64,000 nt of DNA from Rhodospirillum centenum SW. Its GTDB lineage: Bacteria; Pseudomonadota; Alphaproteobacteria; Azospirillales; Azospirillaceae. The notes under the pieces were generated by a model. That model did no database searches. It saw nothing but the letters and a program-made list of their open reading frames with translations, and was not told the origin of the DNA. The stretch is taken from positions 1,570,501-1,634,500 of the forward strand of contig NC_011420.2 in assembly GCF_000016185.1 (NCBI RefSeq), read 5' to 3'. Shown here piece by piece: positions 1-64,000 of the stretch (the first letter of the stretch is position 1; each line of letters opens with the position of its first letter). Position numbers and translations under genes: made by a program.

Positions 1-1
1 C

Positions 2-1708
2 CGCCGGCCCGAGCACGTCGCCCGCTACCTGGAGAAGGACGAGCTGGCGCTCTACGAGCTGATCTGGAAGCGCACCCTCGCCTCCCAGATGGCCAGCGCC
101 GTGCTGGACCAGGTGACGGTGGACATCATCAGCAAGGGGGCGGAGGCCGTCTTCCGCGCCACCGGCAGCGTCATCCGCTTCGACGGCTTCCTCAAGGTCT
201 ACCAGGAGGACAAGGACGACGCCGACGAGGACGAGGACCACCGCCGCCTGCCGCCCATGCGCGACGGCGACGATCTGGCCCGCGGCGAGATCCGGCCGAA
301 CCAGCACTTCACCCAGCCCCCGCCCCGCTATTCCGAGGCCAGCCTCGTGAAGAAGCTGGAGGAGCTGGGCATCGGCCGCCCCTCCACCTACGCCTCGATC
401 CTCCAGGTCCTGCAGGACCGCGAATATGTCCGGCTGGAGAAGCGCCGCTTCATTCCGGAGGACCGCGGCCGGCTGGTCACGGCCTTCCTGGAGAGCTTCT
501 TCCCGCGCTATGTCGAATACACCTTCACCGCCGATCTGGAAGGCAAGCTGGACGACATCTCCGGCGGCCGGATCGACTGGAAGCAGGTGCTGCGCGAGTT
601 CTGGCGTCAGTTCTCGGCCGCCGTCGAGGACACGCGCGACCTGACGATCACGCAGGTGCTGACGGCGCTGGACGAGCTGCTGGGGCCGCACTTCTTCCCC
701 CGCCGGCTGGGTCCCGACGGGCAGGAGGTGGATGCGCGCGTCTGCCCGACCTGCGGCACCGGCCGGCTGTCGCTGAAGCTGGGCAAGAGCGGCGGCTTCA
801 TCGGCTGTTCCAACTACCCGGAGTGCCGCTACACCCGCCCCTTGTCCGTCGCCGGTGAGGGCGGCGAGGCGGAGTCGGGCGACCGCATGCTGGGCAACGA
901 TCCGGAGACCAGCCTGCCGGTCTGGGTCAAGACCGGGCGGTTCGGTGCCTATGTCCAGCTCGGCAACGGCGACGGCAAGGAAGAGAAGCCCAAGCGCGCG
1001 TCGCTGCCCCGCGGCATGCTGCCGGCCACGATGGACCTGGACACGGCGCTGCGCCTGCTGGCCTTGCCGCGCTCGCTGGGCACGCATCCGGAGTCCGGGC
1101 TGGAGATCGTGGCCGGCATCGGCCGCTACGGGCCGTACCTGAAGCACGGCGCCAGCTACAAGAACCTGACGGCAGAGGACGACGTGCTGACCATCGGCCT
1201 GAACCGGGCCGTGGTGGTGCTGGGCGATGCGCCGGCCAAGAAGGCCGTGGCCGGCCGCGAACTGGGGGCGCACCCGAAGGACGGCAAGCCGGTCAAGGTC
1301 GGCTCCGGCCGGTTCGGCCCCTATGTGCAGCACAACAAGCTGTTCGCCAGCATCCCGAAGTCGATGAGCGCGGACACGGTCACCCTGGCCGAGGCGCTGG
1401 AGCTTCTGGCCGCCAAGGCGGCCAAGGACGGCGCCAAGAAGGGACCGGCCAAAGCCGAGGGCGGCGAAGAGGCTGCCGCCACGCCGGCGAAGAAGACCAC
1501 CGCGAAGAAGGCGCCTGCGAAGAAGGCCCCCGCGAAGAAGACAGGCGCCGCCAAGGCGGAGAGCGCGGGAACGGACGCCGAGGCGGAGACGGCGGAGAAG
1601 CCGGCCCGCAGGACGGCCGCGAAGACCACGAAGGCTCCGGCGAAGGCGTCCGCTGCCAAGGCTTCCGGGACCAAGGCGGCCACGCGCAAGGCGGCGGCGG
1701 GCGACTGA
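2..1708 (+). CDS. topA: DNA topoisomerase I, C-terminal part (5' end outside window)
   Basis: Type IA topoisomerase that relaxes negative supercoils. The reading frame is open from the first bases of the window, so the N-terminus with the Toprim domain and catalytic tyrosine lies upstream. Visible are the end of the cleavage/strand-passage domain (GRPSTYASILQVL), one C4 zinc finger (CPTC ... GCSNYPEC, near 745-830) and repeated C-terminal Toprim_C units with the GRFGAYV / GRYGPYL / GRFGPYV pattern. The last 90 or so residues are a low-complexity Lys/Ala/Pro tail with AKKAPAKK-type repeats, common in topoisomerases of high-GC bacteria and probably a nonspecific DNA-binding extension. rnr follows 139 nt downstream on the same strand. 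Identity is secure; only the true start is missing. Confidence 0.96.
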   Translation, partial: RRPEHVARYLEKDELALYELIWKRTLASQMASAVLDQVTVDIISKGAEAVFRATGSVIRFDGFLKVYQEDKDDADEDEDHRRLPPMRDGDDLARGEIRPNQHFTQPPPRYSEASLVKKLEELGIGRPSTYASILQVLQDREYVRLEKRRFIPEDRGRLVTAFLESFFPRYVEYTFTADLEGKLDDISGGRIDWKQVLREFWRQFSAAVEDTRDLTITQVLTALDELLGPHFFPRRLGPDGQEVDARVCPTCGTGRLSLKLGKSGGFIGCSNYPECRYTRPLSVAGEGGEAESGDRMLGNDPETSLPVWVKTGRFGAYVQLGNGDGKEEKPKRASLPRGMLPATMDLDTALRLLALPRSLGTHPESGLEIVAGIGRYGPYLKHGASYKNLTAEDDVLTIGLNRAVVVLGDAPAKKAVAGRELGAHPKDGKPVKVGSGRFGPYVQHNKLFASIPKSMSADTVTLAEALELLAAKAAKDGAKKGPAKAEGGEEAAATPAKKTTAKKAPAKKAPAKKTGAAKAESAGTDAEAETAEKPARRTAAKTTKAPAKASAAKASGTKAATRKAAAGD

Positions 1709-1808
1709 TCCCGCCGCCTCCGACGGCACGTCTCCTGCCATGCCGCTGTTACGGCAGGGGCATCCGGCCTGACCGCAGCGCCGGCACGCCACCCCGCGGA
1801 CCAGACGC

Positions 1809-1846
1809 CCACGGACGAGACCCCACGGACGAAACACGGACGAGAC
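1809..1846 (+). repeat. Degenerate ACGGACGA direct repeats before rnr
   Basis: Three copies of ACGGACGA, followed by GACC, AAC and GAC, lie directly upstream of the rnr GTG codon. No clear Shine-Dalgarno sequence is present there. The copies could be simple slippage products or part of the leader; the sequence does not say which. Confidence 0.5.
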
Positions 1847-1847
1847 G

Positions 1848-4127
1848 GTGGAACCCACGCGCCGCAAGAAGGAAGCCCCCTTCCCCAGCAAGGACCAGGT
1901 CCTGGAGTTCATCCGGGAAAGTCCGACCCCCGTGGGCAAGCGAGAGATCGCGCGGGCCTTCCACATCACGGGCGATGCGCGCGTCCTGCTGAAGCACCTG
2001 CTGAAGGAGCTTGAGCAGGAGGGTGCCGTGGAGAAGGGGGCGGGCCGCCGCATGGCACCGCCGGCCGCCCTGCCCGAGGTCGCCGTGCTGGTGGTGACCG
2101 GCATCGACACGGACGGGGAGGCGCTGGCCCGCCCCGTGAACTGGACGGACGAGGAGAACCCGCCGCCGGAGATCTTCATGCGGCCGGAGCGGCGCGGCCA
2201 CCCGGCGCTGGCGCCCGGCGACCGTGTGCTGGCCCGGCTGAGCCGGATCTCCGACCGGCGCTACGAGGCCCGCACCATCCGGCGGCTGGACGCCGGCTCG
2301 ACCGCCCGGATCGTCGGTATCTATGAGACCGGGCGCGAGGGGGGACGGCTGCGCCCGGCCGACCGCCGGACCCGGACGGAATTCGTGATCCTGCCGCAGA
2401 ACTCCGAAGGGGCGCGGCCGGGAGAACTGGTCGTGGCGGAGGTGCTGCCCTCGTCCCGCATGGGGCTGAAGCAGGCGCGCGTGATCGAGCGGCTGGGCGG
2501 CCTGGACGATCCGCGCGCCGTCAGCCTGATCGCCATCCACCAGAACGGCATCCCGACCGCCTTCCCCCAGGCGGCCCTGGACGAAGCCGCCGCCGCCGCG
2601 GAGCCGGCGCTGGAGGGGCGGACCGACCTGCGCGACATCCCGCTGGTCACGATCGACGGGGCGGATGCCCGCGACTTCGACGACGCCGTCCATGCCGAAC
2701 CGGACACGGACCCGGCCAATCCCGGCGGCTGGCACCTGCTGGTCGCCATCGCCGACGTCTGCTTCTACGTGACGCCGGGATCGGCGCTCGACCGCACGGC
2801 CTTCGAGCGGGGCAATTCCTGCTACTTCCCCGACCGGGTCGTGCCGATGCTGCCCGAAGCCCTGTCGAACGAGCTGTGCTCGTTGAAGCCGGGGGTGAAC
2901 CGCGGCTGCCTCGCCGTGCATCTCTGGATCGACCGCGACGGCACCCTGAAGCGCCACCGCTTCGTGCGCGGGCTGATGCGCTCGGCCGCGCGGCTGACCT
3001 ACGAGCAGGTGCAGGCGGCCCGCGACGGACGCCCGGACGAGACGACCGGCCCCCTGCTGGAGCGGGTGATCGCCCCGCTCTACGGCGCCTACGAGGCGCT
3101 GGCGGCGGCCCGGCGGCGGCGCGGCACGCTGGAGCTGGACCTGCCCGAGCGCAAGGTCGCGCTGGACGAGGCCGGAGAGATCGTCCGCATCGACGTGCGC
3201 GAGCGCCTGGACAGCCACCGGCTGATCGAGGAGTTCATGATCTGCGCCAACGTGGCCGCCGCGGAGGCGCTGGAGGCGCGGCATGCGCCCTGCCTCTACC
3301 GCGTGCATGCCGAACCGGCGCGGGACAAGCTGGAGCCGCTGCGGGAGTTCCTGGACAGCCTGGGCTACAACCTCGCCCGCGGGCAGGTGCTCGCCCCGGC
3401 CGCCTTCACCCGCATCCTGGAGAAGGCGGCCGGCACCCCGGACAGCGAACTGATCAGCAGCGTGATCCTGCGCAGTCAGGCGCAGGCCGTGTACCAGCCC
3501 GACAACATCGGGCATTTCGGGCTGGCGCTGGTGAAGTACGCCCATTTCACGAGCCCGATCCGGCGCTATGCCGACCTGATCGTCCACCGCTCGCTGGTGC
3601 GCGCCTTCGGGCTGGGGACCGGCGGGCTGACGGAGGACGAAGCGGACAGGCTGGACCGCATCGGGGACCACATCTCCATGACCGAGCGCCGCGCCGCCGA
3701 GGCCGAGCGCGACGCCATGGACCGCTATGTCGCGCGCTACCTGGCCGACCGCGTCGGCGCCACCTTCACCGGCAAGATCGGCGGCGTCACCCGCTTCGGC
3801 CTGTTCGTGACGCTGACGGAGACGGGAGCCGACGGCATCGTGCCGATCAGCACCCTTCCCGACGATTTCTACGACCATGTGGAAGCCGAGCACGCCCTGG
3901 TCGGGCGTCGCTGGGGCCGGCGCTATCGGCTGGGCACCCAGGTCAAGGTCGTGCTGCGCGAGGCCGATCCGGTGGCGGGCAGTCTGGTCTTCCAGTTGCT
4001 GGACCCGGAGGACGCCGCCCTTGCCGACAGCCCGGCAGGGCCCCCGCGTTCCCGCCCCCGCGGCCGCGGGCAGGTCGCCCCGCCCTCCACGCTCGACCGT
4101 CCGCGCCCGCCCAGGCGCGGGCGCTGA
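1848..4127 (+). CDS. rnr: Ribonuclease R (3'-5' exoribonuclease)
   Basis: Processive 3'-5' exoribonuclease of the RNase II/R (RNB) family that degrades structured RNA. The start is GTG (VEPTRRKKEAPF read as MEPT...). An N-terminal winged-helix segment (about residues 10-75) precedes the cold-shock region, the RNB catalytic domain with the acidic cluster DGADARDFDDAVHA (about residues 270-285), and a C-terminal S1 domain (about 640-720). A basic Arg/Pro-rich tail ends the protein. At 759 aa it has the usual size of RNase R rather than RNase II. It is co-oriented with topA, as in many alphaproteobacteria. Confidence 0.96.
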   Translation: MEPTRRKKEAPFPSKDQVLEFIRESPTPVGKREIARAFHITGDARVLLKHLLKELEQEGAVEKGAGRRMAPPAALPEVAVLVVTGIDTDGEALARPVNWTDEENPPPEIFMRPERRGHPALAPGDRVLARLSRISDRRYEARTIRRLDAGSTARIVGIYETGREGGRLRPADRRTRTEFVILPQNSEGARPGELVVAEVLPSSRMGLKQARVIERLGGLDDPRAVSLIAIHQNGIPTAFPQAALDEAAAAAEPALEGRTDLRDIPLVTIDGADARDFDDAVHAEPDTDPANPGGWHLLVAIADVCFYVTPGSALDRTAFERGNSCYFPDRVVPMLPEALSNELCSLKPGVNRGCLAVHLWIDRDGTLKRHRFVRGLMRSAARLTYEQVQAARDGRPDETTGPLLERVIAPLYGAYEALAAARRRRGTLELDLPERKVALDEAGEIVRIDVRERLDSHRLIEEFMICANVAAAEALEARHAPCLYRVHAEPARDKLEPLREFLDSLGYNLARGQVLAPAAFTRILEKAAGTPDSELISSVILRSQAQAVYQPDNIGHFGLALVKYAHFTSPIRRYADLIVHRSLVRAFGLGTGGLTEDEADRLDRIGDHISMTERRAAEAERDAMDRYVARYLADRVGATFTGKIGGVTRFGLFVTLTETGADGIVPISTLPDDFYDHVEAEHALVGRRWGRRYRLGTQVKVVLREADPVAGSLVFQLLDPEDAALADSPAGPPRSRPRGRGQVAPPSTLDRPRPPRRGR

Positions 4128-4276
4128 TCCTTCCGACCGGCGAGATGGGCAATCGAGGACTGGACCGAACCCCGATTCATGGTAGAGAGTCAGGGAATGG
4201 CTGCGACATCGGATCATCCCCGCCGGGCAGAAGCCCTGCGCATCCACCTCTCTCCGGCAACGGCGGGGGCCTAGGG

Positions 4277-5896
4277 ATGCTGCGGAGGCTGGCCCCGGTC
4301 GTCCTGGCCTTCAGCCTTGTCGGCGGGTGCGCCGCCGGTCATTCCCGGGACTATGCCCCGGTGCGCGAGCGGGTCGTCGGCGAGCACGTCTTCGCCATGG
4401 GCTATGCGCGTATCTCGGAAATCTATCTGGACCCCGTCGATCTGCGCCGGCTGACCCTGGACGGTCTGTCGGGGCTGACCAAGCTGGACCCGGCCGTCTC
4501 GCTGGCCGTGACCGGGACCACCCTTGAGGTCCGCACGGACGGGCGCATGGTCGGCGCGTTCGACCTGCCGGTGCGGGGGGACGATCCCGCCGCCTGGGCG
4601 ACGCTGACGGCGCGGGCCGCGGAACGGCTGCGCGCCAGTTCCCCCGTGCTTGCCGCCACCGACACGGATGCCGTCTATCAGGCCATCTTCGACGGCATCA
4701 TCGCCGACCTCGATTCCTATTCCCGCTATACGGGCGGCCAGCGTGCCGTGGACGAGCGGTCGCAGCGGGAAGGCTATGGCGGCATCGGAGTCGCCGTGCG
4801 GCACGACGAGACCCGCCACGAGATCACCGAAGTGCTGATCGGCGGACCGGCGGAGTCGGCCGGGCTGCGCGCCGGCGACCTGATCCTGGCGATCGACGGC
4901 ACGCCGACGGCACGTCTCACGACGGAAGAGGTCGGGGAACGGCTGCGCGGGCCGGCAGGGTCGCTCGTGACGCTCACCGTCGGCCGCTCCCCGAAGGAGG
5001 GGCGCCGGCTTTCCGTCCGGCGCGACCGGGTGATCCCCAGCACCGTCGTCGCCCATGCCGAGGACGGTGTGGGATATCTCCAGGTGGACCGCTTCAACGC
5101 TGCGACCGCTCCCAACCTGCGCGCGGCCGTGCGGCGGTTGCGGGCCGAGCTGGGGCAGCGGGCCCGCGGCTTCGTGCTGGACCTGCGGGGCAATCCCGGC
5201 GGGCTGCTGGATCAGGCCGTGGCGGTGGCGGACATCTTCATCCCCGGCGGCCGCATCATCAGCACCCGCGGCCGTCATCCGGACAGCATGCAGGTCTTCG
5301 ATGCCCGGCCGGACGACGAAGCCGGCGGGCTTCCGCTGGTCGTGCTGATCGACGGCCGCTCCGCCTCCGCGGCGGAGATCGTGGCGGCGGCCCTCCAGGA
5401 CAGCGGCCGCGCCGCCCTTGTCGGCTCCTCCTCCTTCGGCAAGGGCAGCGTCCAGACGGTCACGCGGCTGCCGAACGACGGTGAGCTGTTCCTTACCTGG
5501 TCGCGCATCTACGCCCCCAGCGGCTACACGCTGCACCGGCAGGGCGTGCAGCCGACCGTCTGCACCAGCCTGCCGGCCCTGGACGTCAACGCCGCCCTGC
5601 GCACGGTCCGCCTGGGCGGGATGCTGCCGGCCGCCACGCTGCTGTCCTGGCGCATCCGGGCGCCGGAGGATGAGATCGCCCTGGCCCAGCTCCGCGAGAC
5701 CTGCCCCTGGAAGGAGCACGCCCCGGACCTCGACCTTCAGGTGGCCAAGGCCCTGCTGGGCGATCCGCCGCTCTACCGCGAGGCGCTGCTACGGGCACCG
5801 ACCGCCGTTGCCGAGCGGCAGGACGCTGCCACGGCCGGAGTCGGACTGGCCACAAGCGCCACGCGCGAGGGACAGGGCAGCGAACGCCGCCCCTGA
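4277..5896 (+). CDS. S41-family C-terminal processing peptidase, lipoprotein with PDZ domain
   Basis: Periplasmic serine protease of the CtpA/tail-specific family, 539 aa. The start chosen is the ATG that gives [21 protein letters not shown], a type II signal peptide with lipobox LVGGC; the same frame is open far upstream but that part overlaps rnr. A PDZ domain (about residues 165-245, [13 protein letters not shown] onward) is followed by the peptidase core: the nucleophile region [16 protein letters not shown] (Ser) and FGKGSVQTV (Lys), the expected Ser-Lys dyad. Lipidation would place it at the membrane, where such proteases trim envelope proteins or peptidoglycan hydrolases. It is not the short CtpA that sits beside murein hydrolase genes. 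Substrate unknown. Confidence 0.88.
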
Positions 5897-5972
5897 AGGG
5901 ATGCAAGGGCCGGAAACGCAGCCAAGCCGGTCCACGCCCGGCAGGGCTGCGGGGCCGGACAGCGTTCCGCCC

Positions 5973-6000
5973 TTGACAGGGGCCGGCGAATGTCTAGATT
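5973..6000 (+). promoter_or_regulatory. Predicted sigma-70 type promoter of rpmG
   Basis: A perfect TTGACA (5973-5978) is followed after 16 nt by TAGATT (5995-6000), 87 nt before the rpmG start. The roughly 80-nt leader after it contains a GGCCGC/GCGGCC hairpin. This is a pattern match, not a mapped start site. Confidence 0.6.
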
Positions 6001-6086
6001 GCCGCGCTACGCCGCAGGTTCGCGGCTCCGAATGTTATCGGCCGCCTGGAGCGGCCTTGGTTTGGCCGCTCGTTGGGATTTGTATC

Positions 6087-6254
6087 ATGGCGAAGCAGAA
6101 CACCGTGCTGATCAAGCTGGTCAGCTCCGCTGACACCGGGTTCTTCTATGTGAAGAAGAAGAATCCGCGTAAGACGACCGAGAAGCTGGAATTCAAGAAG
6201 TACGACCCGGTTGCCCGGAAGCATGTCGTCTTCAAGGAAGCCAAGATGAAGTGA
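6087..6254 (+). CDS. rpmG: 50S ribosomal protein L33
   Basis: 55-aa large-subunit protein, full length. The start is ATG ([18 protein letters not shown]). It lacks the CxxC zinc pairs of the Zn-binding L33 type and has the [17 protein letters not shown] core and Lys-rich C-terminus typical of the proteobacterial Cys-free form. It is monocistronic: a good promoter lies upstream and a strong terminator 30 nt downstream. Confidence 0.97.
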
Positions 6255-6284
6255 CCGCGCCTTCGGGACGCGCGTCATGCGGAA

Positions 6285-6316
6285 GGCCGCCCCCACACGG
6301 GCGGCCTTTTCTGTTT
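6285..6316 (+). terminator. Rho-independent terminator of rpmG
   Basis: Perfect 8-bp stem GGCCGCCC / GGGCGGCC (6285-6292 and 6299-6306) with loop CCACAC, followed by TTTTCTGTTTT. Confidence 0.85.
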
Positions 6317-6445
6317 TCCGGATCGCCTGCGGACAAGGCAATGGCCTGTCCGCCAGAGATGTCCCTGGCAGGGTGACGGTTGGTGTAAGCGCAGGCCGGC
6401 CTGCCACCGGCAGAGTGCTCGCCCGCCCCCCGGAGAGACCAGGCC

Positions 6446-7894
6446 TCAGCGCAGTCCGGAGGCGCCGCTGAAGGCTTCCGGTGCAGGTTCGGACTGGTCG
6501 CGGGTGTCGGCCACGACGCGGTTCCGCCCGGACCGCTTGACCCGGTAGAGCGCGGTATCGGCGCGGCGGAGCAGGCTGTCTCCGGATTCCCCGCGCCCGT
6601 CCCCGTCGGTTCCGTCCGCCACGGCGACGCCGATGCTGATGGTGACGGTGATTTCCCCGGTGCCGGCAGTGGCAGTGACCTTGAAGGGTTCATCGGCGAT
6701 GCGGCGGCGCAGCCGTTCCGCCACCGTCATGGCGGACGACAGATCGGTGTCGGGCATGACGACGACGAACTCCTCGCCCCCCAGGCGCGTGACCAGATCG
6801 AAATTGCGGAGGTTCCGGCTGGTGCGGACCGCCACCTCGCGCAGCACTTCGTCACCTGCGGAATGCCCCCAGGTGTCGTTGACGATCTTGAAATGGTCGA
6901 TGTCGAACAGCAGGGCCGCGACGGGCTTCTGGTTGCCGCCACCGCGGTCCAGCAGGCGCGGCAGGTGGGCCGACAGGTAACGCCGGTTGAACAGGCCCGT
7001 CAGGCTGTCCGTCAGCGCCAGGGACAGGCTCTGCTCATAGTTGGAGCGCAGCCGGTCCTGGTAGCGCTTGCGCCGCACCTGCGTCCGGGTGCGGGCCATC
7101 AGCTCGTTCCGGTCGATCGGCTTGATCACATAATCGTTGGCGCCCAGCTCCAGCCCCTTGGCGACACGGTCCATGTCCGTCTCGTCGGCCAGCAGCAGGA
7201 TCGGCACCTGCCGCGTGCGCTCGTGGCTGCGGAGCTGGGAACACAGGCGGAGACCGTCTTCCCGCATCAGGGTCAGGCTGATGATGACCAGCTCGAAATC
7301 CTGGCTCAGCGCCAGCTCCAGCGCGGCGGCGCAATTCTCCGCCTCCACCACGCCGTCGCGGTCCCGGGCCAACGTCTCCCGGATCTTGTCCATGTCGATG
7401 GAGCTGTCCTCCACCACCAGGATGCGGGAATTCTCCGCCGACTGCGTCTGAACGCTGTCCGTCGCCACCAGCATGCCGAGCTGGCCCGAGGTGCTCTCCC
7501 GCAGGCGCCACTCGTCCATCATCATCTTCAGGCGGACGAGCGAGCGGACCCGGGCGAACAGGGCCACGTCGTTCACGGGCTTGGTCAGGAAGTCGTCGGC
7601 CCCCGCCTCCAGCCCGCGCACGCGGTCGGCCACGTCGGACAGGGCGGTGACCATGACGACGGGGATGTGCATGACCGAGGGGTCGGAGCGGATGCGCTCG
7701 CAGACTTCGAATCCGTCCATGCCGGGCATCATCACGTCCAGCAGGACGATGTCGGGGGACTGGGACCGGATCTTGTCCAACGCCTCGGGTCCGCCATAGG
7801 CGGTGATGACGTCGAAGTACTCACGCGTCAGTTTCGCCGCGAGCAGCTTCACGTTGGGCACGACGTCATCAACGACCAGAACTCGTGCGGACAT
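6446..7894 (-). CDS. pleD: PleD-type response regulator diguanylate cyclase (REC-REC-GGDEF)
   Basis: Makes cyclic di-GMP from two GTP on phosphorylation of its receiver domain; in Caulobacter PleD drives the swarmer-to-stalked transition. The 482-aa protein has REC1 (about 1-120, phosphoacceptor Asp in IVLLDVMMPGMDG), REC2 (about 155-280, where the Asp position reads LVIISLTLM, so it is degenerate and probably a dimerisation adaptor as in PleD), and a GGDEF domain (about 300-460) with intact GGEEF. An RxxD inhibitory site (RNFD) lies five residues before GGEEF, so product inhibition is expected. It lies 38 nt downstream of divK and is co-oriented with it. Confidence 0.95.
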   Translation of the reverse strand: MSARVLVVDDVVPNVKLLAAKLTREYFDVITAYGGPEALDKIRSQSPDIVLLDVMMPGMDGFEVCERIRSDPSVMHIPVVMVTALSDVADRVRGLEAGADDFLTKPVNDVALFARVRSLVRLKMMMDEWRLRESTSGQLGMLVATDSVQTQSAENSRILVVEDSSIDMDKIRETLARDRDGVVEAENCAAALELALSQDFELVIISLTLMREDGLRLCSQLRSHERTRQVPILLLADETDMDRVAKGLELGANDYVIKPIDRNELMARTRTQVRRKRYQDRLRSNYEQSLSLALTDSLTGLFNRRYLSAHLPRLLDRGGGNQKPVAALLFDIDHFKIVNDTWGHSAGDEVLREVAVRTSRNLRNFDLVTRLGGEEFVVVMPDTDLSSAMTVAERLRRRIADEPFKVTATAGTGEITVTISIGVAVADGTDGDGRGESGDSLLRRADTALYRVKRSGRNRVVADTRDQSEPAPEAFSGASGLR

Positions 7895-7932
7895 GGCGCC
7901 TTCTTATCCGACGGGCGGAGGGAACAACGCCC

Positions 7933-8364
7933 TCAGCCCAGGAACCGCTGGACCGTCTGAATGAATCTGGCGACCGAGATGGGCTTGGCGATGTAGTCCT
8001 CGCAGCCCCCTTCCCGGATCTTCTCCTCATCCCCCTTCATGGCGAAAGCGGTGACGGCCACGACGGGAATCCCGCGCAGATCGTCATCCTCCTTCAGCCA
8101 CTTGGTCACCTCCAGACCCGAGACTTCGGGAAGCTGGATATCCATCAGGATCAGGTCGGGACGGTGCTGCCGTGCAAGGCGCAACGCCTCCATCCCGTCC
8201 TTGGTCTGCAACGTGGCATAGCCATGGGCTTCGAGCAGATCATGAAAGAGCTTCATGTTCAGCTCGTTGTCCTCAACCACCAGGACGAGCTTGCCATCAG
8301 GCCCGCCCTTCCCTTGCGGTCGGGGGGTGGAGGGCATGTGCAGTTCGATCGTTTCAGAACCCAT
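7933..8364 (-). CDS. divK: Single-domain response regulator DivK
   Basis: Essential cell-cycle receiver in Caulobacter and relatives, phosphorylated by DivJ/PleC-type kinases and acting on CtrA control. 143 aa; one REC domain with [16 protein letters not shown], phosphoacceptor Asp (about residue 75 in [13 protein letters not shown]), Thr/Ala switch VAVTAFAM and Lys in YIAKPIS. It carries about 22 residues before the receiver fold that are not part of the domain; an internal ATG ([10 protein letters not shown], start at 8337) may be the real start. It precedes pleD on the same strand, the usual alphaproteobacterial pairing. Confidence 0.93.
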
Positions 8365-8479
8365 TCCGGCGCTCCCGCACCCCCAGACAGATGGCCTGCC
8401 GGGCCCTTCGCAAACTCGGCGGCGGCTTCGGGTCTGGGCATTCCGGCCGTCAGCCTGCGTTACCCTAGCGCCCGAATTA

Positions 8480-8494
8480 TTAACCTGCCGTTAC
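8480..8494. promoter_or_regulatory. CtrA-like box (TTAA-N7-TTAC) between divK and dinB
   Basis: TTAACCTGCCGTTAC matches the CtrA consensus TTAA-N7-TTAA with the exact 7-nt spacing and one mismatch. It lies about 115 nt upstream of the divK start, in the divergent divK/dinB region. In Caulobacter divK transcription depends on CtrA; here a site is only inferred. Confidence 0.35.
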
Positions 8495-8543
8495 CCCTAA
8501 GGCGTGACCTGAGCACACCTATAACGGTCGGGTTAGGAGTACA

Positions 8544-9869
8544 GTGACGTCGCCACCCGAAGCAAGAGGAAGGACGGACAGCGTGACCGGAATTGCCCAC
8601 GCCGCGGGCCTATGTCGCGACTGCGGGGCCACGCCCCCGGCGGGGACCGTGCGCTGTCCGGACTGCGGCTCGATCCGCCTGCTTCGACACCCTGAGTTGC
8701 ACACCCTGAGCATCGCCCACATCGACTGTGACGCCTTCTATGCCACGGTGGAGAAGCGCGACCGCCCGGAACTGGCGGACAGGCCGGTCATCGTCGGCGG
8801 CGGCCAGCGCGGGGTGGTGTCTGCCTGCTGCTACGTCGCCCGGATGTATGGCGTCCGCTCTGCCATGCCGATGTTCAAGGCGCTGGCGGCCTGTCCGGAT
8901 GCGGCCGTCATCAAGCCGGACATGCGAAAGTATGCCGCGGTCGGGCGGCAGGTGCGCGCCCTGCTGGAATCGGTCACTCCCCTGGTGGAGCCGCTGTCCA
9001 TCGACGAGGCGTTCCTCGATCTGACCGGGACGGAGCGGCTGCACGGCGGAAGCCCGGCACAGACGCTGGCTCGGCTGGTCCGGCTCATCGAGCAGGAGGT
9101 CGGCATCACCGCCTCGATCGGACTGAGCTACAACAAGTTCCTGGCGAAGATCGCGTCCGATCTGGACAAGCCGCGCGGCTTCGCCGTGATCGGCCGGGCC
9201 GAGGCGCTGGATTTCCTGGAGCCGAAACCCGTCGGGATGATCTGGGGCGTCGGCCGGGCGCTCCAGGCGAAGCTGGAGGCGGACGGGCTGCGCACCATCG
9301 GCCAGCTCCGCCAGACGGACGAGGCGTTCCTGGTGAAGCGTTACGGCGTGATCGGCCAGCGCCTCCACCGTTTCGCACGGGGGGAGGATGCGCGGGTCGT
9401 CACGCCGCACGCGCCGGCCAAGAGCATCTCGACCGAAACCACCTTCGAGCGCGATTTCGGCGACCGCGACACGCTGGAACATGCGCTGTGGCCGCTGTGC
9501 GAGACGGTGGCCGCGCGTCTGAAGGCGGAGGGGCTGGCCGGAACCACCGTCACGCTGAAGCTGAAGACCGATACCTTCCGCCTGCGCACCCGGGCCCGCA
9601 CCCTCACCTCCCCCACCCAGATGGCGGACCGCCTCTTCCGCGTGGGACGGGAACTCCTGGCGGCCGAGCTGGACGGGAGCCTGTTCCGGCTGATCGGGAT
9701 CGGCTGTTCGGGCCTGGCCGAAGGCGCGCTCGCCGATCCGCCGGACCTGCTGGACCCCGGCCTCACCCGCCGGGCGAAGGTGGAGAAGGCCATGGATCTG
9801 GTGCGGGCGAAGCTGGGCCGCAATGCCATCGGGAAGGGACGCGGCCTGAGCGGCCCCGGCCGGCGCTGA
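8544..9869 (+). CDS. dinB: DNA polymerase IV (Y-family) with N-terminal zinc ribbon
   Basis: Error-prone translesion polymerase. GTG start with a TAGGAG Shine-Dalgarno sequence 4 nt upstream. Residues 24-45 form a zinc ribbon (CRDC ... CPDC), an extension seen in many alphaproteobacterial DinB proteins. The catalytic core begins at HIDCDAFYA (first metal Asp) and contains SIDEAFLDL (Asp-Glu pair), followed by the thumb and little-finger domains. 441 aa. No clear alphaproteobacterial LexA box (GTTC-N7-GTTC) is visible upstream, so SOS control is not supported by the sequence. Transcribed divergently from divK. Confidence 0.94.
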
Positions 9870-9911
9870 CGTCCCCAGGCGTCAGCGGCAGGCCCTCGGC
9901 AATGCCCCCGG

Positions 9912-10775
9912 TCAGCAGGGAGGCTTCGGCGCCGCCTCCAGGGACTCCAGCACGGCCCGCACCTTGAAATCGCCGTAGTCGATCAGCATGGACTCGACGA
10001 CGCCGTTGTCCAGGATCGTCAGCTTCGTCTCATACTCCGGCAGCATCTCCTGCGTGTCGGTGGGAAAGAAGGCCATGAAGACAGGCCAGCCGCGTTCGCG
10101 GACCAGATCCCGGCTCCGGGTCTTCAGGTCGCCCACCTTGGCCGGCTTCGCGATCAGGGCGCTGACACCGGATGCGCCGTCCGCCTCCGACCCGTCGAAG
10201 ATGGGAGCGGACAGGAAGTTGTCGCCCTTCCGGGCCAGATCCAGCATGCGGATCGTGTGCGCCGTCGGGAACAGTGTGCCCGGTCTCAGGGCCAGCTCCT
10301 TCCGGTCCGGTCGCTCGAAACGGGCGACGCCCCCGTCCGCGCCGTTCAGCGTGGCATCGCCGCGGAGTTCCTCCTCAAGTTCACCGTTGGTCAGCTTGCG
10401 GACATTGAAACGGTAGGCGGAGCCGTCCTTCGCCTCCCAGGTCACATAGCTGGTGGAGAGTTCCACCTGTTCGCCTTCGACATAGGTGAAGCGGACCTGG
10501 AACCGCTGCTCGACAGTCCAGCCGTCACAGGCATCCTTCCAGGCATAGCTCATCGCACCGTCAACGCCGGTGACGGTGGCGCTTGAGCGGCTGGAGGCGA
10601 GGCTCAGCTTGTAGGTCGCCAGATGGGGAACGACCTGGGAGGCGGCAGCCCCGCCCGGAAAAGGGATCAGGACACCAACGGAAAGGGCGGCCGCCGTCAG
10701 CAGACGGAGGCAGGCCGGGCGCAGTAGCGACGTCGTGTTCACGCGGACCTGGAAAGCTGCGTTCGGATTCCGCAA
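9912..10775 (-). CDS. eipB: EipB/DUF1849 family envelope integrity protein
   Basis: Periplasmic beta-spiral protein; in Brucella EipB is needed for envelope integrity. A TTG start at 10775 is preferred: a strong GGGAGGAG Shine-Dalgarno (complement of 10779-10787) lies 6 nt before it, giving 287 aa with an export signal (n-region, AAALSVGVLIPF core, GGAAA-S cleavage). The mature part starts VVPHLATYKLSLASS, the family hallmark. The two cysteines expected to form the EipB disulfide are present: one in DACDGW, the other the last residue of the protein (PKPPC). A GTG at 10742 is an alternative start with no clear ribosome site. The gene is convergent with dinB and divergent from marR. Confidence 0.88.
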   Translation of the reverse strand: MRNPNAAFQVRVNTTSLLRPACLRLLTAAALSVGVLIPFPGGAAASQVVPHLATYKLSLASSRSSATVTGVDGAMSYAWKDACDGWTVEQRFQVRFTYVEGEQVELSTSYVTWEAKDGSAYRFNVRKLTNGELEEELRGDATLNGADGGVARFERPDRKELALRPGTLFPTAHTIRMLDLARKGDNFLSAPIFDGSEADGASGVSALIAKPAKVGDLKTRSRDLVRERGWPVFMAFFPTDTQEMLPEYETKLTILDNGVVESMLIDYGDFKVRAVLESLEAAPKPPC

Positions 10776-10933
10776 TTGTCTCCTCCCGACAAGGTGACGC
10801 AAGGGCTTTAACGCGCCGGCCGGATGATCGTCAGACACTGTCACCGGCAGGAACGCTTCCGGCATCTGACGCACGATACCATGTCAGCCCTGCGGCATGG
10901 GGAAAGCCCCCTACAGACCTCACGGATCAAGAG

Positions 10934-10960
10934 TTGTCAGTTCATAAGGCGCCATATAAC
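10934..10960 (+). promoter_or_regulatory. Predicted promoter of the marR-alkD unit
   Basis: TTGTCA (10934-10939) and TATAAC (10955-10960) separated by 15 nt. Transcription would start around 10967, only a few nt before the chosen marR ATG at 10971, which has no Shine-Dalgarno sequence, so the mRNA may be leaderless. The -10 box lies inside the operator palindrome. Confidence 0.5.
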
Positions 10961-10974
10961 ATGGCGCCTTATGA
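10942..10974. promoter_or_regulatory. MarR operator: 14-bp perfect inverted repeat over the promoter and start codon
   Basis: Arms TCATAAGGCGCCAT (10942-10955) and ATGGCGCCTTATGA (10961-10974) are perfectly complementary, with a 5-nt centre ATAAC. The element covers the predicted -10 box and the marR start codon. Both position and symmetry fit an autorepressor site for the MarR dimer encoded immediately downstream. Confidence 0.8.
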
Positions 10975-11492
10975 TACCTCTCGATCGGAAATACACCGCC
11001 CTTCTGTCTGGTCCTGGCACCGGCCCGGAAGCCGCCGTCGAGGGCATGCGCACCTGCTTCGAGGTGCTTTCGCTCGCGGCGGCCATTGATCGGGAGTGCG
11101 CCGTGCGCCTGGGCGCCCATGATCTGTCAGAGGGCAGGTTCGTCCTTCTGTTCCTGCTCCAGGCGGCCGAAGGCGGTCTGTCGCCGCATGAACTGGCCGA
11201 ACAGGCCGGCGTCACGCGCGGCACCGTCACCGGGCTGCTCGATGGACTGGAGCGATCGGGATTTGTCCGGCGGGAGGAGAACGACATCGACCGTCGCAAG
11301 CGGACGGTGCGTCTCACCCGCGACGGCGCCGCGCTGGTGCAACGCCTCGCGGAGGAGCATGGCCGCTGGATCGGTTCGCTCTTTGCGGATCTGTCGGCGG
11401 CGGAGCGTGACGCGCTCCGCCATCTGCTCGGAAGGGTCTTCGCCCGCACAGAGACTGGTATGCAGACGGAGACGGCGGATGGTGGCGGATGA
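10971..11492 (+). CDS. MarR-family transcriptional regulator
   Basis: Winged-helix dimeric repressor, 173 aa. The ATG at 10971 (MIPLDRKYTALLSG) is chosen because it gives a normal MarR length and lies just after the predicted promoter; the frame is open further upstream but would run through the operator. The DNA-binding part reads LSPHELAEQAGVTRGTVTGLLDGLERSGFV, followed by the wing EENDIDRRKRTVRLT and a C-terminal dimerisation helix (LSAAERDALRHLLGRVF). The next gene overlaps its end by 14 nt, so the two proteins are surely made together. The ligand is not predictable; the partner suggests a link to DNA-alkylating or electrophilic stress. Confidence 0.9.
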   Translation: MIPLDRKYTALLSGPGTGPEAAVEGMRTCFEVLSLAAAIDRECAVRLGAHDLSEGRFVLLFLLQAAEGGLSPHELAEQAGVTRGTVTGLLDGLERSGFVRREENDIDRRKRTVRLTRDGAALVQRLAEEHGRWIGSLFADLSAAERDALRHLLGRVFARTETGMQTETADGGG

Positions 11493-12246
11493 TGGCGGAT
11501 GCCGCCGCACGGCGATCAATGCCGGGCTGATCGAGACCCGCACTCTTGCCGAGGTCCTGGCGGTCGATTTCGCCACGCTGCTCCGCCATGTCGTGCCGGC
11601 GGATGTCCTGTCAGGCGACGATGGAATCCTGCGGCTCGCAACGCTCGGCATCTCCGCCCGGATGGCCGCGGTGGGGCAGCTCCTGCTGGAACGGCTCGGG
11701 TCACGGATGATCGCAACGCTCGGCAATCACCGGAGCGACACGGTCCGCGGCTGGGCGTGCTTCATGGTCGGCGCTCGGGACATGGCTTTGTCCGACCGGC
11801 TGGAGGCGATCCGCCCCTTTGCCGACGATGCTCATTTCGGAGTTCGGGAATGGGCATGGCTCGCGGTCCGACCCGCCATCAACACCCGGACCGACGAGGC
11901 GATGAGGCTCCTCAGCGCCTGGACGGCCGACCCGTCGGAGCGCATCCGTCGTTTCGCGTGCGAAGCGACCCGGCCCCGCGGTGTCTGGTGTGCCCACATC
12001 GCGTCCCTGAAGTCCGACCCGTCGCCCGGCCGTCAACTGCTCGACCCACTGCGTGCCGATCCCGCCGTCTACGTTCAGGACTCCGTTGGAAACTGGCTGA
12101 ACGACGCCGCGAAATCGCGGCCGGACTGGGTGCGCAGCCTCGTCGCGGAATGGTGCGCCGATGACCCGCCGCCGGCGACCCGACGGATCGTCCGGCGCGC
12201 CCTGCGCTCTGTCGACAAACCGCCCGGGAAGAAGGTCAGGACATGA
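11479..12246 (+). CDS. DNA alkylation repair (AlkD-like) HEAT-repeat protein
   Basis: 255 aa of alpha-helical HEAT-like repeats of the DNA_alkylation (AlkD/AlkC) superfamily; AlkD excises N3- and N7-alkylpurines without base flipping. Conserved stretches include SDTVRGWACFMVGA, HFGVREWAWLAVRP, DPSERIRRFACEATRPRGVW and VYVQDSVGNWLNDAAK, with Trp and Arg residues at positions where AlkD-type enzymes contact DNA. The start at 11479 lies inside the end of marR (14-nt overlap), so translation is coupled. A GTG three bases later is equally possible. The regulator-plus-glycosylase pairing suggests inducible repair. Enzymatic activity is inferred from family only. Confidence 0.8.
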   Translation: MVADDGGCRRTAINAGLIETRTLAEVLAVDFATLLRHVVPADVLSGDDGILRLATLGISARMAAVGQLLLERLGSRMIATLGNHRSDTVRGWACFMVGARDMALSDRLEAIRPFADDAHFGVREWAWLAVRPAINTRTDEAMRLLSAWTADPSERIRRFACEATRPRGVWCAHIASLKSDPSPGRQLLDPLRADPAVYVQDSVGNWLNDAAKSRPDWVRSLVAEWCADDPPPATRRIVRRALRSVDKPPGKKVRT

Positions 12247-12358
12247 GGCAGCAGCGCCTCGCCTCCTGCGATCCGGAACCCGCGTCGCCGTCCCTTGACG
12301 CCGGCGCGCGCACGGCATCGGGCAGCTGACCTGAGAGGGTTCTGTTCGGTGAGAGGAG

Positions 12359-12448
<90 letters not shown>

Positions 12449-12794
12449 GCATCGCCGCCGTTTCTGCGCCGGGGTGGTCTTGGCCCCGGCCGGCTGCGAA
12501 GTGGCGCGCACCCTAACCAAAACGTCCGGCACATGCAAGCGGGAACAGAAAAAGAACATACCCCCTTGTCGTGCCCCCGCCCCCAGCGAAAACCATCCCG
12601 GCGAAGGAGAGGCTGCCGACCGGCTGAGCGCCCGGCAGCAGTTGCAGGGCCAGTCCGCGCGGGGCCGGCAGAAACTGCCGGCCGGCACCGGAACCGGTTT
12701 CCCCGAAATCAAGCAGATCGCAGGTATGTCAAGGGGTTAACCCGCTGGCACGGCCGTTGCTCAAGTCCAGGCGTCCCTGTCCCGGAGCGCCGCC
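12449..12794. other. Intergenic region between tRNA-Ser and the cyclase gene
   Basis: About 346 nt with no convincing gene. It holds a perfect 12-bp palindrome TGCCGGCCGGCA (12676-12687), an ACCGG/CCGGT element just after it, and the sigma-54 promoter at 12746-12761. The palindrome lies about 60 nt upstream of the -24 element, a plausible place for an enhancer-binding protein. Confidence 0.6.
12746..12761 (+). promoter_or_regulatory. Sigma-54 (-24/-12) promoter of the GGDEF gene
   Basis: TGGCACG-GCCG-TTGCT matches the RpoN consensus TGGCACG-N4-TTGCW at every defined position, including the invariant GG and GC dinucleotides at the right spacing. A start site about 12 nt downstream would give a leader of some 20 nt before the ATG at 12795. 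Confidence 0.8.
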
Positions 12795-13484
12795 ATGCCG
12801 CTGGAATTCCCCCTCTCCCGCATCGCCCTGTCGGAACCGACCCTGCACCCGTCGCGTCGGGAACTGCCGTCCTTGGGGCTGGACCTGTCCGGGGAGACCG
12901 CCGCAGGGCAGTCGATGCTGCTGCGCGCCGCCCTGGCGCGGCTGGAAGAGGCCGAGCAGCGGCTGGCCGAGCAGCAGGAGCGCATCGGCTACCTGGAGAC
13001 CCTGAGCCTGACGGACGAGCTGACCGGGCTGGCGAACCGCCGGGGCTTCCAGGAAGCGTTCCGGCGCGAGCTGTCCGCCGTCGCCCGCGGCGGGCGCGGC
13101 GGCGTGCTGGTGCTGGTGGACCTGGACGGCTTCAAGGCGATCAACGACACGCACGGCCATCAGGCCGGCGACACCTATCTGCGCCATGTCGGCCGGGCCT
13201 TGCGCGAGAATGTGCGCGCCCAGGATCTGGTGGCACGGCTGGGCGGGGACGAGTTCGCGGTGCTGCTGACCCGCATCGGGCCCGAGGCCGGGGCGGCCCG
13301 TGCCGCGGCCCTGGCCGACCGGGTCAACGGCCGGTCCTGCCCCTGGCAGAACCAGCGCCTGCCCCTGCGCGCCAGCTTCGGCAGCCAGCCCTACGGACAG
13401 GGTGACAGCGAGGAGGCGCTGATGCGCCGGGCCGACCAGGCCATGTACGCCAGCAAGGCCGAGCGCCGGCGCGTCCGCCCGTAA
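12795..13484 (+). CDS. Diguanylate cyclase (GGDEF domain protein)
   Basis: 229-aa soluble protein that should synthesise cyclic di-GMP. The first 65 residues are non-conserved and end in a short coiled coil (LARLEEAEQRLAEQQERIGYLETL), which commonly dimerises cyclases. The GGDEF domain begins at LSLTDELTGLANRRGF, with LVDLDGFKAINDTHGH and an intact active-site loop ARLGGDEFAVLL. An RxxD inhibitory site (RAQD) precedes the loop by five residues. There is no sensor or receiver domain, so control is likely transcriptional, in line with the consensus sigma-54 promoter upstream. Such promoters often drive motility, nitrogen or surface genes. Confidence 0.92.
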   Translation: MPLEFPLSRIALSEPTLHPSRRELPSLGLDLSGETAAGQSMLLRAALARLEEAEQRLAEQQERIGYLETLSLTDELTGLANRRGFQEAFRRELSAVARGGRGGVLVLVDLDGFKAINDTHGHQAGDTYLRHVGRALRENVRAQDLVARLGGDEFAVLLTRIGPEAGAARAAALADRVNGRSCPWQNQRLPLRASFGSQPYGQGDSEEALMRRADQAMYASKAERRRVRP

Positions 13485-13557
13485 CCCCCGCCCCATCATC
13501 CGCCGATCATCAGGGGCCCCGGCCAGCACGGGCGGCAACCCTGCCCCGGAACGGAAA

Positions 13558-13584
13558 CGGGCCCCGGCGATCCGCCGGGGCCCG
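13558..13584 (-). terminator. Hairpin between the GGDEF gene and aspS (probable aspS terminator)
   Basis: 12-bp perfect stem (CGGGCCCCGGCG and its complement) with a 3-nt loop ATC. Reading the minus strand it is followed by a modest T-containing run (TTTCCGTT), so it probably ends aspS and may serve both convergent genes. Confidence 0.5.
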
Positions 13585-13604
13585 TCGCGTCCATGGTCCT
13601 GACC

Positions 13605-15410
13605 TCAGCCCGCGATCTTGGGCTTCGGCAGGTCGAGCTTGAGGTGCAGTTCCTTCAGCCGCTCCGGCGCCACGCCGTTCGGCGCCTGCATCAGCAGGTC
13701 CTCGGCGCGCTGGTTCAGCGGGAACAGGATGACCTCGCGGATGTTCGGCTCGTCCGCCAGCAGCATCACCATCCGGTCGATGCCCGGAGCGGAGCCGCCG
13801 TGCGGCGGGGCGCCCAGCTTGAAGGCCGAGAGCATGCCGCCGAACTTGGCCTCCAGATCCTCGGCAGCATAGCCGGCGATCTCGAACGCCTTGTACATGA
13901 TCTCCGGCCTGTGGTTCCGGATGGCGCCCGAGGACAGCTCCACGCCGTTGCAGACGATGTCGTACTGGAACGCCTTGATCGTCAGCGGGTCCTGCGTCTC
14001 CAGCGCCTCCAGCCCGCCCTGCGGCATGCTGAAGGGGTTGTGGCTGAAGTCGATCTTCTTCCGCTCCTCGTCGTACTCGTACATCGGGAAATCGACGATC
14101 CAGCAGAACTCGAAGCGGTCCTTGGCGATCAGGTCGAGCTGGGTGGCGATCTCCGTGCGGGCCTGACCGGCCAGCTTGGCGGCGGGACCGGGCTGGTCGC
14201 AGACGAAGAAGACCGCGTCACCGTCCACCGCGCCGGTCGCCTGCCGCAGCGCGGCCTGCGCCGCCTCAGGCACGAACTTGGCGATGGGGCCCTTGCCGGC
14301 CCCGCCCTCGAAGACGATGTAGCCGAGGCCGGGGGCGCCCAGGCCGCGGGCCCAGTCGTTCAGCTTGTCATAGAAGCTGCGCGGCCGGTCGGCGACGCCC
14401 GGCACGCGGATGGTGCGGACCACCCCGCCCTTCTCGATCACGCCCTTGAACGCCTTGAACTCCACGTCCGGCCGGCGGAACACGTCCGTGACGTCCACGA
14501 TCACCAGCGGGTTGCGCAGGTCCGGCTTGTCCGAGCCGTACTTCAGCATCGCCTCGTCGAAGGGGATGCGGACGAACGGATAGGGGCTGACCGACTTCTT
14601 CACGCCGGTGAAGCCGCTGAATTCCTCGAAGATGCCGTGGATCACCGGCTCGATCGCGGCGAACACGTCGTCCTGGGTGACGAAGCTCATCTCGAAGTCG
14701 AGCTGGTAGAACTCGCCCGGGCTGCGGTCGGCGCGGCTGTCCTCGTCGCGGAAGCAGGGCGCGATCTGGAAGTAGCGGTCGAAGCCGCTGACCATCAGGA
14801 GCTGCTTGAACTGCTGCGGCGCCTGCGGCAGGGCATAGAACTTGCCCGGATGGTTGCGCGCCGGGACCAGGAAGTCGCGCGCGCCCTCCGGCGAGGAAGC
14901 CGTCAGGATCGGCGTCTGGAACTCGGTGAAGCCCTGCTCGATCATGCGGCGGCGGACCGACGCGATGACGTTCGAGCGCAGCACCATGTTCCGCTGCATC
15001 TTCTCCCGGCGCAGGTCCAGGAAGCGGTAGCGCAGGCGCAGTTCCTCGCCGGCATCCTGCTCGGAATTGACCTGCAACGGCACCTGATCGGCGGCGGACT
15101 GGACCTCCAGCTCCTTCACCTGCACCTCGATCCGGCCGGTGGGCAGCTTGTCGTTCACGGTTTCCGTCGTGCGCGCCACGACCTTGCCCGTCACCGTGAT
15201 GACGGATTCGACCCGCAGCCCTTCCACCGTCCCGAAATTCGGGTTGGAGGTGTCGATCACACACTGCGTCAGGCCGTAATGGTCGCGCAGATCGATGAAC
15301 AGCAGGTTCCCGTGGTCGCGCTTGCGGTGAATCCAGCCGGACAGGCGGACGGTCTCGCCGGCATTCTGCTCGCGGAGCTGGCCACAGGTATGGGTGCGGT
15401 AGGCATGCAT
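13605..15410 (-). CDS. aspS: Aspartyl-tRNA synthetase, probably non-discriminating
   Basis: Class IIb synthetase, 601 aa, charging tRNA-Asp. The ATG giving [20 protein letters not shown] is chosen; upstream codons in frame are noncoding. An N-terminal OB fold binds the anticodon; class II motif 2 ([10 protein letters not shown]) and motif 3 (GIDRMVMLL) are present, with the bacterial GAD insertion between them. In the anticodon-binding loop the sequence is [11 protein letters not shown]: His after RD, as in the non-discriminating Pseudomonas enzyme, where discriminating enzymes have Leu. It may therefore also make Asp-tRNA-Asn for GatCAB. Convergent with the cyclase gene, divergent from rnd. 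Confidence 0.95.
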
Positions 15411-15606
15411 GGGGATCGGCCGTGACAATGCAGGTGGGCCCGGCGGCGCGAACGCCGCAGGCAGCGGCGGGCAACAGCGCACGGATTGCCCCGGATTGTC
15501 AAGGCAAGGGTGGGGCCGAAATGGGCCCCGGCGCCCCCGGAATATGGGCCGGAACCGGCAGCCAGCCGCTTTCCCTGCTACGCAGGGTCGTGTAAGAGGG
15601 GAAGCC

Positions 15607-16764
15607 ATGATGCTGATAACCACGACCGCCGATCTCGCCGCCTTCGTCACCCGCCTGAAGGGCGCCGAGTACGTCACCGTCGATACGGAGTTCATGCGGG
15701 AGAAGACCTACTGGCCGCAGCTCTGTCTCGTCCAGGTGGCCGGCCCCGACGAAGCCGCCGCGATCGACCCCCTGGCGGAAGGGATGGACCTGACGCCCCT
15801 GTTCGAGCTGCTGCACGATCCGGGCGTGCTCAAGGTCTTCCATGCCGCGCGGCAGGACGTGGAGATCTTCGTGCATCTGACCGGCGCGGTCCCGGCGCCG
15901 CTGTTCGACACGCAGATCGCCGCCATGGTCTGCGGCTTCGGGGATTCCGTCGGATACGAGACGCTGATCACGAAACTGACCAGCGCCCGGATCGACAAAT
16001 CCAGCCGCTTCACCGACTGGTCGCAGCGCCCGCTGACGGAGCGGCAGCTCAGCTACGCCCTGTCGGACGTGACGCACCTGCGCCCCGCCTATGAGAAGCT
16101 GCGCCGCCGCCTCGCCAAGACCGGACGCGAGCACTGGCTGGACGAAGAGAATGTGATCCTGGCCGATCCCGCCACCTACCGGGTGGACCCGGAGGAGGCC
16201 TGGCGGCGCCTCAAGGTGCGGACGGAGAAGCCCCGCTTCCTGGCCGTGCTGAAGGAGGTCGCCGCCTGGCGCGAGCGGGAGGCGCAGCGCAAGGACATCC
16301 CGCGCAACCGCGTCCTGCGCGACGAGGCGATCGTGGAGATCGCGGCACATGCGCCGACCACGGTCGAGGATCTGGCGCGCACCCGTGGCCTGGGCGCCAG
16401 TCTGGCGCAGGGCCGCTACGGCACGGAAGTGCTGGCCGCCATCCAGACGGCGCTGGCCCTGCCGCCCGATCAGTTGCCCCGGCCCGATCCGCGCAACGAC
16501 ATGCCGCCCGGCATCGCGCCGACGGTGGAACTGCTGCGGGTCCTGCTGAAGATGGTCTGCGATGCCAACGATGTCGCCAGCAAGCTGGTCGCCAATGTCT
16601 CCGACCTGGAGGCCATTGCCGCCGACGACGAGGCCGACGTGCCGGCGCTGAAGGGCTGGCGCCGCGAACTGTTCGGCGAACCGGCCCTGAAGCTCAAGCA
16701 CGGCCGGTTGGCGCTGGCCATCGAGAAGCGCAAGGTGAAGCTGGTGGACATCCCCGCCGTGTGA
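15607..16764 (+). CDS. rnd: Ribonuclease D
   Basis: 3'-5' exoribonuclease that trims tRNA and other small RNA ends; 385 aa. Start at the first of two adjacent ATG codons, preceded by AGGGGAAG. The DEDD exonuclease domain (about 5-170) shows [20 protein letters not shown] (Exo I), [11 protein letters not shown] (Exo II) and [13 protein letters not shown] (Exo III with the Tyr of the DEDDy type). Two HRDC-like helical domains follow (about 205-380). The coding end runs into a 14-bp tandem repeat that contains the stop codon. Confidence 0.95.
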
Positions 16765-16802
16765 TGCCCGCCGCGTGATGCCCGCCGCATGATACCCGAC
16801 GG
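16761..16802 (+). repeat. 14-bp tandem repeat spanning the rnd stop codon
   Basis: Three consecutive units: GTGATGCCCGCCGC, the same again, then ATGATACCCGACGG. The rnd TGA lies in the first unit. Perfect identity of units one and two suggests a recent slippage duplication. Confidence 0.8.
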
Positions 16803-16829
16803 CGGCGCGTTCACAGACGCGCCGCCGTC
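16798..16829 (+). terminator. Stable hairpin downstream of rnd
   Basis: 12-bp perfect stem GACGGCGGCGCG / CGCGCCGCCGTC with loop TTCACAGA. No U-run follows, so it is either a weak terminator or an mRNA-stabilising 3' structure. Confidence 0.45.
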
Positions 16830-16880
16830 CCGTCATCTGTCCGGAGCCTGTACGGCGGACGGCAAGCGACGGGAGGGATC

Positions 16881-17774
16881 ATGCCCTGGCTTTTCCATCA
16901 GAACATGCGCCGCTTCGGCGGCGGGGCGGCGGCGCGCAATCAGGCGTACCAGACGGCGTTCCAGAACCTGGTCACGGCCGCCGGGAGCGCACCCAGCGTC
17001 GCCGGCTTCACGGAGATCGTGAACAACATCGCCGCCCAGCAGGTCATGTCCGGGATCACCGCGAATCAGATGGGCATGGGCTTCTACCTCAACGTCGCCA
17101 TCGGTCAGACGGCGCTGGCGAACGGCCCCGAATACATCGGTGTCGCGGTCCAGAACGCGGCGACGATCACCGGGATCGGCCGCATCACCATTCATGCCGA
17201 CGGGCTTGATGTCGGGCTGATCCACGATCCCTTCACGATGCAGGTCGCCAACGAGACGCAGCAGCAGCGGACGATGCGGCTGCAGACCTGGTCCAACAAC
17301 CTGCCCGGCGGCACCACCCCGGACACCCGCGGCCTTGCCTATGTCGTCATCGCCAACGGCAACTCCGCCGCGGCGGTGGGCTTCATGCACAACATGTACA
17401 CGTTCGAGGAAGCCCGCGCCCTGACCGCCGGCAAGCTGCCGGGCATGGCCCGGTTCATGCGCCAGGCGATGGTCACGGCCGTGCCGAACGCGGCCAGCTA
17501 CCTGACCGTGATCGGCGGGGACTTCAACGTCGCGCCGATCGAGGTGCGCGGCACCGCGCGCCAGGGCCGGATCTTCGCCTACGACACTCCCTGCCTGAAC
17601 CCGCCGCCCGGCGCCATGGCCGGTGGCACGACCTGGTTCGGCAACCTGTACGACTACTGGTATCTGGATCTCCAGCCGACGGGCGGCGGCGGCGATCCGG
17701 TACCGGGAACCTATCCGGACACCATGGACAACGACCTGATGTCGGACCATTGCGGCATCACGCTGCAGTTCTGA
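16881..17774 (+). CDS. Divergent endonuclease/exonuclease/phosphatase (EEP)-like protein
   Basis: 297 aa; I do not recognise it as a named family. It keeps the catalytic landmarks of the DNase I/EEP fold in the right order: FHQNMRRFGGG (Asn, about residue 8), GFTEIVN (metal Glu, about 46), VGFMHNMYTF (His), GGDFNVAP (Asp/Asn, about 214), LYDYWYLDL (Asp) and MSDHCGITLQF (SDH, at the very C-terminus). The rest resembles no standard subgroup. No signal peptide or membrane segment is seen. The start is preceded by GGGAGGG. It stands alone between rnd and the convergent ppx. Phosphodiesterase or nuclease activity is plausible; substrate unknown. Confidence 0.6.
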   Translation: MPWLFHQNMRRFGGGAAARNQAYQTAFQNLVTAAGSAPSVAGFTEIVNNIAAQQVMSGITANQMGMGFYLNVAIGQTALANGPEYIGVAVQNAATITGIGRITIHADGLDVGLIHDPFTMQVANETQQQRTMRLQTWSNNLPGGTTPDTRGLAYVVIANGNSAAAVGFMHNMYTFEEARALTAGKLPGMARFMRQAMVTAVPNAASYLTVIGGDFNVAPIEVRGTARQGRIFAYDTPCLNPPPGAMAGGTTWFGNLYDYWYLDLQPTGGGGDPVPGTYPDTMDNDLMSDHCGITLQF

Positions 17775-17803
17775 CACCGAGCGTTTCTGCGCGCGGCCGT
17801 CCC

Positions 17804-19327
17804 CTACCCCGCCAGTTTCGGCCCCGGCTGCACCGCGATCTCGCCCCGCCGGTTCAGGGACTTCGCCAGGGCATCGACGCGCCGCTGCACGGCCTCGCCG
17901 GTCAGCATCGCCGCATCCTCCGGCAGGACCAGGGTCAGCGTCTCCTCGCCCAGCCGAAGCGCGGTCCGTTGCAGCAGCGTGGCGGCCCCGCCGGTCAGGG
18001 TGTGGGCCAACCGCAGCGCCAGCCCCAGGATCAGGGCGCGGGCCTGGATGCCGGGGCCGGTCATGGTCCTCGCCGTCTCCACCTCCCGCGCCTCCAGCGT
18101 GCCGGCATAGCGGACGAAGGAGGTCAGGGCGAGGAAGCAGCGCTCGGTATGGTCGATGCCCGCGACGGGCATGCGCAGGATGCGCAGGAAGGCGTGCTCC
18201 GCCCGGTAGTCCGGGTGTTCCGCCCAGCCCAGATCCGACAGCAGGCAGGCCGCATGCCGGAGGCGTGCCGCCGCTTCGTCCTCTCCGGCGAACAGCGGAG
18301 CCGTCCAGCCGGTCAGGATTTCCGCCTCACCGAAGCGGCCCAGCCGCTCCGCCACCTCCCGGCAGGAGACCAGCAGCGGGTCCAGGCGCCGCTGCTCCGG
18401 CGGCAGCAGGTCGAACAGGTGCCCCTCGCGCAGCCCGTAGGCGGAGAAGACGACGCGGGCCGGCTGTACCGTCTTCAGCACCCGCTCCAGCACAAGTGCC
18501 GCCATCGGCAGGGTGTCCAGGCGGCGACGGGAGACACCGGGCAGCTTCTCCAGCGCCGAACGGTTCTGCCGGGCGATGCCGGCCGCGAAGTCGGCCATGT
18601 CCGGGGCGGCCACGGCATAATGATGGATGATGTGGAGCGGGTATTTCACCTGCTCCATGTGCATCTTGGCGATGGCGCGCCAGCTTCCCCCCACCGGGTA
18701 GAAGCTGCGGCCCTTGGCGGTGCCGATCCAGTCCAGCTTCCCGAGGTGCTGGTCCACCAGTTTCGTGACCGTGGCGGGCTTGCCGTCCGTCGCCTCCATC
18801 AGGCGCAGCGGCCCCAGCGGCAGCGTCACCTGCGGGCCGATATCGCCCTTGTCCAGCCCGACCAGTTCCAGGCTGCCGCCGCCCAGGTCCCCGGCCAGAC
18901 CGTCCGCCCCGGGCGTGCCCGACAGCACCCCCATGGCGGCCAGCCGCGCCTCCTCCTCCCCCGGCAGGACGGTCAGGCGCAGGCCGGTCCGTTTCTGCAC
19001 CTCGGCGACGAAGTCGGGACCGTCCGTCGCGTCGCGCACGGCGGCGGTCGCCAGCGCATCCACCCGGCCAACGGACATGCCCTCGATCAGCCGCCGGAAA
19101 CGGCAGAGATTGTCGAGGGCGAGCGGTACGCCCTCGGGGTTCAGCCGGCCGCTCTTCTCGACCGACTTGCCCAGACCGCAGAGGACCTTCTCGTTGAAGA
19201 GCGCGGTCGGGGACCGGGACAGCCCGTCATAGACCACGACACGGATGGAGTTCGACCCGATGTCGATGACGCCGATCCGTTCCGTCGGGGAGGACTGGCC
19301 GGGCTGCCGGTTGAACTGGAGTGCCAT
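17804..19327 (-). CDS. ppx: Exopolyphosphatase (Ppx/GppA family)
   Basis: Releases phosphate from the ends of polyphosphate, or hydrolyses pppGpp. The 507-aa protein has the sugar-kinase/Hsp70-fold motifs IGVIDIGSNSIRVVVYDG (about 17-35) and GDLGGGSLELVGLD (about 145), and a C-terminal HD-like helical extension (AEHPDYRAEHAFLRILRMPV onward), as in the longer proteobacterial Ppx. It lies 16 nt (or a little more) downstream of ppk on the same strand, so synthesis and degradation of polyphosphate are co-transcribed. Confidence 0.94.
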   Translation of the reverse strand: MALQFNRQPGQSSPTERIGVIDIGSNSIRVVVYDGLSRSPTALFNEKVLCGLGKSVEKSGRLNPEGVPLALDNLCRFRRLIEGMSVGRVDALATAAVRDATDGPDFVAEVQKRTGLRLTVLPGEEEARLAAMGVLSGTPGADGLAGDLGGGSLELVGLDKGDIGPQVTLPLGPLRLMEATDGKPATVTKLVDQHLGKLDWIGTAKGRSFYPVGGSWRAIAKMHMEQVKYPLHIIHHYAVAAPDMADFAAGIARQNRSALEKLPGVSRRRLDTLPMAALVLERVLKTVQPARVVFSAYGLREGHLFDLLPPEQRRLDPLLVSCREVAERLGRFGEAEILTGWTAPLFAGEDEAAARLRHAACLLSDLGWAEHPDYRAEHAFLRILRMPVAGIDHTERCFLALTSFVRYAGTLEAREVETARTMTGPGIQARALILGLALRLAHTLTGGAATLLQRTALRLGEETLTLVLPEDAAMLTGEAVQRRVDALAKSLNRRGEIAVQPGPKLAG

Positions 19328-19343
19328 GCGCGGGGGCGACCCT

Positions 19344-21509
19344 TTACGGGAGGGACTTCTTCAGCTCCAGCTTCGGTGGCAGCCGCGCTTCCGTCAGCGC
19401 ACTGCCCCGGCCGGACAGGCTGGGGTTGGTCATGAAGTAGGTGTGCGCGCTGAAGGCGCCCGGCGTGGCGTCGTTGCGCTGATAGGTGCCGTCGGGCCAG
19501 AGCCGCCAGCTCTGCGCCTCGTCCTTCAGGTTCGCCACCATGATCTGGTCCAGCACCTGCTGATGGACCGTGGGATTCTCGATCGGCACCAGAACCTCGA
19601 TGCGGCGGTCGAGGTTCCGCGGCATCCAGTCGGCGGAAGAGATGAAGACCTTGGCATCGGGATGCGGCAGGCCGTGGCCGTTGCCGAAGGCGACGATGCG
19701 GGCATGCTCCAGGAAGCGTCCGATGATCGACTTCACCCGGATGTTCTCGGACAGGCCCTTGATCCCCGGCCGCAGGCAGCAGATGCCGCGGATGATCATG
19801 TCCACCTGCACCCCGTTCCGGGATGCCTCGTAGAGCTTGTCGATCACCTGCCCGTCCACCAGGGAGTTCAGCTTGACCCAGATGTGGGCCGGCCGGCCGG
19901 CATGGGCGTGGGCGATCTCCGCGTCGATGAGCTGGACCAACCGCTGCCGCAGGGTCAGCGGCGCCACGGCCAGCTTCTCCAGCACCCGGGGCGTCGCGTA
20001 GCCGGTCATGTAGTTGAACATGTTGGCGGCGTCGTGGCCCAGCGCCGGATCGCAGGTGAAGAAGGACAGGTCCGTGTAGACCTTCGCCGTGATCGGGTGG
20101 TAGTTGCCGGTCCCGAAATGCACGTAGGTGCGCAGGCCGCGGGTCTCCCGGCGCACGACCAGGGAGACCTTGGCGTGCGTCTTCAGGTCCACGAAGCCGT
20201 AGACGACCTGCACGCCCGCCCGCTCCATGTCGCGGGCCCAGCGGATGTTCGCCTCCTCGTCGAAGCGGGCCTTCAGCTCCACCATGGCGGTGACGCTCTT
20301 GCCGGCTTCCGCCGCCTCGATCAGGGCGGCGACGATGGGCGAGTTCTTGGAGGTGCGATAGAGCGTCTGCTTGATCGCCAGCACGTTGGGGTCCTGGGCC
20401 GCCTGACGCAGGAACTGCACCACCACGTCGAAGCTCTCGAACGGGTGGTGGACGATGATGTCCTTGTGCCGGATGGCGGCGAAGCAGTCGCCCCCGAAGT
20501 CGCGGATCCGCTCGGGGAAGCGGGCATTGTAGGGCGGGAACAGCAGGTCGGGCCGCTCGTCCACGATGAGCTGCTTCGTGTCCGTCAGCCCCAGCAGACC
20601 GTCCAGCAGGAACACGTCGTCGTTGGAGACATGAAGCTGGCCGCGCAGGAACTCCAGCAGCTCCTTGCCCATGCCGGAATTGACGGCCAGCCGGATGACG
20701 ACGCCGCGCTTGCGCCGCTTCAGCGCGCTCTCGAAGGTGCGGACCAGATCCTCCGACTCTTCCTCGATCTCGATGTCGCTGTCCCGCAGGATGCGGAAGA
20801 CCCCGTGCCCCTTCAGCACGAAGGGCGGGAACAGGCGCGAGATGAAGGTGAGGATGATCTGCTCCAGCAGGACGAAGCGCAGCTCCGACCCTGGCAGGCG
20901 GATGAACCGTTCGAGCTGCTGGGGCATCATCACCAGCGCGTCGAGATTCTGGTTCTTGATCGGATCGAAGAGCTGGAGCGCCAGCGAGAAGCCGGTGTTC
21001 GGCACGAACGGGAACGGGTGCGCCGGGTCCACCGCGATGGGGGTGAGCACCGGAAAGATGTCGTCGTGGAACTTGTTCTCCAGCCAGTCATGCTCGGCCG
21101 GGGTCAGGTCCTCGGGATCGACGACGTTGATCCCGGACCCGCGCAGCTCCCGCCGCAGCAGCAGCCAGCAGGCCTGCTGGTCGCGCATCAGGTCGTTGAC
21201 CCGCGCGTTGATCGCCGCAAGCTGCTGCGCCGGCGTCAGGTTGTCGTCCGACGGCGTGGCGACGCCCGCCGCCACCTGCGCCTTCAGGCCGGCGACGCGG
21301 ACCATGTAGAACTCGTCCAGGTTGCTGGCCGAGATGGACAGGAAGCGCAGCCGCTCCAGCAGCGGGTGATTCGGATTGTACGCCTCTTCCAGGACCCGCT
21401 GATTGAAGGCCAGCCAGGAAAGCTCCCGGTTGATGAACCGCTCCGGCGAGGACAGGTCCGGCGCGGACAGCTCCGTCCGGTCGCCTTCGGGTTCGGCCAG
21501 AATGGTCAT
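19344..21509 (-). CDS. ppk: Polyphosphate kinase 1
   Basis: Reversibly transfers the ATP gamma-phosphate to polyphosphate. The open frame reaches 21707, which would add 66 residues of low-complexity sequence and overlap the divergent phosphatase start. The ATG at 21509 ([14 protein letters not shown]) is preferred: CGGAG lies 7 nt upstream and the 721-aa product has the usual length. Conserved segments include [20 protein letters not shown] (N domain), [15 protein letters not shown], the [14 protein letters not shown] region, and [22 protein letters not shown] with the phosphorylated active-site His. First gene of a ppk-ppx operon. Confidence 0.93.
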
Positions 21510-21705
21510 GGTGGTCTCCGGGACAGGGTGCGTCATGGGCGCTTCGGAAGAGGCCTTGGGACTGTAGGCCGGTTCCGTTACGGTTTTCGGGCGCATCTCC
21601 TGGAGCGCCGTCCCGGTCTCCGGTCCGTGCAGGTCGTCCCGCACGGCCGGGTCCTCCGACGGCCGCCGCCGTGGAACCCGTCCCGTCGAAGTCCGCCTGG
21701 TCGCC

Positions 21706-22242
21706 ATGAAAAGCCTCTATCTGCTCCGCCACGCCAAATCGGCCTGGGACGATGCAACCCTTGAGGACCACGACCGTCCTCTCGCCCCCCGCGGTCGCCG
21801 TGCCTGCGCGACCATGGCCAAATATCTGGGGGAACGCAAGGGCGGGCCGCCCCGGCTGGACCTCGTGCTCTGCTCCACCGCGCGGCGGGCGCGGGAGACG
21901 CTGGAGGGGGTGCTGCCGGCCTGGCCGGTGGCGCCGGAGACCGTCCACGAGGCGGGCCTCTACCTCTGCGGCACCGACGCCCTGCTGGACCGTCTGCGTG
22001 CCCTGCCGGAGACGGTGGGCGCGGTCATGCTGGTCGGGCACAACCCCGATTTCCAGGAACTGGCGCTGACCCTTGCCGGCACGGGCGATCCGGCGGCCCT
22101 GGCCGCAGTGCGGGAGAAGCTGCCCACCGGCGGCTTCATCGCTCTGGAACTGCCGGACGGTCCCTGGTCCGGCCTGTCGCCCCGCGGTGGCCGGCTGGTC
22201 GAGTTCACCCCGCCCCGCAGCCTCACCGGCCCCCTCGAATGA
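21706..22242 (+). CDS. SixA-like histidine phosphatase
   Basis: 178-aa member of the histidine phosphatase (RHG) superfamily. The catalytic motif [11 protein letters not shown] (RHA in place of RHG, as in SixA phosphohistidine phosphatases), the second Arg in [10 protein letters not shown], and [10 protein letters not shown] with the second catalytic His are all present. The start codon overlaps the first possible ATG of the divergent ppk frame in a shared CATG. Its neighbours are polyphosphate genes; dephosphorylation of a phosphohistidine protein is the family expectation, but the substrate is unknown. Confidence 0.85.
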
Positions 22243-22330
22243 TCCTGGCCGGGCGGCCCTGCCGATTTGGACTTAACGCGCTGCCGGCGCTAGGCTATCT
22301 GAGCGCGGGTTCCCCAGCGAAACGGATACC

Positions 22331-23929
22331 GTGACAGGCCAGCCGACGCCTTCCCAGCCCCGCCCCCAGCCGACACCGTCCGCGGCGTCGCCGGCACCGA
22401 CGCGCGAGATCGAGCTGAAGCTCTGCGCCCCTGCCGCGGACCTGCTGCGCCTGCCGGATCTGCCGGAGGTGACCGCGATCGCCACGGGGCCGGCGCGGCG
22501 CACGCGCCAGCGCACCACCTATTTCGACACTCCCGACCTCCAGCTCGCCCGCGGCGGCATCGCCCTGCGGGTCCGGCGGGTCGGCAGCAGCCGGGTGCAG
22601 GCCGTGAAGACCACGGGCAGCGCCCCCGGCGGACCGGGCAAGACCGGCGACGGCGGCGCCGTGGCGGTCCGGCGCGAATGGGAATGGCCGATCCCGACGG
22701 ACACGCCCGATCTGCGACTCCTTTCGGAGCTGGAGCTGGACGCCGCCCTGCCCGACGGGGCGCTGGACAACCTCGCCCCGGTCTTCGTCACCGATGTTCA
22801 GCGCACCGTCGTGCTGCTGCGTCCCGGCCCGCGGGTCGAGGTGGAGATGGCGATCGACATCGGGCAGGTCACCGCCTCGCCGGCCGGCGCCGCCCAGCGC
22901 CACCAGCCGATCAGCGAGGTCGAGCTGGAACTGAAGGCCGGACGGATGTCCGATCTGCTGACGCTGGCGGCGGTGCTGCACCGGCGCGTGCCGCTGCATC
23001 TCTCCACCCGCAGCAAGGCGGACGAGGGTTTCGGGCTGCTGACCGGCCGGCGGCCGCGGGCGAAGCCGGCCGGCCCCATCGGGCTCTCGCCGGCGACCAC
23101 GGTGGCGGAGGCGTTCCGTCATATCGGCCGCAACGCGCTGGGCCAGCTTCTGGACAACGCCCCCGCCTTCCAGGCCGATGGCGACCCCGAGGCGCTGCGG
23201 GAGATGGCGGCGGCGACACGGCGGCTGGAGTCGGCCTTCGTCCTGTTCAGGAACGTGGTCGTGCATCCGCGCGGGGACGGGCTGCGCCACGAGTTGCGGG
23301 GGCTGGCCGAGCCACTGGCGCTGGCGCGGGCCTGGGACCGGGTCGCGGCCAGCGTCTCCGGCCATGGTGGCGGGGCGGCGACCGGGGCGCTGGCCGCGGC
23401 CGTCGCCACGGCCCGCCGCACGGCACGGCTGCAGGCGCTGGAGACGCTGAACGGGCCGGCCTGGACCGGCTGGGCCCTGGGCTTCGCCGGCTGGCTGGAG
23501 GACGGCGCCTGGGCCGACGGGGAGGCCTTCGCCGGCACGATGCGGGAGATCGCCCCGACCCTGCTGGCGAAGCGGCTGGCGAAGCTGGAGAAGAGTGCGC
23601 GGAAGCTGCCCGACGGGCCGACGGCGAAGCTCTGGCGCCGGTTGCAGCGTCTGCGCTACGGCATCGACTTCTTCCGCTCCCTGTTCCCGGCCGACCGGGT
23701 GCGGCCCGTGCTGGCCGCCGTGGACTCGCTGCGCGGCCCGTGCAAGACGCTGATGGACGGGCACGAGGCGGAAACGCTGCTGGCGGACATGCGCGACCGG
23801 CTGCCCAGGGAGGCGCGGGCCGAACTGCGCTCCCTGCTGGAAGCGATCGCCGCGCACCGGGCGGAAGCGCGCGCCGCCCTGCCCGCCGCCTGGGCCGATC
23901 TGCACGCGACGCCGGTGTTCTGGGACTGA
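22331..23929 (+). CDS. CYTH and CHAD domain protein
   Basis: 532 aa with a GTG start. The N-terminal CYTH domain (about 20-220) carries the ExExK signature (REIELKL) and the tunnel residues that bind triphosphate substrates; the C-terminal CHAD domain (about 240-530) is a His/Arg-rich helical bundle (EAFRHIGRNALGQLL, LRYGIDFFRSLF, CKTLMDGHEAETLL) known to bind polyphosphate. CYTH-CHAD fusions are often inorganic triphosphatases such as E. coli YgiF. The position next to ppk and ppx supports a role in polyphosphate handling. Only a weak ribosome site is visible. Confidence 0.9.
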   Translation: MTGQPTPSQPRPQPTPSAASPAPTREIELKLCAPAADLLRLPDLPEVTAIATGPARRTRQRTTYFDTPDLQLARGGIALRVRRVGSSRVQAVKTTGSAPGGPGKTGDGGAVAVRREWEWPIPTDTPDLRLLSELELDAALPDGALDNLAPVFVTDVQRTVVLLRPGPRVEVEMAIDIGQVTASPAGAAQRHQPISEVELELKAGRMSDLLTLAAVLHRRVPLHLSTRSKADEGFGLLTGRRPRAKPAGPIGLSPATTVAEAFRHIGRNALGQLLDNAPAFQADGDPEALREMAAATRRLESAFVLFRNVVVHPRGDGLRHELRGLAEPLALARAWDRVAASVSGHGGGAATGALAAAVATARRTARLQALETLNGPAWTGWALGFAGWLEDGAWADGEAFAGTMREIAPTLLAKRLAKLEKSARKLPDGPTAKLWRRLQRLRYGIDFFRSLFPADRVRPVLAAVDSLRGPCKTLMDGHEAETLLADMRDRLPREARAELRSLLEAIAAHRAEARAALPAAWADLHATPVFWD

Positions 23930-23937
23930 CGCCCCGG

Positions 23938-24654
23938 TCAGGGCTGTCCGGCCGCCGGCTCCGCCTCCTCCGCGTCCTGCTCCAGTACGGCCTTGCAGAA
24001 CGGCACGGTGATCGGCTTCTTCGCCTCCAGCGCGGCCCGGTCCAGCGCCTCCACCACCCGGCGGGCATTGGCGAAGGAGCGCTCGGTCCGGGTCATCAGC
24101 CAGCGGATGACATCCTCGCCCACGCGGATCTGGCGGTCGGCGAACAGCTTCACCAGCACCGCCATCAGCAGCGCATCATCCGGCGCCGCCATGCCCACGG
24201 CGGGCGCAGCCAGCAGGCGGGAGCGCAGATCGGGCAGCCGCAGCACCCAGTTGACGGGTGCGTTGTCGGCCAGCAGCAGCAGCGAGCCGCCGATCTCCTT
24301 CGCCGCGTTGTAGAGGTGGAACAGGACCCGCTCCCGCGCCGGGTCGCCCGCCACCTCGTGGGCGCGGTCCAGCACGACGGTCCGCATGGGCCGCAGCAGG
24401 TCCGGAACCGAGTCGAGGTGCAGGTCGTCGGGCTCCACCAGCACGGCCCGGCTGCGGGCGCGCCAGATCTGGGCCAGATGGCTCTTGCCGCTGCCCGGCG
24501 GCCCGAACAGCACCAGGGCCGGCGCCGGCCAGTCGGGCCAGGCATCCAGCCAGGCCACCGCGTCCGCATTGCCGGGCGCGACCAGGAAGTCGGCCTCGCC
24601 CATGGCGGAGCGGTGCCCGAGATCGAGGGACAGCTGCTTGTTCTCGGCGACCAT
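23938..24654 (-). CDS. hdaA: HdaA/Hda regulator of replication initiation
   Basis: AAA+ protein related to DnaA that, with the sliding clamp, promotes hydrolysis of DnaA-ATP after initiation. The ATG at 24654 (MVAENKQLSLDLGHR) has GAGG 9 nt upstream and starts just before the clamp-binding motif QLSLDL; a TTG nine codons earlier overlapping the perM stop is the alternative. Walker A is FGPPGSGKSHLAQIW, but the Walker B region is weak (TVVLDRAHEV), as is normal for HdaA. 238 aa. Last gene of the DUF2066-pgsA-perM-hdaA run. Confidence 0.92.
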   Translation of the reverse strand: MVAENKQLSLDLGHRSAMGEADFLVAPGNADAVAWLDAWPDWPAPALVLFGPPGSGKSHLAQIWRARSRAVLVEPDDLHLDSVPDLLRPMRTVVLDRAHEVAGDPARERVLFHLYNAAKEIGGSLLLLADNAPVNWVLRLPDLRSRLLAAPAVGMAAPDDALLMAVLVKLFADRQIRVGEDVIRWLMTRTERSFANARRVVEALDRAALEAKKPITVPFCKAVLEQDAEEAEPAAGQP

Positions 24655-24677
24655 CAGGACCGGCCTCAACGACGTGC

Positions 24678-25841
24678 TCAAGGGGCCGGCGGCGCATCCG
24701 CCGGGGCGTGGCCGCCCGCCCCTTCCGCCGCCGGATGCGCCAGCACCGGCTCGGGCGGGAAGACGGGCGGGCCGGACGGCTCCGGATCAACCCCCATGTA
24801 GTAGGTACTGGAGAGATACTGCCTGAGGCCGAAGCGCACCAGCACTCCGATCACGGCCGCCACCGGCACGGCCAGCAGCACGCCCACGAAGCCGAACAGA
24901 CTGCCGCCCGCCAGCAGCGCGAACATGACCCAGACCGGGTGTAGCCCGACCCGCTCGCCCACCAGCTTCGGCGTCAGGAAATAGCCCTCGATGGTCTGGC
25001 CGACGACGAAGATGCCGGCCACGAGCGCGATCCGCCAGAGGTCGTCGTACTGGAAGACCGCGATACCGACGCTGAGACCGAAACCGACCAGCGAACCGAC
25101 ATAGGGGATGAAGGAGAGCAGCCCCGCGATCAGCCCGACGATGAGCCCGAAATTCAGCCCCGTGAGGGACAGGGCCGCGGCGTAGAGCAGCCCGAGCGCG
25201 ATGCAGACGGTCGCCTGACCCCGCACGAAGCCGGCCAGCGTCCGGTCCACCTCGCGCACTTGGCCGCGGATCGTCGGTGCATGCGGACGCGGCAGCCAGC
25301 CGTCCACCGTCCGGACCAGCCGGTCCCAGTCGCGCAGCAGATAGAAGGCCACGACCGGCGTGATCAGCAGCACCGAGAGCACGTCCACCAGGGCGACGCC
25401 CTGCACCAGCAGGCCGCGCAGCAGGGCCGCCGTCCAGCTCACCACCGTGCCGGCATACTCGCCCACCGCCTGCCGCAGCCGCTCCACATCCTCTGGCGAC
25501 AGGCGGGCGACGATCGCCTCCAGGTCCGGCAGGAACTCCTCCTTGACCCAGGCGATCCAGCCTGGCGCGCTCTCGGCGATCTGCACGATCTGCGCCTGCA
25601 TCAGGGGGAAGAGCAGCACCGCAGCCACCGTGGCGCCCAGCATGAAGGCCAGCAGCACCAGGGTCGCCGCCAGCCAGCGGGGCAGGCCCGTGCGTTCCAT
25701 CCGGTCGGCCAGAGGGTCGAGCAGATAGGCCACCGCCATGCCGGCCACGAAGGGCAGCAGCATCTCGTGCAGCAGCCAGATCAGCGTGATGAAGACGCCG
25801 AGCCCGACCATCCAGAAACGCAGCGGCCGCCTGTCGTTCAT
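24678..25841 (-). CDS. AI-2E family transporter / PerM-like permease
   Basis: 387-aa inner-membrane protein of the AI-2E exporter superfamily (PerM, TqsA); substrates of most members are unknown. The start at 25841 overlaps the stop of the upstream gene by 4 nt (ATGA). Two N-terminal transmembrane segments ([32 protein letters not shown]), a soluble coiled stretch with about 90 residues, then a cluster of helices with [14 protein letters not shown] and the [24 protein letters not shown] signature. The C-terminus is a Pro/Glu/Ala-rich tail. In this clade it is regularly linked to hdaA. Confidence 0.88.
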
Positions 25842-26407
25842 GTCGGACCCGCCTCCCGTTCCTCCTCCCGCGTGCGCAGGATCAGCAGACCGCGCAGGAA
25901 ATAGCCGAGCAGCGACCAGCCGGTGGTGATCGCCACCAGCCAGACCAGAGGCTCGATCCAGGATTCCGGCGCCAGGGCCGGGCCGTAGACAGCCAGCACC
26001 AGCGCCGCCAGCGCGATCTGGGCGAAGGTGTTGACCTTGCTGATCCACAGGGGCTGCATCGCCAGCCGCTCCTTCATCAGGGTCAGGACCGAGACCCCGC
26101 CCACGATGATGATATCCCGCAGGACGATCAGGACCACAAGCCAGAGCGGGACCAGCGCCTCGTACCCCAGCACCAGGAACACCGCGACCAGCATCGCCTT
26201 GTCGGCGATGGGGTCGAGGTAGCCGCCGAGCTTCGTGCGGGCGCGGAAGGTGCGGGCGATGAAGCCGTCCATGGCATCGGAGACGCCAGCGGCGACGAAC
26301 AGCCAGAACGCCTCGTGGAAACGCTCCTCCGCGATCAGCCAGACCAGGAGCGGCACCGCCAGGATGCGCGCGACGGTGATGATGTTCGGCAGGCTTACGA
26401 TGAACAT
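25838..26407 (-). CDS. CDP-alcohol phosphatidyltransferase family protein (PgsA-like)
   Basis: 189-aa membrane enzyme that joins a CDP-activated lipid to an alcohol. The diagnostic motif D-G-x2-A-R-x8-G-x3-D-x3-D is intact in [27 protein letters not shown] (about 44-70), and five to six hydrophobic helices surround it. PgsA (phosphatidylglycerophosphate synthase) or a cardiolipin synthase of this fold are both possible; sequence alone does not separate them. It overlaps perM by 4 nt and follows the DUF2066 gene after 9 nt. Confidence 0.85.
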
Positions 26408-26416
26408 GCGGACCGA

Positions 26417-27856
26417 TCAGGGCGACGGGGCGACCGCTCCGGGAACGGTCGGCTGGGGGGAACGGGCCGGGTCCGCTGCAGGGGTCGCCGCGGCGAGCGG
26501 AGAGCCCCGCCAGACCAGCCGCCAGACAGGCGCAGGTGCGGCCCCTGCCGGCATCGCCGCCCCGGGTTCCGCCACCGGAGGCCCGCCGTAGGACGACGGA
26601 GCATCGAAGGGGCCGGTCGCCGGCTCCTCGGTCAGCAGCAGGTCCTGCTGCGCCAGGGCCGTGCGCAGCCGGGCCGTGTCGCCGAGACAGGTCAGTTCAA
26701 GCTCCGCCCGGTCGCGGGCCAGCGAGACGATGCGGACATGCGTGATCGTCGGCACCCCGCCCAGCCGACGCCGGGTCTCGGCCCAGTCCTGCAACCCGGA
26801 CAGCGGCACCGTCACGGCGAGCCGGTTCTCGTGCCCCGTCTCCACCAGATTGGCCTGGACCCAGGCCTGCTCCAGACGCTCCACGACCTGACGGACGGCC
26901 TCGGGCATCGCCTCGGCGATGCCGGGCGGCGGTGCGGCGGCGGGGGACTCCGCGGACGCGGAAGCGGCCGGCGCGTCGGGATGGTGGACCGGGGCCGGGG
27001 GCAGATCCAGGACGCTGATCTCAGGCGCGCCGTCGAAATGATGGAGGGTGACGATCACCCGCAGATCGTGCGCGCCGGCCGGTGGAGCGCCCGCCGTGGT
27101 GGATGCCGGCGGCAGGGCCGGAACCGGGGCCGGACGTGCCCCGGGATCGGCCGGCGGCAGCCCGGCCGGTGGCGGCATCTCCAGAATCCCCTTCAGCCCG
27201 GCCTGGACCACGGCGACGGAGCCGGCGCCGTAGCGGTCGGCGATCCGGCGCAGGGCCGTAACGTCGCCGGCCAGGGCCTCGCTCACCCCGATGTCGGTCA
27301 CGTCCTGAAGCTCGCCATAGGGAATGACGATGGGCAGCAGTCCGTCGGGCAGCGGCAGATCGGCCCAGGCGCGGCGCCATGCCGTCTCCTGCTGCCAGAG
27401 GATCGGATCGCCCAGCGTGTGGTCCACCGCCAGCACCAGCAGCGGCTTCGCCTGCACCTCGGCATAGGGGATGCCGGCACCGATCATCAGGGTGCGGACG
27501 GCGGAGGGGCGGAAGCGGACCGTGTAGGTCCCGACATAGCGCACGGCGGAGGTCCGCTCCTCCTGCACCTCGAAGGCTTCGACCAGCGCTTCGATCTCCG
27601 CCGGCCCGAGCGTCGGCAGCCGGTTCGCGTCCCGCGGCAGGGTCAGGCGCTCGTACAGCGTCCGGAACGCCTTGCGCTGCGCCTCCGGGATCGCCTCGTC
27701 GCGGGCGGCCGCGGCGTTGCCGGCGGTGATGTCCACGACCACGTCGCGCACCGTGAAGACATCGTGCGGCGCCTGCGCCCGGGCGGGGGTCCAGAGGCAC
27801 AGCAGCGCCAGGACGACGAGGGCGGGACGCAGGGCGGAAATGCAGCGGACCAGCAT
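26417..27856 (-). CDS. DUF2066 domain protein, exported
   Basis: 479 aa of unknown function. The ATG at 27856 gives [28 protein letters not shown], a Sec signal peptide with cleavage after ARA. The DUF2066 domain follows ([23 protein letters not shown], then [29 protein letters not shown]). A Pro/Ala-rich linker splits it from a second conserved part near 340-420, and the tail is again Pro/Ala-rich. It heads the pgsA-perM-hdaA group and is divergent from purM; this pairing with purM is frequent in the class. No catalytic residues can be named. Confidence 0.8.
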
Positions 27857-27982
27857 TGCAATGGGTTCCGATCTTGCTATGTTCGGCGCCGGTTGAAACG
27901 CCCGGACGGCCGCATCGGCGCCGCAGGCTACCCCAGACCCCGAGTTGAGCGCCACACCGTCCGGCGCCAAAGCGAGGACGCC

Positions 27983-29031
<1,049 letters not shown>

Positions 29032-29044
<13 letters not shown>

Positions 29045-29682
29045 AGCTTGGCGTGCTGATCTCGGGCCGCGGCAGCAATCTCCAGGCCCTGATCGACGCC
29101 TGCGCCGAGCCGGGTTTCCCGGCGTCGGTCGCGCTGGTGCTCTCGAACAGGGCGGACGCCGCCGGCCTGGAGCGCGCCGATGCGGCCGGCATCGCCACCG
29201 CCGTCGTCAGCCACCGCGACCATGCCGGCAAGCAGGCCTTCGAGGAGGCCATGAGCACGGCGCTGGAGGCGGCGGGAGTCGACCTCGTCTGCCTTGCCGG
29301 CTTCATGCGCCTGCTGTCGCCCTGGTTCGTGGAGCGCTGGCGCGACCGACTGATCAACATCCACCCGTCGCTGCTGCCTGCCTTCCCCGGGCTGGACACG
29401 CACCGCCGCGCCCTGGAAGCGGGTGTCCGCTTCCACGGCTGCACCGTGCATCTGGTCCGCCAGGACATGGATGCCGGCCCCATCCTCGTACAGGCGGCCG
29501 TCCCCGTGCGCCCCGACGACACGGAGGAGAGCCTCGCCGCCCGCGTGCTGGAGCAGGAGCACCGCTGCTATCCGCTGGCGGTACGGCTGCTGGCGGAAAG
29601 GCGCGCCCGCATCGTGGGCGAGCGGGTGCTGCTGGATGCGGACGCGACCGCACCGGAACCGCTGCTGAACCCGGCCCCCTGA
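29032..29682 (+). CDS. purN: Phosphoribosylglycinamide formyltransferase
   Basis: Transfers formyl from 10-formyl-THF to GAR. 216 aa. [17 protein letters not shown] forms the phosphate-binding loop; the catalytic triad is visible as Asn and His in [14 protein letters not shown] and Asp in [13 protein letters not shown]. It starts within the last codons of purM, so the two are translationally coupled, the common purMN arrangement. Confidence 0.96.
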
Positions 29683-29769
29683 GGCGCCCCCCCTGATGAC
29701 CCCTGCCCCGGCCTCCACCGAAAGGAAGGGGCGGGGCGGCCTTGCCAACGGGTACGACAGCCCGTAAAT

Positions 29770-29798
29770 CGTTTTCCGTTGGAACAGTTCGGAAAACG
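29770..29798 (+). promoter_or_regulatory. Inverted repeat before the CoxIV-like gene
   Basis: CGTTTTCCG (29770-29778) and CGGAAAACG (29790-29798), 11 nt apart, ending just before the GGGAGGG ribosome site. It could be a regulator site or an mRNA hairpin; it lacks a U-run, so a terminator for purN is less likely. Confidence 0.4.
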
Positions 29799-29810
29799 GG
29801 AGGGTTTGAC

Positions 29811-30035
29811 ATGGCCGCCAACTCCGGGCCCGCTGCCGTCAGCGAGGATCTGGTCCGCGAGCATGCCGCGGGCTGGACGCGGTTCACCCGTCTGCTGACG
29901 ATCGCCGTCGTCTGCGTCGCCGTCGTGATGCTGATGTTCGTGCTTCAGTTCGCAACCGGCTGGGGCTTCGCCGTCTTTGTGATGCTGGCGGGCTTCGCCA
30001 CCGTCGGCATTCTGGTCGCCCGCGGCAGGCTCTGA
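29811..30035 (+). CDS. Small membrane protein, aa3-type cytochrome c oxidase subunit IV-like
   Basis: 74 aa; ATG preceded by GGGAGGG. The segment VREHAAGWTRFTRLLTIAVVCVAVVMLMF resembles the bacterial aa3 oxidase subunit IV domain (COX4_pro_2), where a short charged N-terminus, HxxxWxxFTRL, and a long hydrophobic helix are typical. A second hydrophobic stretch (WGFAVFVMLAGFATVGILVA) follows, which makes this two-helix form slightly longer than the usual one. No oxidase genes are nearby, so the assignment rests on the motif only. Confidence 0.7.
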   Translation: MAANSGPAAVSEDLVREHAAGWTRFTRLLTIAVVCVAVVMLMFVLQFATGWGFAVFVMLAGFATVGILVARGRL

Positions 30036-30080
30036 GCGCGGGGGCACGCGCCGGGTCTTCCGGCGGACAGGCCGGGCATG

Positions 30081-30112
30081 AAAAAAGGGCCGCCGGATCG
30101 CTCCGACGGCCC
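30081..30112 (-). terminator. Rho-independent terminator of ndk
   Basis: Reading the minus strand: GGGCCGTCGGA, loop GCGA, TCCGGCGGCCC, then six T. The stem has one G-T pair. Placed 23 nt after the ndk stop codon. Confidence 0.85.
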
Positions 30113-30135
30113 TGATCCGTTGTCGCCGGGCTGGA

Positions 30136-30558
30136 TCAGCCGACGATCTCGGTCCCGCTGAAGAAGTAGGCGATCTCGGTCGCCGCATTCTCCAGGCTGT
30201 CCGAGCCGTGCACGCTGTTGGCTTCGATGCTCTCGGCGAAATCCTTGCGGATCGTGCCCGGAGCGGCGTTGGCCGGGTTGGTGGCGCCCATGATCTCGCG
30301 GTTACGGGCGACGGCGTTCTCGCCCTCCAGGACCTGCACGACCACGGGGCCGGAGATCATGAAGGAGACCAGTTCGCCGTAGAACGGGCGCTCGGCATGG
30401 ACGATGTAGAACTGCTCGGCCTGCTCGCGGGTCAGGCGGATGCGCTTCTGGGCGACGATGCGCAGACCGGCCTCCTCGAAGCGGGCATTGATCTTGCCGG
30501 TGAGGTTGCGGCGGGTCGCATCGGGCTTGACGATCGAGAGCGTCCGTTCGACGGCCAT
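30136..30558 (-). CDS. ndk: Nucleoside diphosphate kinase
   Basis: Transfers phosphate between nucleoside di- and triphosphates through a phosphohistidine. 140 aa; ATG with AGGAG upstream (complement of 30565-30571). The active-site His117 lies in NSVHGSDS, and the N-terminal [18 protein letters not shown] and the [20 protein letters not shown] nucleotide site are intact. Monocistronic, with its own promoter and terminator. Confidence 0.98.
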
Positions 30559-30592
30559 GTTTGTTCTCCTGGGCCTTCCAAAAATCCGCGGC

Positions 30593-30621
30593 GTTATATC
30601 CGCCCGATGTCCCCACGGCAA
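30593..30621 (-). promoter_or_regulatory. Predicted promoter of ndk
   Basis: On the minus strand, TTGCCG (complement of 30616-30621), 17-nt spacer, TATAAC (complement of 30593-30598). Located 35 nt upstream of the ndk start. Confidence 0.6.
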
Positions 30622-30693
30622 CGCCCTTGTGGCGCGCGGACGGCCACGCAGCCCGCACCTTCTGCAAGCCGGCCCTGCGTGGTATGAGGCGGC

Positions 30694-32595
30694 ATGCTGC
30701 ATATCAACGACCTGACATACCGCATCGCCGGCCGTGTCCTGCTGGACAGGGCGACGGTCGCCATCCCGGACGGGCACAAGGTGGCGCTGGTCGGCCGCAA
30801 CGGCACCGGCAAGTCCACCCTGCTGAAGCTGATCGCCGGCGAGCTGGCGCCCGACGCGGGCGAGATCACGCTGCCTGTCGGCACCCGCATGGGCTGGGTG
30901 CGGCAGGAGGCACCGGCCGGCGCCGCCAGCCTGCTGGAAACGGTGCTGGCCGCCGACGAGGAGCGCACGGCCCTGCTGCGCGAGGCGGAGCAGACCGGCG
31001 ATCCCGTGCGCATCGCGGAGATCCACACGCGCCTTGCCGACATCGGCGCCCACGCGGCGGAGGCGCGGGCCGCCCGCATCCTCTCCGGCCTGGGCTTCGA
31101 TGCCGAGGCGCAGCGGCGACCGTGCAGCGACTTCTCCGGCGGCTGGCGGATGCGCGTGGCGCTGGCCGGGGTGCTGTTCACGGAACCCGACCTGCTGCTG
31201 CTGGACGAGCCGACCAACCACCTGGACCTGGAGGCGACCCTCTGGCTGGAGGACTTCCTGAAGTCCTATCCGCACACGGTGCTGATCGTCAGCCACGACC
31301 GCAACCTGCTGAACCGGGTGCCGACAACCATCGTGCATCTGGACCAGCTCAGGCTGACCGCCTATGGCGGCAACTACGACGCCTTCGTGCGCACCCGCGC
31401 CATGAAGCTGGACCTGATGCGGGCGCAGGCGGCGAAGCAGGAGGTGCAGCGCCAGAACCTCCAGGCCTTCGTGGACCGCTTCCGCTTCAAGGCGTCGAAG
31501 GCGCGGCAGGCGCAGAGCAAGCTGAAGGCCATCGAGCGCCTGGGGCCGCGCATCCAGGTGATCGACGACACCCCGGTGCGTTTCGACTTCCCCTCCCCCG
31601 AGGAGCTGGCGCCGCCCCTGATGACGCTCGACGGGGCGGAGGTCGGCTATGACGGCCGCCCGGTGCTGCGCCGGCTGGACCTGCGAATCGACCAGGACGA
31701 CCGCATCGCGCTGCTGGGCGCCAATGGCAACGGCAAGTCCACCCTGGTCAAGCTGCTGGCCGGGCGGCTGAAGCCCCTGACGGGCGAGGTCCGCCGCTCC
31801 TCCAAGGTGCGGATCGGCTACTTCGCGCAGCATCAGGCGGACGAACTGACCCTGGAGTGGACGGCGCTGCGCCAGATGCAGTCCTCCATGCCCGGCATCG
31901 CAGAGGAGAAGGTGCGCGCCCATCTGGGCCGCTTCGGCTTCAACCAGGCCAAGGCGGAGACGCGGATCGGCGACCTGTCCGGTGGCGAGAAGGCGAAGCT
32001 GCTGCTCGCCATCATGACCAAGGACGCGCCGCACATCCTGATGCTGGACGAGCCGACGAACCACCTGGACATCGACAGCCGCGAGGCCCTGGTGGAAGCA
32101 CTGAACGACTATCAGGGCGCCGTCATCCTCATCAGCCATGATCCGCACCTGATCGAACTGACGGCCGACCGGCTCTGGCTCGTTGCGGCGGGCACAGTGC
32201 AGCCCTACGAAGGGGACATGGACGACTACCGCCGGCTGCTGCTGGACCAGCGCCGGGCGGAGGCGCGTGAAACCCGCGTGGACAGCGGTGCAGCCCTGCG
32301 CGGCCGCGATGCCCGCAAGGAAGAACGCCGCGCCGCGGCCGAGCTGCGGGCCCAGCTCGCCCCCCTGCGCCGCAAGGTGGACGAGGTGGAGAAGCGTCTG
32401 GCCCGGTTGACGGAGCGCCGCAACAAACTGGAAATGCAGCTTGCGGATCCCAAACTGTACGAGGGTCCGGCCGACAAGGTATCGAAGCTCCAGATCGAAC
32501 TCGGCACGGTCGTCAAGGAAGTGGACTCAGCGGAACTGGAATGGCTGGATCTGTCCGAACAACTGGAACAGGCGCAGGCTGCCGGTTCCGCATAG
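30694..32595 (+). CDS. ABC-F family ATP-binding protein
   Basis: 633-aa tandem ATPase with no membrane domain; ABC-F proteins act on the ribosome. Two nucleotide-binding domains each carry Walker A ([18 protein letters not shown]), signature ([16 protein letters not shown]) and Walker B ([24 protein letters not shown]). The linker between them (about 240-300) is Lys/Arg/Gln-rich, and a C-terminal coiled coil (about 540-630, [26 protein letters not shown]) resembles Uup and YheS. I lean to the YheS/Uup groups rather than EttA. GAGG lies 5 nt before the ATG. Divergent from ndk. Confidence 0.93.
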
Positions 32596-32780
32596 GGCGG
32601 GTCGGCGTTTCCCCTCGCACGGATGCCGCCGGTCCCCGCTTCGCCTCGGGGAACCATCGGTGTTGTTCCGGGTTTGCGAGACCGTGCATGCGACGGTCAA
32701 ACGATTGCATTGCAGCGGACACCGTGCCATCTCTCCTCACCGTCTTCACCCAATAACCCATCGGAAGGGCATCTCCCCAA

Positions 32781-33377
32781 ATGCCGCTCGATCGTGCTGA
32801 GGCCGCCACGGCCGGCAAGGCGCCGCATCCCGCTTGGCTGTTCTTCAAGCGCTGGATGGCCAACCCGCTCACCATGGCGTCCATCACCCCGTCCTCCCCG
32901 GCCCTGGGGCGCCTGATCGCCAGGAACGTGCGTCGGGAACCCGACGAGGTGGTGGTGGAGTATGGCGGCGGAACCGGCCCCATCACGCGCTGCCTGCTGG
33001 AAGCCGGGATCCCGGCGTCGCGGCTGTTCACGGCGGAGATCGACCCGAACCTCGCCAACTACCTGCGTCGGCAGTTCCCCGACGTGACGATCCTGGAAGG
33101 CGATGTCCGCAACATCCGCCAGATGCTGCCGGAGCAGCACATCGGCAAGGTCGGCACCGTCGTCGTCGGCATCCCGATGATCCTGATCCCGCTGTCGGCG
33201 CAGCAGGTGATCGTGGACGAGATCTTCAAGATCATGCCGGAAGGCCGTTACTTCCTGGCCTACACCTACTCGACCGGCTCGCCGCTGAAGCACAAGGAAC
33301 TGGGCATGAAGGCCCGGCGCGTCGGCTTCACCCTGGCGAACATCCCCCCGGCCCACGTCTGGGCCTATTCGCGCTGA
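32781..33377 (+). CDS. Class I SAM methyltransferase, phospholipid N-methyltransferase-like
   Basis: 198 aa. The SAM motif I is VVVEYGGGTGPITRCLL (about 55-72), with acidic motif FTAEIDPNLANYL and EGDVRNIR after it. The N-terminal stretch WLFFKRWMANPLTMASITPSSPALGRLIA and the overall length match PmtA-like phospholipid or rRNA-adenine-type methyltransferases of alphaproteobacteria. Methylation of phosphatidylethanolamine is a family-based guess. No clear Shine-Dalgarno sequence precedes the ATG. A long hairpin follows the gene. Confidence 0.75.
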   Translation: MPLDRAEAATAGKAPHPAWLFFKRWMANPLTMASITPSSPALGRLIARNVRREPDEVVVEYGGGTGPITRCLLEAGIPASRLFTAEIDPNLANYLRRQFPDVTILEGDVRNIRQMLPEQHIGKVGTVVVGIPMILIPLSAQQVIVDEIFKIMPEGRYFLAYTYSTGSPLKHKELGMKARRVGFTLANIPPAHVWAYSR

Positions 33378-33413
33378 GCCTGTTCCCGCTGACGGGCGGT
33401 CCCGTTCCCCGTG

Positions 33414-33443
33414 GCAGAAGGCGCCGGCTCCGGCGCCTTCTGC
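33414..33443 (+). terminator. Hairpin after the methyltransferase gene
   Basis: A 14-bp perfect stem (GCAGAAGGCGCCGG and its complement) with only CT between the arms, followed by GTTTCGGG. Very stable, with a short U-run, so it may terminate both this gene and the convergent SDR. Confidence 0.6.
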
Positions 33444-33491
33444 GTTTCGGGATCTTCCCGCACCTCATCAGCGCCCCGGCCCCGCAGCAGG

Positions 33492-34253
33492 TCAGCCCTT
33501 GCGGGGCGCCCGCGCCAGCAGCGCGTCGGTCAGCCCCGGCGGCAGCAGCGACAGGAACCACACCGCCGCCCAGGTCGGCCAGGGAAAGGCGATCCGCGCC
33601 CGGTTGCGCTCCAGCCCGCGGCGGATCAGCCGGGCCGCCCGCCCCGTCTCCATCAGGAACGGCATGGGGAAGCGGTTCACCGCCGTCATCCGGCTGACGA
33701 CGAAACCGGGGCAGACGACGCTGACCTCCACCCCCGCCGCCGCGAGCGCACCGCGCAGCGACTCGCCGTAGAGCCGCACCGCCGCCTTCGAGGCACAGTA
33801 GGCCGGGGCACCGGGAAAGCCGCGGAAGCCGGCCAGCGAACTCATGAGCGCGATCTGCCCCCGCCGCCGCGCGACGAAGCGCGGGATCAGCGGTTGCACC
33901 GTGTTCAGCACGCCGTCCAGGTTGACCGCGAAGATGGCGCGGGCCTGGTCGTCGCTCTCCCCGCCGCTGCCGGTGCCGGCGGAGATGCCGGCATTGGCGA
34001 TGGCGAGATCGACCGGCCGTTCCCCGTCCTGCGCCAGCAGCCAGTCCGCCAGCCCCTGCCGGTCGGTCACGTCGATCACGGCGGCGGCCACGTCCGCACC
34101 GCGGGTCCGGCAGGCCTCCGCCACCGCCTCCAGCCGGGTCCTGTCCCGCCCGGTCAGCAGCAGACGCCGCCCCGGTGCCGCGTAGTCCAGCGCCAGCGCC
34201 TCCCCGATGCCGCTGGACGCGCCGGTGATCAGGATGCATCCCGGGTCACGCAT
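33492..34253 (-). CDS. Short-chain dehydrogenase/reductase
   Basis: 253 aa; ATG preceded by GGGAGG. Cofactor motif ILITGASSGIGEALA (about 8-22), NAGIS, catalytic Ser in LMSSLAGFRGFPGAPAYCASK with Tyr and Lys in YCASK. The chain length and the C-terminal hydrophobic part (WPTWAAVWFLSLLPPGLTDALL) resemble the membrane-associated acyl/retinol-type SDRs. Substrate unknown. Its promoter side is adjacent to the insertion sequence. Confidence 0.85.
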   Translation of the reverse strand: MRDPGCILITGASSGIGEALALDYAAPGRRLLLTGRDRTRLEAVAEACRTRGADVAAAVIDVTDRQGLADWLLAQDGERPVDLAIANAGISAGTGSGGESDDQARAIFAVNLDGVLNTVQPLIPRFVARRRGQIALMSSLAGFRGFPGAPAYCASKAAVRLYGESLRGALAAAGVEVSVVCPGFVVSRMTAVNRFPMPFLMETGRAARLIRRGLERNRARIAFPWPTWAAVWFLSLLPPGLTDALLARAPRKG

Positions 34254-34304
34254 GGAACCTCCCGCTCCGTCCGATGATCGCCGCCATAAGCCCCATGCGC
34301 GGCT

Positions 34305-34314
34305 GCCAGCGCCC
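34305..34314 (+). repeat. Target-site duplication, left copy
   Basis: GCCAGCGCCC immediately outside the left IS end; identical to 35582-35591. Confidence 0.9.
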
Positions 34315-35581
34315 CAGGGCTTCGAATCCAAGTTAAGGGATGGCGGGGTTGAGGAGAGAGGCGAGGTAGTCGTCCGACCATCCGGCCATTTTTCGGCGCG
34401 TCTTGAGCGACTTTCGGTCGTTGGCTGCGCGGATGAGGTTGAGGGCGAAGTGGCGGACGACGGCCATGTTTTTGGCACCGTGGCCGGTTCGCAAGCGCGA
34501 GAGATCGTCCTTGAAGAGGACGTCGAGCACCCAGTGCAGCCTGTTCTCGATGCCCCAGTGCCCGCGGACGGCGTCGGCGGCGCGTTCGGCGGTGAGCGGG
34601 GCGGAGGAGATGAAGTAGCGGGTGTCGGTCCGCGTCCGGTCGCCGATGTGGGCTGTGGTGTGGACGCGGACGATGGCGGCGACGTCGGGCAGGCGCATCT
34701 CCCCAGGAAACCGGCGCGTGCCGGAGAGCCAGTCGACCTCACGGATCACGCTCACGTGGCGTTCTTCGACCCGGCCGTGCCCCTTGTCGAGGTCGTGGTG
34801 GTGGTCGGCGCCGTCGCCGACGGCGAACGCCACCTCGAGCTCCGCGCGCAGCGTGGGCTGGTTGGCCTTGACGGCGAGGAGGTAGTCGGCGCCCTGGCCC
34901 CGGATCGCGGCGGCGATGGTCGGGTTGGTGGCGATGGCGTCGATGGAGACGAGGGCGCCGGCCAACCCGCCGTTCTCGCCGAGCCGGTCGAGCAGCACCG
35001 GAATCGCCGCAAGCTCGTTGGCCTTGTCGGGGACCGCCTCCTGGGCGAGCACCAGGCGGGAGGTCGTCGCGAAGGCGGATACGAGGTGGATCGGCGCGGT
35101 CCCGGCGCGGCGGTCGTGGCTACGCCGCGAGGTCTTGCCGTCGATGGCGACGAAGTCGGCCCGCCCCGGAAAGGTCGCACGTACCCACGCGGTGAAGGCG
35201 GCCGAGAACAGCGCCGGATCGATCCGGTTCATCAGGATCGTCAGCCACCGCTCGCCGGGAACGCCGTGCGCGTAGGGCAGATGCCGACGCAGGAACGGCA
35301 GGTGCGCCGCACCCCAGGCCGCGATGTTCTCGTAGTCGTCGCAGTCCGCCATCGTGCCGCACACCACCAAAAGCAGGATCTCCGGCAGCGGATGCAGGAT
35401 CCGCCGCTCATCCCGCGGGTCCTCTATCCGGCTGAAATGCTCCAAAAGCACCCGAAGCCGCGACTTCGAACCCCAATCGTCCTCGTCCATGACGCCGATC
35501 CCGTGCCGTCCGATAACACCGGCCCACAGAATCAGCAGTTCCGCAATCTGTCACCCGCTGTCACATGAGTTCAGTGCCCTG
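34315..35581 (-). mobile_element. ISAs1-family insertion sequence, complete (1267 bp)
   Basis: One transposase gene sits between imperfect inverted ends. The ends read CAGGGCTTCGAATCCAAGT on the left and, reversed, CAGGGCACTGAACTCATGT on the right, sharing CAGGGC and GAA..CA. A perfect 10-bp direct repeat flanks it. Length, transposase and duplication size all fit ISAs1. The perfect duplication and the intact gene suggest recent insertion. It sits in the space between the SDR gene and yicC, and disrupts no gene. Confidence 0.93.
34333..35490 (-). CDS. ISAs1-family transposase
   Basis: 385 aa, no frameshift. DDE catalytic residues can be placed: FVAIDGKTSRRSHD (first Asp), ALVSIDAIATNPTIA (second Asp) and HWGIENRLHWVLDVLFKDD (Glu), typical of the IS4/ISAs1 group (DUF4338-type core). 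N-terminal part LLEHFSRIEDPRDERRILHPLPEILLLVV is a classic ISAs1 opening. Confidence 0.95.
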   Translation of the reverse strand: MDEDDWGSKSRLRVLLEHFSRIEDPRDERRILHPLPEILLLVVCGTMADCDDYENIAAWGAAHLPFLRRHLPYAHGVPGERWLTILMNRIDPALFSAAFTAWVRATFPGRADFVAIDGKTSRRSHDRRAGTAPIHLVSAFATTSRLVLAQEAVPDKANELAAIPVLLDRLGENGGLAGALVSIDAIATNPTIAAAIRGQGADYLLAVKANQPTLRAELEVAFAVGDGADHHHDLDKGHGRVEERHVSVIREVDWLSGTRRFPGEMRLPDVAAIVRVHTTAHIGDRTRTDTRYFISSAPLTAERAADAVRGHWGIENRLHWVLDVLFKDDLSRLRTGHGAKNMAVVRHFALNLIRAANDRKSLKTRRKMAGWSDDYLASLLNPAIP

Positions 35582-35591
35582 GCCAGCGCCC
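35582..35591 (+). repeat. Target-site duplication, right copy
   Basis: GCCAGCGCCC directly after the right IS end; perfect match to 34305-34314. Confidence 0.9.
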
Positions 35592-35682
35592 GCCGCGGCT
35601 TGTTGGCTGCCGACCCGCGGGCTATAACCGCGCCAACCGATGCGCCCGGCGCGTTCCCCGAAAGCAGTATCCCGAGAGACCG

Positions 35683-36633
35683 TTGCCAGCCAACAGCCCC
35701 GCTCCCGCCGCCGCCACGAAGGCTCCCGTGCCGCAGGCTCCCGCCCCGCAGGCGATCGTCAGCATGACCGGCTTCGCCCGGGCCGACGGCGCGCTGGCCG
35801 GCACGCACTGGACGGTCGAGGTGAAGAGCGTCAACGGCCGGGCCCTGGATGTCCGCTGCCGCCTGCCGGGCGGCTTCGACGCGCTGGAGGCACCGGCACG
35901 GGCGGAGATCACGCGGCAGCTCAAGCGCGGCAACGTCTCGCTGACCCTCAGTGTCGTGCGCGCCCAGGCGGGGGCGCCGATGCGCCTGAACCGGGAGCTT
36001 CTGGCCCAGGTCGTCCAGCTTGCCCGCGAGATCGAGGGGGCCGGTGCTGCACCGCCACGGATCGACGCCCTGCTGGCGGTGCGCGGCATCCTGGAGCCGG
36101 TCGAGGAGCAGGAGACGGAGGAAGGGCGCGCCGCCCTGGAGGAGGCCGTGGCCGCCAGCATCGCCCAGGCCGTCGCCCGTCTGGCCACGGCCCGCGCCGA
36201 TGAGGGCCGGCATCTGGCTGGCGTACTGGCAGGGCAGATCGACACCATCGAGACCCTGACCCGTGCCGCCTCGCAGGTCGCCTCGCTGCAACCCGAGGCG
36301 CTGCGCTCACGGCTGCGCCAGCAGCTCCAGGCCTTGCTGGAGGCGCTGCCGGCACTGCCGGAGGAACGGCTGGCGCAGGAAGCGGCCCTGCTGATCGCCA
36401 AGGCCGACGTGCGCGAGGAACTGGACCGGTTGCGCGCCCATGTCGCCCAGGCGCGCGCGCTGATGAAGGAAGGCGGGGCCGTCGGACGCCGGCTGGACTT
36501 CCTCTGTCAGGAGTTCAACCGCGAGGCCAACACCCTCTGTTCCAAGTCCGCCGACGTGGAGCTGACCCGGATCGGGCTGGAACTCAAGGCGACGATCGAG
36601 CAGTTCCGCGAACAGGTCCAGAACATCGAATAG
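35683..36633 (+). CDS. yicC: YicC family endoribonuclease
   Basis: YicC-type proteins are stress-related endoribonucleases in E. coli. The TTG at 35683 yields 316 aa with a Pro/Ala-rich leader; homologs start at the MTGFARADG motif (ATG 35764, 289 aa), which would be the conserved core but has no clear ribosome site. Conserved parts: VEVKSVNGRALDVRCRLPGGFDALE and the C-terminal DUF1732 stretch GRRLDFLCQEFNREANTLCSKSADVELTRIGLELKATIEQFREQVQNIE. Followed by gmk after about 110 nt, the widespread yicC-gmk order. Confidence 0.9.
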   Translation: MPANSPAPAAATKAPVPQAPAPQAIVSMTGFARADGALAGTHWTVEVKSVNGRALDVRCRLPGGFDALEAPARAEITRQLKRGNVSLTLSVVRAQAGAPMRLNRELLAQVVQLAREIEGAGAAPPRIDALLAVRGILEPVEEQETEEGRAALEEAVAASIAQAVARLATARADEGRHLAGVLAGQIDTIETLTRAASQVASLQPEALRSRLRQQLQALLEALPALPEERLAQEAALLIAKADVREELDRLRAHVAQARALMKEGGAVGRRLDFLCQEFNREANTLCSKSADVELTRIGLELKATIEQFREQVQNIE

Positions 36634-36745
36634 GCTGCCGCCGGCGACGGCGCGTGCCCAGGACACCGCACCCCGAGTCCCCGGTCCCCCGGGATTTCCG
36701 CTTCCGAGTCCCTGTTCCCAAGACACCGCTTCCGAGACGCCGCCC

Positions 36746-37411
36746 ATGTCCAGCACCGCCCTGACGTCCGACTCGACCGCCGACCGCATCCGGCGTCGCG
36801 GCCTGATGCTCGTGCTCTCCTCCCCCTCCGGGGCGGGAAAGACCACCATCTCCCGCCGGCTGCTGGAGCAGAATCCCGATGTCGCCATGTCGGTGTCGGT
36901 CACCACGCGGCAGAAGCGGCCGGGCGAGGTGCATGGCCGGGACTACTTCTTCATCGACCCGGCCGAATTCAACCTGATGGTCAACCGCGGGCAGCTTCTG
37001 GAATACGCCAAGGTTTTCGACAACTACTACGGCACCCCCCGGGAGGCGGTGGAGCAGTCGCTCCGAGGTGGGCACGACGTGCTGTTCGACATCGACTGGC
37101 AGGGCACCCAGCAGCTGCGCGAGACGGCGCGCACGGACCTCGTAAGCGTCTTCATCCTGCCGCCCTCGGCGCACGAGCTGGAGCGGCGGCTCACCACCCG
37201 GGCCCAGGACAGCGCCGAGGAGATCGCCCGCCGCATGGCGAAGGCGAACGACGAGATGAGCCACTGGTCGGAATACGACTACGTCATCGTCAACCACGAC
37301 ATCGACGACTCGGTCATCGCCATCCAGGGCATCCTCGACACCGAGCGCCTGAAGCGCGAGCGTCAGGTCGGGCTCAGCGAGTTCGTGCGCGGGCTCCAGG
37401 CCGGGTTCTGA
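36746..37411 (+). CDS. gmk: Guanylate kinase
   Basis: Phosphorylates GMP to GDP. 221 aa; P-loop SSPSGAGKTTISRRLL, GMP-binding TRQKRPGEVHGRDYFFID, lid region RRLTTRAQDSAEEIARRM. The N-terminal 18 residues are not conserved. Convergent with rsmA. Confidence 0.97.
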   Translation: MSSTALTSDSTADRIRRRGLMLVLSSPSGAGKTTISRRLLEQNPDVAMSVSVTTRQKRPGEVHGRDYFFIDPAEFNLMVNRGQLLEYAKVFDNYYGTPREAVEQSLRGGHDVLFDIDWQGTQQLRETARTDLVSVFILPPSAHELERRLTTRAQDSAEEIARRMAKANDEMSHWSEYDYVIVNHDIDDSVIAIQGILDTERLKRERQVGLSEFVRGLQAGF

Positions 37412-37438
37412 TCCCGGGAGGGCTGCCCCCTCGCCCCC

Positions 37439-38269
37439 TCAGCGGCGCAGCGCCTTCGCCAGCGTGACGAAGCCGGCCACGTCCACCTCCTCCGCCCGGG
37501 AGGTCGGGGCGATGCCCACCGACTCCAGCAGCGGCTCCGGCTCCCGCACGACGGATTTCAGGCTGGCCCGCAGCATCTTGCGGCGCTGCCCGAAGGCGGC
37601 GGCGACCAGGGCCTCCATGGTGCGGAAATCGGGATCGTCCGCCGGCCGCGCGCGCGGGGTCAGGTGCGCGATGGCACTGTCCACCCGCGGCGGCGGCGTG
37701 AAGGCCCGCGCCGGCACGTCGAACAGGATGCGGCAGTCGGCCAGCCACTGGCACATCACGGCCAGCCGGCCATAGGCTTCCGTCCGCGGCCGGGCGACGA
37801 TGCGCTCCGCCACCTCCTTCTGAAACATCAGCGTCAGCGAGCGGTATTCCGCGATCCGCTTCAGCCAGCCGATCAGGAGCGGCGTGCCGACATTGTAGGG
37901 CAGATTGGAGATCACGGCCCGCGGCGCCGGCACCAGATCGACCGGATCGACCGTCAGCGCGTCCGCCTCCACCAGCCGCAGCCGGCCGTCCGCCGCGGCC
38001 ATCACATCGGCCAGGGCCGCGGCGAAGCGGCTGTCCCGCTCCACCGCCACCACTTCGCGGGCGGCACTCTCGACCAGGGCGCGGGTCAGCCCGCCGGGGC
38101 CGGGACCGACCTCGACGACAGCGACGCCCGAGAGGTCGCCCGCCTCCCGCACGATGCGGCGGGTCAGGTTCAGATCCAGCAGGAAGTGCTGGCCCAGCGC
38201 CTTGCGGGCACCAAGCCCGTGCTCCGCGATCACGTCGCGCAGCGGCGGCAGATGCGACAGGTCCGCCAT
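37439..38269 (-). CDS. rsmA: 16S rRNA dimethyladenosine transferase
   Basis: KsgA/RsmA dimethylates A1518/A1519 of 16S rRNA. 276 aa from the ATG at 38269 (a GTG three bases earlier is possible). SAM motif VVEVGPGPGGLTRALVE, catalytic motif IV NLPYNVG, and the C-terminal helices are present. The start overlaps the pdxA stop codon (TGATG) with GGGGAG 7-8 nt upstream. Last gene of the lptF-lptG-surA-pdxA-rsmA run. Confidence 0.96.
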   Translation of the reverse strand: MADLSHLPPLRDVIAEHGLGARKALGQHFLLDLNLTRRIVREAGDLSGVAVVEVGPGPGGLTRALVESAAREVVAVERDSRFAAALADVMAAADGRLRLVEADALTVDPVDLVPAPRAVISNLPYNVGTPLLIGWLKRIAEYRSLTLMFQKEVAERIVARPRTEAYGRLAVMCQWLADCRILFDVPARAFTPPPRVDSAIAHLTPRARPADDPDFRTMEALVAAAFGQRRKMLRASLKSVVREPEPLLESVGIAPTSRAEEVDVAGFVTLAKALRR

Positions 38270-39306
38270 CACGGCATCTCCCCGTCCTGCCGGGCGGTGC
38301 GGCGGGCGGCGATACGCTCTGCCGTGTGCAGCGCCGCGATCAGGCTGGAGGCGCTGGCGGTGCCCGTGCCGGCGATGCCGAGCGCGGTGCCGTGGTCGGG
38401 CGAGGTGCGGACGAAGGGCAGCCCGAGCGTGATGTTCACGCCCGTCTCGAAATCCAGGGTCTTCAAGGGAATCAGGGCCTGATCGTGGTACATGCAGACG
38501 ACCGCGTCATAGCGGCTGCGGGCGGCGGGATGGAACAGGGTGTCGGCCGGGGACGGCCCCTCGACGTGGATGCCGGCGGTCCGCAGCGCGGCGACGGCCG
38601 GGGCGATGACCTCGATCTCCTCCCGGCCCAGGCTGCCGGACTCGCCGGCATGCGGGTTCAGGGCGGCGACCGCGAGCCGGGGCCGCGCCACACCGAAGTC
38701 TGCCGTGAGCCCGGCCGCCGTGGCCGTCGCCACGCGGACGATGCCCGCGGTGGAAAGCGCCGCCGGCACGTCCTTCAGCGGGATGTGGATGGTCGCCAGC
38801 ACGACGCGCAGGCCCCCGCCCTCCAGCAGCATCACCGGCTCATCGGCCTGCCCGGCGAGGTGGGCGAGGTATTCGGTGTGGCCGGGCCAGCGGAAACCCG
38901 TGGCGTAGAGCGCGCTCTTCTGGATCGGATTGGTGACGACGCCCGCCGCCCGCCCCTCCCGGCAGAGGGCCACGGCACGGTCGATGCTCTCCAGCACCGC
39001 CGGCCCGTTCGCCGGGTCCGGCTGGCCGTAGCGGACCGGAACCCGCAGCGCCACGGGCAGCACCGGCAGCGCCGAGCCGAACAGAGCGGGCGCTTCAGCC
39101 GGGTCAGCGACCGTGACCAGCGGCACGTCCCAGCCCAGGCTGCCGGCCAGCGCCGCGAGGCGCGCCGGATCGTCGAGCAGGACGAACGGCGGCACGGCCC
39201 GGTCGGTGCGGACCCGCCAGGCGGCGAGCGCGATCTCCCCGCCGATCCCGGCCGGCTCCCCCATGGTCAGGGCGAGCGGCCGGCCTGACGGTCGGTCTCC
39301 GCTCAC
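38269..39306 (-). CDS. pdxA: 4-hydroxythreonine-4-phosphate dehydrogenase
   Basis: NAD-dependent step of pyridoxal phosphate synthesis. 345 aa, GTG start that overlaps the surA stop (GTGA). Conserved ALTMGEPAGIGGEIALAAW, VTNPIQKSALYATGFRWPGHTEYLA (metal/substrate), LNPHAGESGSLGREE and MYHDQALIPLKTLDFETGVNITLGLPFVRTSPDHGTA. Confidence 0.95.
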   Translation of the reverse strand: MSGDRPSGRPLALTMGEPAGIGGEIALAAWRVRTDRAVPPFVLLDDPARLAALAGSLGWDVPLVTVADPAEAPALFGSALPVLPVALRVPVRYGQPDPANGPAVLESIDRAVALCREGRAAGVVTNPIQKSALYATGFRWPGHTEYLAHLAGQADEPVMLLEGGGLRVVLATIHIPLKDVPAALSTAGIVRVATATAAGLTADFGVARPRLAVAALNPHAGESGSLGREEIEVIAPAVAALRTAGIHVEGPSPADTLFHPAARSRYDAVVCMYHDQALIPLKTLDFETGVNITLGLPFVRTSPDHGTALGIAGTGTASASSLIAALHTAERIAARRTARQDGEMP

Positions 39307-40604
39307 AGGCGGTATTCGATGGTCGCGTCGCGGCGCAGATCGCGCAGGTAGCGCCGCTGCAGCATCTCGATCCGCTCGCCGGCGATGGCGTCGCGCACCT
39401 GGTCGGCGGGCGGGATGCTGCCCTCCGGAACCATCCGGTCGCAGACCATGAGGATCATGATGCCGCGGTCGGTAAGGAAGGGCTGCGTCGGGGTACCGAC
39501 ACCCAGGGCGCCGACGATACTGGAAATCTCAGCCGGCAGGTCGCCGAGCCGGGTCAGGGGCGCCTGTCCCTGCTGGGCGCCGGGGATGCGCTGCGCCGCA
39601 GCCGACAGGGCGTCGCAGCTCGCCGCTTCCTGCGCGATCTGGCGGGCGGCCTCCAGGCCGGCCTCCGGGTTGGCCGGGTCCGCCGGCAGGACAAGCTGGC
39701 CGACCGCCACCTGGATATCCGCCGGGTTGCCGGCGGCCACGGCGCGCTGATCGCGGAGCCAGAGGATGTGGTAGCCGTTCACGCCGCGGATCGGGCGGGA
39801 GAACTGGCCGGGCTGGAGCTGCTGCACCGCCGTGTCCAGCGCCTGTTCGAGCTGGCCCTGCTGGAGCCAGCCCAGGTCGCCGCCGGTGAAGGCGCCGGCC
39901 GACTGGCTGAACTGGCGGGCGACGGCCCCGAAATTGGCGCCGCCGGCGATCTGCTCGACCAGCCGGTCGGCCAGACGGCTGACCTCGGCCTCGTTGGCGT
40001 CGTCGTCCACGGCGAGGAAGATTTCCGACACCAGATATTCGGGCTTGCCGGCGTTGGCCTTGATGCGTTCGAGCTGGGCCTGGACCTCGTCGTCGCTGAC
40101 GCTGACGGTGGGGCGGATGCGCCGCTGCACCAGACGGCTCCAGGCGACGCTGGCCAGCAACTGCTGGCGCAGCGAGGCGACAGGGACGCCCGACGCATCA
40201 AGAAGGCGCTGGAACTCCCCCAGCGACAGGCGGTTCTGCTGCGCCAGATTCTCCAGCGCGCGGTCGATGTCCTGTTCGGTGACGCGGATCTCCAGCCGCC
40301 GCGCCTCCTGGATCTGAAGCACCTCGTCGATCAGCAGACGCAGCACCTGCGGCAGCAGGCGCTGCCGCGTCTCCGGCGTGTCGGGCAGGCCGGAGGAGGA
40401 GAGCGCCATCTGCAGGCGGTTCATCAGGTCCGACATCGAGATGACCTCCTCGTTCACGAGGGCGGCCGCTCGTTCCACCGGCCCCTGCCCCTGCGCCGCG
40501 GCCGGCCGGCCCGCGAGGAGCACGCCGGCGCACAGCAGGACGCCGCAGAGGGCAGCGGCGGTCGGGAGATGCCGGACAAGGGACTGCCGGAGGGTGCGGA
40601 TCAT
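39303..40604 (-). CDS. surA: Periplasmic chaperone / peptidyl-prolyl isomerase SurA
   Basis: Folds outer-membrane beta-barrels. 433 aa with signal peptide (LCGVLLCAGVLLAGRPAAAQ), SurA N-terminal chaperone domain with AALVNEEVISMSDLMNRLQMAL, and a parvulin domain (about 185-290, YLVSEIFLAVDDDANE to RGVNGYHILWLRDQR) containing GGDLGWLQQGQL. Homologous order with lptG upstream. Confidence 0.94.
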   Translation of the reverse strand: MIRTLRQSLVRHLPTAAALCGVLLCAGVLLAGRPAAAQGQGPVERAAALVNEEVISMSDLMNRLQMALSSSGLPDTPETRQRLLPQVLRLLIDEVLQIQEARRLEIRVTEQDIDRALENLAQQNRLSLGEFQRLLDASGVPVASLRQQLLASVAWSRLVQRRIRPTVSVSDDEVQAQLERIKANAGKPEYLVSEIFLAVDDDANEAEVSRLADRLVEQIAGGANFGAVARQFSQSAGAFTGGDLGWLQQGQLEQALDTAVQQLQPGQFSRPIRGVNGYHILWLRDQRAVAAGNPADIQVAVGQLVLPADPANPEAGLEAARQIAQEAASCDALSAAAQRIPGAQQGQAPLTRLGDLPAEISSIVGALGVGTPTQPFLTDRGIMILMVCDRMVPEGSIPPADQVRDAIAGERIEMLQRRYLRDLRRDATIEYRL

Positions 40605-40691
40605 GGCGTATCGGCTCAGCGCTGGTGTCGTGGGGGACTTATAGACGGTTGCGCCCGCGCGGCAAAGCGCGCCGGGTCGGGCCGGACGGGA

Positions 40692-41786
40692 TCATCCGTC
40701 CTCCAGATGCAACAGTGCCGCCGCCCCCAGCATGACGCTCACCCCGGCCGGGGCCCAGGCCGCCAGCAGCACCGGAATGGTGCCGGACATGCCGAGGGCC
40801 AGCACGATGTCCTGCATCACGAACAGGAGCAGGGCCGCGGCAATGCCCAGCGCGATCAGCGTCAGCGCGCCGCCGCGCCGGACCTGGCGCATGGCGAAGG
40901 CCGCGGCCAGCAGGATCATGGCGCAGAGCAGCACCGGCTGCGCCAGCAGCGAATGCCAGTGCAGGCGGTGCCGGACGGAGGACAGGCCCGTCGCCTCAAG
41001 CGTGGCGATGAAGCCCGGCAGTTCCCAGAAGGACAGGGTGTCGGGCGAGGCGAAGGCTTCCTGGATCTTCTGTTCCGTCAGCTCGGTCGGCAGGCGGTAG
41101 GCGGGCAGGAACTCCCCCACCCGGCCGGGCCGGTTGAACCAGGCGTCGCGCAACTCCCAGAAGCCATCGCGCAGGGTGGCCGAGGCAGCGTCGAAACGGC
41201 CGGACACCTGTCCGTCGCTTTCGTTCAGCAACACCATCACCTGCCGCAGTTCCAGCGTGCCGGGCACGATCGCATCGGCATGGATCAGGTAGGCCTGGGG
41301 CTCCCCGACCTGACGCAGCCAGATCCCGGATTCCGCCACGTCCAGCGAGGATTTCATGCCGCGCAGATAGCGGTTCTCCAACTGCTCGTAGCGGCCCAGC
41401 ATGGCCGAGAAGATCGGGTTCAGCACCCCGACCAGGGTCATGCCGATCAGGAACGTGGCCGTCAGCACGGGCGCCATGAACTGCCAGACGGAGATGCCGG
41501 AGGCACGCACCACCACCAGCTCCTGCGTCCGGGTCAGACGCCAGAAGGTGTACATGCCGCCGAACAGCACGACGAAGGGCACGATTTCCTGCCCGATCTC
41601 CGGCAGCTTCAGCAGGCCCATGGTCAGCACGATCTGGAAGGCCGCATCCGGCTTGTTCGCGGCACGGCGCAGCAGCTCGACCGTGTCCAGCAGGTAGACG
41701 ATCGCCAGCATGCCGCCCAGGATCGCCAGGAACCAGAGCACGAACTGACGGCCGATGTAGAGGGAAAGGGTCGCGGACAGACGCAT
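40692..41786 (-). CDS. lptG: LPS export permease LptG
   Basis: One of the two transmembrane parts of the LptB2FG transporter that extracts lipopolysaccharide from the inner membrane. 364 aa; starts at ATG 41786 with GGAG 9 nt upstream. Three N-terminal helices (LYIGRQFVLWFLAILGGMLAIVYLLD ...), a periplasmic beta-jellyroll (about 140-280), and three C-terminal helices (MILLAAAFAMRQ, LTLIALGIAAALLLFVMQDI). It starts 5 nt after lptF. Confidence 0.94.
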   Translation of the reverse strand: MRLSATLSLYIGRQFVLWFLAILGGMLAIVYLLDTVELLRRAANKPDAAFQIVLTMGLLKLPEIGQEIVPFVVLFGGMYTFWRLTRTQELVVVRASGISVWQFMAPVLTATFLIGMTLVGVLNPIFSAMLGRYEQLENRYLRGMKSSLDVAESGIWLRQVGEPQAYLIHADAIVPGTLELRQVMVLLNESDGQVSGRFDAASATLRDGFWELRDAWFNRPGRVGEFLPAYRLPTELTEQKIQEAFASPDTLSFWELPGFIATLEATGLSSVRHRLHWHSLLAQPVLLCAMILLAAAFAMRQVRRGGALTLIALGIAAALLLFVMQDIVLALGMSGTIPVLLAAWAPAGVSVMLGAAALLHLEDG

Positions 41787-41791
41787 CCGGG

Positions 41792-42910
41792 TCACTCCGC
41801 CGGAACGGTGCGGGTCAGGGCCCGGCGGACCGCCCGCCAGCGGACCATGTACCAGAGGGCAGCCGCGGCGGGCAGAAGCACCGCCCCGTAGAGCAACGGC
41901 GTCAGGGCCGGATTCTTGCCCACGAGGTTGGAGATGCCGAGCACGGCACTCTGCAGCACCAGCGCCCCGACCGCCGCCAGGGCGATGCGGCGCCCCTGAC
42001 CGCGGCGGGAGAACTCGCCCGGCAGCAGTGCCGCCAGCCCGACCGCCGTGAAGGCCAGCGGCAGCAGCGGCGTGGCCAGCCGTGAATGCAGCTCGGCCCG
42101 CAGGCGGCCGAAGAACTGGCGGTCCAGCGGATCGTCGGTCAGGTTGACGAGGTCGCGCAGGCTGCGTTCCCGCGGCTCGATCCAGCGGGGGCCCAGCTCC
42201 TTGCGCAGGGCCTGGAGGTCTACGGTGTAGCGGGCGAACTCCAGCCATTCCGTCCGGCCGTCGTCCTGGTGGAACTTGATCTGGGTGCCGTTGAAGACGA
42301 CAACGTGGGGCACGTCGTCCACCTCGACCAGACGCCCCCGCTCCGCCACCACGGTGGTGGCGACGCCCGGGCTGCGCAGATCGTGGATCAGCAGGCCCGA
42401 CAGCGCCCCCTCGCGGCCGCGCTCGCGGACATAGACGGTCAGGCCGGTGCCGACATCGTTGAAGGTGCCTTCCCGGAGCAGCACGGCCGAGACATCGCTG
42501 CGCACGGCCTGCCGCAGCCGCACCAGCTCGCGCTGGGCCGCAGGGCCGGCGAACAGGGTCAGGGTGTAGCAGAGCAGCGCGACGACGGCCGCCAGGATCA
42601 GGGCCGGCCGGGCCAACGCCATGGGGCTGAGCCCGGCGGCGCGCATCACCACAAGCTCGCTGTCCATGATCAGCCGGTTGTAGGTGAACAGCACCGCGGC
42701 CAGCAGCCCGACCGGCAGGATCAGCGACAGGAAGGTGGGGAAGGTCAGCAGCGCCAGCCGGAAGAAGATTCCCAGCGAAGCGCCCCCTTCCACCACCATC
42801 TCCACCAGCCGCAGCGACTGGGTCAGCCAGATGGCGGCCGACAGGCCCGCCGTGACGAACACGGTGGCGACAGCCAGATTGCGCAGGAGGTATCGGTCGA
42901 TCTGATTCAT
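41792..42910 (-). CDS. lptF: LPS export permease LptF
   Basis: Partner of LptG. 372 aa beginning MNQIDRYLLRNLAVATVFVTAGLSAAIW. Helices 1-3 include LTFPTFLSLILPVGLLAAVLFTYNRL and the coupling segment MDSELVVMRAAGLS; periplasmic domain about 120-270; three further helices. First gene of the lptF-lptG-surA-pdxA-rsmA block, divergent from pepA. Confidence 0.94.
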   Translation of the reverse strand: MNQIDRYLLRNLAVATVFVTAGLSAAIWLTQSLRLVEMVVEGGASLGIFFRLALLTFPTFLSLILPVGLLAAVLFTYNRLIMDSELVVMRAAGLSPMALARPALILAAVVALLCYTLTLFAGPAAQRELVRLRQAVRSDVSAVLLREGTFNDVGTGLTVYVRERGREGALSGLLIHDLRSPGVATTVVAERGRLVEVDDVPHVVVFNGTQIKFHQDDGRTEWLEFARYTVDLQALRKELGPRWIEPRERSLRDLVNLTDDPLDRQFFGRLRAELHSRLATPLLPLAFTAVGLAALLPGEFSRRGQGRRIALAAVGALVLQSAVLGISNLVGKNPALTPLLYGAVLLPAAAALWYMVRWRAVRRALTRTVPAE

Positions 42911-43086
42911 GGCTCCTGCGGGGACCGGCTTCGCGCCGGCCGGCGGAGGGTTCCGGTGGACGGCATCCGGGGCGATGACGGCCGCTCTATCCGACGATTG
43001 GGACGGCATCGTGGCGCGCCGGCGTGCTGCCGCCGCGCCTGCTGCCGCTGCCCGTTCCGGCGTGCCGCTTCCCCGGGCCCTCTTGC

Positions 43087-43115
43087 TTGACACCGCTCGG
43101 AGGGTGTTCTTTATC
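43087..43115 (+). promoter_or_regulatory. Predicted promoter of pepA
   Basis: Perfect TTGACA (43087-43092), 17-nt spacer, TTTATC (43110-43115), about 90 nt before the pepA ATG. Confidence 0.6.
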
Positions 43116-43201
43116 GACTCCCACGGCATGAGACAACAGCGGGGCAAGCAGGTCCCCCATCCGGCCCGGCGCCCCCTCCCCGATCCGTTTCGAGAGGCAC
43201 G

Positions 43202-44698
43202 ATGAAGATCTCCTTTTCCCAGCTCGCCCTGCCCAAGTCCGGGGCGATCGCACTGACCGTCGCACAGGACGCCGGGCTCGGACGCTTCGGCGCGGAACTG
43301 GACGAGCGGACCGGGGGCCTCATCACCCGTGCCATGCAGGCCGGGCGCTTCACCGGCAAGGCGGAGGAGACGCTGACGCTGCTGGCGCCCACCGGCGTGG
43401 AAGCCGGGCGCATCCTGCTGGTCGGTATCGGGAACCCGGCCGAGGCCACGCTGCTGACGGCGGCGAACGCCGGCGGCGCCGCGCTGGGCGCCCTGCTGAC
43501 CTCCGGCGAGACGGAGGTGGCGATCGCCGTGGACTCGCATGACGGCCTGTCCGTCGGGGCCGGCGAGATGGCTGCCGAAGCGGCGTTCGGCGCCGTGCTG
43601 CGCGGCTACCGCTTCGACAGGTACCGCACCAAGGAGCCGAAGGAGAAGAAGCCGTCGGTCCGCAAGGTGGCGGTGCTGAGCGACGAGCCGACCGTGGCCA
43701 AGAAGGCCTGGGCGCGGCTGGAGAAGATCGCGGACGGGGTCTGCCTGACCCGCGACGTCGTCTCCGAGCCCGGCAACGTCATCTATCCGGAGACGCTCGC
43801 CGAGCGCTGCCAGTCGCTGAAGGACCTCGGCGTCGAGGTCGAGGTGCTGGACGAGAAGAAGATGAAGAAGCTGGGCATGGGCGCCCTGCTCGGAGTCGGC
43901 CAGGGCAGCGCCCGGCCGCCCCGGCTGGTGGTCATGCGCTGGAACGGTGCCGCCGACGCCAAGGAGGCGCCGGTCGCCTTCGTCGGCAAGGGCATCACCT
44001 TCGACACCGGTGGCATCTCCATCAAGCCGGCGGGCGGCATGGAGGAGATGAAGTGGGACATGGCCGGTGCGGGCGCCGTGATCGGCCTGATGGCGGCGGT
44101 GGCTGGCCGCAAGGCCCGCGCCAACGTGGTCGGCGTCGTGGCGCTGGCGGAGAACATGCCCGACGGCAATGCGCAGCGCCCGGGGGACATCGTCACCTCC
44201 CTGTCCGGCCAGACCATCGAGGTGCTGAACACCGATGCCGAGGGCCGGCTGGTCCTGGCCGATGCCCTCTGGTACACGCAGGAGCAGTTCAAGCCGAAGG
44301 CCATGATCGATCTGGCGACCCTGACCGGCGCCATCATCGTCAGCCTGGGCCACGAACATGCCGGCCTGTTCAGCAACAATGACGAGCTGGCCGACAAGCT
44401 GGCCGGTGCCGGCCGCAAGGCGGGCGAGCTGCTCTGGCGCATGCCGCTGGCCGCGGCCTACGACAAGGACATCGACAGCGACGCCGCGGACATGAAGAAC
44501 ATCGGCTCGCCGGGCAAGGCCGGGTCGATCACCGCGGCCCAGTTCCTCCAGCGTTTCGTGAACGGCACGCCCTGGGCGCACCTGGACATCGCCGGCACGG
44601 CTTGGTCGAAGGCCGACAAGGCCGTCTGCGCCAAGGGGGCGACGGGCTTCGGCGTGCGCCTGCTGGACCGCTTCGTGGCCGAGAACTACGAGGTCTGA
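43202..44698 (+). CDS. pepA: Leucyl aminopeptidase (M17)
   Basis: Hexameric, two-metal aminopeptidase, 498 aa. GAGAGGCACG precedes the ATG. The catalytic C-terminal domain has VAFVGKGITFDTGGISIKP (metal Lys and Asp), KWDMAGAGAV and the family signature NTDAEGRLVLADAL. N-terminal macro-like domain at about 1-170. PepA can also bind DNA in E. coli, but nothing here indicates it. Confidence 0.96.
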   Translation: MKISFSQLALPKSGAIALTVAQDAGLGRFGAELDERTGGLITRAMQAGRFTGKAEETLTLLAPTGVEAGRILLVGIGNPAEATLLTAANAGGAALGALLTSGETEVAIAVDSHDGLSVGAGEMAAEAAFGAVLRGYRFDRYRTKEPKEKKPSVRKVAVLSDEPTVAKKAWARLEKIADGVCLTRDVVSEPGNVIYPETLAERCQSLKDLGVEVEVLDEKKMKKLGMGALLGVGQGSARPPRLVVMRWNGAADAKEAPVAFVGKGITFDTGGISIKPAGGMEEMKWDMAGAGAVIGLMAAVAGRKARANVVGVVALAENMPDGNAQRPGDIVTSLSGQTIEVLNTDAEGRLVLADALWYTQEQFKPKAMIDLATLTGAIIVSLGHEHAGLFSNNDELADKLAGAGRKAGELLWRMPLAAAYDKDIDSDAADMKNIGSPGKAGSITAAQFLQRFVNGTPWAHLDIAGTAWSKADKAVCAKGATGFGVRLLDRFVAENYEV

Positions 44699-44740
44699 TC
44701 CGGCGGCCGACGCTGCCGCGACGGGTATCCCGCGCATGGA

Positions 44741-44766
44741 GGGGCCGGAGCGATCCGGCCCCTTTT
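44741..44766 (+). terminator. Rho-independent terminator of pepA
   Basis: 9-bp perfect stem GGGGCCGGA / TCCGGCCCC capped by a GCGA tetraloop (GNRA type), followed by TTTT. It ends 42 nt before holC. Confidence 0.85.
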
Positions 44767-44789
44767 CCATGTCCGACTGCCCTGTGCCC

Positions 44790-44801
44790 GTCTGCTATGA
44801 T
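44790..44801 (+). promoter_or_regulatory. Extended -10 promoter candidate of holC
   Basis: TGCTATGAT matches an extended -10 (TGnTATAAT); only 6 nt separate it from the holC ATG, and no Shine-Dalgarno sequence is present, so a leaderless transcript is possible. Weak -35. Confidence 0.4.
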
Positions 44802-44807
44802 CGTGCC

Positions 44808-45257
44808 ATGACGGATGTCCGCTTCTACCACCTGACGCGCAAGACCCTGGAACAGAGCCTGCCGGAGCTTCTGGAGAAGACCCTGGAGCGCGGCTGGCGC
44901 GCCGTCGTGCTGGCCGCGAGCGAGGAGCGGGCGGAGGCGCTGGCGCAGCATCTCTGGACCTGGAAGCCCGACAGCTTCCTGCCGCACGGGACCGCCCGGG
45001 ACGGCCATCCCGCGCGTCAGCCGGTGTTCCTCAGCGCGACGGACGAACGGCCGAACGACGCCAATGTCCTGTTCCTGGTGGACGGGGCGGAAACCGCCCG
45101 CGCCCCGGAGTATGAGCGGGTCTGCGACCTGTTCGACGGCAACGATCCCGACGCCCTGGCCGCGGCACGGCAGCGCTGGCGCACCGCCAAGGCCGCCGGG
45201 CACGCGCTCCAGTACTGGCAGCAGGGGGACCGCGGCGGCTGGGAACAGAAGGCCTGA
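44808..45257 (+). CDS. holC: DNA polymerase III subunit chi
   Basis: 149-aa clamp-loader accessory that links SSB to the polymerase. MTDVRFYHLTRKTLEQSLPELLEKTLERGWRAV is the conserved start, and WTWKPDSFLPHG followed by PVFLSA and FLVDG.ET are family hallmarks. The chosen ATG sits directly after an extended -10 element. In alphaproteobacteria holC regularly follows pepA, as here. Confidence 0.92.
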   Translation: MTDVRFYHLTRKTLEQSLPELLEKTLERGWRAVVLAASEERAEALAQHLWTWKPDSFLPHGTARDGHPARQPVFLSATDERPNDANVLFLVDGAETARAPEYERVCDLFDGNDPDALAAARQRWRTAKAAGHALQYWQQGDRGGWEQKA

Positions 45258-45303
45258 GGCCGGACGGACAGGCGGGGCGGCGATGCAGCCGGCGCCCCGC
45301 CCC

Positions 45304-46371
45304 TCACTTCTGCGGTGCCGTCTCGGTCGGGCCGTCGCCCTGGTCGCCCCGCTCCTGCCGGAGACGGCGCCAGGCGGCGACGTTGCGGTTGTGCTGCTCC
45401 AGCGTCTCCGCGAAGGCATGGCCGCCGCTGCCGTCCGCGACGAAGTAGACGAACCCGTGCTTCTCCGGGTTCAGGGCCGCCGCCAGCGACTCCCGCCCCG
45501 GATTGGCGATGGGACCGGGCGGCAGTCCGTCGATCACATAGGTGTTGTAGGCCGAGTCGTGCTGCCAGTCGGCCCGGGTCAGCAGCCGGTCCAGCGCCCC
45601 CTTCCCCCCCGTCAGGCCATAGATCACCGTCGGGTCGGACTGCAACCGCATGCCGGCGCGCAGGCGGTTGACGAAGACGCCGGCGACCTTCGCCCGCTCC
45701 GCCGCCACGCCCGTCTCCTTCTCCACGATGGAGGCGAGGATCACCGCCTGCTGCGGCGTCTCCAGCGGCAGGTCCGGCGCCCGCGCCACCCAGAGGTCGG
45801 CCAGCGTGCGCTCCATGGCGGACTGCATCCGGCGCAGCAGGTCGCCGCGGTCGTCACCCCAGGAGAAGTGGTAGGTCTCCGGCAGCAGGCTCCCCTCCGC
45901 CGGAACGTCCGCGACCTCGCCGGCCAGCGCCGGCTCGGCGCGCAGCAGGTCCACGATCTGGTCGGAGGTCAGCCCCTCCGGCACGGTCAGGCGCCGGACC
46001 ACCGTCCGGCCGCTCTCCAGCAGGTCCAGCGCCCCCTGGAGGCTGATCCCGGCGGGGAAGGCGTATTCGCCCGCCTTCAGCCGCCGCGCGGACTCGCGGT
46101 AGCGGGCGGCGGCCAGCACCTCCCACTCCGTTCGCACGATGCCCGCCGCGGCGAGCTGGCCGGCGATGGCCTGCACCCCGCTGCCGCGGGGGATCACCAG
46201 GGTGGTGTCCGCCGCCAGGGGACCGGGTCCCGTGTAGCGGTCCTGCACCCAGGACAGCGCCCCCGCCGCCAGCACCGCCAGCAGCAGAAGCAGCAACGCC
46301 GCCGCGGGCAGGACCCGGCGGCGGCGTTTCTCTGAAGGATCGGGCGTCACGCTCAAGCGACCGGCGCTCAA
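45304..46371 (-). CDS. mltG: Endolytic murein transglycosylase
   Basis: MltG (YceG) cleaves nascent glycan strands and limits their length. 355 aa: one N-terminal transmembrane helix (LPAAALLLLLLAVLAAGALSW), a LysM-like region, then the catalytic YceG domain with Glu in ASIVEKETGVAAER and NTYVIDGLPPGPIANPG. The TTG start overlaps the fabF stop (TTGA) and has AGG upstream; a GTG at 46350 is possible. Linked to fabF/acpP as in many alphaproteobacteria. Confidence 0.92.
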   Translation of the reverse strand: MSAGRLSVTPDPSEKRRRRVLPAAALLLLLLAVLAAGALSWVQDRYTGPGPLAADTTLVIPRGSGVQAIAGQLAAAGIVRTEWEVLAAARYRESARRLKAGEYAFPAGISLQGALDLLESGRTVVRRLTVPEGLTSDQIVDLLRAEPALAGEVADVPAEGSLLPETYHFSWGDDRGDLLRRMQSAMERTLADLWVARAPDLPLETPQQAVILASIVEKETGVAAERAKVAGVFVNRLRAGMRLQSDPTVIYGLTGGKGALDRLLTRADWQHDSAYNTYVIDGLPPGPIANPGRESLAAALNPEKHGFVYFVADGSGGHAFAETLEQHNRNVAAWRRLRQERGDQGDGPTETAPQK

Positions 46372-47633
46372 TCGACCTGCTTGAAGACCAGCGAGGCGTT
46401 GGTGCCGCCGAAACCGAAGGAGTTGGAGAGCGCGGCGCGGACCTTGCGCTGCTTCGCCTGCTTCGGCACCAGATCGGCCCCCTCCGTGCCCTCGGACGGG
46501 TTGTCGAGGTTGAGGGTGGGCGGCACGACCTGGTCGCGGATCGCCAGGACGGAGTAGATCGCCTCCACCGCGCCGGCGGCCCCCAGCAGGTGGCCGATGG
46601 CGGACTTGGTGGAGGACATGGACGCCCCGGCCAGATCGTTGCCGAACAGGCGGCGGACGGCCCCCAGCTCGATCATGTCACCGACCGGCGTGGAGGTGCC
46701 GTGGGCGTTGATGTAGTCGATCCCGTCCACGCCAAGGCCGGCACGCTTCAGCGCCATCCGCATGGAGCGGAAGCCGCCGTTACCGTCCTCCGCCGGGGCG
46801 GTGATGTGGTAGGCGTCGCCCGACATGCCGTAGCCGATGACCTCGGCATAGATGGTGGCGCCGCGCTTCTTCGCGTGCTCGTACTCCTCCAGCACCACGA
46901 CGCCGGACCCTTCGCCCATGACGAAGCCGTCACGGTCGCGGTCATACGGGCGCGAGGCCTGCTCCGGCGTGTCGTTGAAGCCGGTGGAGAGGGCGCGGGC
47001 GGCGGCGAAGCCGGCCATGCCCAGGCGGTTGACGGCCGCCTCGGCGCCGCCGGCGACCATGACGTCGGCGTCGTCCAGCGCGATCAGGCGGGCCGCGTCG
47101 CCGATGGCGTGCGCACCGGTCGAGCAGGCCGTCACCACCGAGTGGTTCGGGCCCTTGAAGCCGTGGATGATGGAGACGTGGCCCGAGGCCAGATTGATCA
47201 GGGCCGAGGGGATGAAGAACGGCGACACGCGCCGCGCCCCCTTCTCGGCCAGCAGCAGGGACGTCTCGTAGATGGCCGGCAGGCCGCCGATACCGGAACC
47301 GATCATCACGCCGGTACGCTCGGCCTGCTCCTCGGTCTCGGCCTTCCAGCCGCTGTCCTTGATGGCCTCATCCGCCGCCGCGATGGCGAACTGGATGAAG
47401 TCGTCCATCTTCTTCTGTTCCTTGGGCGGAACATAGTCGTCGGGGTTGAAGAGGCCGTCGGCGGTGGCGCCGCGCGGCACCTGGCCCGCGATCTTCGCGG
47501 TGAGGTCCGAGACGTCGAAGCGGGTGATTGCCGAGATGCCGGACTGACCGTCCAGCAGCCGCGACCAGTTCTGCTTCACGCCCACGCCGAGGGGCGTGAC
47601 GAGCCCCATACCGGTTATGACGACACGACGCAT
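46368..47633 (-). CDS. fabF: 3-oxoacyl-[acyl-carrier-protein] synthase II
   Basis: Condensing enzyme of type II fatty-acid synthesis; 421 aa from MRRVVITGMGLVTPLG (a GTG four codons earlier is open). The catalytic Cys lies in VVTACSTGAHAIGDAAR and the two His in INAHGTSTPVGD and KSAIGHLLGAAGAVEA. Follows acpP by about 100 nt; coupled to mltG. Confidence 0.96.
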   Translation of the reverse strand: MRRVVITGMGLVTPLGVGVKQNWSRLLDGQSGISAITRFDVSDLTAKIAGQVPRGATADGLFNPDDYVPPKEQKKMDDFIQFAIAAADEAIKDSGWKAETEEQAERTGVMIGSGIGGLPAIYETSLLLAEKGARRVSPFFIPSALINLASGHVSIIHGFKGPNHSVVTACSTGAHAIGDAARLIALDDADVMVAGGAEAAVNRLGMAGFAAARALSTGFNDTPEQASRPYDRDRDGFVMGEGSGVVVLEEYEHAKKRGATIYAEVIGYGMSGDAYHITAPAEDGNGGFRSMRMALKRAGLGVDGIDYINAHGTSTPVGDMIELGAVRRLFGNDLAGASMSSTKSAIGHLLGAAGAVEAIYSVLAIRDQVVPPTLNLDNPSEGTEGADLVPKQAKQRKVRAALSNSFGFGGTNASLVFKQVD

Positions 47634-47729
47634 GGAGATGCCCACCCCTGGATCAGGATGCTCTTGTACGGGGCGACCCGAAGACCCGTCGAGGCCAGCC
47701 GCAGCTGGCCCCGGCGTCGTCCGATCCGG

Positions 47730-47969
47730 TCAGGCCGCGGTCTTCTGATTGATGAAGTCGATCGCGTCCTTCACGGTCAGGATCTTCTCGGCCGCATCGT
47801 CCGGAATCTCGATCCCGAACTCCTCCTCGAAGGCCATGACCAGCTCGACGGTGTCGAGCGAGTCCGCACCCAGATCGTCGATGAAGCTGGCGCTCTCCGT
47901 CACCTTGGACTCTTCCACGCCCAGGTGCTCGATGACGATCTTCTTCACGCGCTCGGCGGTATCACTCAT
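47730..47969 (-). CDS. acpP: Acyl carrier protein
   Basis: 79-aa acidic carrier. Ser37 in [18 protein letters not shown] takes the phosphopantetheine. Standard fatty-acid ACP. Located between fabG and fabF; a strong terminator lies upstream, so it probably has its own promoter (two TTGAC elements occur within 100 nt). Confidence 0.98.
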
Positions 47970-48064
47970 GTCTTTCGACCTTTCCAGGATCGTTTGGTGG
48001 CTAGGATTAAAGGACGTGGCTTGCGACGGACGGTCAAGGCCAGTCAAGTGCGGCGCCAGTCTTC

Positions 48065-48094
48065 AAAAAAGTGCCGTCAGATAGCACAGACGGC
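48065..48094 (-). terminator. Rho-independent terminator of fabG
   Basis: On the minus strand GCCGTC, 10-nt loop, GACGGC, AC, then TTTTTT. Short stem, good U-run; it separates the fabD-fabG transcript from acpP. Confidence 0.65.
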
Positions 48095-48142
48095 GGCCCG
48101 TTGACCAGCGCCGACGAACGGGCCGAAGCGAGCGGGCTCCGG

Positions 48143-48880
48143 TCAGATCATGGCCATGCCGCCGTTGATGTGCAACGTCTGCCCGGTGACATAGGCCGCC
48201 TCCTCGCTGGCGAGATAGACCACGCCGGCGGCGATCTCCTCCGGCGTGCCCAGCCGCCCGGCGGGGATGCGCGACTGCATCGCCTCCTTCTGGGCGTCCG
48301 TCAGCACGTCGGTCATGGCGGTCTGGATCATGCCCGGGGCGACGCAGTTCACCGTGATGTTGCGGCTGGCGACCTCCTGGGCCAGGGCCTTGGTCAGGCC
48401 GATCATGCCGGCCTTGGACGCCGCATAGTTCACCTGCCCCGGATTGCCGGTGACGCCGACGACGGAGGTGATGCCGACGATGCGCCCCCAGCGGCGCTTC
48501 ATCATGCCCTTCACCACCGCGCGGGCGAGGCGGAAACCGGCCGTCAGGTTGACGTCCAGGACCGTCTGCCAGTCCTCGTCCTTCATCCGCAGCACCAGCG
48601 TGTCGCGGGTCAGGCCGGCATTGTTGACCAGGATGTCCACCTGCCCCAGCGCCGCCTCGGCATCCTTGGCAAGCTGCTCCACCGCGGCGGCGTCGGCCAG
48701 ATTGGCCGGGACGATGCGGGTGCGCTCGCCCAGCTCGGCGGCCAGAGCCTCCAGCGAGGCGACCTTGGTGCCGTGCAGGGCGACGGTGGCGCCGCGGGCG
48801 TGCAGCGCCCGGGCGATGGCGGCGCCGATGCCGCCCGAGGCGCCGGTGACCAGGGCGGACTTGCCGGTCAGGTCGAACAT
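48143..48880 (-). CDS. fabG: 3-oxoacyl-[acyl-carrier-protein] reductase
   Basis: NADPH-dependent reductase of the fatty-acid cycle, 245 aa. SALVTGASGGIGAAIARAL (cofactor), NNAGLTRDTLVLRM, catalytic Ser-Tyr-Lys in ITSVVGVTGNPGQVNYAASK, and PGMIQTAMT. Ends INGGMAMI, typical for FabG. 25 nt after fabD. Confidence 0.97.
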   Translation of the reverse strand: MFDLTGKSALVTGASGGIGAAIARALHARGATVALHGTKVASLEALAAELGERTRIVPANLADAAAVEQLAKDAEAALGQVDILVNNAGLTRDTLVLRMKDEDWQTVLDVNLTAGFRLARAVVKGMMKRRWGRIVGITSVVGVTGNPGQVNYAASKAGMIGLTKALAQEVASRNITVNCVAPGMIQTAMTDVLTDAQKEAMQSRIPAGRLGTPEEIAAGVVYLASEEAAYVTGQTLHINGGMAMI

Positions 48881-48905
48881 GGGGGTCTCCTCGCGGTTCG
48901 GCGGA

Positions 48906-49841
48906 TCAGGCGTTCAGAAAGGTCTCGACGTCGGCCGGGGTGCCGACGGAGGTGGCGGCGATCTCCTTGTCGATGCGCTTGACGAGCCCGGCCAGCACCT
49001 TGCCCGCGCCCAGCTCGACCGCCTCGGTCACGCCCTGCTGCTTCATGTAGGCGACGCTCTCGCGCCAGCGGACCATGCCGGTGACCTGCTGCACCAGCAG
49101 CCCGCGGATCGCCTCCGGATCGGTCACCGCGGCGGCGGTCACGTTGGCGACCAGCGGCACGCGCGGCGCCTTCAGGGTCACACCGGCCAGCGCCTCGGCC
49201 ATGGCGTCCGCTGCCGGCTGCATCAGCGGGCAGTGGAAGGGGGCGGACACCGGCAGCAGCACGGCGCGCTTGAAGCCGCGCTCGGCCGCCAGTCGGATGG
49301 CGCGCTCCACGGCACCCTTGTGGCCGCTGACGACCACCTGTCCGGGAGCATTGTCGTTGGCGGTGGTGCAGACCTCGCCCTCTGCCGCCGCGGCCGCGAT
49401 CTCCTGTGCCGCCTCCAGATCGGCTCCCAGGATGGCGGCCATGGCGCCGACACCGACCGGCACCGCCTTCTGCATGGACCGGCCGCGCAGCTTCAGAAGG
49501 CGCGCGGTATCGGCGAGGCTCAGCGTTCCGGCGGCACACAGGGCGGAGTATTCGCCGAGCGAATGGCCGGCCACGAAGGCGGCGGAGCGGGCCAGATCGA
49601 CCCCGCCGGCCTCCAGCACCCGCAGCACCGCGACCGACACGGCCATCAGCGCCGGCTGGGCGTTCTCGGTCAGGGTGAGCTGGTCCTCCGGCCCCTCGAA
49701 CATCAGGGCGGAGAGCTTCTGGCCCAGGGCCTCGTCCACCTCCTGGAAGGTGTCGCGGGCAATCTCGAAGGCGCCGGCAAGCTCGCGGCCCATGCCGACG
49801 GCCTGGCTGCCCTGTCCGGGGAAGACGAACGCGCGGGTCAT
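48906..49841 (-). CDS. fabD: Malonyl-CoA:ACP transacylase
   Basis: Loads malonate on ACP. 311 aa from MTRAFVFPGQGSQAVGMG (start moved in from a longer frame beginning 49880). The active-site Ser is in GHSLGEYSALCAAG and the partner His in SAPFHCPLMQPA. First gene of the fabD-fabG pair. Confidence 0.96.
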   Translation of the reverse strand: MTRAFVFPGQGSQAVGMGRELAGAFEIARDTFQEVDEALGQKLSALMFEGPEDQLTLTENAQPALMAVSVAVLRVLEAGGVDLARSAAFVAGHSLGEYSALCAAGTLSLADTARLLKLRGRSMQKAVPVGVGAMAAILGADLEAAQEIAAAAAEGEVCTTANDNAPGQVVVSGHKGAVERAIRLAAERGFKRAVLLPVSAPFHCPLMQPAADAMAEALAGVTLKAPRVPLVANVTAAAVTDPEAIRGLLVQQVTGMVRWRESVAYMKQQGVTEAVELGAGKVLAGLVKRIDKEIAATSVGTPADVETFLNA

Positions 49842-49894
49842 CTGGCTTCCGTTCCTCTGGGCTTTCGGGATCGGGCCCATGGCAGTTGCAGACG

Positions 49895-49918
49895 GGGCCG
49901 GTGCGCTGGCACCGGCCC
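49895..49918 (-). promoter_or_regulatory. Stable hairpin in the fabD leader
   Basis: 10-bp perfect stem GGGCCGGTGC / GCACCGGCCC with a tetraloop, between the promoter and the fabD start. Could modulate expression; no U-run. Confidence 0.4.
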
Positions 49919-49934
49919 TCGGAAAGTCGCGCCC

Positions 49935-49962
49935 TTGATAGCGTCTCGGACCGCCAAGTCAA
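49935..49962 (-). promoter_or_regulatory. Predicted promoter of fabD
   Basis: On the minus strand TTGACT (complement of 49957-49962), 16-nt spacer, TATCAA (complement of 49935-49940), about 95 nt from the fabD ATG. Confidence 0.55.
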
Positions 49963-49985
49963 GCCGCGTCGGCCGACACTGTCTC

Positions 49986-50013
49986 TTGTGCCCTGCGGCG
50001 ATTTGTGTATAGT
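49986..50013 (+). promoter_or_regulatory. Predicted promoter of the rpsF operon
   Basis: TTGTGC (49986-49991), 16-nt spacer, TATAGT (50008-50013), giving a leader of about 115 nt before rpsF. The leader may hold the S6:S18 autoregulatory structure known upstream of rpsF in other bacteria, but I could not confirm it. Confidence 0.55.
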
Positions 50014-50133
50014 CGCCGGCTTCCGTAACCCCGCCGACGCCCGCCAAGCGCCGGCTAGGTCCGTGCGGCCGCAGGTTCCCCCGGTAACGGTCCGGAGCCG
50101 GGCGGCGGACCGTGAACAGCCAAGGGGAGTCAC

Positions 50134-50625
50134 ATGGCACTCTACGAGACGATCCTGATCGCGCGTCAGGACATCACCGCCTCGCAGGTGGAGGGTCTGA
50201 CCGAGACCTTCACCGGCATTCTCAAGGAGAATGGCGGCGAGGTGAAGAAGGTGGAGCAGTGGGGTCTCAAGACCCTCACCTACCGGATCAAGAAGAACCG
50301 CAAGGCCCACTACGTCTATATCGGCCACGAGGCGCCGGCTGCCGCCGTCGCCGAGATGGAGCGCAACATGTCCATCAACGAGGACGTGCTGCGGTTCATG
50401 ACCGTGAAGGTCGAGAAGATCGAAGAAGGCCAGACGGCCATGCTCACCAACAAGGGCGAGCGCAGCGAGCGCGGCCCCCGTGGTGGCTTCGGCGACCGTG
50501 GTCCGCGCCGCGACTTCGGCGACCGCGGCCCGCGCCGCGACTTCGGTGACCGCGGTCCGCGCCGTGACGGCGACGGTCCCCGCGCCGAGGGTGGCCGCAA
50601 CGAAGGTGAAGGAGACCGCGCATGA
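50134..50625 (+). CDS. rpsF: 30S ribosomal protein S6 with repetitive basic tail
   Basis: 163 aa. AAGGGGAG precedes the ATG. Residues 1-105 are ordinary S6 ([20 protein letters not shown], then [18 protein letters not shown]). The rest is an extension with three tandem FGDRGPRRD units (residues 119-145), encoded by three 27-bp repeats, then a Gly/Glu/Arg tail. It overlaps rpsR by 4 nt. Confidence 0.97.
50488..50568 (+). repeat. 27-bp tandem repeat x3 inside rpsF
   Basis: Units begin at 50488, 50515 and 50542, each coding FGDRGPRRD. They differ only at synonymous sites, which suggests selection at the protein level after duplication. Confidence 0.85.
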
Positions 50626-50891
50626 ACGCCGAACGTACCCCCGGCGCCGGCCCCCGTGGTGGTGGCGGTCGCCGCCCCTTCTTCCGCCGTCGGAAGACCT
50701 GCCCCTTCTCCGGCCCCAACGCGCCGGCGATCGACTACAAGGACGTGAAGCTGCTGTCGCGCTTCATCTCCGAGCGGGGCAAGATCGTCCCGTCCCGCAT
50801 CACCGCCGTGTCGGCCAAGAAGCAGCGTGAACTCGCGCGCGCCATCAAGCGCGCCCGTTTCCTCGCTCTCCTGCCGTACGTGGTGAAGTGA
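50622..50891 (+). CDS. rpsR: 30S ribosomal protein S18
   Basis: 89 aa. Core [62 protein letters not shown] is complete; the N-terminal 20 residues are Gly/Arg-rich. Start overlaps the rpsF stop (ATGA), so S6 and S18 are made coupled. Confidence 0.97.
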
Positions 50892-50916
50892 GCGGCTCTG
50901 GCAAAGGAGAACTGAC

Positions 50917-51480
50917 ATGGACGTGATCCTGCTGGAGCGGGTCGAGAAGCTGGGCCAGATGGGCCAGGTCGTGAAGGTGAAGCCCGGCTTCGCCCGCAAC
51001 TTCCTGCTGCCGCAGAAGAAGGCCCTGCGCGCCACCAAGGAGAATCTCGCCTACTTCGAGACCCAGAAGGCCCGCCTTGAGGCGCGCAATCTGGAGCTGC
51101 GCAAGGAGGCCGAGCAGGTCGCCGGCTCGATGGGGAACGTCTCCGTCGTCATCACCCGGCAGTCGGGCGAAACGGGCCAGCTCTATGGCTCCGTCTCCTC
51201 GCGCGACATCGCCGACGCGCTGGCCGAGAAGCAGATCCAGGTCGAACGTCGTCAGGTCGCCATCGACCAGCCGATCAAGACCCTGGGCCTGTTCCCGGTC
51301 CGCATCGTTCTGCACCCGGAAGTCTTCGTGACGATCACCGTCAACGTCGCCCGGTCGGCCGACGAGGCCGAGCTGCAGGCGCAGCGCGGCGGCATGGTGA
51401 CCGGCCTCCGCGAGGAGGACGAGGAGGAAGAGGTGGAGGAGACGGCCACGGAGGAAGGCGGCGAGGAAACCGCCGCCTGA
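50917..51480 (+). CDS. rplI: 50S ribosomal protein L9
   Basis: 187 aa, third gene of rpsF-rpsR-rplI. [37 protein letters not shown] is the rRNA-binding domain; the long central helix and C-terminal domain follow. An acidic tail ([22 protein letters not shown]) extends past the usual end. AAAGGAGA precedes the ATG. Confidence 0.97.
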
Positions 51481-51489
51481 TCCAGGCCC

Positions 51490-51534
51490 GACCTCGGTCG
51501 GTTCGACCCCTGTCGATCTGACCTCTGTCGAAAA
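51490..51534 (+). repeat. 15-bp tandem repeat x3 after rplI
   Basis: GACCTCGGTCGGTTC, GACCCCTGTCGATCT and GACCTCTGTCGAAAA, head to tail, directly before the terminator. Confidence 0.65.
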
Positions 51535-51566
51535 GACGGCGCGTCCCCCGGGGCGCGCCGTTTTCG
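51531..51566 (+). terminator. Rho-independent terminator of the rpsF operon
   Basis: AAAA, stem ACGGCGCG / CGCGCCGT with inner C-G pairs, then TTTTCGTT. A-run and U-run make it potentially bidirectional. Confidence 0.85.
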
Positions 51567-51732
51567 TTCGGGTTACCCCTTCCGCGCCGGCTCCGGCACG
51601 TGACGGCCGTTGATCCCCGCCGGACGGCTCCCTACCTGGAAACGCGGATGCGTGGCGAGCCTGCGTCCGCCGCTGACCGTCGCCTGCCGCGCGTCCGCCG
51701 AAAGTCCGATGGACCGATGCCGGAGGTCGCCC

Positions 51733-52992
51733 GTGCTGCTCGCCCGCATGTTCGACGCCCTGATCGTCACCGGCCGCCTGACGCTGATCGACGCCGACGG
51801 CCGCCGCTGGGAGTTCGGTGACGGCGACACGCCGCCGGCATCCCCAGACGCCCCTCCCCCCGAGAGCCATCCTGTCGTCCGCCTGCACGACCGCGCGCTG
51901 CACTGGAAGCTGGCGCTGAATCCGGGCCTGTATGCCGGCGAAGCCTACATGGATGGCGCGCTGACCCTGGACCGGGGCGGCATCCACGATCTGATCGCGC
52001 TCGTCCTGCGCAATGCCGGCGGCGGCGGCTACGGCCGCTGGGACGCGCTGCGCGACCGTGTCCGCCCCCTGCTGCGGTGGCTGCGCCAGATCAACCCGGC
52101 CGCCCGCTCCCGGCGCAACGTGGCCCACCACTATGACCTGTCGGAACAGCTCTACGCCCTCTTCCTCGACCCCGATCTCCAGTACTCCTGCGCCTACTTC
52201 ACCGAGCCCGGCCTGAGCCTGGAGGAAGCGCAGGCAGCGAAGAAGCGGCACATCGCCGCCAAGCTGCTGCTGCGCCCCGGCCAGCGCGTGCTGGACATCG
52301 GCTGTGGCTGGGGCGGGCTGGCGCTCCATCTCGCCCGCGCGGCCGACGTGGAGGTGACGGGCGTGACCCTCTCGCAGGAACAGCTTGCCATCGCCCGCCG
52401 CCGGGCGGAGGAGGCGGGTCTGTCCGACCGGGTGCGCTTCGAGCTGGCGGACTACCGCCGGCTCAAGGGGCGCTTCGATCGCATCGTTTCGGTCGGCATG
52501 TTCGAGCATGTCGGGCTGCCGCACTACGACACCTTCTTCGCCACGGCCCGGGACCTGCTGAGCGAGGACGGGGTCATGCTGCTGCATGCCATCGGCCGGC
52601 TGGAGGGGCCGGGCAGCACCAGCCCCTGGCTGCGCCGCTACATCTTCCCCGGCGGCTACTCCCCCGCCCTGTCGGAGGTGCTGCCGGCGATCGAACGCTC
52701 CGGTCTCTACCTCACCGACATGGAGATCCTGCGCCTGCACTATGCCGAGACGCTGCGCCACTGGCGGGAGCGGTTCCTGGCGAACCGGGACAAGGCGGCG
52801 CGGCTCTACGACGAGCGGTTCTGCCGGATGTGGGAGTTCTACCTGGCCGGCTGCGAAGGGGCTTTCCGTTACCAGGGCCACATGGTCTGGCAGGCGCAGC
52901 TCGCCCGCCGCCTGGACGCGGTGCCGCTGACGCGCGACTATGTCCAGCAAACGGAGACCGCGACGATCCCTGCCAAGGGCCTTGCCGCCTGA
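51733..52992 (+). CDS. cfa: Cyclopropane-fatty-acyl-phospholipid synthase
   Basis: Adds a methylene from SAM across lipid double bonds. The GTG at 51733 is chosen because GGAGG lies 6 nt upstream; 419 aa. Substrate-binding N-terminal part (LHWKLALNPGLYAGEAYMDG), then SAM motif VLDIGCGWGGLALHLAR, VTGVTLSQEQLAIA, SVGMFEHVG and YIFPGGYSP. Stand-alone gene with its own ribosome site. Confidence 0.94.
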   Translation: MLLARMFDALIVTGRLTLIDADGRRWEFGDGDTPPASPDAPPPESHPVVRLHDRALHWKLALNPGLYAGEAYMDGALTLDRGGIHDLIALVLRNAGGGGYGRWDALRDRVRPLLRWLRQINPAARSRRNVAHHYDLSEQLYALFLDPDLQYSCAYFTEPGLSLEEAQAAKKRHIAAKLLLRPGQRVLDIGCGWGGLALHLARAADVEVTGVTLSQEQLAIARRRAEEAGLSDRVRFELADYRRLKGRFDRIVSVGMFEHVGLPHYDTFFATARDLLSEDGVMLLHAIGRLEGPGSTSPWLRRYIFPGGYSPALSEVLPAIERSGLYLTDMEILRLHYAETLRHWRERFLANRDKAARLYDERFCRMWEFYLAGCEGAFRYQGHMVWQAQLARRLDAVPLTRDYVQQTETATIPAKGLAA

Positions 52993-53089
52993 GGCGGTTG
53001 CGGCGCTTATCCACAATATTGTCCACCTGCTGTGCACGGTTTGCACGGGCGGTTTCCTGCGGACGGGTTAGTCTCCCCGGCCCGCCCGC

Positions 53090-53098
53090 TGTTACACT
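53090..53098 (+). promoter_or_regulatory. Extended -10 candidate before dnaB
   Basis: TGTTACACT fits TGnTATAAT with two mismatches. The dnaB ATG follows after 6 nt without a Shine-Dalgarno sequence, implying a leaderless mRNA if used. Confidence 0.35.
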
Positions 53099-53104
53099 GG
53101 CACC

Positions 53105-54604
53105 ATGGAAACCAGACTGCTCGATCCGCCCGCCGACGCCGGCGACCGGCACCTGTCCTACCGCGTTCCGCCCCACAACGAGGAGGCGGAACAGGCACTG
53201 CTGGGCGCCATCCTGGTCAACAACAAGGCCTACGAGAAGGTCGGGGAGTTCCTCCGCCCCGAACACTTCTTCTTTCCCGAGAACCAGAAGATCTTCCGGG
53301 CCTGCGCGACCCTGGTCGACCGCGGCCAGGTGGCGAACCCGATCACGCTGAAGTCCTATTTCGAGCAGGACGCCGATATCCGGGAGATCGGCGGCACCGA
53401 GTATCTGGCGCGCCTCGCCGCGGCCATCGTCACGGTGCCGAACGCCGAGGATTACGGCCGCATCATCCACGAATCCTATCTGCGCCGGCAGCTCATCGAG
53501 GTCGGCGAGGAGATGGTGAACACCGCCTACAAGCACGAACTGGACATCTCCGCCGGAGACCAGATCGAGGAGGCGGAGAAGAAGCTGTTCGAGCTGGCGT
53601 CCTTCGGCGACGTGCGCGGCGACTTCATCCCGTTCGAGCGCGCCCTGGCCGCCGCGATCAACACGGCGGAGGCCGCGTTCCGCCGCTCCAGCCACGTCAC
53701 CGGCGTGACCACCGGCCTGCGCGACATCGACATCAAGCTGGGCGGCCTGCATCCGTCGGACCTGCTGATCCTCGCCGGCCGCCCCTCCATGGGCAAGACC
53801 GCGCTGGCCACCAACATCGCCTTCAACTCGGCCAAGGCCTGGATGACCAGCGGCGGCAAGGAGGGGGCGCCGGTCGGCTTCTTCTCCCTGGAAATGAGCG
53901 CCGAGCAGCTCGCCATGCGTATCCTCGCCGACCAGGCGGAGGTGAGCGGCGACAAGATCCGGCGCGGCGAGATCGCGGCCAGCGACTTCCCGAAGTTCGT
54001 CGAGGCGAGCCAGTATCTCAGCCGCGTCCCCTTCTTCGTGGACGACACGCCGGCGCTCAGCATCTCCGCCGTGCGGACGCGCTGCCGCCGGCTGAAGCGG
54101 ACCCAGGGCCTGGGCCTGATCGTGGTGGACTACCTCCAGCTCCTGCGCGGCAGCGGCTCCGCCCGGTCCGAGCAGAACCGCGTGCAGGAGATCTCCGAGA
54201 TCACCCGCGGCCTGAAGGCCATCGCCAAGGAACTGGACGTGCCGGTGCTGGCCCTGTCGCAGCTCTCCCGCTCGGTCGAGCAGCGCGAGGACAAGCGGCC
54301 CCAGCTTTCGGACCTGCGCGAATCGGGCTCCATCGAGCAGGACGCCGACGTCGTGATGTTCGTCTTCCGCGAACAGTACTACCTGGAGCGCGCCGAGCCG
54401 TCCCGCCGTCCGGACGAATCCGACGACAAGTACAACGACCGTTACCAGCGCTGGCAGGAGCGGCTGGGGCAGGTCCACAACACCGCCGAAGTCATCATCG
54501 GCAAGCAGCGCCACGGCCCTGTCGGCACCGTGAGGCTGTACTTCGACGGCAACTTCACCCGCTTCGGCGATCTGGATACGCATCACAGCAACTACGATGA
54601 CTGA
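53105..54604 (+). CDS. dnaB: Replicative DNA helicase
   Basis: Hexameric 5'-3' fork helicase, 499 aa. N-terminal domain opens RVPPHNEEAEQALLGAIL; RecA-like domain with Walker A LAGRPSMGKTALATNIA, Walker B LIVVDYLQLLRG, and QISRSVE-like LSQLSRSVEQREDKRPQLSDLRESGSIEQDAD. Overlaps alr by 8 nt, as commonly seen. Confidence 0.97.
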   Translation: METRLLDPPADAGDRHLSYRVPPHNEEAEQALLGAILVNNKAYEKVGEFLRPEHFFFPENQKIFRACATLVDRGQVANPITLKSYFEQDADIREIGGTEYLARLAAAIVTVPNAEDYGRIIHESYLRRQLIEVGEEMVNTAYKHELDISAGDQIEEAEKKLFELASFGDVRGDFIPFERALAAAINTAEAAFRRSSHVTGVTTGLRDIDIKLGGLHPSDLLILAGRPSMGKTALATNIAFNSAKAWMTSGGKEGAPVGFFSLEMSAEQLAMRILADQAEVSGDKIRRGEIAASDFPKFVEASQYLSRVPFFVDDTPALSISAVRTRCRRLKRTQGLGLIVVDYLQLLRGSGSARSEQNRVQEISEITRGLKAIAKELDVPVLALSQLSRSVEQREDKRPQLSDLRESGSIEQDADVVMFVFREQYYLERAEPSRRPDESDDKYNDRYQRWQERLGQVHNTAEVIIGKQRHGPVGTVRLYFDGNFTRFGDLDTHHSNYDD

Positions 54605-55751
54605 CCCGGTGATCCCGGCGCTGGACGGTGTTCCGTCCCGCGCCGGCGCCGTCCTGGTGATCGACCTGGGCGCGCTCGCGGCAAACTGGCGGGACCTCGC
54701 GGCCCGCGTCGCTCCCGCCGAATGCGGTGCCGTCGTCAAGGCCGACGCCTACGGCCTGGGCGCCGGCCCGGTGGCCCGGCGGCTCCTGGCGGAAGGGGCG
54801 CACACCTTCTTCGTGGCGGATACGGAGGCCGGCATGGCGCTGCGCACCGTGCTCCCGGCCATGCAGCCGGAGCCGCGCATCGTCGTGCTGCACGGGGTCC
54901 CGCCGGGAGCGGCGCCCGACCTTGCCGCGGCCCGCCTGCTGCCGGCCCTGAACACGTTGGGCGACCTGGAACGCTGGCGGGCGGAAGGGCAGCGGCGCGG
55001 CGCCCCCCTGCCCTGCTTCGTGCACATCGACACCGGGATGAACCGGCTGGGCCTGACCGCGGCCGAGCTGGACACCCTGGCCGGCGACGCCGACCGGCTG
55101 CTGGCCGGTGTCCGGGTTGAGAGCTGGATGAGCCATCTGGCCTGCGCCGACCATCCGGCCGATCCCATGACGAAGACGCAGCTCGGCCGGTTCCGCGCGG
55201 CGCTGGCCCGGCTGCCCGCGGCGCGCGCCAGCCTCGCCAACTCGGCCGGCATCTTCCACGGGCGCGACTACCATTTCGATCTGGTGCGGCCGGGCATCGC
55301 CCTGTACGGCCCGAACCCGGCCCCCTGGACGGAGAACCCGATGCGACCCGTCGTGCGGGTCTTCGCCCGTATCCACCAGGTCCGGCCGGTATCGGCGGGC
55401 GACACGGTGGGCTACGACGCCACGCACCGGATCGGGCGCCCGGGCCGCATCGCCGCCCTGGGCATGGGCTATGCCGACGGCTATCCCTGGGCGCTGTCCG
55501 GCCGGGGGGCGGCGCTGTTCGGCGGCGCCTACCGCGCGCCCCTGGTCGGCCGCGTCTCCATGGACCTGCTGACGGCCGACGTGACGGACGTGCCCGAACA
55601 GTTCCTCGCGGAGGGCGGCTGGGCCGAGGTGATCGGCCCGCACCGGCCGGTGGACACGGCGGCGACGGAGGCCGGCACCATCGGCTACGAGGTGCTGACC
55701 CGGCTCGGCAGCCGTTACCACCGGGTCCATCTGGACGGTCCGGGCGGCTGA
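54597..55751 (+). CDS. alr: Alanine racemase
   Basis: PLP enzyme making D-Ala for peptidoglycan; 384 aa. PLP lysine in AVVKADAYGLGAGPVARRL; catalytic Tyr region GDTVGYDATHRIG; ALGMGYADGYPW and GRVSMDLLTADVTD at the active site. ATG inside the end of dnaB, so translation is coupled. Confidence 0.96.
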   Translation: MTDPVIPALDGVPSRAGAVLVIDLGALAANWRDLAARVAPAECGAVVKADAYGLGAGPVARRLLAEGAHTFFVADTEAGMALRTVLPAMQPEPRIVVLHGVPPGAAPDLAAARLLPALNTLGDLERWRAEGQRRGAPLPCFVHIDTGMNRLGLTAAELDTLAGDADRLLAGVRVESWMSHLACADHPADPMTKTQLGRFRAALARLPAARASLANSAGIFHGRDYHFDLVRPGIALYGPNPAPWTENPMRPVVRVFARIHQVRPVSAGDTVGYDATHRIGRPGRIAALGMGYADGYPWALSGRGAALFGGAYRAPLVGRVSMDLLTADVTDVPEQFLAEGGWAEVIGPHRPVDTAATEAGTIGYEVLTRLGSRYHRVHLDGPGG

Positions 55752-55819
55752 CCGGACAGGGAAAGGCAGGCCGGGCCGTCCGAATCGGTGCGGACCGGGC
55801 GGAATCCGGCCCCCCGATA

Positions 55820-55825
55820 TTGACA
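55820..55825 (+). promoter_or_regulatory. TTGACA -35 element before mlaE
   Basis: Perfect TTGACA followed at 17 nt by TAGCCG, a poor -10. The TTG could also serve as a start of the mlaE frame, but a -35 role is more likely because the ATG at 55883 fits the family. Confidence 0.35.
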
Positions 55826-55882
55826 CCCGCGGTCACGGCGATTAGCCGTACCCTCGACTTCCCGGCAGACAGGGCACGACGG

Positions 55883-56653
55883 ATGGGTTTCATCGCCGGT
55901 ATCGGCCGCGCAACGCTGGTCTTCATGGAGGCGACGGGGCGTCTGGCCCTGTTCACCGCCATCGCCCTGTCGCACTGCCTGCGCCCGCCCTTCTATCTGC
56001 GGCACATCGGCCGGCAGATGATCGACATCGGCTACTATTCGCTGCCGGTGGTGGGGCTGACGGCGCTGTTCACCGGCATGGTGCTGGCGTTGCAGAGCTA
56101 CAGCGGCTTCAGCCGCTTCGAGGCGGAGAGCGCCATCGCCACGGTGGTGGTGCTGTCCATCACCCGTGAGCTGGGGCCCGTGCTGGCCGGCCTGATGGTG
56201 GCCGGCCGCATCGGCGCCGCCATGGCGGCCGAACTGGGCACCATGCGGGTGACCGAACAGGTGGACGCGCTGACCACCCTGTCCACCAACCCGTTCAAGT
56301 ATCTGGTGGTGCCCCGCCTGCTGGCCGGCACGCTGATGCTGCCGCTTCTGGTGCTGGTGGCCGACATCATCGGCGTGTTCGGCGGTTTCCTGGTCGGGGT
56401 CTACCGCCTGAACTTCAATGCCGGCGGCTACATCACCAGCACCTGGAAGTACCTGGAGGTGATGGACGTCGTGTCGGGCCTCGTGAAGGCGGGCGCCTTC
56501 GGCTTCGCCATCTCGCTGATGGGCTGCTACCACGGCTACCATTCGCGGGGTGGCGCGCAGGGAGTGGGTGCGGCGACGACCAACGCCGTCGTCTCCGCCT
56601 CCATCCTGATCCTGGTCCTGAACTACCTGCTCACGGGGATCTTCTTCTCATGA
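55883..56653 (+). CDS. mlaE: ABC transporter permease, MlaE family
   Basis: 256-aa permease of the Mla phospholipid-transport type. Five to six hydrophobic helices, conserved MIDIGYYSLPVVGLTALFTGMVLALQSY and AAMAAELGTMRVTEQVDALTTLSTNPFKYLVVPRLLA. It overlaps mlaF by 4 nt (ATGA). No MCE-domain (MlaD) gene follows in this locus. Confidence 0.93.
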   Translation: MGFIAGIGRATLVFMEATGRLALFTAIALSHCLRPPFYLRHIGRQMIDIGYYSLPVVGLTALFTGMVLALQSYSGFSRFEAESAIATVVVLSITRELGPVLAGLMVAGRIGAAMAAELGTMRVTEQVDALTTLSTNPFKYLVVPRLLAGTLMLPLLVLVADIIGVFGGFLVGVYRLNFNAGGYITSTWKYLEVMDVVSGLVKAGAFGFAISLMGCYHGYHSRGGAQGVGAATTNAVVSASILILVLNYLLTGIFFS

Positions 56654-57456
56654 CGGCGGCTGACCTGCGCGGGCCCGGCAACGGCGCCACCCCGAAGATC
56701 TCCCTGCGCGGCGTGAAGAAGCGCTTCGGGCCGAAGGTGGTGCTGGACGGCATCGACCTGGACATCGCCGCCGGCGAGTCCATCGTCATCATCGGCGGCT
56801 CGGGCACCGGCAAGTCGGTGCTGCTGAAGTGCATCCTGGGCATCCTCCAGCCCGACGAGGGCACCATCCTGATCGACGGGGAGGACACGACCCACGCCTC
56901 CGGCCGCGAGCGCGAGGCGGTGCTGCGCAAGTTCGGCATGCTTTTCCAGGGGTCCGCCCTGTTCGACAGCCTGCCCGTCTGGGAGAACGTCGCCTTCGGG
57001 CTGATCCAGGGCCAGCGGATGCCCCGCCGGGCCGCGAAGGAGCGGGCGGTCGCCACCCTGGGCGCCGTCGGGCTGGGACCGGAGGTGGCCGACCTCTACC
57101 CGGCAGAGCTGTCCGGCGGCATGCAGAAGCGCGTCGGCCTCGCCCGCGCCATCGCCACCCGGCCGGAGGTCATCTTCTTCGACGAGCCGACGACGGGGCT
57201 GGACCCCATCATGGCCGACGTCATCAACGACCTGATCGTGAAGTGCGTGCGCGATCTGGGGGCCACCGCGCTGTCGATCACCCACGACATGGCGAGCGCG
57301 CGCAAGATCGCCGACCGCGTCGCCATGCTGTACCAGGGCCGCCTGATCTGGGTCGGCCCGGTGTCGGAGATCGACACTTCCGGCAACCCGTATGTGGACC
57401 AGTTCATCCACGGCCGCGCCGACGGCCCGATCCGGATGCAGATCCGGGCACTCTGA
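56650..57456 (+). CDS. mlaF: ABC transporter ATP-binding protein, MlaF family
   Basis: 268 aa. Walker A IGGSGTGKSVLLKCI, Q-loop FGMLFQGSALFDSLPVWENVAFGL, signature LSGGMQKRVGLARAIA, Walker B VIFFDEPTTGLDPIMADVIN, and H-loop ITHDMASARKIADR. Pairs with MlaE to drive lipid movement between the membranes. Convergent with the next gene. Confidence 0.95.
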   Translation: MTAADLRGPGNGATPKISLRGVKKRFGPKVVLDGIDLDIAAGESIVIIGGSGTGKSVLLKCILGILQPDEGTILIDGEDTTHASGREREAVLRKFGMLFQGSALFDSLPVWENVAFGLIQGQRMPRRAAKERAVATLGAVGLGPEVADLYPAELSGGMQKRVGLARAIATRPEVIFFDEPTTGLDPIMADVINDLIVKCVRDLGATALSITHDMASARKIADRVAMLYQGRLIWVGPVSEIDTSGNPYVDQFIHGRADGPIRMQIRAL

Positions 57457-57478
57457 GGAAGCCCGCGGGAGTGGAGCG

Positions 57479-57901
57479 TCAGAGCCGGCCGCTCAGCATC
57501 AGGTCGAGCGGCCCCAGCGTCACCGATCCCAGCGCCACCGGCTGATCGAGCCGGCCCTGGACCTGGAACTCCCGGCTGGCCGGGGTGAAGCCCACGGAGA
57601 CGCCCCCCGGCGGGCCGTCCGCCGTCGCCACCGCCAGCGTCACCGGCTGCTCCGGCGAGGCCGGCACCCGCAGCGCCGCCGTCAGCGTCTGGCCCTTCAC
57701 GGCGAAGCTCATGCTCATGGAGCCGGTGAGCGAGAAGCGGCGCCCCCCGCCCGCCCCGGTCCCGCCTGCCTCCCCCTGCCCTGCCTGACCGCCGCCGGCT
57801 TCCGCCGCGCCGGCCGGGACGAGCGCGCCGCCCGTTCCGGACGGGGAATCCGCGGAACCGGGGGCGGCCGTGACCGCGGCGGGATCGGAATCGTCGGTCA
57901 T
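57479..57901 (-). CDS. Uncharacterised 140-aa protein
   Basis: Not recognised. ATG at 57901 is preceded by CAGGAG at 6 nt. Residues 1-60 are low-complexity Ala/Gly/Pro/Asp; the C-terminal 75 (SLTGSMSMSFAVKGQTLTAALRVPA through VTLGPLDLMLSGRL) look like a compact beta-rich unit with no signal peptide or transmembrane segment. Codon usage matches its neighbours. It stands alone between mlaF and radA, on the opposite strand from both. Confidence 0.6.
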   Translation of the reverse strand: MTDDSDPAAVTAAPGSADSPSGTGGALVPAGAAEAGGGQAGQGEAGGTGAGGGRRFSLTGSMSMSFAVKGQTLTAALRVPASPEQPVTLAVATADGPPGGVSVGFTPASREFQVQGRLDQPVALGSVTLGPLDLMLSGRL

Positions 57902-58040
57902 CGGGGGCTCCTGCCGGGACAGCCCTGTCGGGCATATGACCTGTATGCTAGGACCGGCACGGAACCGGGTCAACACGCACCCGCCAGGGATGCAGATCCT
58001 TCAGGTCGTGTGGCCTGAAGGTCCGCGTATGTTGCAAACG

Positions 58041-58049
58041 TGTTATGAT
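58041..58049 (+). promoter_or_regulatory. Extended -10 candidate upstream of radA
   Basis: TGTTATGAT fits TGnTATAAT well; about 90 nt before the radA start. The -35 is weak. Confidence 0.35.
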
Positions 58050-58137
58050 GGCCCTCCGAAGCATGGACGGCAGGGGCCATATCAGCGAAACACTCCCTGA
58101 CCGGACATCGTGATCCGCCCGCAGGAGCCCTGTTGCC

Positions 58138-59538
<1,401 letters not shown>

Positions 59539-59542
59539 AGCG

Positions 59543-60238
59543 ATGGACGGCAGCAGTCTCAATCCCGTGGATCTCGTCGTTCTCGCCGTGGTCCTGCTGT
59601 CGGCCCTGCTGGCCTTCGCCCGCGGCTTCGTGCGCGAGGTGCTGTCGATCGCGGCCTGGATCGGGGCAGCGCTGGTCACCCTCTGGGGCTTCAACGCCGC
59701 GGCGCCCATCGCCCGCGCCTATGTCGAGCAGCGCTACCTCGCCGACATCGCCACGGGCCTCGCCCTCTTCACTCTGGCGCTGATCGCCTTCTCGATCCTG
59801 ACGCACTCCCTGTCCGCGCGGGTGCAGGACAGTTCGCTGTCCGCCATCGACCGCTCCCTGGGCTTCGCCTTCGGCGTGGTGCGCGGGGCCGCGGTCGTCT
59901 GCCTCGCCTTCCTCTTCACCACCTGGCTCTGGCGGCCGGAAGAAGAACCGGAGTGGCTGCGTTCCGCACACACCCGCCCCATGCTCGCCAGCGGGGCGGA
60001 GATGCTGCGCACCCTGCTGCCGGTACGGCCGGGCGATGGAACACCTTTGCCGCCTGCCCCCGGCCGCGACATCGGGGTGCAGCGCGCGCTGGAGCTGGAG
60101 CGCCTGTCCAATCCCGTGCCGGCAGCCGGCCCCGCGGCCCCCGAGACCAGCCGCGGTTACAGCCAGCAGGAACGCGGACAGCTCAATCAGCTGTTGGAGA
60201 ACACAGGCGGCCCGGAGGCTCCCCCGGATGGCCGCTGA
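59543..60238 (+). CDS. cvpA: CvpA family membrane protein
   Basis: 231 aa. MDGSSLNPVDLVVLAVVLLSALLAFARGFVREVLSIAAWIGA begins the four-helix CvpA domain (helices near 10-30, 35-55, 70-90, 110-130), followed by a polar Pro-rich C-terminal stretch. AGGAG is 9-10 nt upstream. Located next to purF, the classic cvpA-purF pair; CvpA is implicated in envelope tolerance and colicin V production, not in purine chemistry. Confidence 0.92.
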   Translation: MDGSSLNPVDLVVLAVVLLSALLAFARGFVREVLSIAAWIGAALVTLWGFNAAAPIARAYVEQRYLADIATGLALFTLALIAFSILTHSLSARVQDSSLSAIDRSLGFAFGVVRGAAVVCLAFLFTTWLWRPEEEPEWLRSAHTRPMLASGAEMLRTLLPVRPGDGTPLPPAPGRDIGVQRALELERLSNPVPAAGPAAPETSRGYSQQERGQLNQLLENTGGPEAPPDGR

Positions 60239-60287
60239 CCCTATGCCCTGCCCAGCCCACACCGACCCCGCGAAAGGCGCCCGGACG

Positions 60288-61748
60288 ATGCTCACGACCA
60301 ATCCCTTCGACCCCGACATGCAGGACGGCGACAAGCTGCGCGAAGAGTGCGGCGTCTTCGGCATCCTGGGGCCGCAGGACGCCGCGGCGCTCGCGGCGCT
60401 CGGCCTGCACGCGTTGCAGCACCGCGGGCAGGAGGCTGCCGGCATCGTCAGCCTTGAGGGCGAGACCTTCCACCAGCACCGCGCCCTGGGCCAGGTGGGC
60501 GACATCTTCGGCAGCGAGCCGGTGATGCGCAGCCTGCGCGGCAACGCCGCCATCGGCCATGTCCGCTATGCGACCACGGGGGAGACGGCGCTGCGCAACG
60601 TGCAGCCGCTGTTCGCGGAGTTCGAGTTCGGCGGCTTCGCCGTGGGCCACAACGGCAACCTGACCAACGCGAACATGCTGCGCCGCCAGCTCGTCCGCCG
60701 CGGCTGTCTGTTCCAGTCCACCACCGACACCGAGGTCATCATCCACCTGATGGCGACCGCCCGTGGCGGCAACGTCATCGACCGGCTGGTGGAGGCGCTG
60801 CGCCAGATCGAGGGCGCCTACTCCCTGGTCTGCCTCGCCAAGGGGCAGGTGATCGGCGTGCGCGACCCGCTGGGCGTCCGCCCGCTGGTGCTGGGCCGGC
60901 TGGGCGAGCACCCGGTGCTGGCGAGCGAGTCCGTGGCGCTGGACATCATCGGCGCCGACTATGTCCGGGACATCGAGCCGGGCGAGATGGTCGTGCTCGA
61001 CGAGGCCGGCGTGCAGAGCTTCCGCCCCTTCCAGAAGGCACCGTCGAAGTTCTGCATCTTCGAGTACATCTACTTCGCCCGCCCCGACAGCCTGGTGGAA
61101 GGGCTGTCCGTCTATCAGGTACGCAAGCGGATCGGCGCCGAACTGGCCGCCGAGAGCCATGTGGACGCCGACCTGATCATTCCGGTGCCGGATTCCGGCG
61201 TGCCGGCCGCCCTGGGTTATGCGGAGCAGAGCGGCATCCCCTTCGATCTGGGCATCGTGCGCAACCACTATGTCGGCCGCACCTTCATCCAGCCGACGGA
61301 CAAGATCCGCCGCCTGGGCGTGAAGCTGAAGCACAACGCCAACCGCCACCACATCGCCGGCAAGCGCGTCGTGCTGGTGGACGATTCCATCGTGCGCGGC
61401 ACGACCTCGGTGAAGATCGTGGAGATGATGCGCGATGCCGGGGCCAAGGAGGTCCACATGCGCATCTCCAGCCCGCCGACCAGCCATTCCTGCTTCTACG
61501 GCATCGACACGCCGGAGAAGGAGAAGCTGCTTGCGCACAAACACTCGGTCGAGGAGATGCGGCAATTCATCAATGCCGACAGTCTCGCCTTCATCAGCCT
61601 TGACGGCCTATACAAGGCGCTGGGCCATGCCGCGCGGAACGGCGCCAACGCGCAGTACTGCGACGCCTGCTTCACCGGGGACTATCCGATCCCGCTGACG
61701 GATTACGAGACCAGCCCGGTGCCGCTGTTCGCGGAACGGCGGGCCTGA
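60288..61748 (+). CDS. purF: Amidophosphoribosyltransferase
   Basis: First step of purine synthesis. 486 aa from MLTTNPFDPDMQDGDK (upstream ATGs at 60243 and 60228 are possible). The nucleophile Cys is in REECGVFGILG, so the leader before it is a propeptide. This is the Bacillus-type enzyme with Fe-S ligands: Cys in KFCIFEYIYFARPDS, SCFYGID, and the CxxC in QYCDACFTGD. PRPP loop VLVDDSIVRGTTSVKI. Confidence 0.96.
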   Translation: MLTTNPFDPDMQDGDKLREECGVFGILGPQDAAALAALGLHALQHRGQEAAGIVSLEGETFHQHRALGQVGDIFGSEPVMRSLRGNAAIGHVRYATTGETALRNVQPLFAEFEFGGFAVGHNGNLTNANMLRRQLVRRGCLFQSTTDTEVIIHLMATARGGNVIDRLVEALRQIEGAYSLVCLAKGQVIGVRDPLGVRPLVLGRLGEHPVLASESVALDIIGADYVRDIEPGEMVVLDEAGVQSFRPFQKAPSKFCIFEYIYFARPDSLVEGLSVYQVRKRIGAELAAESHVDADLIIPVPDSGVPAALGYAEQSGIPFDLGIVRNHYVGRTFIQPTDKIRRLGVKLKHNANRHHIAGKRVVLVDDSIVRGTTSVKIVEMMRDAGAKEVHMRISSPPTSHSCFYGIDTPEKEKLLAHKHSVEEMRQFINADSLAFISLDGLYKALGHAARNGANAQYCDACFTGDYPIPLTDYETSPVPLFAERRA

Positions 61749-61849
61749 CCCGCCGGAGGGGCGCCCCGCCCGGGGAGGCCCCTCCTCCGGCCGCCGCAGA
61801 GCCGCTACCGCACGGCTTTCCGTACCGAACCGCCAGCCAGGCAGGAACC

Positions 61850-62572
61850 ATGACCGAACAGTCTTCCACCGGCCGCCTTGCCGGTCGCATCGCCCTGATC
61901 ACCGGCGCCTCGCGCGGCATCGGGGCCGCCGTTGCAGAGCGTTTCGCCGCCGAGGGGGCGCACGTCGTCCTGGTCGCCCGCACCCAGGGCGGCCTGGAGG
62001 AGGTGGACGACCGTATCCGCGCGGCCGGTGGCACGGCGACCCTGATCCCGCAGGATCTCGCCGACCTGGAGAAGCTGGATGTCATCGGCCCGGCCCTGTT
62101 CGAGAAGTTCGGACGGCTGGACATCTTCGTCGCCAACGCGGCCCAGCTCGGTTACCACGGCCCGCTGGGCCATGCCGCCCCGAAGGACTGGGACAAGACC
62201 TTCACGGTCAACGTCACCGCCAACCACCGGCTGATCCGGACCCTGGACCCGCTGCTGCGGGCCTCCGACGCGGGGCGCGCCATCCTGGTCACCGACCGCG
62301 TCGGGCATGTCCCCACCGCCTACTGGAACGCCTATGCGGCATCGAAGGCGGCGGTGGAGATGATGGCCCGTCTCTGGGCGGCGGAGACGCTGCGGACCAA
62401 CCTGCGGGTGAACCTGCTGGATCCCGGCCCCGTCGCCACGGCCCTGCGCGGCAAGGCCTTCCCGGGGGAAGAGCCGGCCTCCCAGCGGCAGCCGGCCGAC
62501 GTGGCCGCGGCGTTCGTCGATCTGGCGGCCACGGACTGCACGCGCCACGGGGAACTGGTGACCCTCTGCTGA
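61850..62572 (+). CDS. SDR-family protein with Asp at the catalytic Ser position
   Basis: 240 aa, AGGAACC before the ATG. Cofactor motif ALITGASRGIGAAVAERF and NAAQL are normal; Tyr and Lys in NAYAASKAA. The residue 13 before the Tyr, normally Ser, is Asp (VTDRVGHVPTAYWNAY). The enzyme may be altered in activity or use a different proton relay. It follows purF, where related bacteria place an SDR with an ordinary Ser. Confidence 0.82.
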   Translation: MTEQSSTGRLAGRIALITGASRGIGAAVAERFAAEGAHVVLVARTQGGLEEVDDRIRAAGGTATLIPQDLADLEKLDVIGPALFEKFGRLDIFVANAAQLGYHGPLGHAAPKDWDKTFTVNVTANHRLIRTLDPLLRASDAGRAILVTDRVGHVPTAYWNAYAASKAAVEMMARLWAAETLRTNLRVNLLDPGPVATALRGKAFPGEEPASQRQPADVAAAFVDLAATDCTRHGELVTLC

Positions 62573-62978
62573 TCCAGGACACGGCCGACGGACGGCGGCC
62601 GCATATCTGACCTGTCTCGGACTCATGCCTCAGACTCGCCTGTCGGGTCGGAAATGCAAGCAGGCGTGACCGCCGTCACAGATCGGGGGGCGGGGGCATC
62701 TTAGGGTGGGGTCGTTGGTTCCTCGCACTTGGGACGGACGGCACTCCCCCCCCTCCCCACTGCCCGCCTGTCCGATCCCATAGGGCCCGCCGTTTCCCCG
62801 ACGGCGGGCCCACCTCTTTCCAGGGCCCCCATCCTCCCGTTCCCGTCTGTGCGAAAACCGTCCGCCCTGCGGTCAGGCGCGGGAGCGTTCCCCGGCACGC
62901 TTTCCAGGCGGTATCTCCGTAAGGCAGCATGTTTCCAAACAGGGGCCGGGACAACCGGCCACCGGACCGGGAGGAAAC
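62573..62978. other. Structured 406-nt region before the GMC oxidoreductase gene
   Basis: No gene is seen. It holds a run of four G-tracts (62685-62711: 6, 5, 3 and 4 G with loops 1, 7 and 1), a stable 11-bp hairpin GGGCCCGCCGT / ACGGCGGGCCC (62783-62811), and a distal inverted repeat that would pair with the start codon region. Confidence 0.65.
62783..62811 (+). terminator. Stable hairpin in the purF-SDR / GMC spacer
   Basis: 11-bp perfect stem, loop TTCCCCG, followed by ACCTCTTTCC. It could end a long SDR transcript, but a spacing of 210 nt from the SDR stop is large, and an independent RNA is possible. Confidence 0.45.
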
Positions 62979-62983
62979 ATGTT
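62926..62983 (+). promoter_or_regulatory. Leader structure that can mask the GMC oxidoreductase start
   Basis: AGCATGTTTCC (62926-62936) can pair with GGAAACATGTT (62973-62983), one G-T pair, covering the end of the GGGAGG ribosome site and the ATG. A GGCCGG / CCGGCC hairpin (62944-62960) sits inside. Whether the structure forms was not tested. Confidence 0.45.
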
Positions 62984-64000
62984 CGACTACGTCGTCGTCG
63001 GCGGTGGCTCCGCCGGGTGCGTCATGGCGTCCCGGCTGTCGGAAGACAGGGACGTGAAGGTCTGCCTCCTGGAGGCGGGTCCCCCGGACAAGAGCATGGC
63101 GATCCATGTGCCTGCGGGCATGGTCGCCATGATGCGCAGCAAGGATCTCAACTGGAACTACTCGACGGAGCCGCAGAAGCATCTCGGCGGCCGCCGGCTC
63201 TACTGGCCGCGCGGCAAGACGCTGGGCGGCTCCAGCGCCTGCAACGCGATGATCTACATCCGCGGCCATGCGCGCGACTACGACGAATGGGCCGAGCTGG
63301 GCTGCACCGGCTGGGACCATGCCTCGCTGCTGCCGATGTTCCGCCGGGCGGAGAACAACGAGCGCGGCGGCGACGACCGGCACGGCACCGGCGGGCCATT
63401 GAACGTGGCCGATCTGCGCTACACCAACCCGCTGGCCGAGATGTTCCTGCGCTCCGCCGAGGGGCTGGGCTTCCGGCGCAACGAGGATTTCAACGGCCCC
63501 GAACAGGAGGGGTTCGGCTACTACCAGGTGACCCAGAAGGGCGGCGAGCGGTGCAGCGCGGCCCGCGCTTACCTGCCGCCGGAGGTGCGCGCCCGGCCGA
63601 ACCTGACCATCGTCACCGGCGCCCATGCCACCCGTCTGGTGGTGGAGAACGGCCGCGTCGTGTCGGTGGAATATGTGCGCGACGGCGTGCCCGGCTGCGC
63701 CATGGCCTACACGGAGGTGATCCTCAGTTCCGGGGCGCTGAACACGCCGCATCTGATGCTGCTGTCGGGCATCGGGCCGGGCGACGAGATCCACCGGCAC
63801 GGGCTCAAGGTGGTGCATGAGCTGCCGGGGGTTGGCCGCAATCTCCAGGACCATCTGGACATCCGCCCGATGTACCGGGACGGCACCCGGCACTCCTTCT
63901 CCTGGAAGCTGTCGGCCCTGCCGCGGAATCTGGTGGAGATCGTGCGCTACATGACCAGCCGGCAGGGGATGCTGACGAGCAACTTCGCGGAATCCGGCGG
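62979..64000 (+). CDS. GMC family oxidoreductase, 5' part (3' end outside window)
   Basis: FAD enzyme related to choline dehydrogenase (BetA) and other alcohol dehydrogenases; 340 residues visible, no stop reached. FAD-binding YVVVGGGSAGCVMASRLSE, GMC signature 1 GKTLGGSSACNAMIYIRG, and signature 2 SSGALNTPHLMLLSGIGP. Strong GGGAGG before the ATG. The catalytic His pair lies beyond the window. Substrate cannot be told. Confidence 0.92.
   Translation, partial: MFDYVVVGGGSAGCVMASRLSEDRDVKVCLLEAGPPDKSMAIHVPAGMVAMMRSKDLNWNYSTEPQKHLGGRRLYWPRGKTLGGSSACNAMIYIRGHARDYDEWAELGCTGWDHASLLPMFRRAENNERGGDDRHGTGGPLNVADLRYTNPLAEMFLRSAEGLGFRRNEDFNGPEQEGFGYYQVTQKGGERCSAARAYLPPEVRARPNLTIVTGAHATRLVVENGRVVSVEYVRDGVPGCAMAYTEVILSSGALNTPHLMLLSGIGPGDEIHRHGLKVVHELPGVGRNLQDHLDIRPMYRDGTRHSFSWKLSALPRNLVEIVRYMTSRQGMLTSNFAESG

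Follow-up and report, generated by a model that had tools for sequence, protein, structure and literature searches.

A marR–alkC-like gene pair in Rhodospirillum centenum with a probable autorepressor operator lying over its own start codon

Introduction

How is the production of a DNA alkylation repair enzyme adjusted to need in a bacterium without a recognizable Ada protein, and what is the role of a perfect palindrome lying across the start codon of the regulatory gene in front of it? Ada is an alkylation sensor that controls a repair gene, acting as an activator and being itself a repair protein. To our knowledge, little has been established about the regulation of AlkC/AlkD-type glycosylases. 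In the R. centenum genome, no Ada zinc-binding sensor domain was detected. The 64-kb stretch of this genome analyzed here (the window) carries a marR gene followed by an alkC-like gene, which an initial annotation had described as a repressor controlling itself together with an “AlkD-like” glycosylase.

MarR autorepressors and AlkC-like proteins are each already known kinds. Our literature search returned no description of the marR–alkC pairing, of its operator or of the cysteine pair described below, which is weak evidence, as subscription papers lay mostly outside its scope. Since the pair, the operator and two fixed MarR cysteines recur across three bacterial classes, the locus is probably a dedicated, on-demand DNA-repair unit, so far undescribed. 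If this is true, R. centenum would possess a dedicated repair switch that works on demand in a genome without a detectable Ada sensor, the repressor would stand for a MarR clade that has two cysteines and a defined operator, and the locus would offer a conserved case of an operator-buried start codon combined with a leaderless mRNA.

Results

A repeat scan located an inverted repeat at 10942–10974, annotated without strand, that reads TCATAAGGCGCCAT-ATAAC-ATGGCGCCTTATGA. Its arms are complementary at 14/14 positions around a 5-nt loop, just as the initial annotation had described them. Perfect 14-bp-arm repeats with a loop of ≤10 nt occur twice in the window, this one among them, and were absent from ten Markov shuffles; the second lies at 33414–33443 and has a 2-nt loop. 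The palindrome at 10942–10974 is single-copy in the window, and an arm-pattern search of the 4.36-Mb genome returned a sole further match, which carries 3 mismatches. With a single copy in the genome, an origin of the palindrome as a repeat element was therefore rejected. A model of the operator family described below found no second site in the genome at E ≤ 10, and a wider operator regulon in R. centenum was rejected on this result.

The palindrome coincides with promoter-like elements. A promoter scan of the forward strand placed a −35-like element, TTGTCA, at 10934–10939 (in the alphaproteobacterial register GTTGTC at 10933–10938, set against CTTGAC-N17-CTATAT) and a −10-like element, TAACAT, at 10957–10962 in the operator centre, yielding a promoter-like pair TTGTCA-17-TAACAT that spans 10934–10962. 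The marR gene (173 aa) occupies 10971–11492 on the forward strand, and its ATG (10971–10973) falls within the right palindrome arm, so that the repeat covers the predicted −10 box and reaches its end at the marR start codon, as had been proposed. Nor is there a Shine-Dalgarno sequence upstream of this ATG, in line with the earlier remark that marR lacks a ribosome site.

In R. centenum, the alkC-like gene lies on the same strand at 11479–12246, its ATG at 11479 overlapping the marR 3′ end at 11492 by 14 bp, in agreement with the earlier statement that the second gene starts within the end of marR. A GTDB genome scan with the AlkC-like protein was used to collect the best 80 loci of relatives. 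A marR gene sits directly upstream in 63 of them, from alpha-, beta-, and gammaproteobacteria, a proportion that, because the 80 loci are the best matches, is not an unbiased frequency. A 4-bp [AG]TGA overlap joins marR and alkC in 60/63 pairs. The window also contains an ATGA at 11489–11492; the frame that it opens stops after 13 codons and differs from that of the alkC-like gene, whose start is at 11479. The first dozen residues of the window protein (11479–11515 region) do not align with relatives, and a small indel, or else an error in the sequence, probably lies near 11513.

The DNA preceding marR at each of the 64 loci shares one motif, with the consensus TATAATTAGGCGCCATATTATATGGCGCCTTATGA. 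With the window held out of training, a weight matrix recovers this operator at 63/63 marR–alkC loci and scores the window itself at 32.6 bits, against a shuffled-region maximum of 6.1; two plasmid loci outside the training set reach 46.4 and 42.1 bits. At alkC-like loci without an adjacent marR, the operator occurs in 1/17. This single case is Alcaligenes endophyticus (L025), where a site of 35.3 bits at 2831–2865 precedes alkC in a genome in which a MarR of the alkC-paired type was not found, a situation that would arise if marR were lost and the operator stayed in place. The palindrome had been suggested to be a MarR operator that might be sought before such pairs in other genomes, and the idea finds support at the level of sequence, the search having succeeded.

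The two halves of the motif are conserved unequally, with a mean palindromic identity of 0.63 in the left box and 0.43 in the right box. Because the left GGCGCC-centred half is the better conserved unit, the perfect inverted repeat of the window is read as two inverted GGCGCC-centred boxes, a left one at 10940–10961 (GGCGCC at 10948–10953) and a right one at 10955–10976 (GGCGCC at 10963–10968), both unstranded and with their centres 15 bp apart. The right box is degenerate in Achromobacter, most loci of which keep the left operator half alone. A left-half matrix built from beta- and gammaproteobacterial loci only clearly detects the site in the remaining alphaproteobacteria and scores the window at 15.3 bits versus 16.0 for the best of 200 shuffles; the window site, which does no better here than the best shuffle, is therefore a divergent member of the family, and it is close in form to the sites of L136 and L137. 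The operator is not specific to repair genes and belongs to a wider MarR group, since a 41-bit site on the reverse strand of L099 (2031–2065) precedes a distant MarR that has neither alkC nor the cysteine pair.

Many marR–alkC loci fit CTTGAC-N17-CTATAT, a promoter type known from Sinorhizobium (PMC2873474), with a TTGA-containing −35 element, a [CT]TATAT-type −10 element in the operator centre and the ATG 8 nt past the −10. The position of the ATG within the right operator arm is identical in 19/20 alphaproteobacterial loci, the window included, with L066 as the exception. Assuming that transcription starts ~7 nt past the −10, the leader would measure 0–3 nt. A leaderless marR mRNA, raised as a possibility from the R. 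centenum sequence, gains support from this conserved −10-to-ATG geometry and looks conserved among the alphaproteobacterial loci. The near-leaderless layout is not shared by all groups, as start codons are placed farther downstream in Achromobacter and Aeromonas.

The same geometry bears on the possibility that the palindrome acts as an RNA hairpin controlling marR translation, and not as a DNA operator. Folded as one RNA, it reaches −26.7 kcal/mol (z −5.0), and such a fold would hide the start codon. However, because the −10 separates the two arms and is followed by the ATG at a distance of 8 nt in nearly all alphaproteobacterial loci, the left arm would stay outside the mRNA, whereas most Achromobacter loci, with their more distant start codons, keep only the left box. 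A hairpin is thus highly improbable: transcription is predicted to start past the left arm, and where the leader is long, the right arm is unconserved. As a DNA operator, the region 10940–10976 very probably serves MarR to repress both marR and alkC. The presence of the operator at every marR–alkC locus examined and its overlap with the promoter make autoregulation of the two-gene unit well supported at the sequence level, and with it the original proposal of a repressor that controls itself and the second gene.

The first gene product scores 48.2 bits against PF01047 (Pfam cut-off 24.6), which places it in the MarR family, and its predicted model (pLDDT 92.6) matches MarR structures. None of the NCBIfam equivalogs reaches its cut-off for this protein; the OhrR (2-Cys MarR) model NF052638 scores 40.9 bits against a cut-off of 200. 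The closest solved relative, both by sequence (4e-20) and by predicted fold, is Bacillus subtilis YetL (PDB 7wze), a repressor whose target is the monooxygenase gene yetM and not a repair gene.

Two cysteines distinguish the repressor. Cys29 (11055–11057) and Cys43 (11097–11099) lie on the same first long helix of the predicted model and are invariant in 64/64 alkC-paired MarRs. In evenly drawn genomes, every alkC-linked MarR relative has both, and both are missing from all 28 MarR relatives that are distantly similar and have no alkC nearby. This association was counted over raw relatives, uncorrected for relatedness, and the cysteine pair may simply mark one MarR clade. Among the thiol-switch MarR repressors, which include OhrR and YodB, some use cysteines within the first helix or close to it as the sensor (PMC10458429). 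In the model of the window MarR, both cysteines likewise fall on the first long helix; the protein differs from these repressors in falling below the OhrR cut-off and in having both residues on one helix. By analogy with OhrR and YodB, the two invariant cysteines of a MarR that adjoins a repair gene would be most simply explained by a thiol-based sensor.

The likeness to YetL allows for a different kind of signal. With operator and autorepression unchanged, the window MarR could be a classical repressor that, like YetL, binds a ligand and senses a phenolic, a flavonoid or a similar compound non-covalently; the AlkC-like enzyme would then guard DNA against reactive chemicals of plant or soil origin. 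The YetL operator is reportedly also GGCGCC-centred, which would fit such a repressor, as does the position of YetL as the closest solved relative. YetL responds to flavonoids (PMC10458429). On the other hand, a purely non-covalent sensor leaves the invariant cysteines unexplained, special as they are to the alkC-linked clade among the MarR relatives examined, and the match to YetL starts at MarR residue 48, leaving the first helix outside the comparison. We consider this kind of sensing rather unlikely. A thiol-reactive or alkylating inducer, in turn, is a tentative proposal that we would put at below even chances.

The linkage of repressor and enzyme was also assessed in an evenly drawn set of 299 Pseudomonadota genomes, where the pair proved rare. 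MarR (E < 1e-60) was found in 5 and the short AlkC-like protein (E < 1e-70) in 5, and the two are linked in 3. One unlinked MarR (L094) retains the operator, both cysteines and a gene for a DUF6616 protein, alkC being absent. The other (L098) adjoins decayed alkC remnants and has lost Cys43; sensor and enzyme may have decayed together here. The L098 locus (genome G208) retains the operator and the start-codon layout. A MarR supplied in trans was not found at 1e-20 in five alkC-only genomes, in a search that had no positive control.

The second gene product, a protein of 255 aa with HEAT-like repeats, scores 26.1 bits against the Pfam family DNA_alkylation (cut-off 21) and is the sole member of this family found in the genome. 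Among solved proteins, its best sequence match is Pseudomonas fluorescens AlkC (PDB 5vhv/5vi0; 7e-22, residues 128–248). AlkD2 of Streptococcus mutans and AlkD of Bacillus cereus share the HEAT-like repeat superfamily and the Pfam family but match less well, AlkD2 at ~4e-4 and AlkD being absent from the list of sequence matches. The predicted model (pLDDT 92.8) is all-helical and ends after the repeats, and in the fold ranking, AlkC entries come first (TM 0.62–0.64), with AlkD at 0.38–0.48. The label “AlkD-like” in the initial annotation consequently had to be replaced by “AlkC-like”, and membership in AlkD was rejected.

In AlkC, Glu121 and Glu156 reportedly take part in removing the base (review, PMC11514114). 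Their counterparts in the window protein are E124 (11848–11850; MAFFT alignment) and E162 (11962–11964; phmmer alignment), and both, together with D209 (12103–12105), are invariant in 24 orthologues. The protein differs from solved AlkC in lacking the C-terminal Ig-like domain and in being paired with its own MarR, and it is ~30% identical to full-length AlkC relatives. An AlkC subfamily without the Ig-like domain exists.

This distance from full-length AlkC and the missing domain would also suit a HEAT protein that binds DNA structures, like AlkF, AlkG, and AlkD2, superfamily members without glycosylase activity (PMC4433238), in which case the operon would not be a base-excision response. Yet both reported catalytic glutamates of AlkC have invariant counterparts here, and in sequence as well as in fold the protein is nearer to AlkC than to AlkD2 or AlkD; we regard a purely structure-binding protein as unlikely. 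Judged from its conserved residues and predicted fold, the AlkC-like protein is a good candidate for an active alkyl-base glycosylase.

The pair extends to a third gene in part of the loci. A gene for a DUF6616 protein (PF20321, unknown function) directly follows alkC in 32/64 marR-linked loci (L034, L015, L131, L132, and 28 more) and was never seen after alkC in loci without marR; the R. centenum genome has none. Besides DUF6616, the only conserved neighbours of the pair are genes common to close relatives, for instance within Achromobacter. The order marR, DNA alkylation repair protein, DUF6616 is annotated on two plasmids, the conjugative pDB-2 of Sphingopyxis (L131) and pmk4 of Klebsiella sp. 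(L132), and on pmk4, a recombinase and a Tn3-family transposase are the immediate neighbours of the three genes.

Discussion

Taken as a whole, the account that we favour, and hold to be on balance probable, is an autorepressed marR–alkC operon that is released by an inducer and serves AlkC-like base repair. MarR dimers would bind the two GGCGCC-centred boxes at 10940–10976 and thereby cover promoter, transcription start and start codon, so that both genes of the operon are silenced at once. An inducer would inactivate MarR, and a nearly leaderless mRNA would be produced, from the 5′ end of which marR would be translated, the overlapping alkC-like gene following via coupled translation. The AlkC-like protein would then remove alkylated DNA bases in base excision repair. 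The inducer itself could be an electrophile or an alkylating agent that reacts with C29/C43.

In its proposed role, the repressor resembles Ada as an alkylation sensor that controls a repair gene, Ada differing in being an activator and a repair protein at once. A more far-reaching version would be an Ada-independent alkylation response in which the damaging agent alkylates or oxidises the MarR cysteine pair, the operator is freed and the short AlkC glycosylase is switched on, the genes forming a portable two- or three-gene cassette (marR–alkC–DUF6616) among proteobacteria and also on plasmids. We offer this full version as speculation, with the chances against it.

A role in anti-phage defence was rejected, the PADLOC matches being weak and non-specific. 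In L006, a member of the same family as the window organism, an alkC-like gene is situated between recA and alaS, without marR or operator. Upstream of marR in R. centenum, at a distance of ~1.1 kb, dinB (DNA polymerase IV) occupies 8544–9869, and an EipB-like gene in divergent orientation separates the two.
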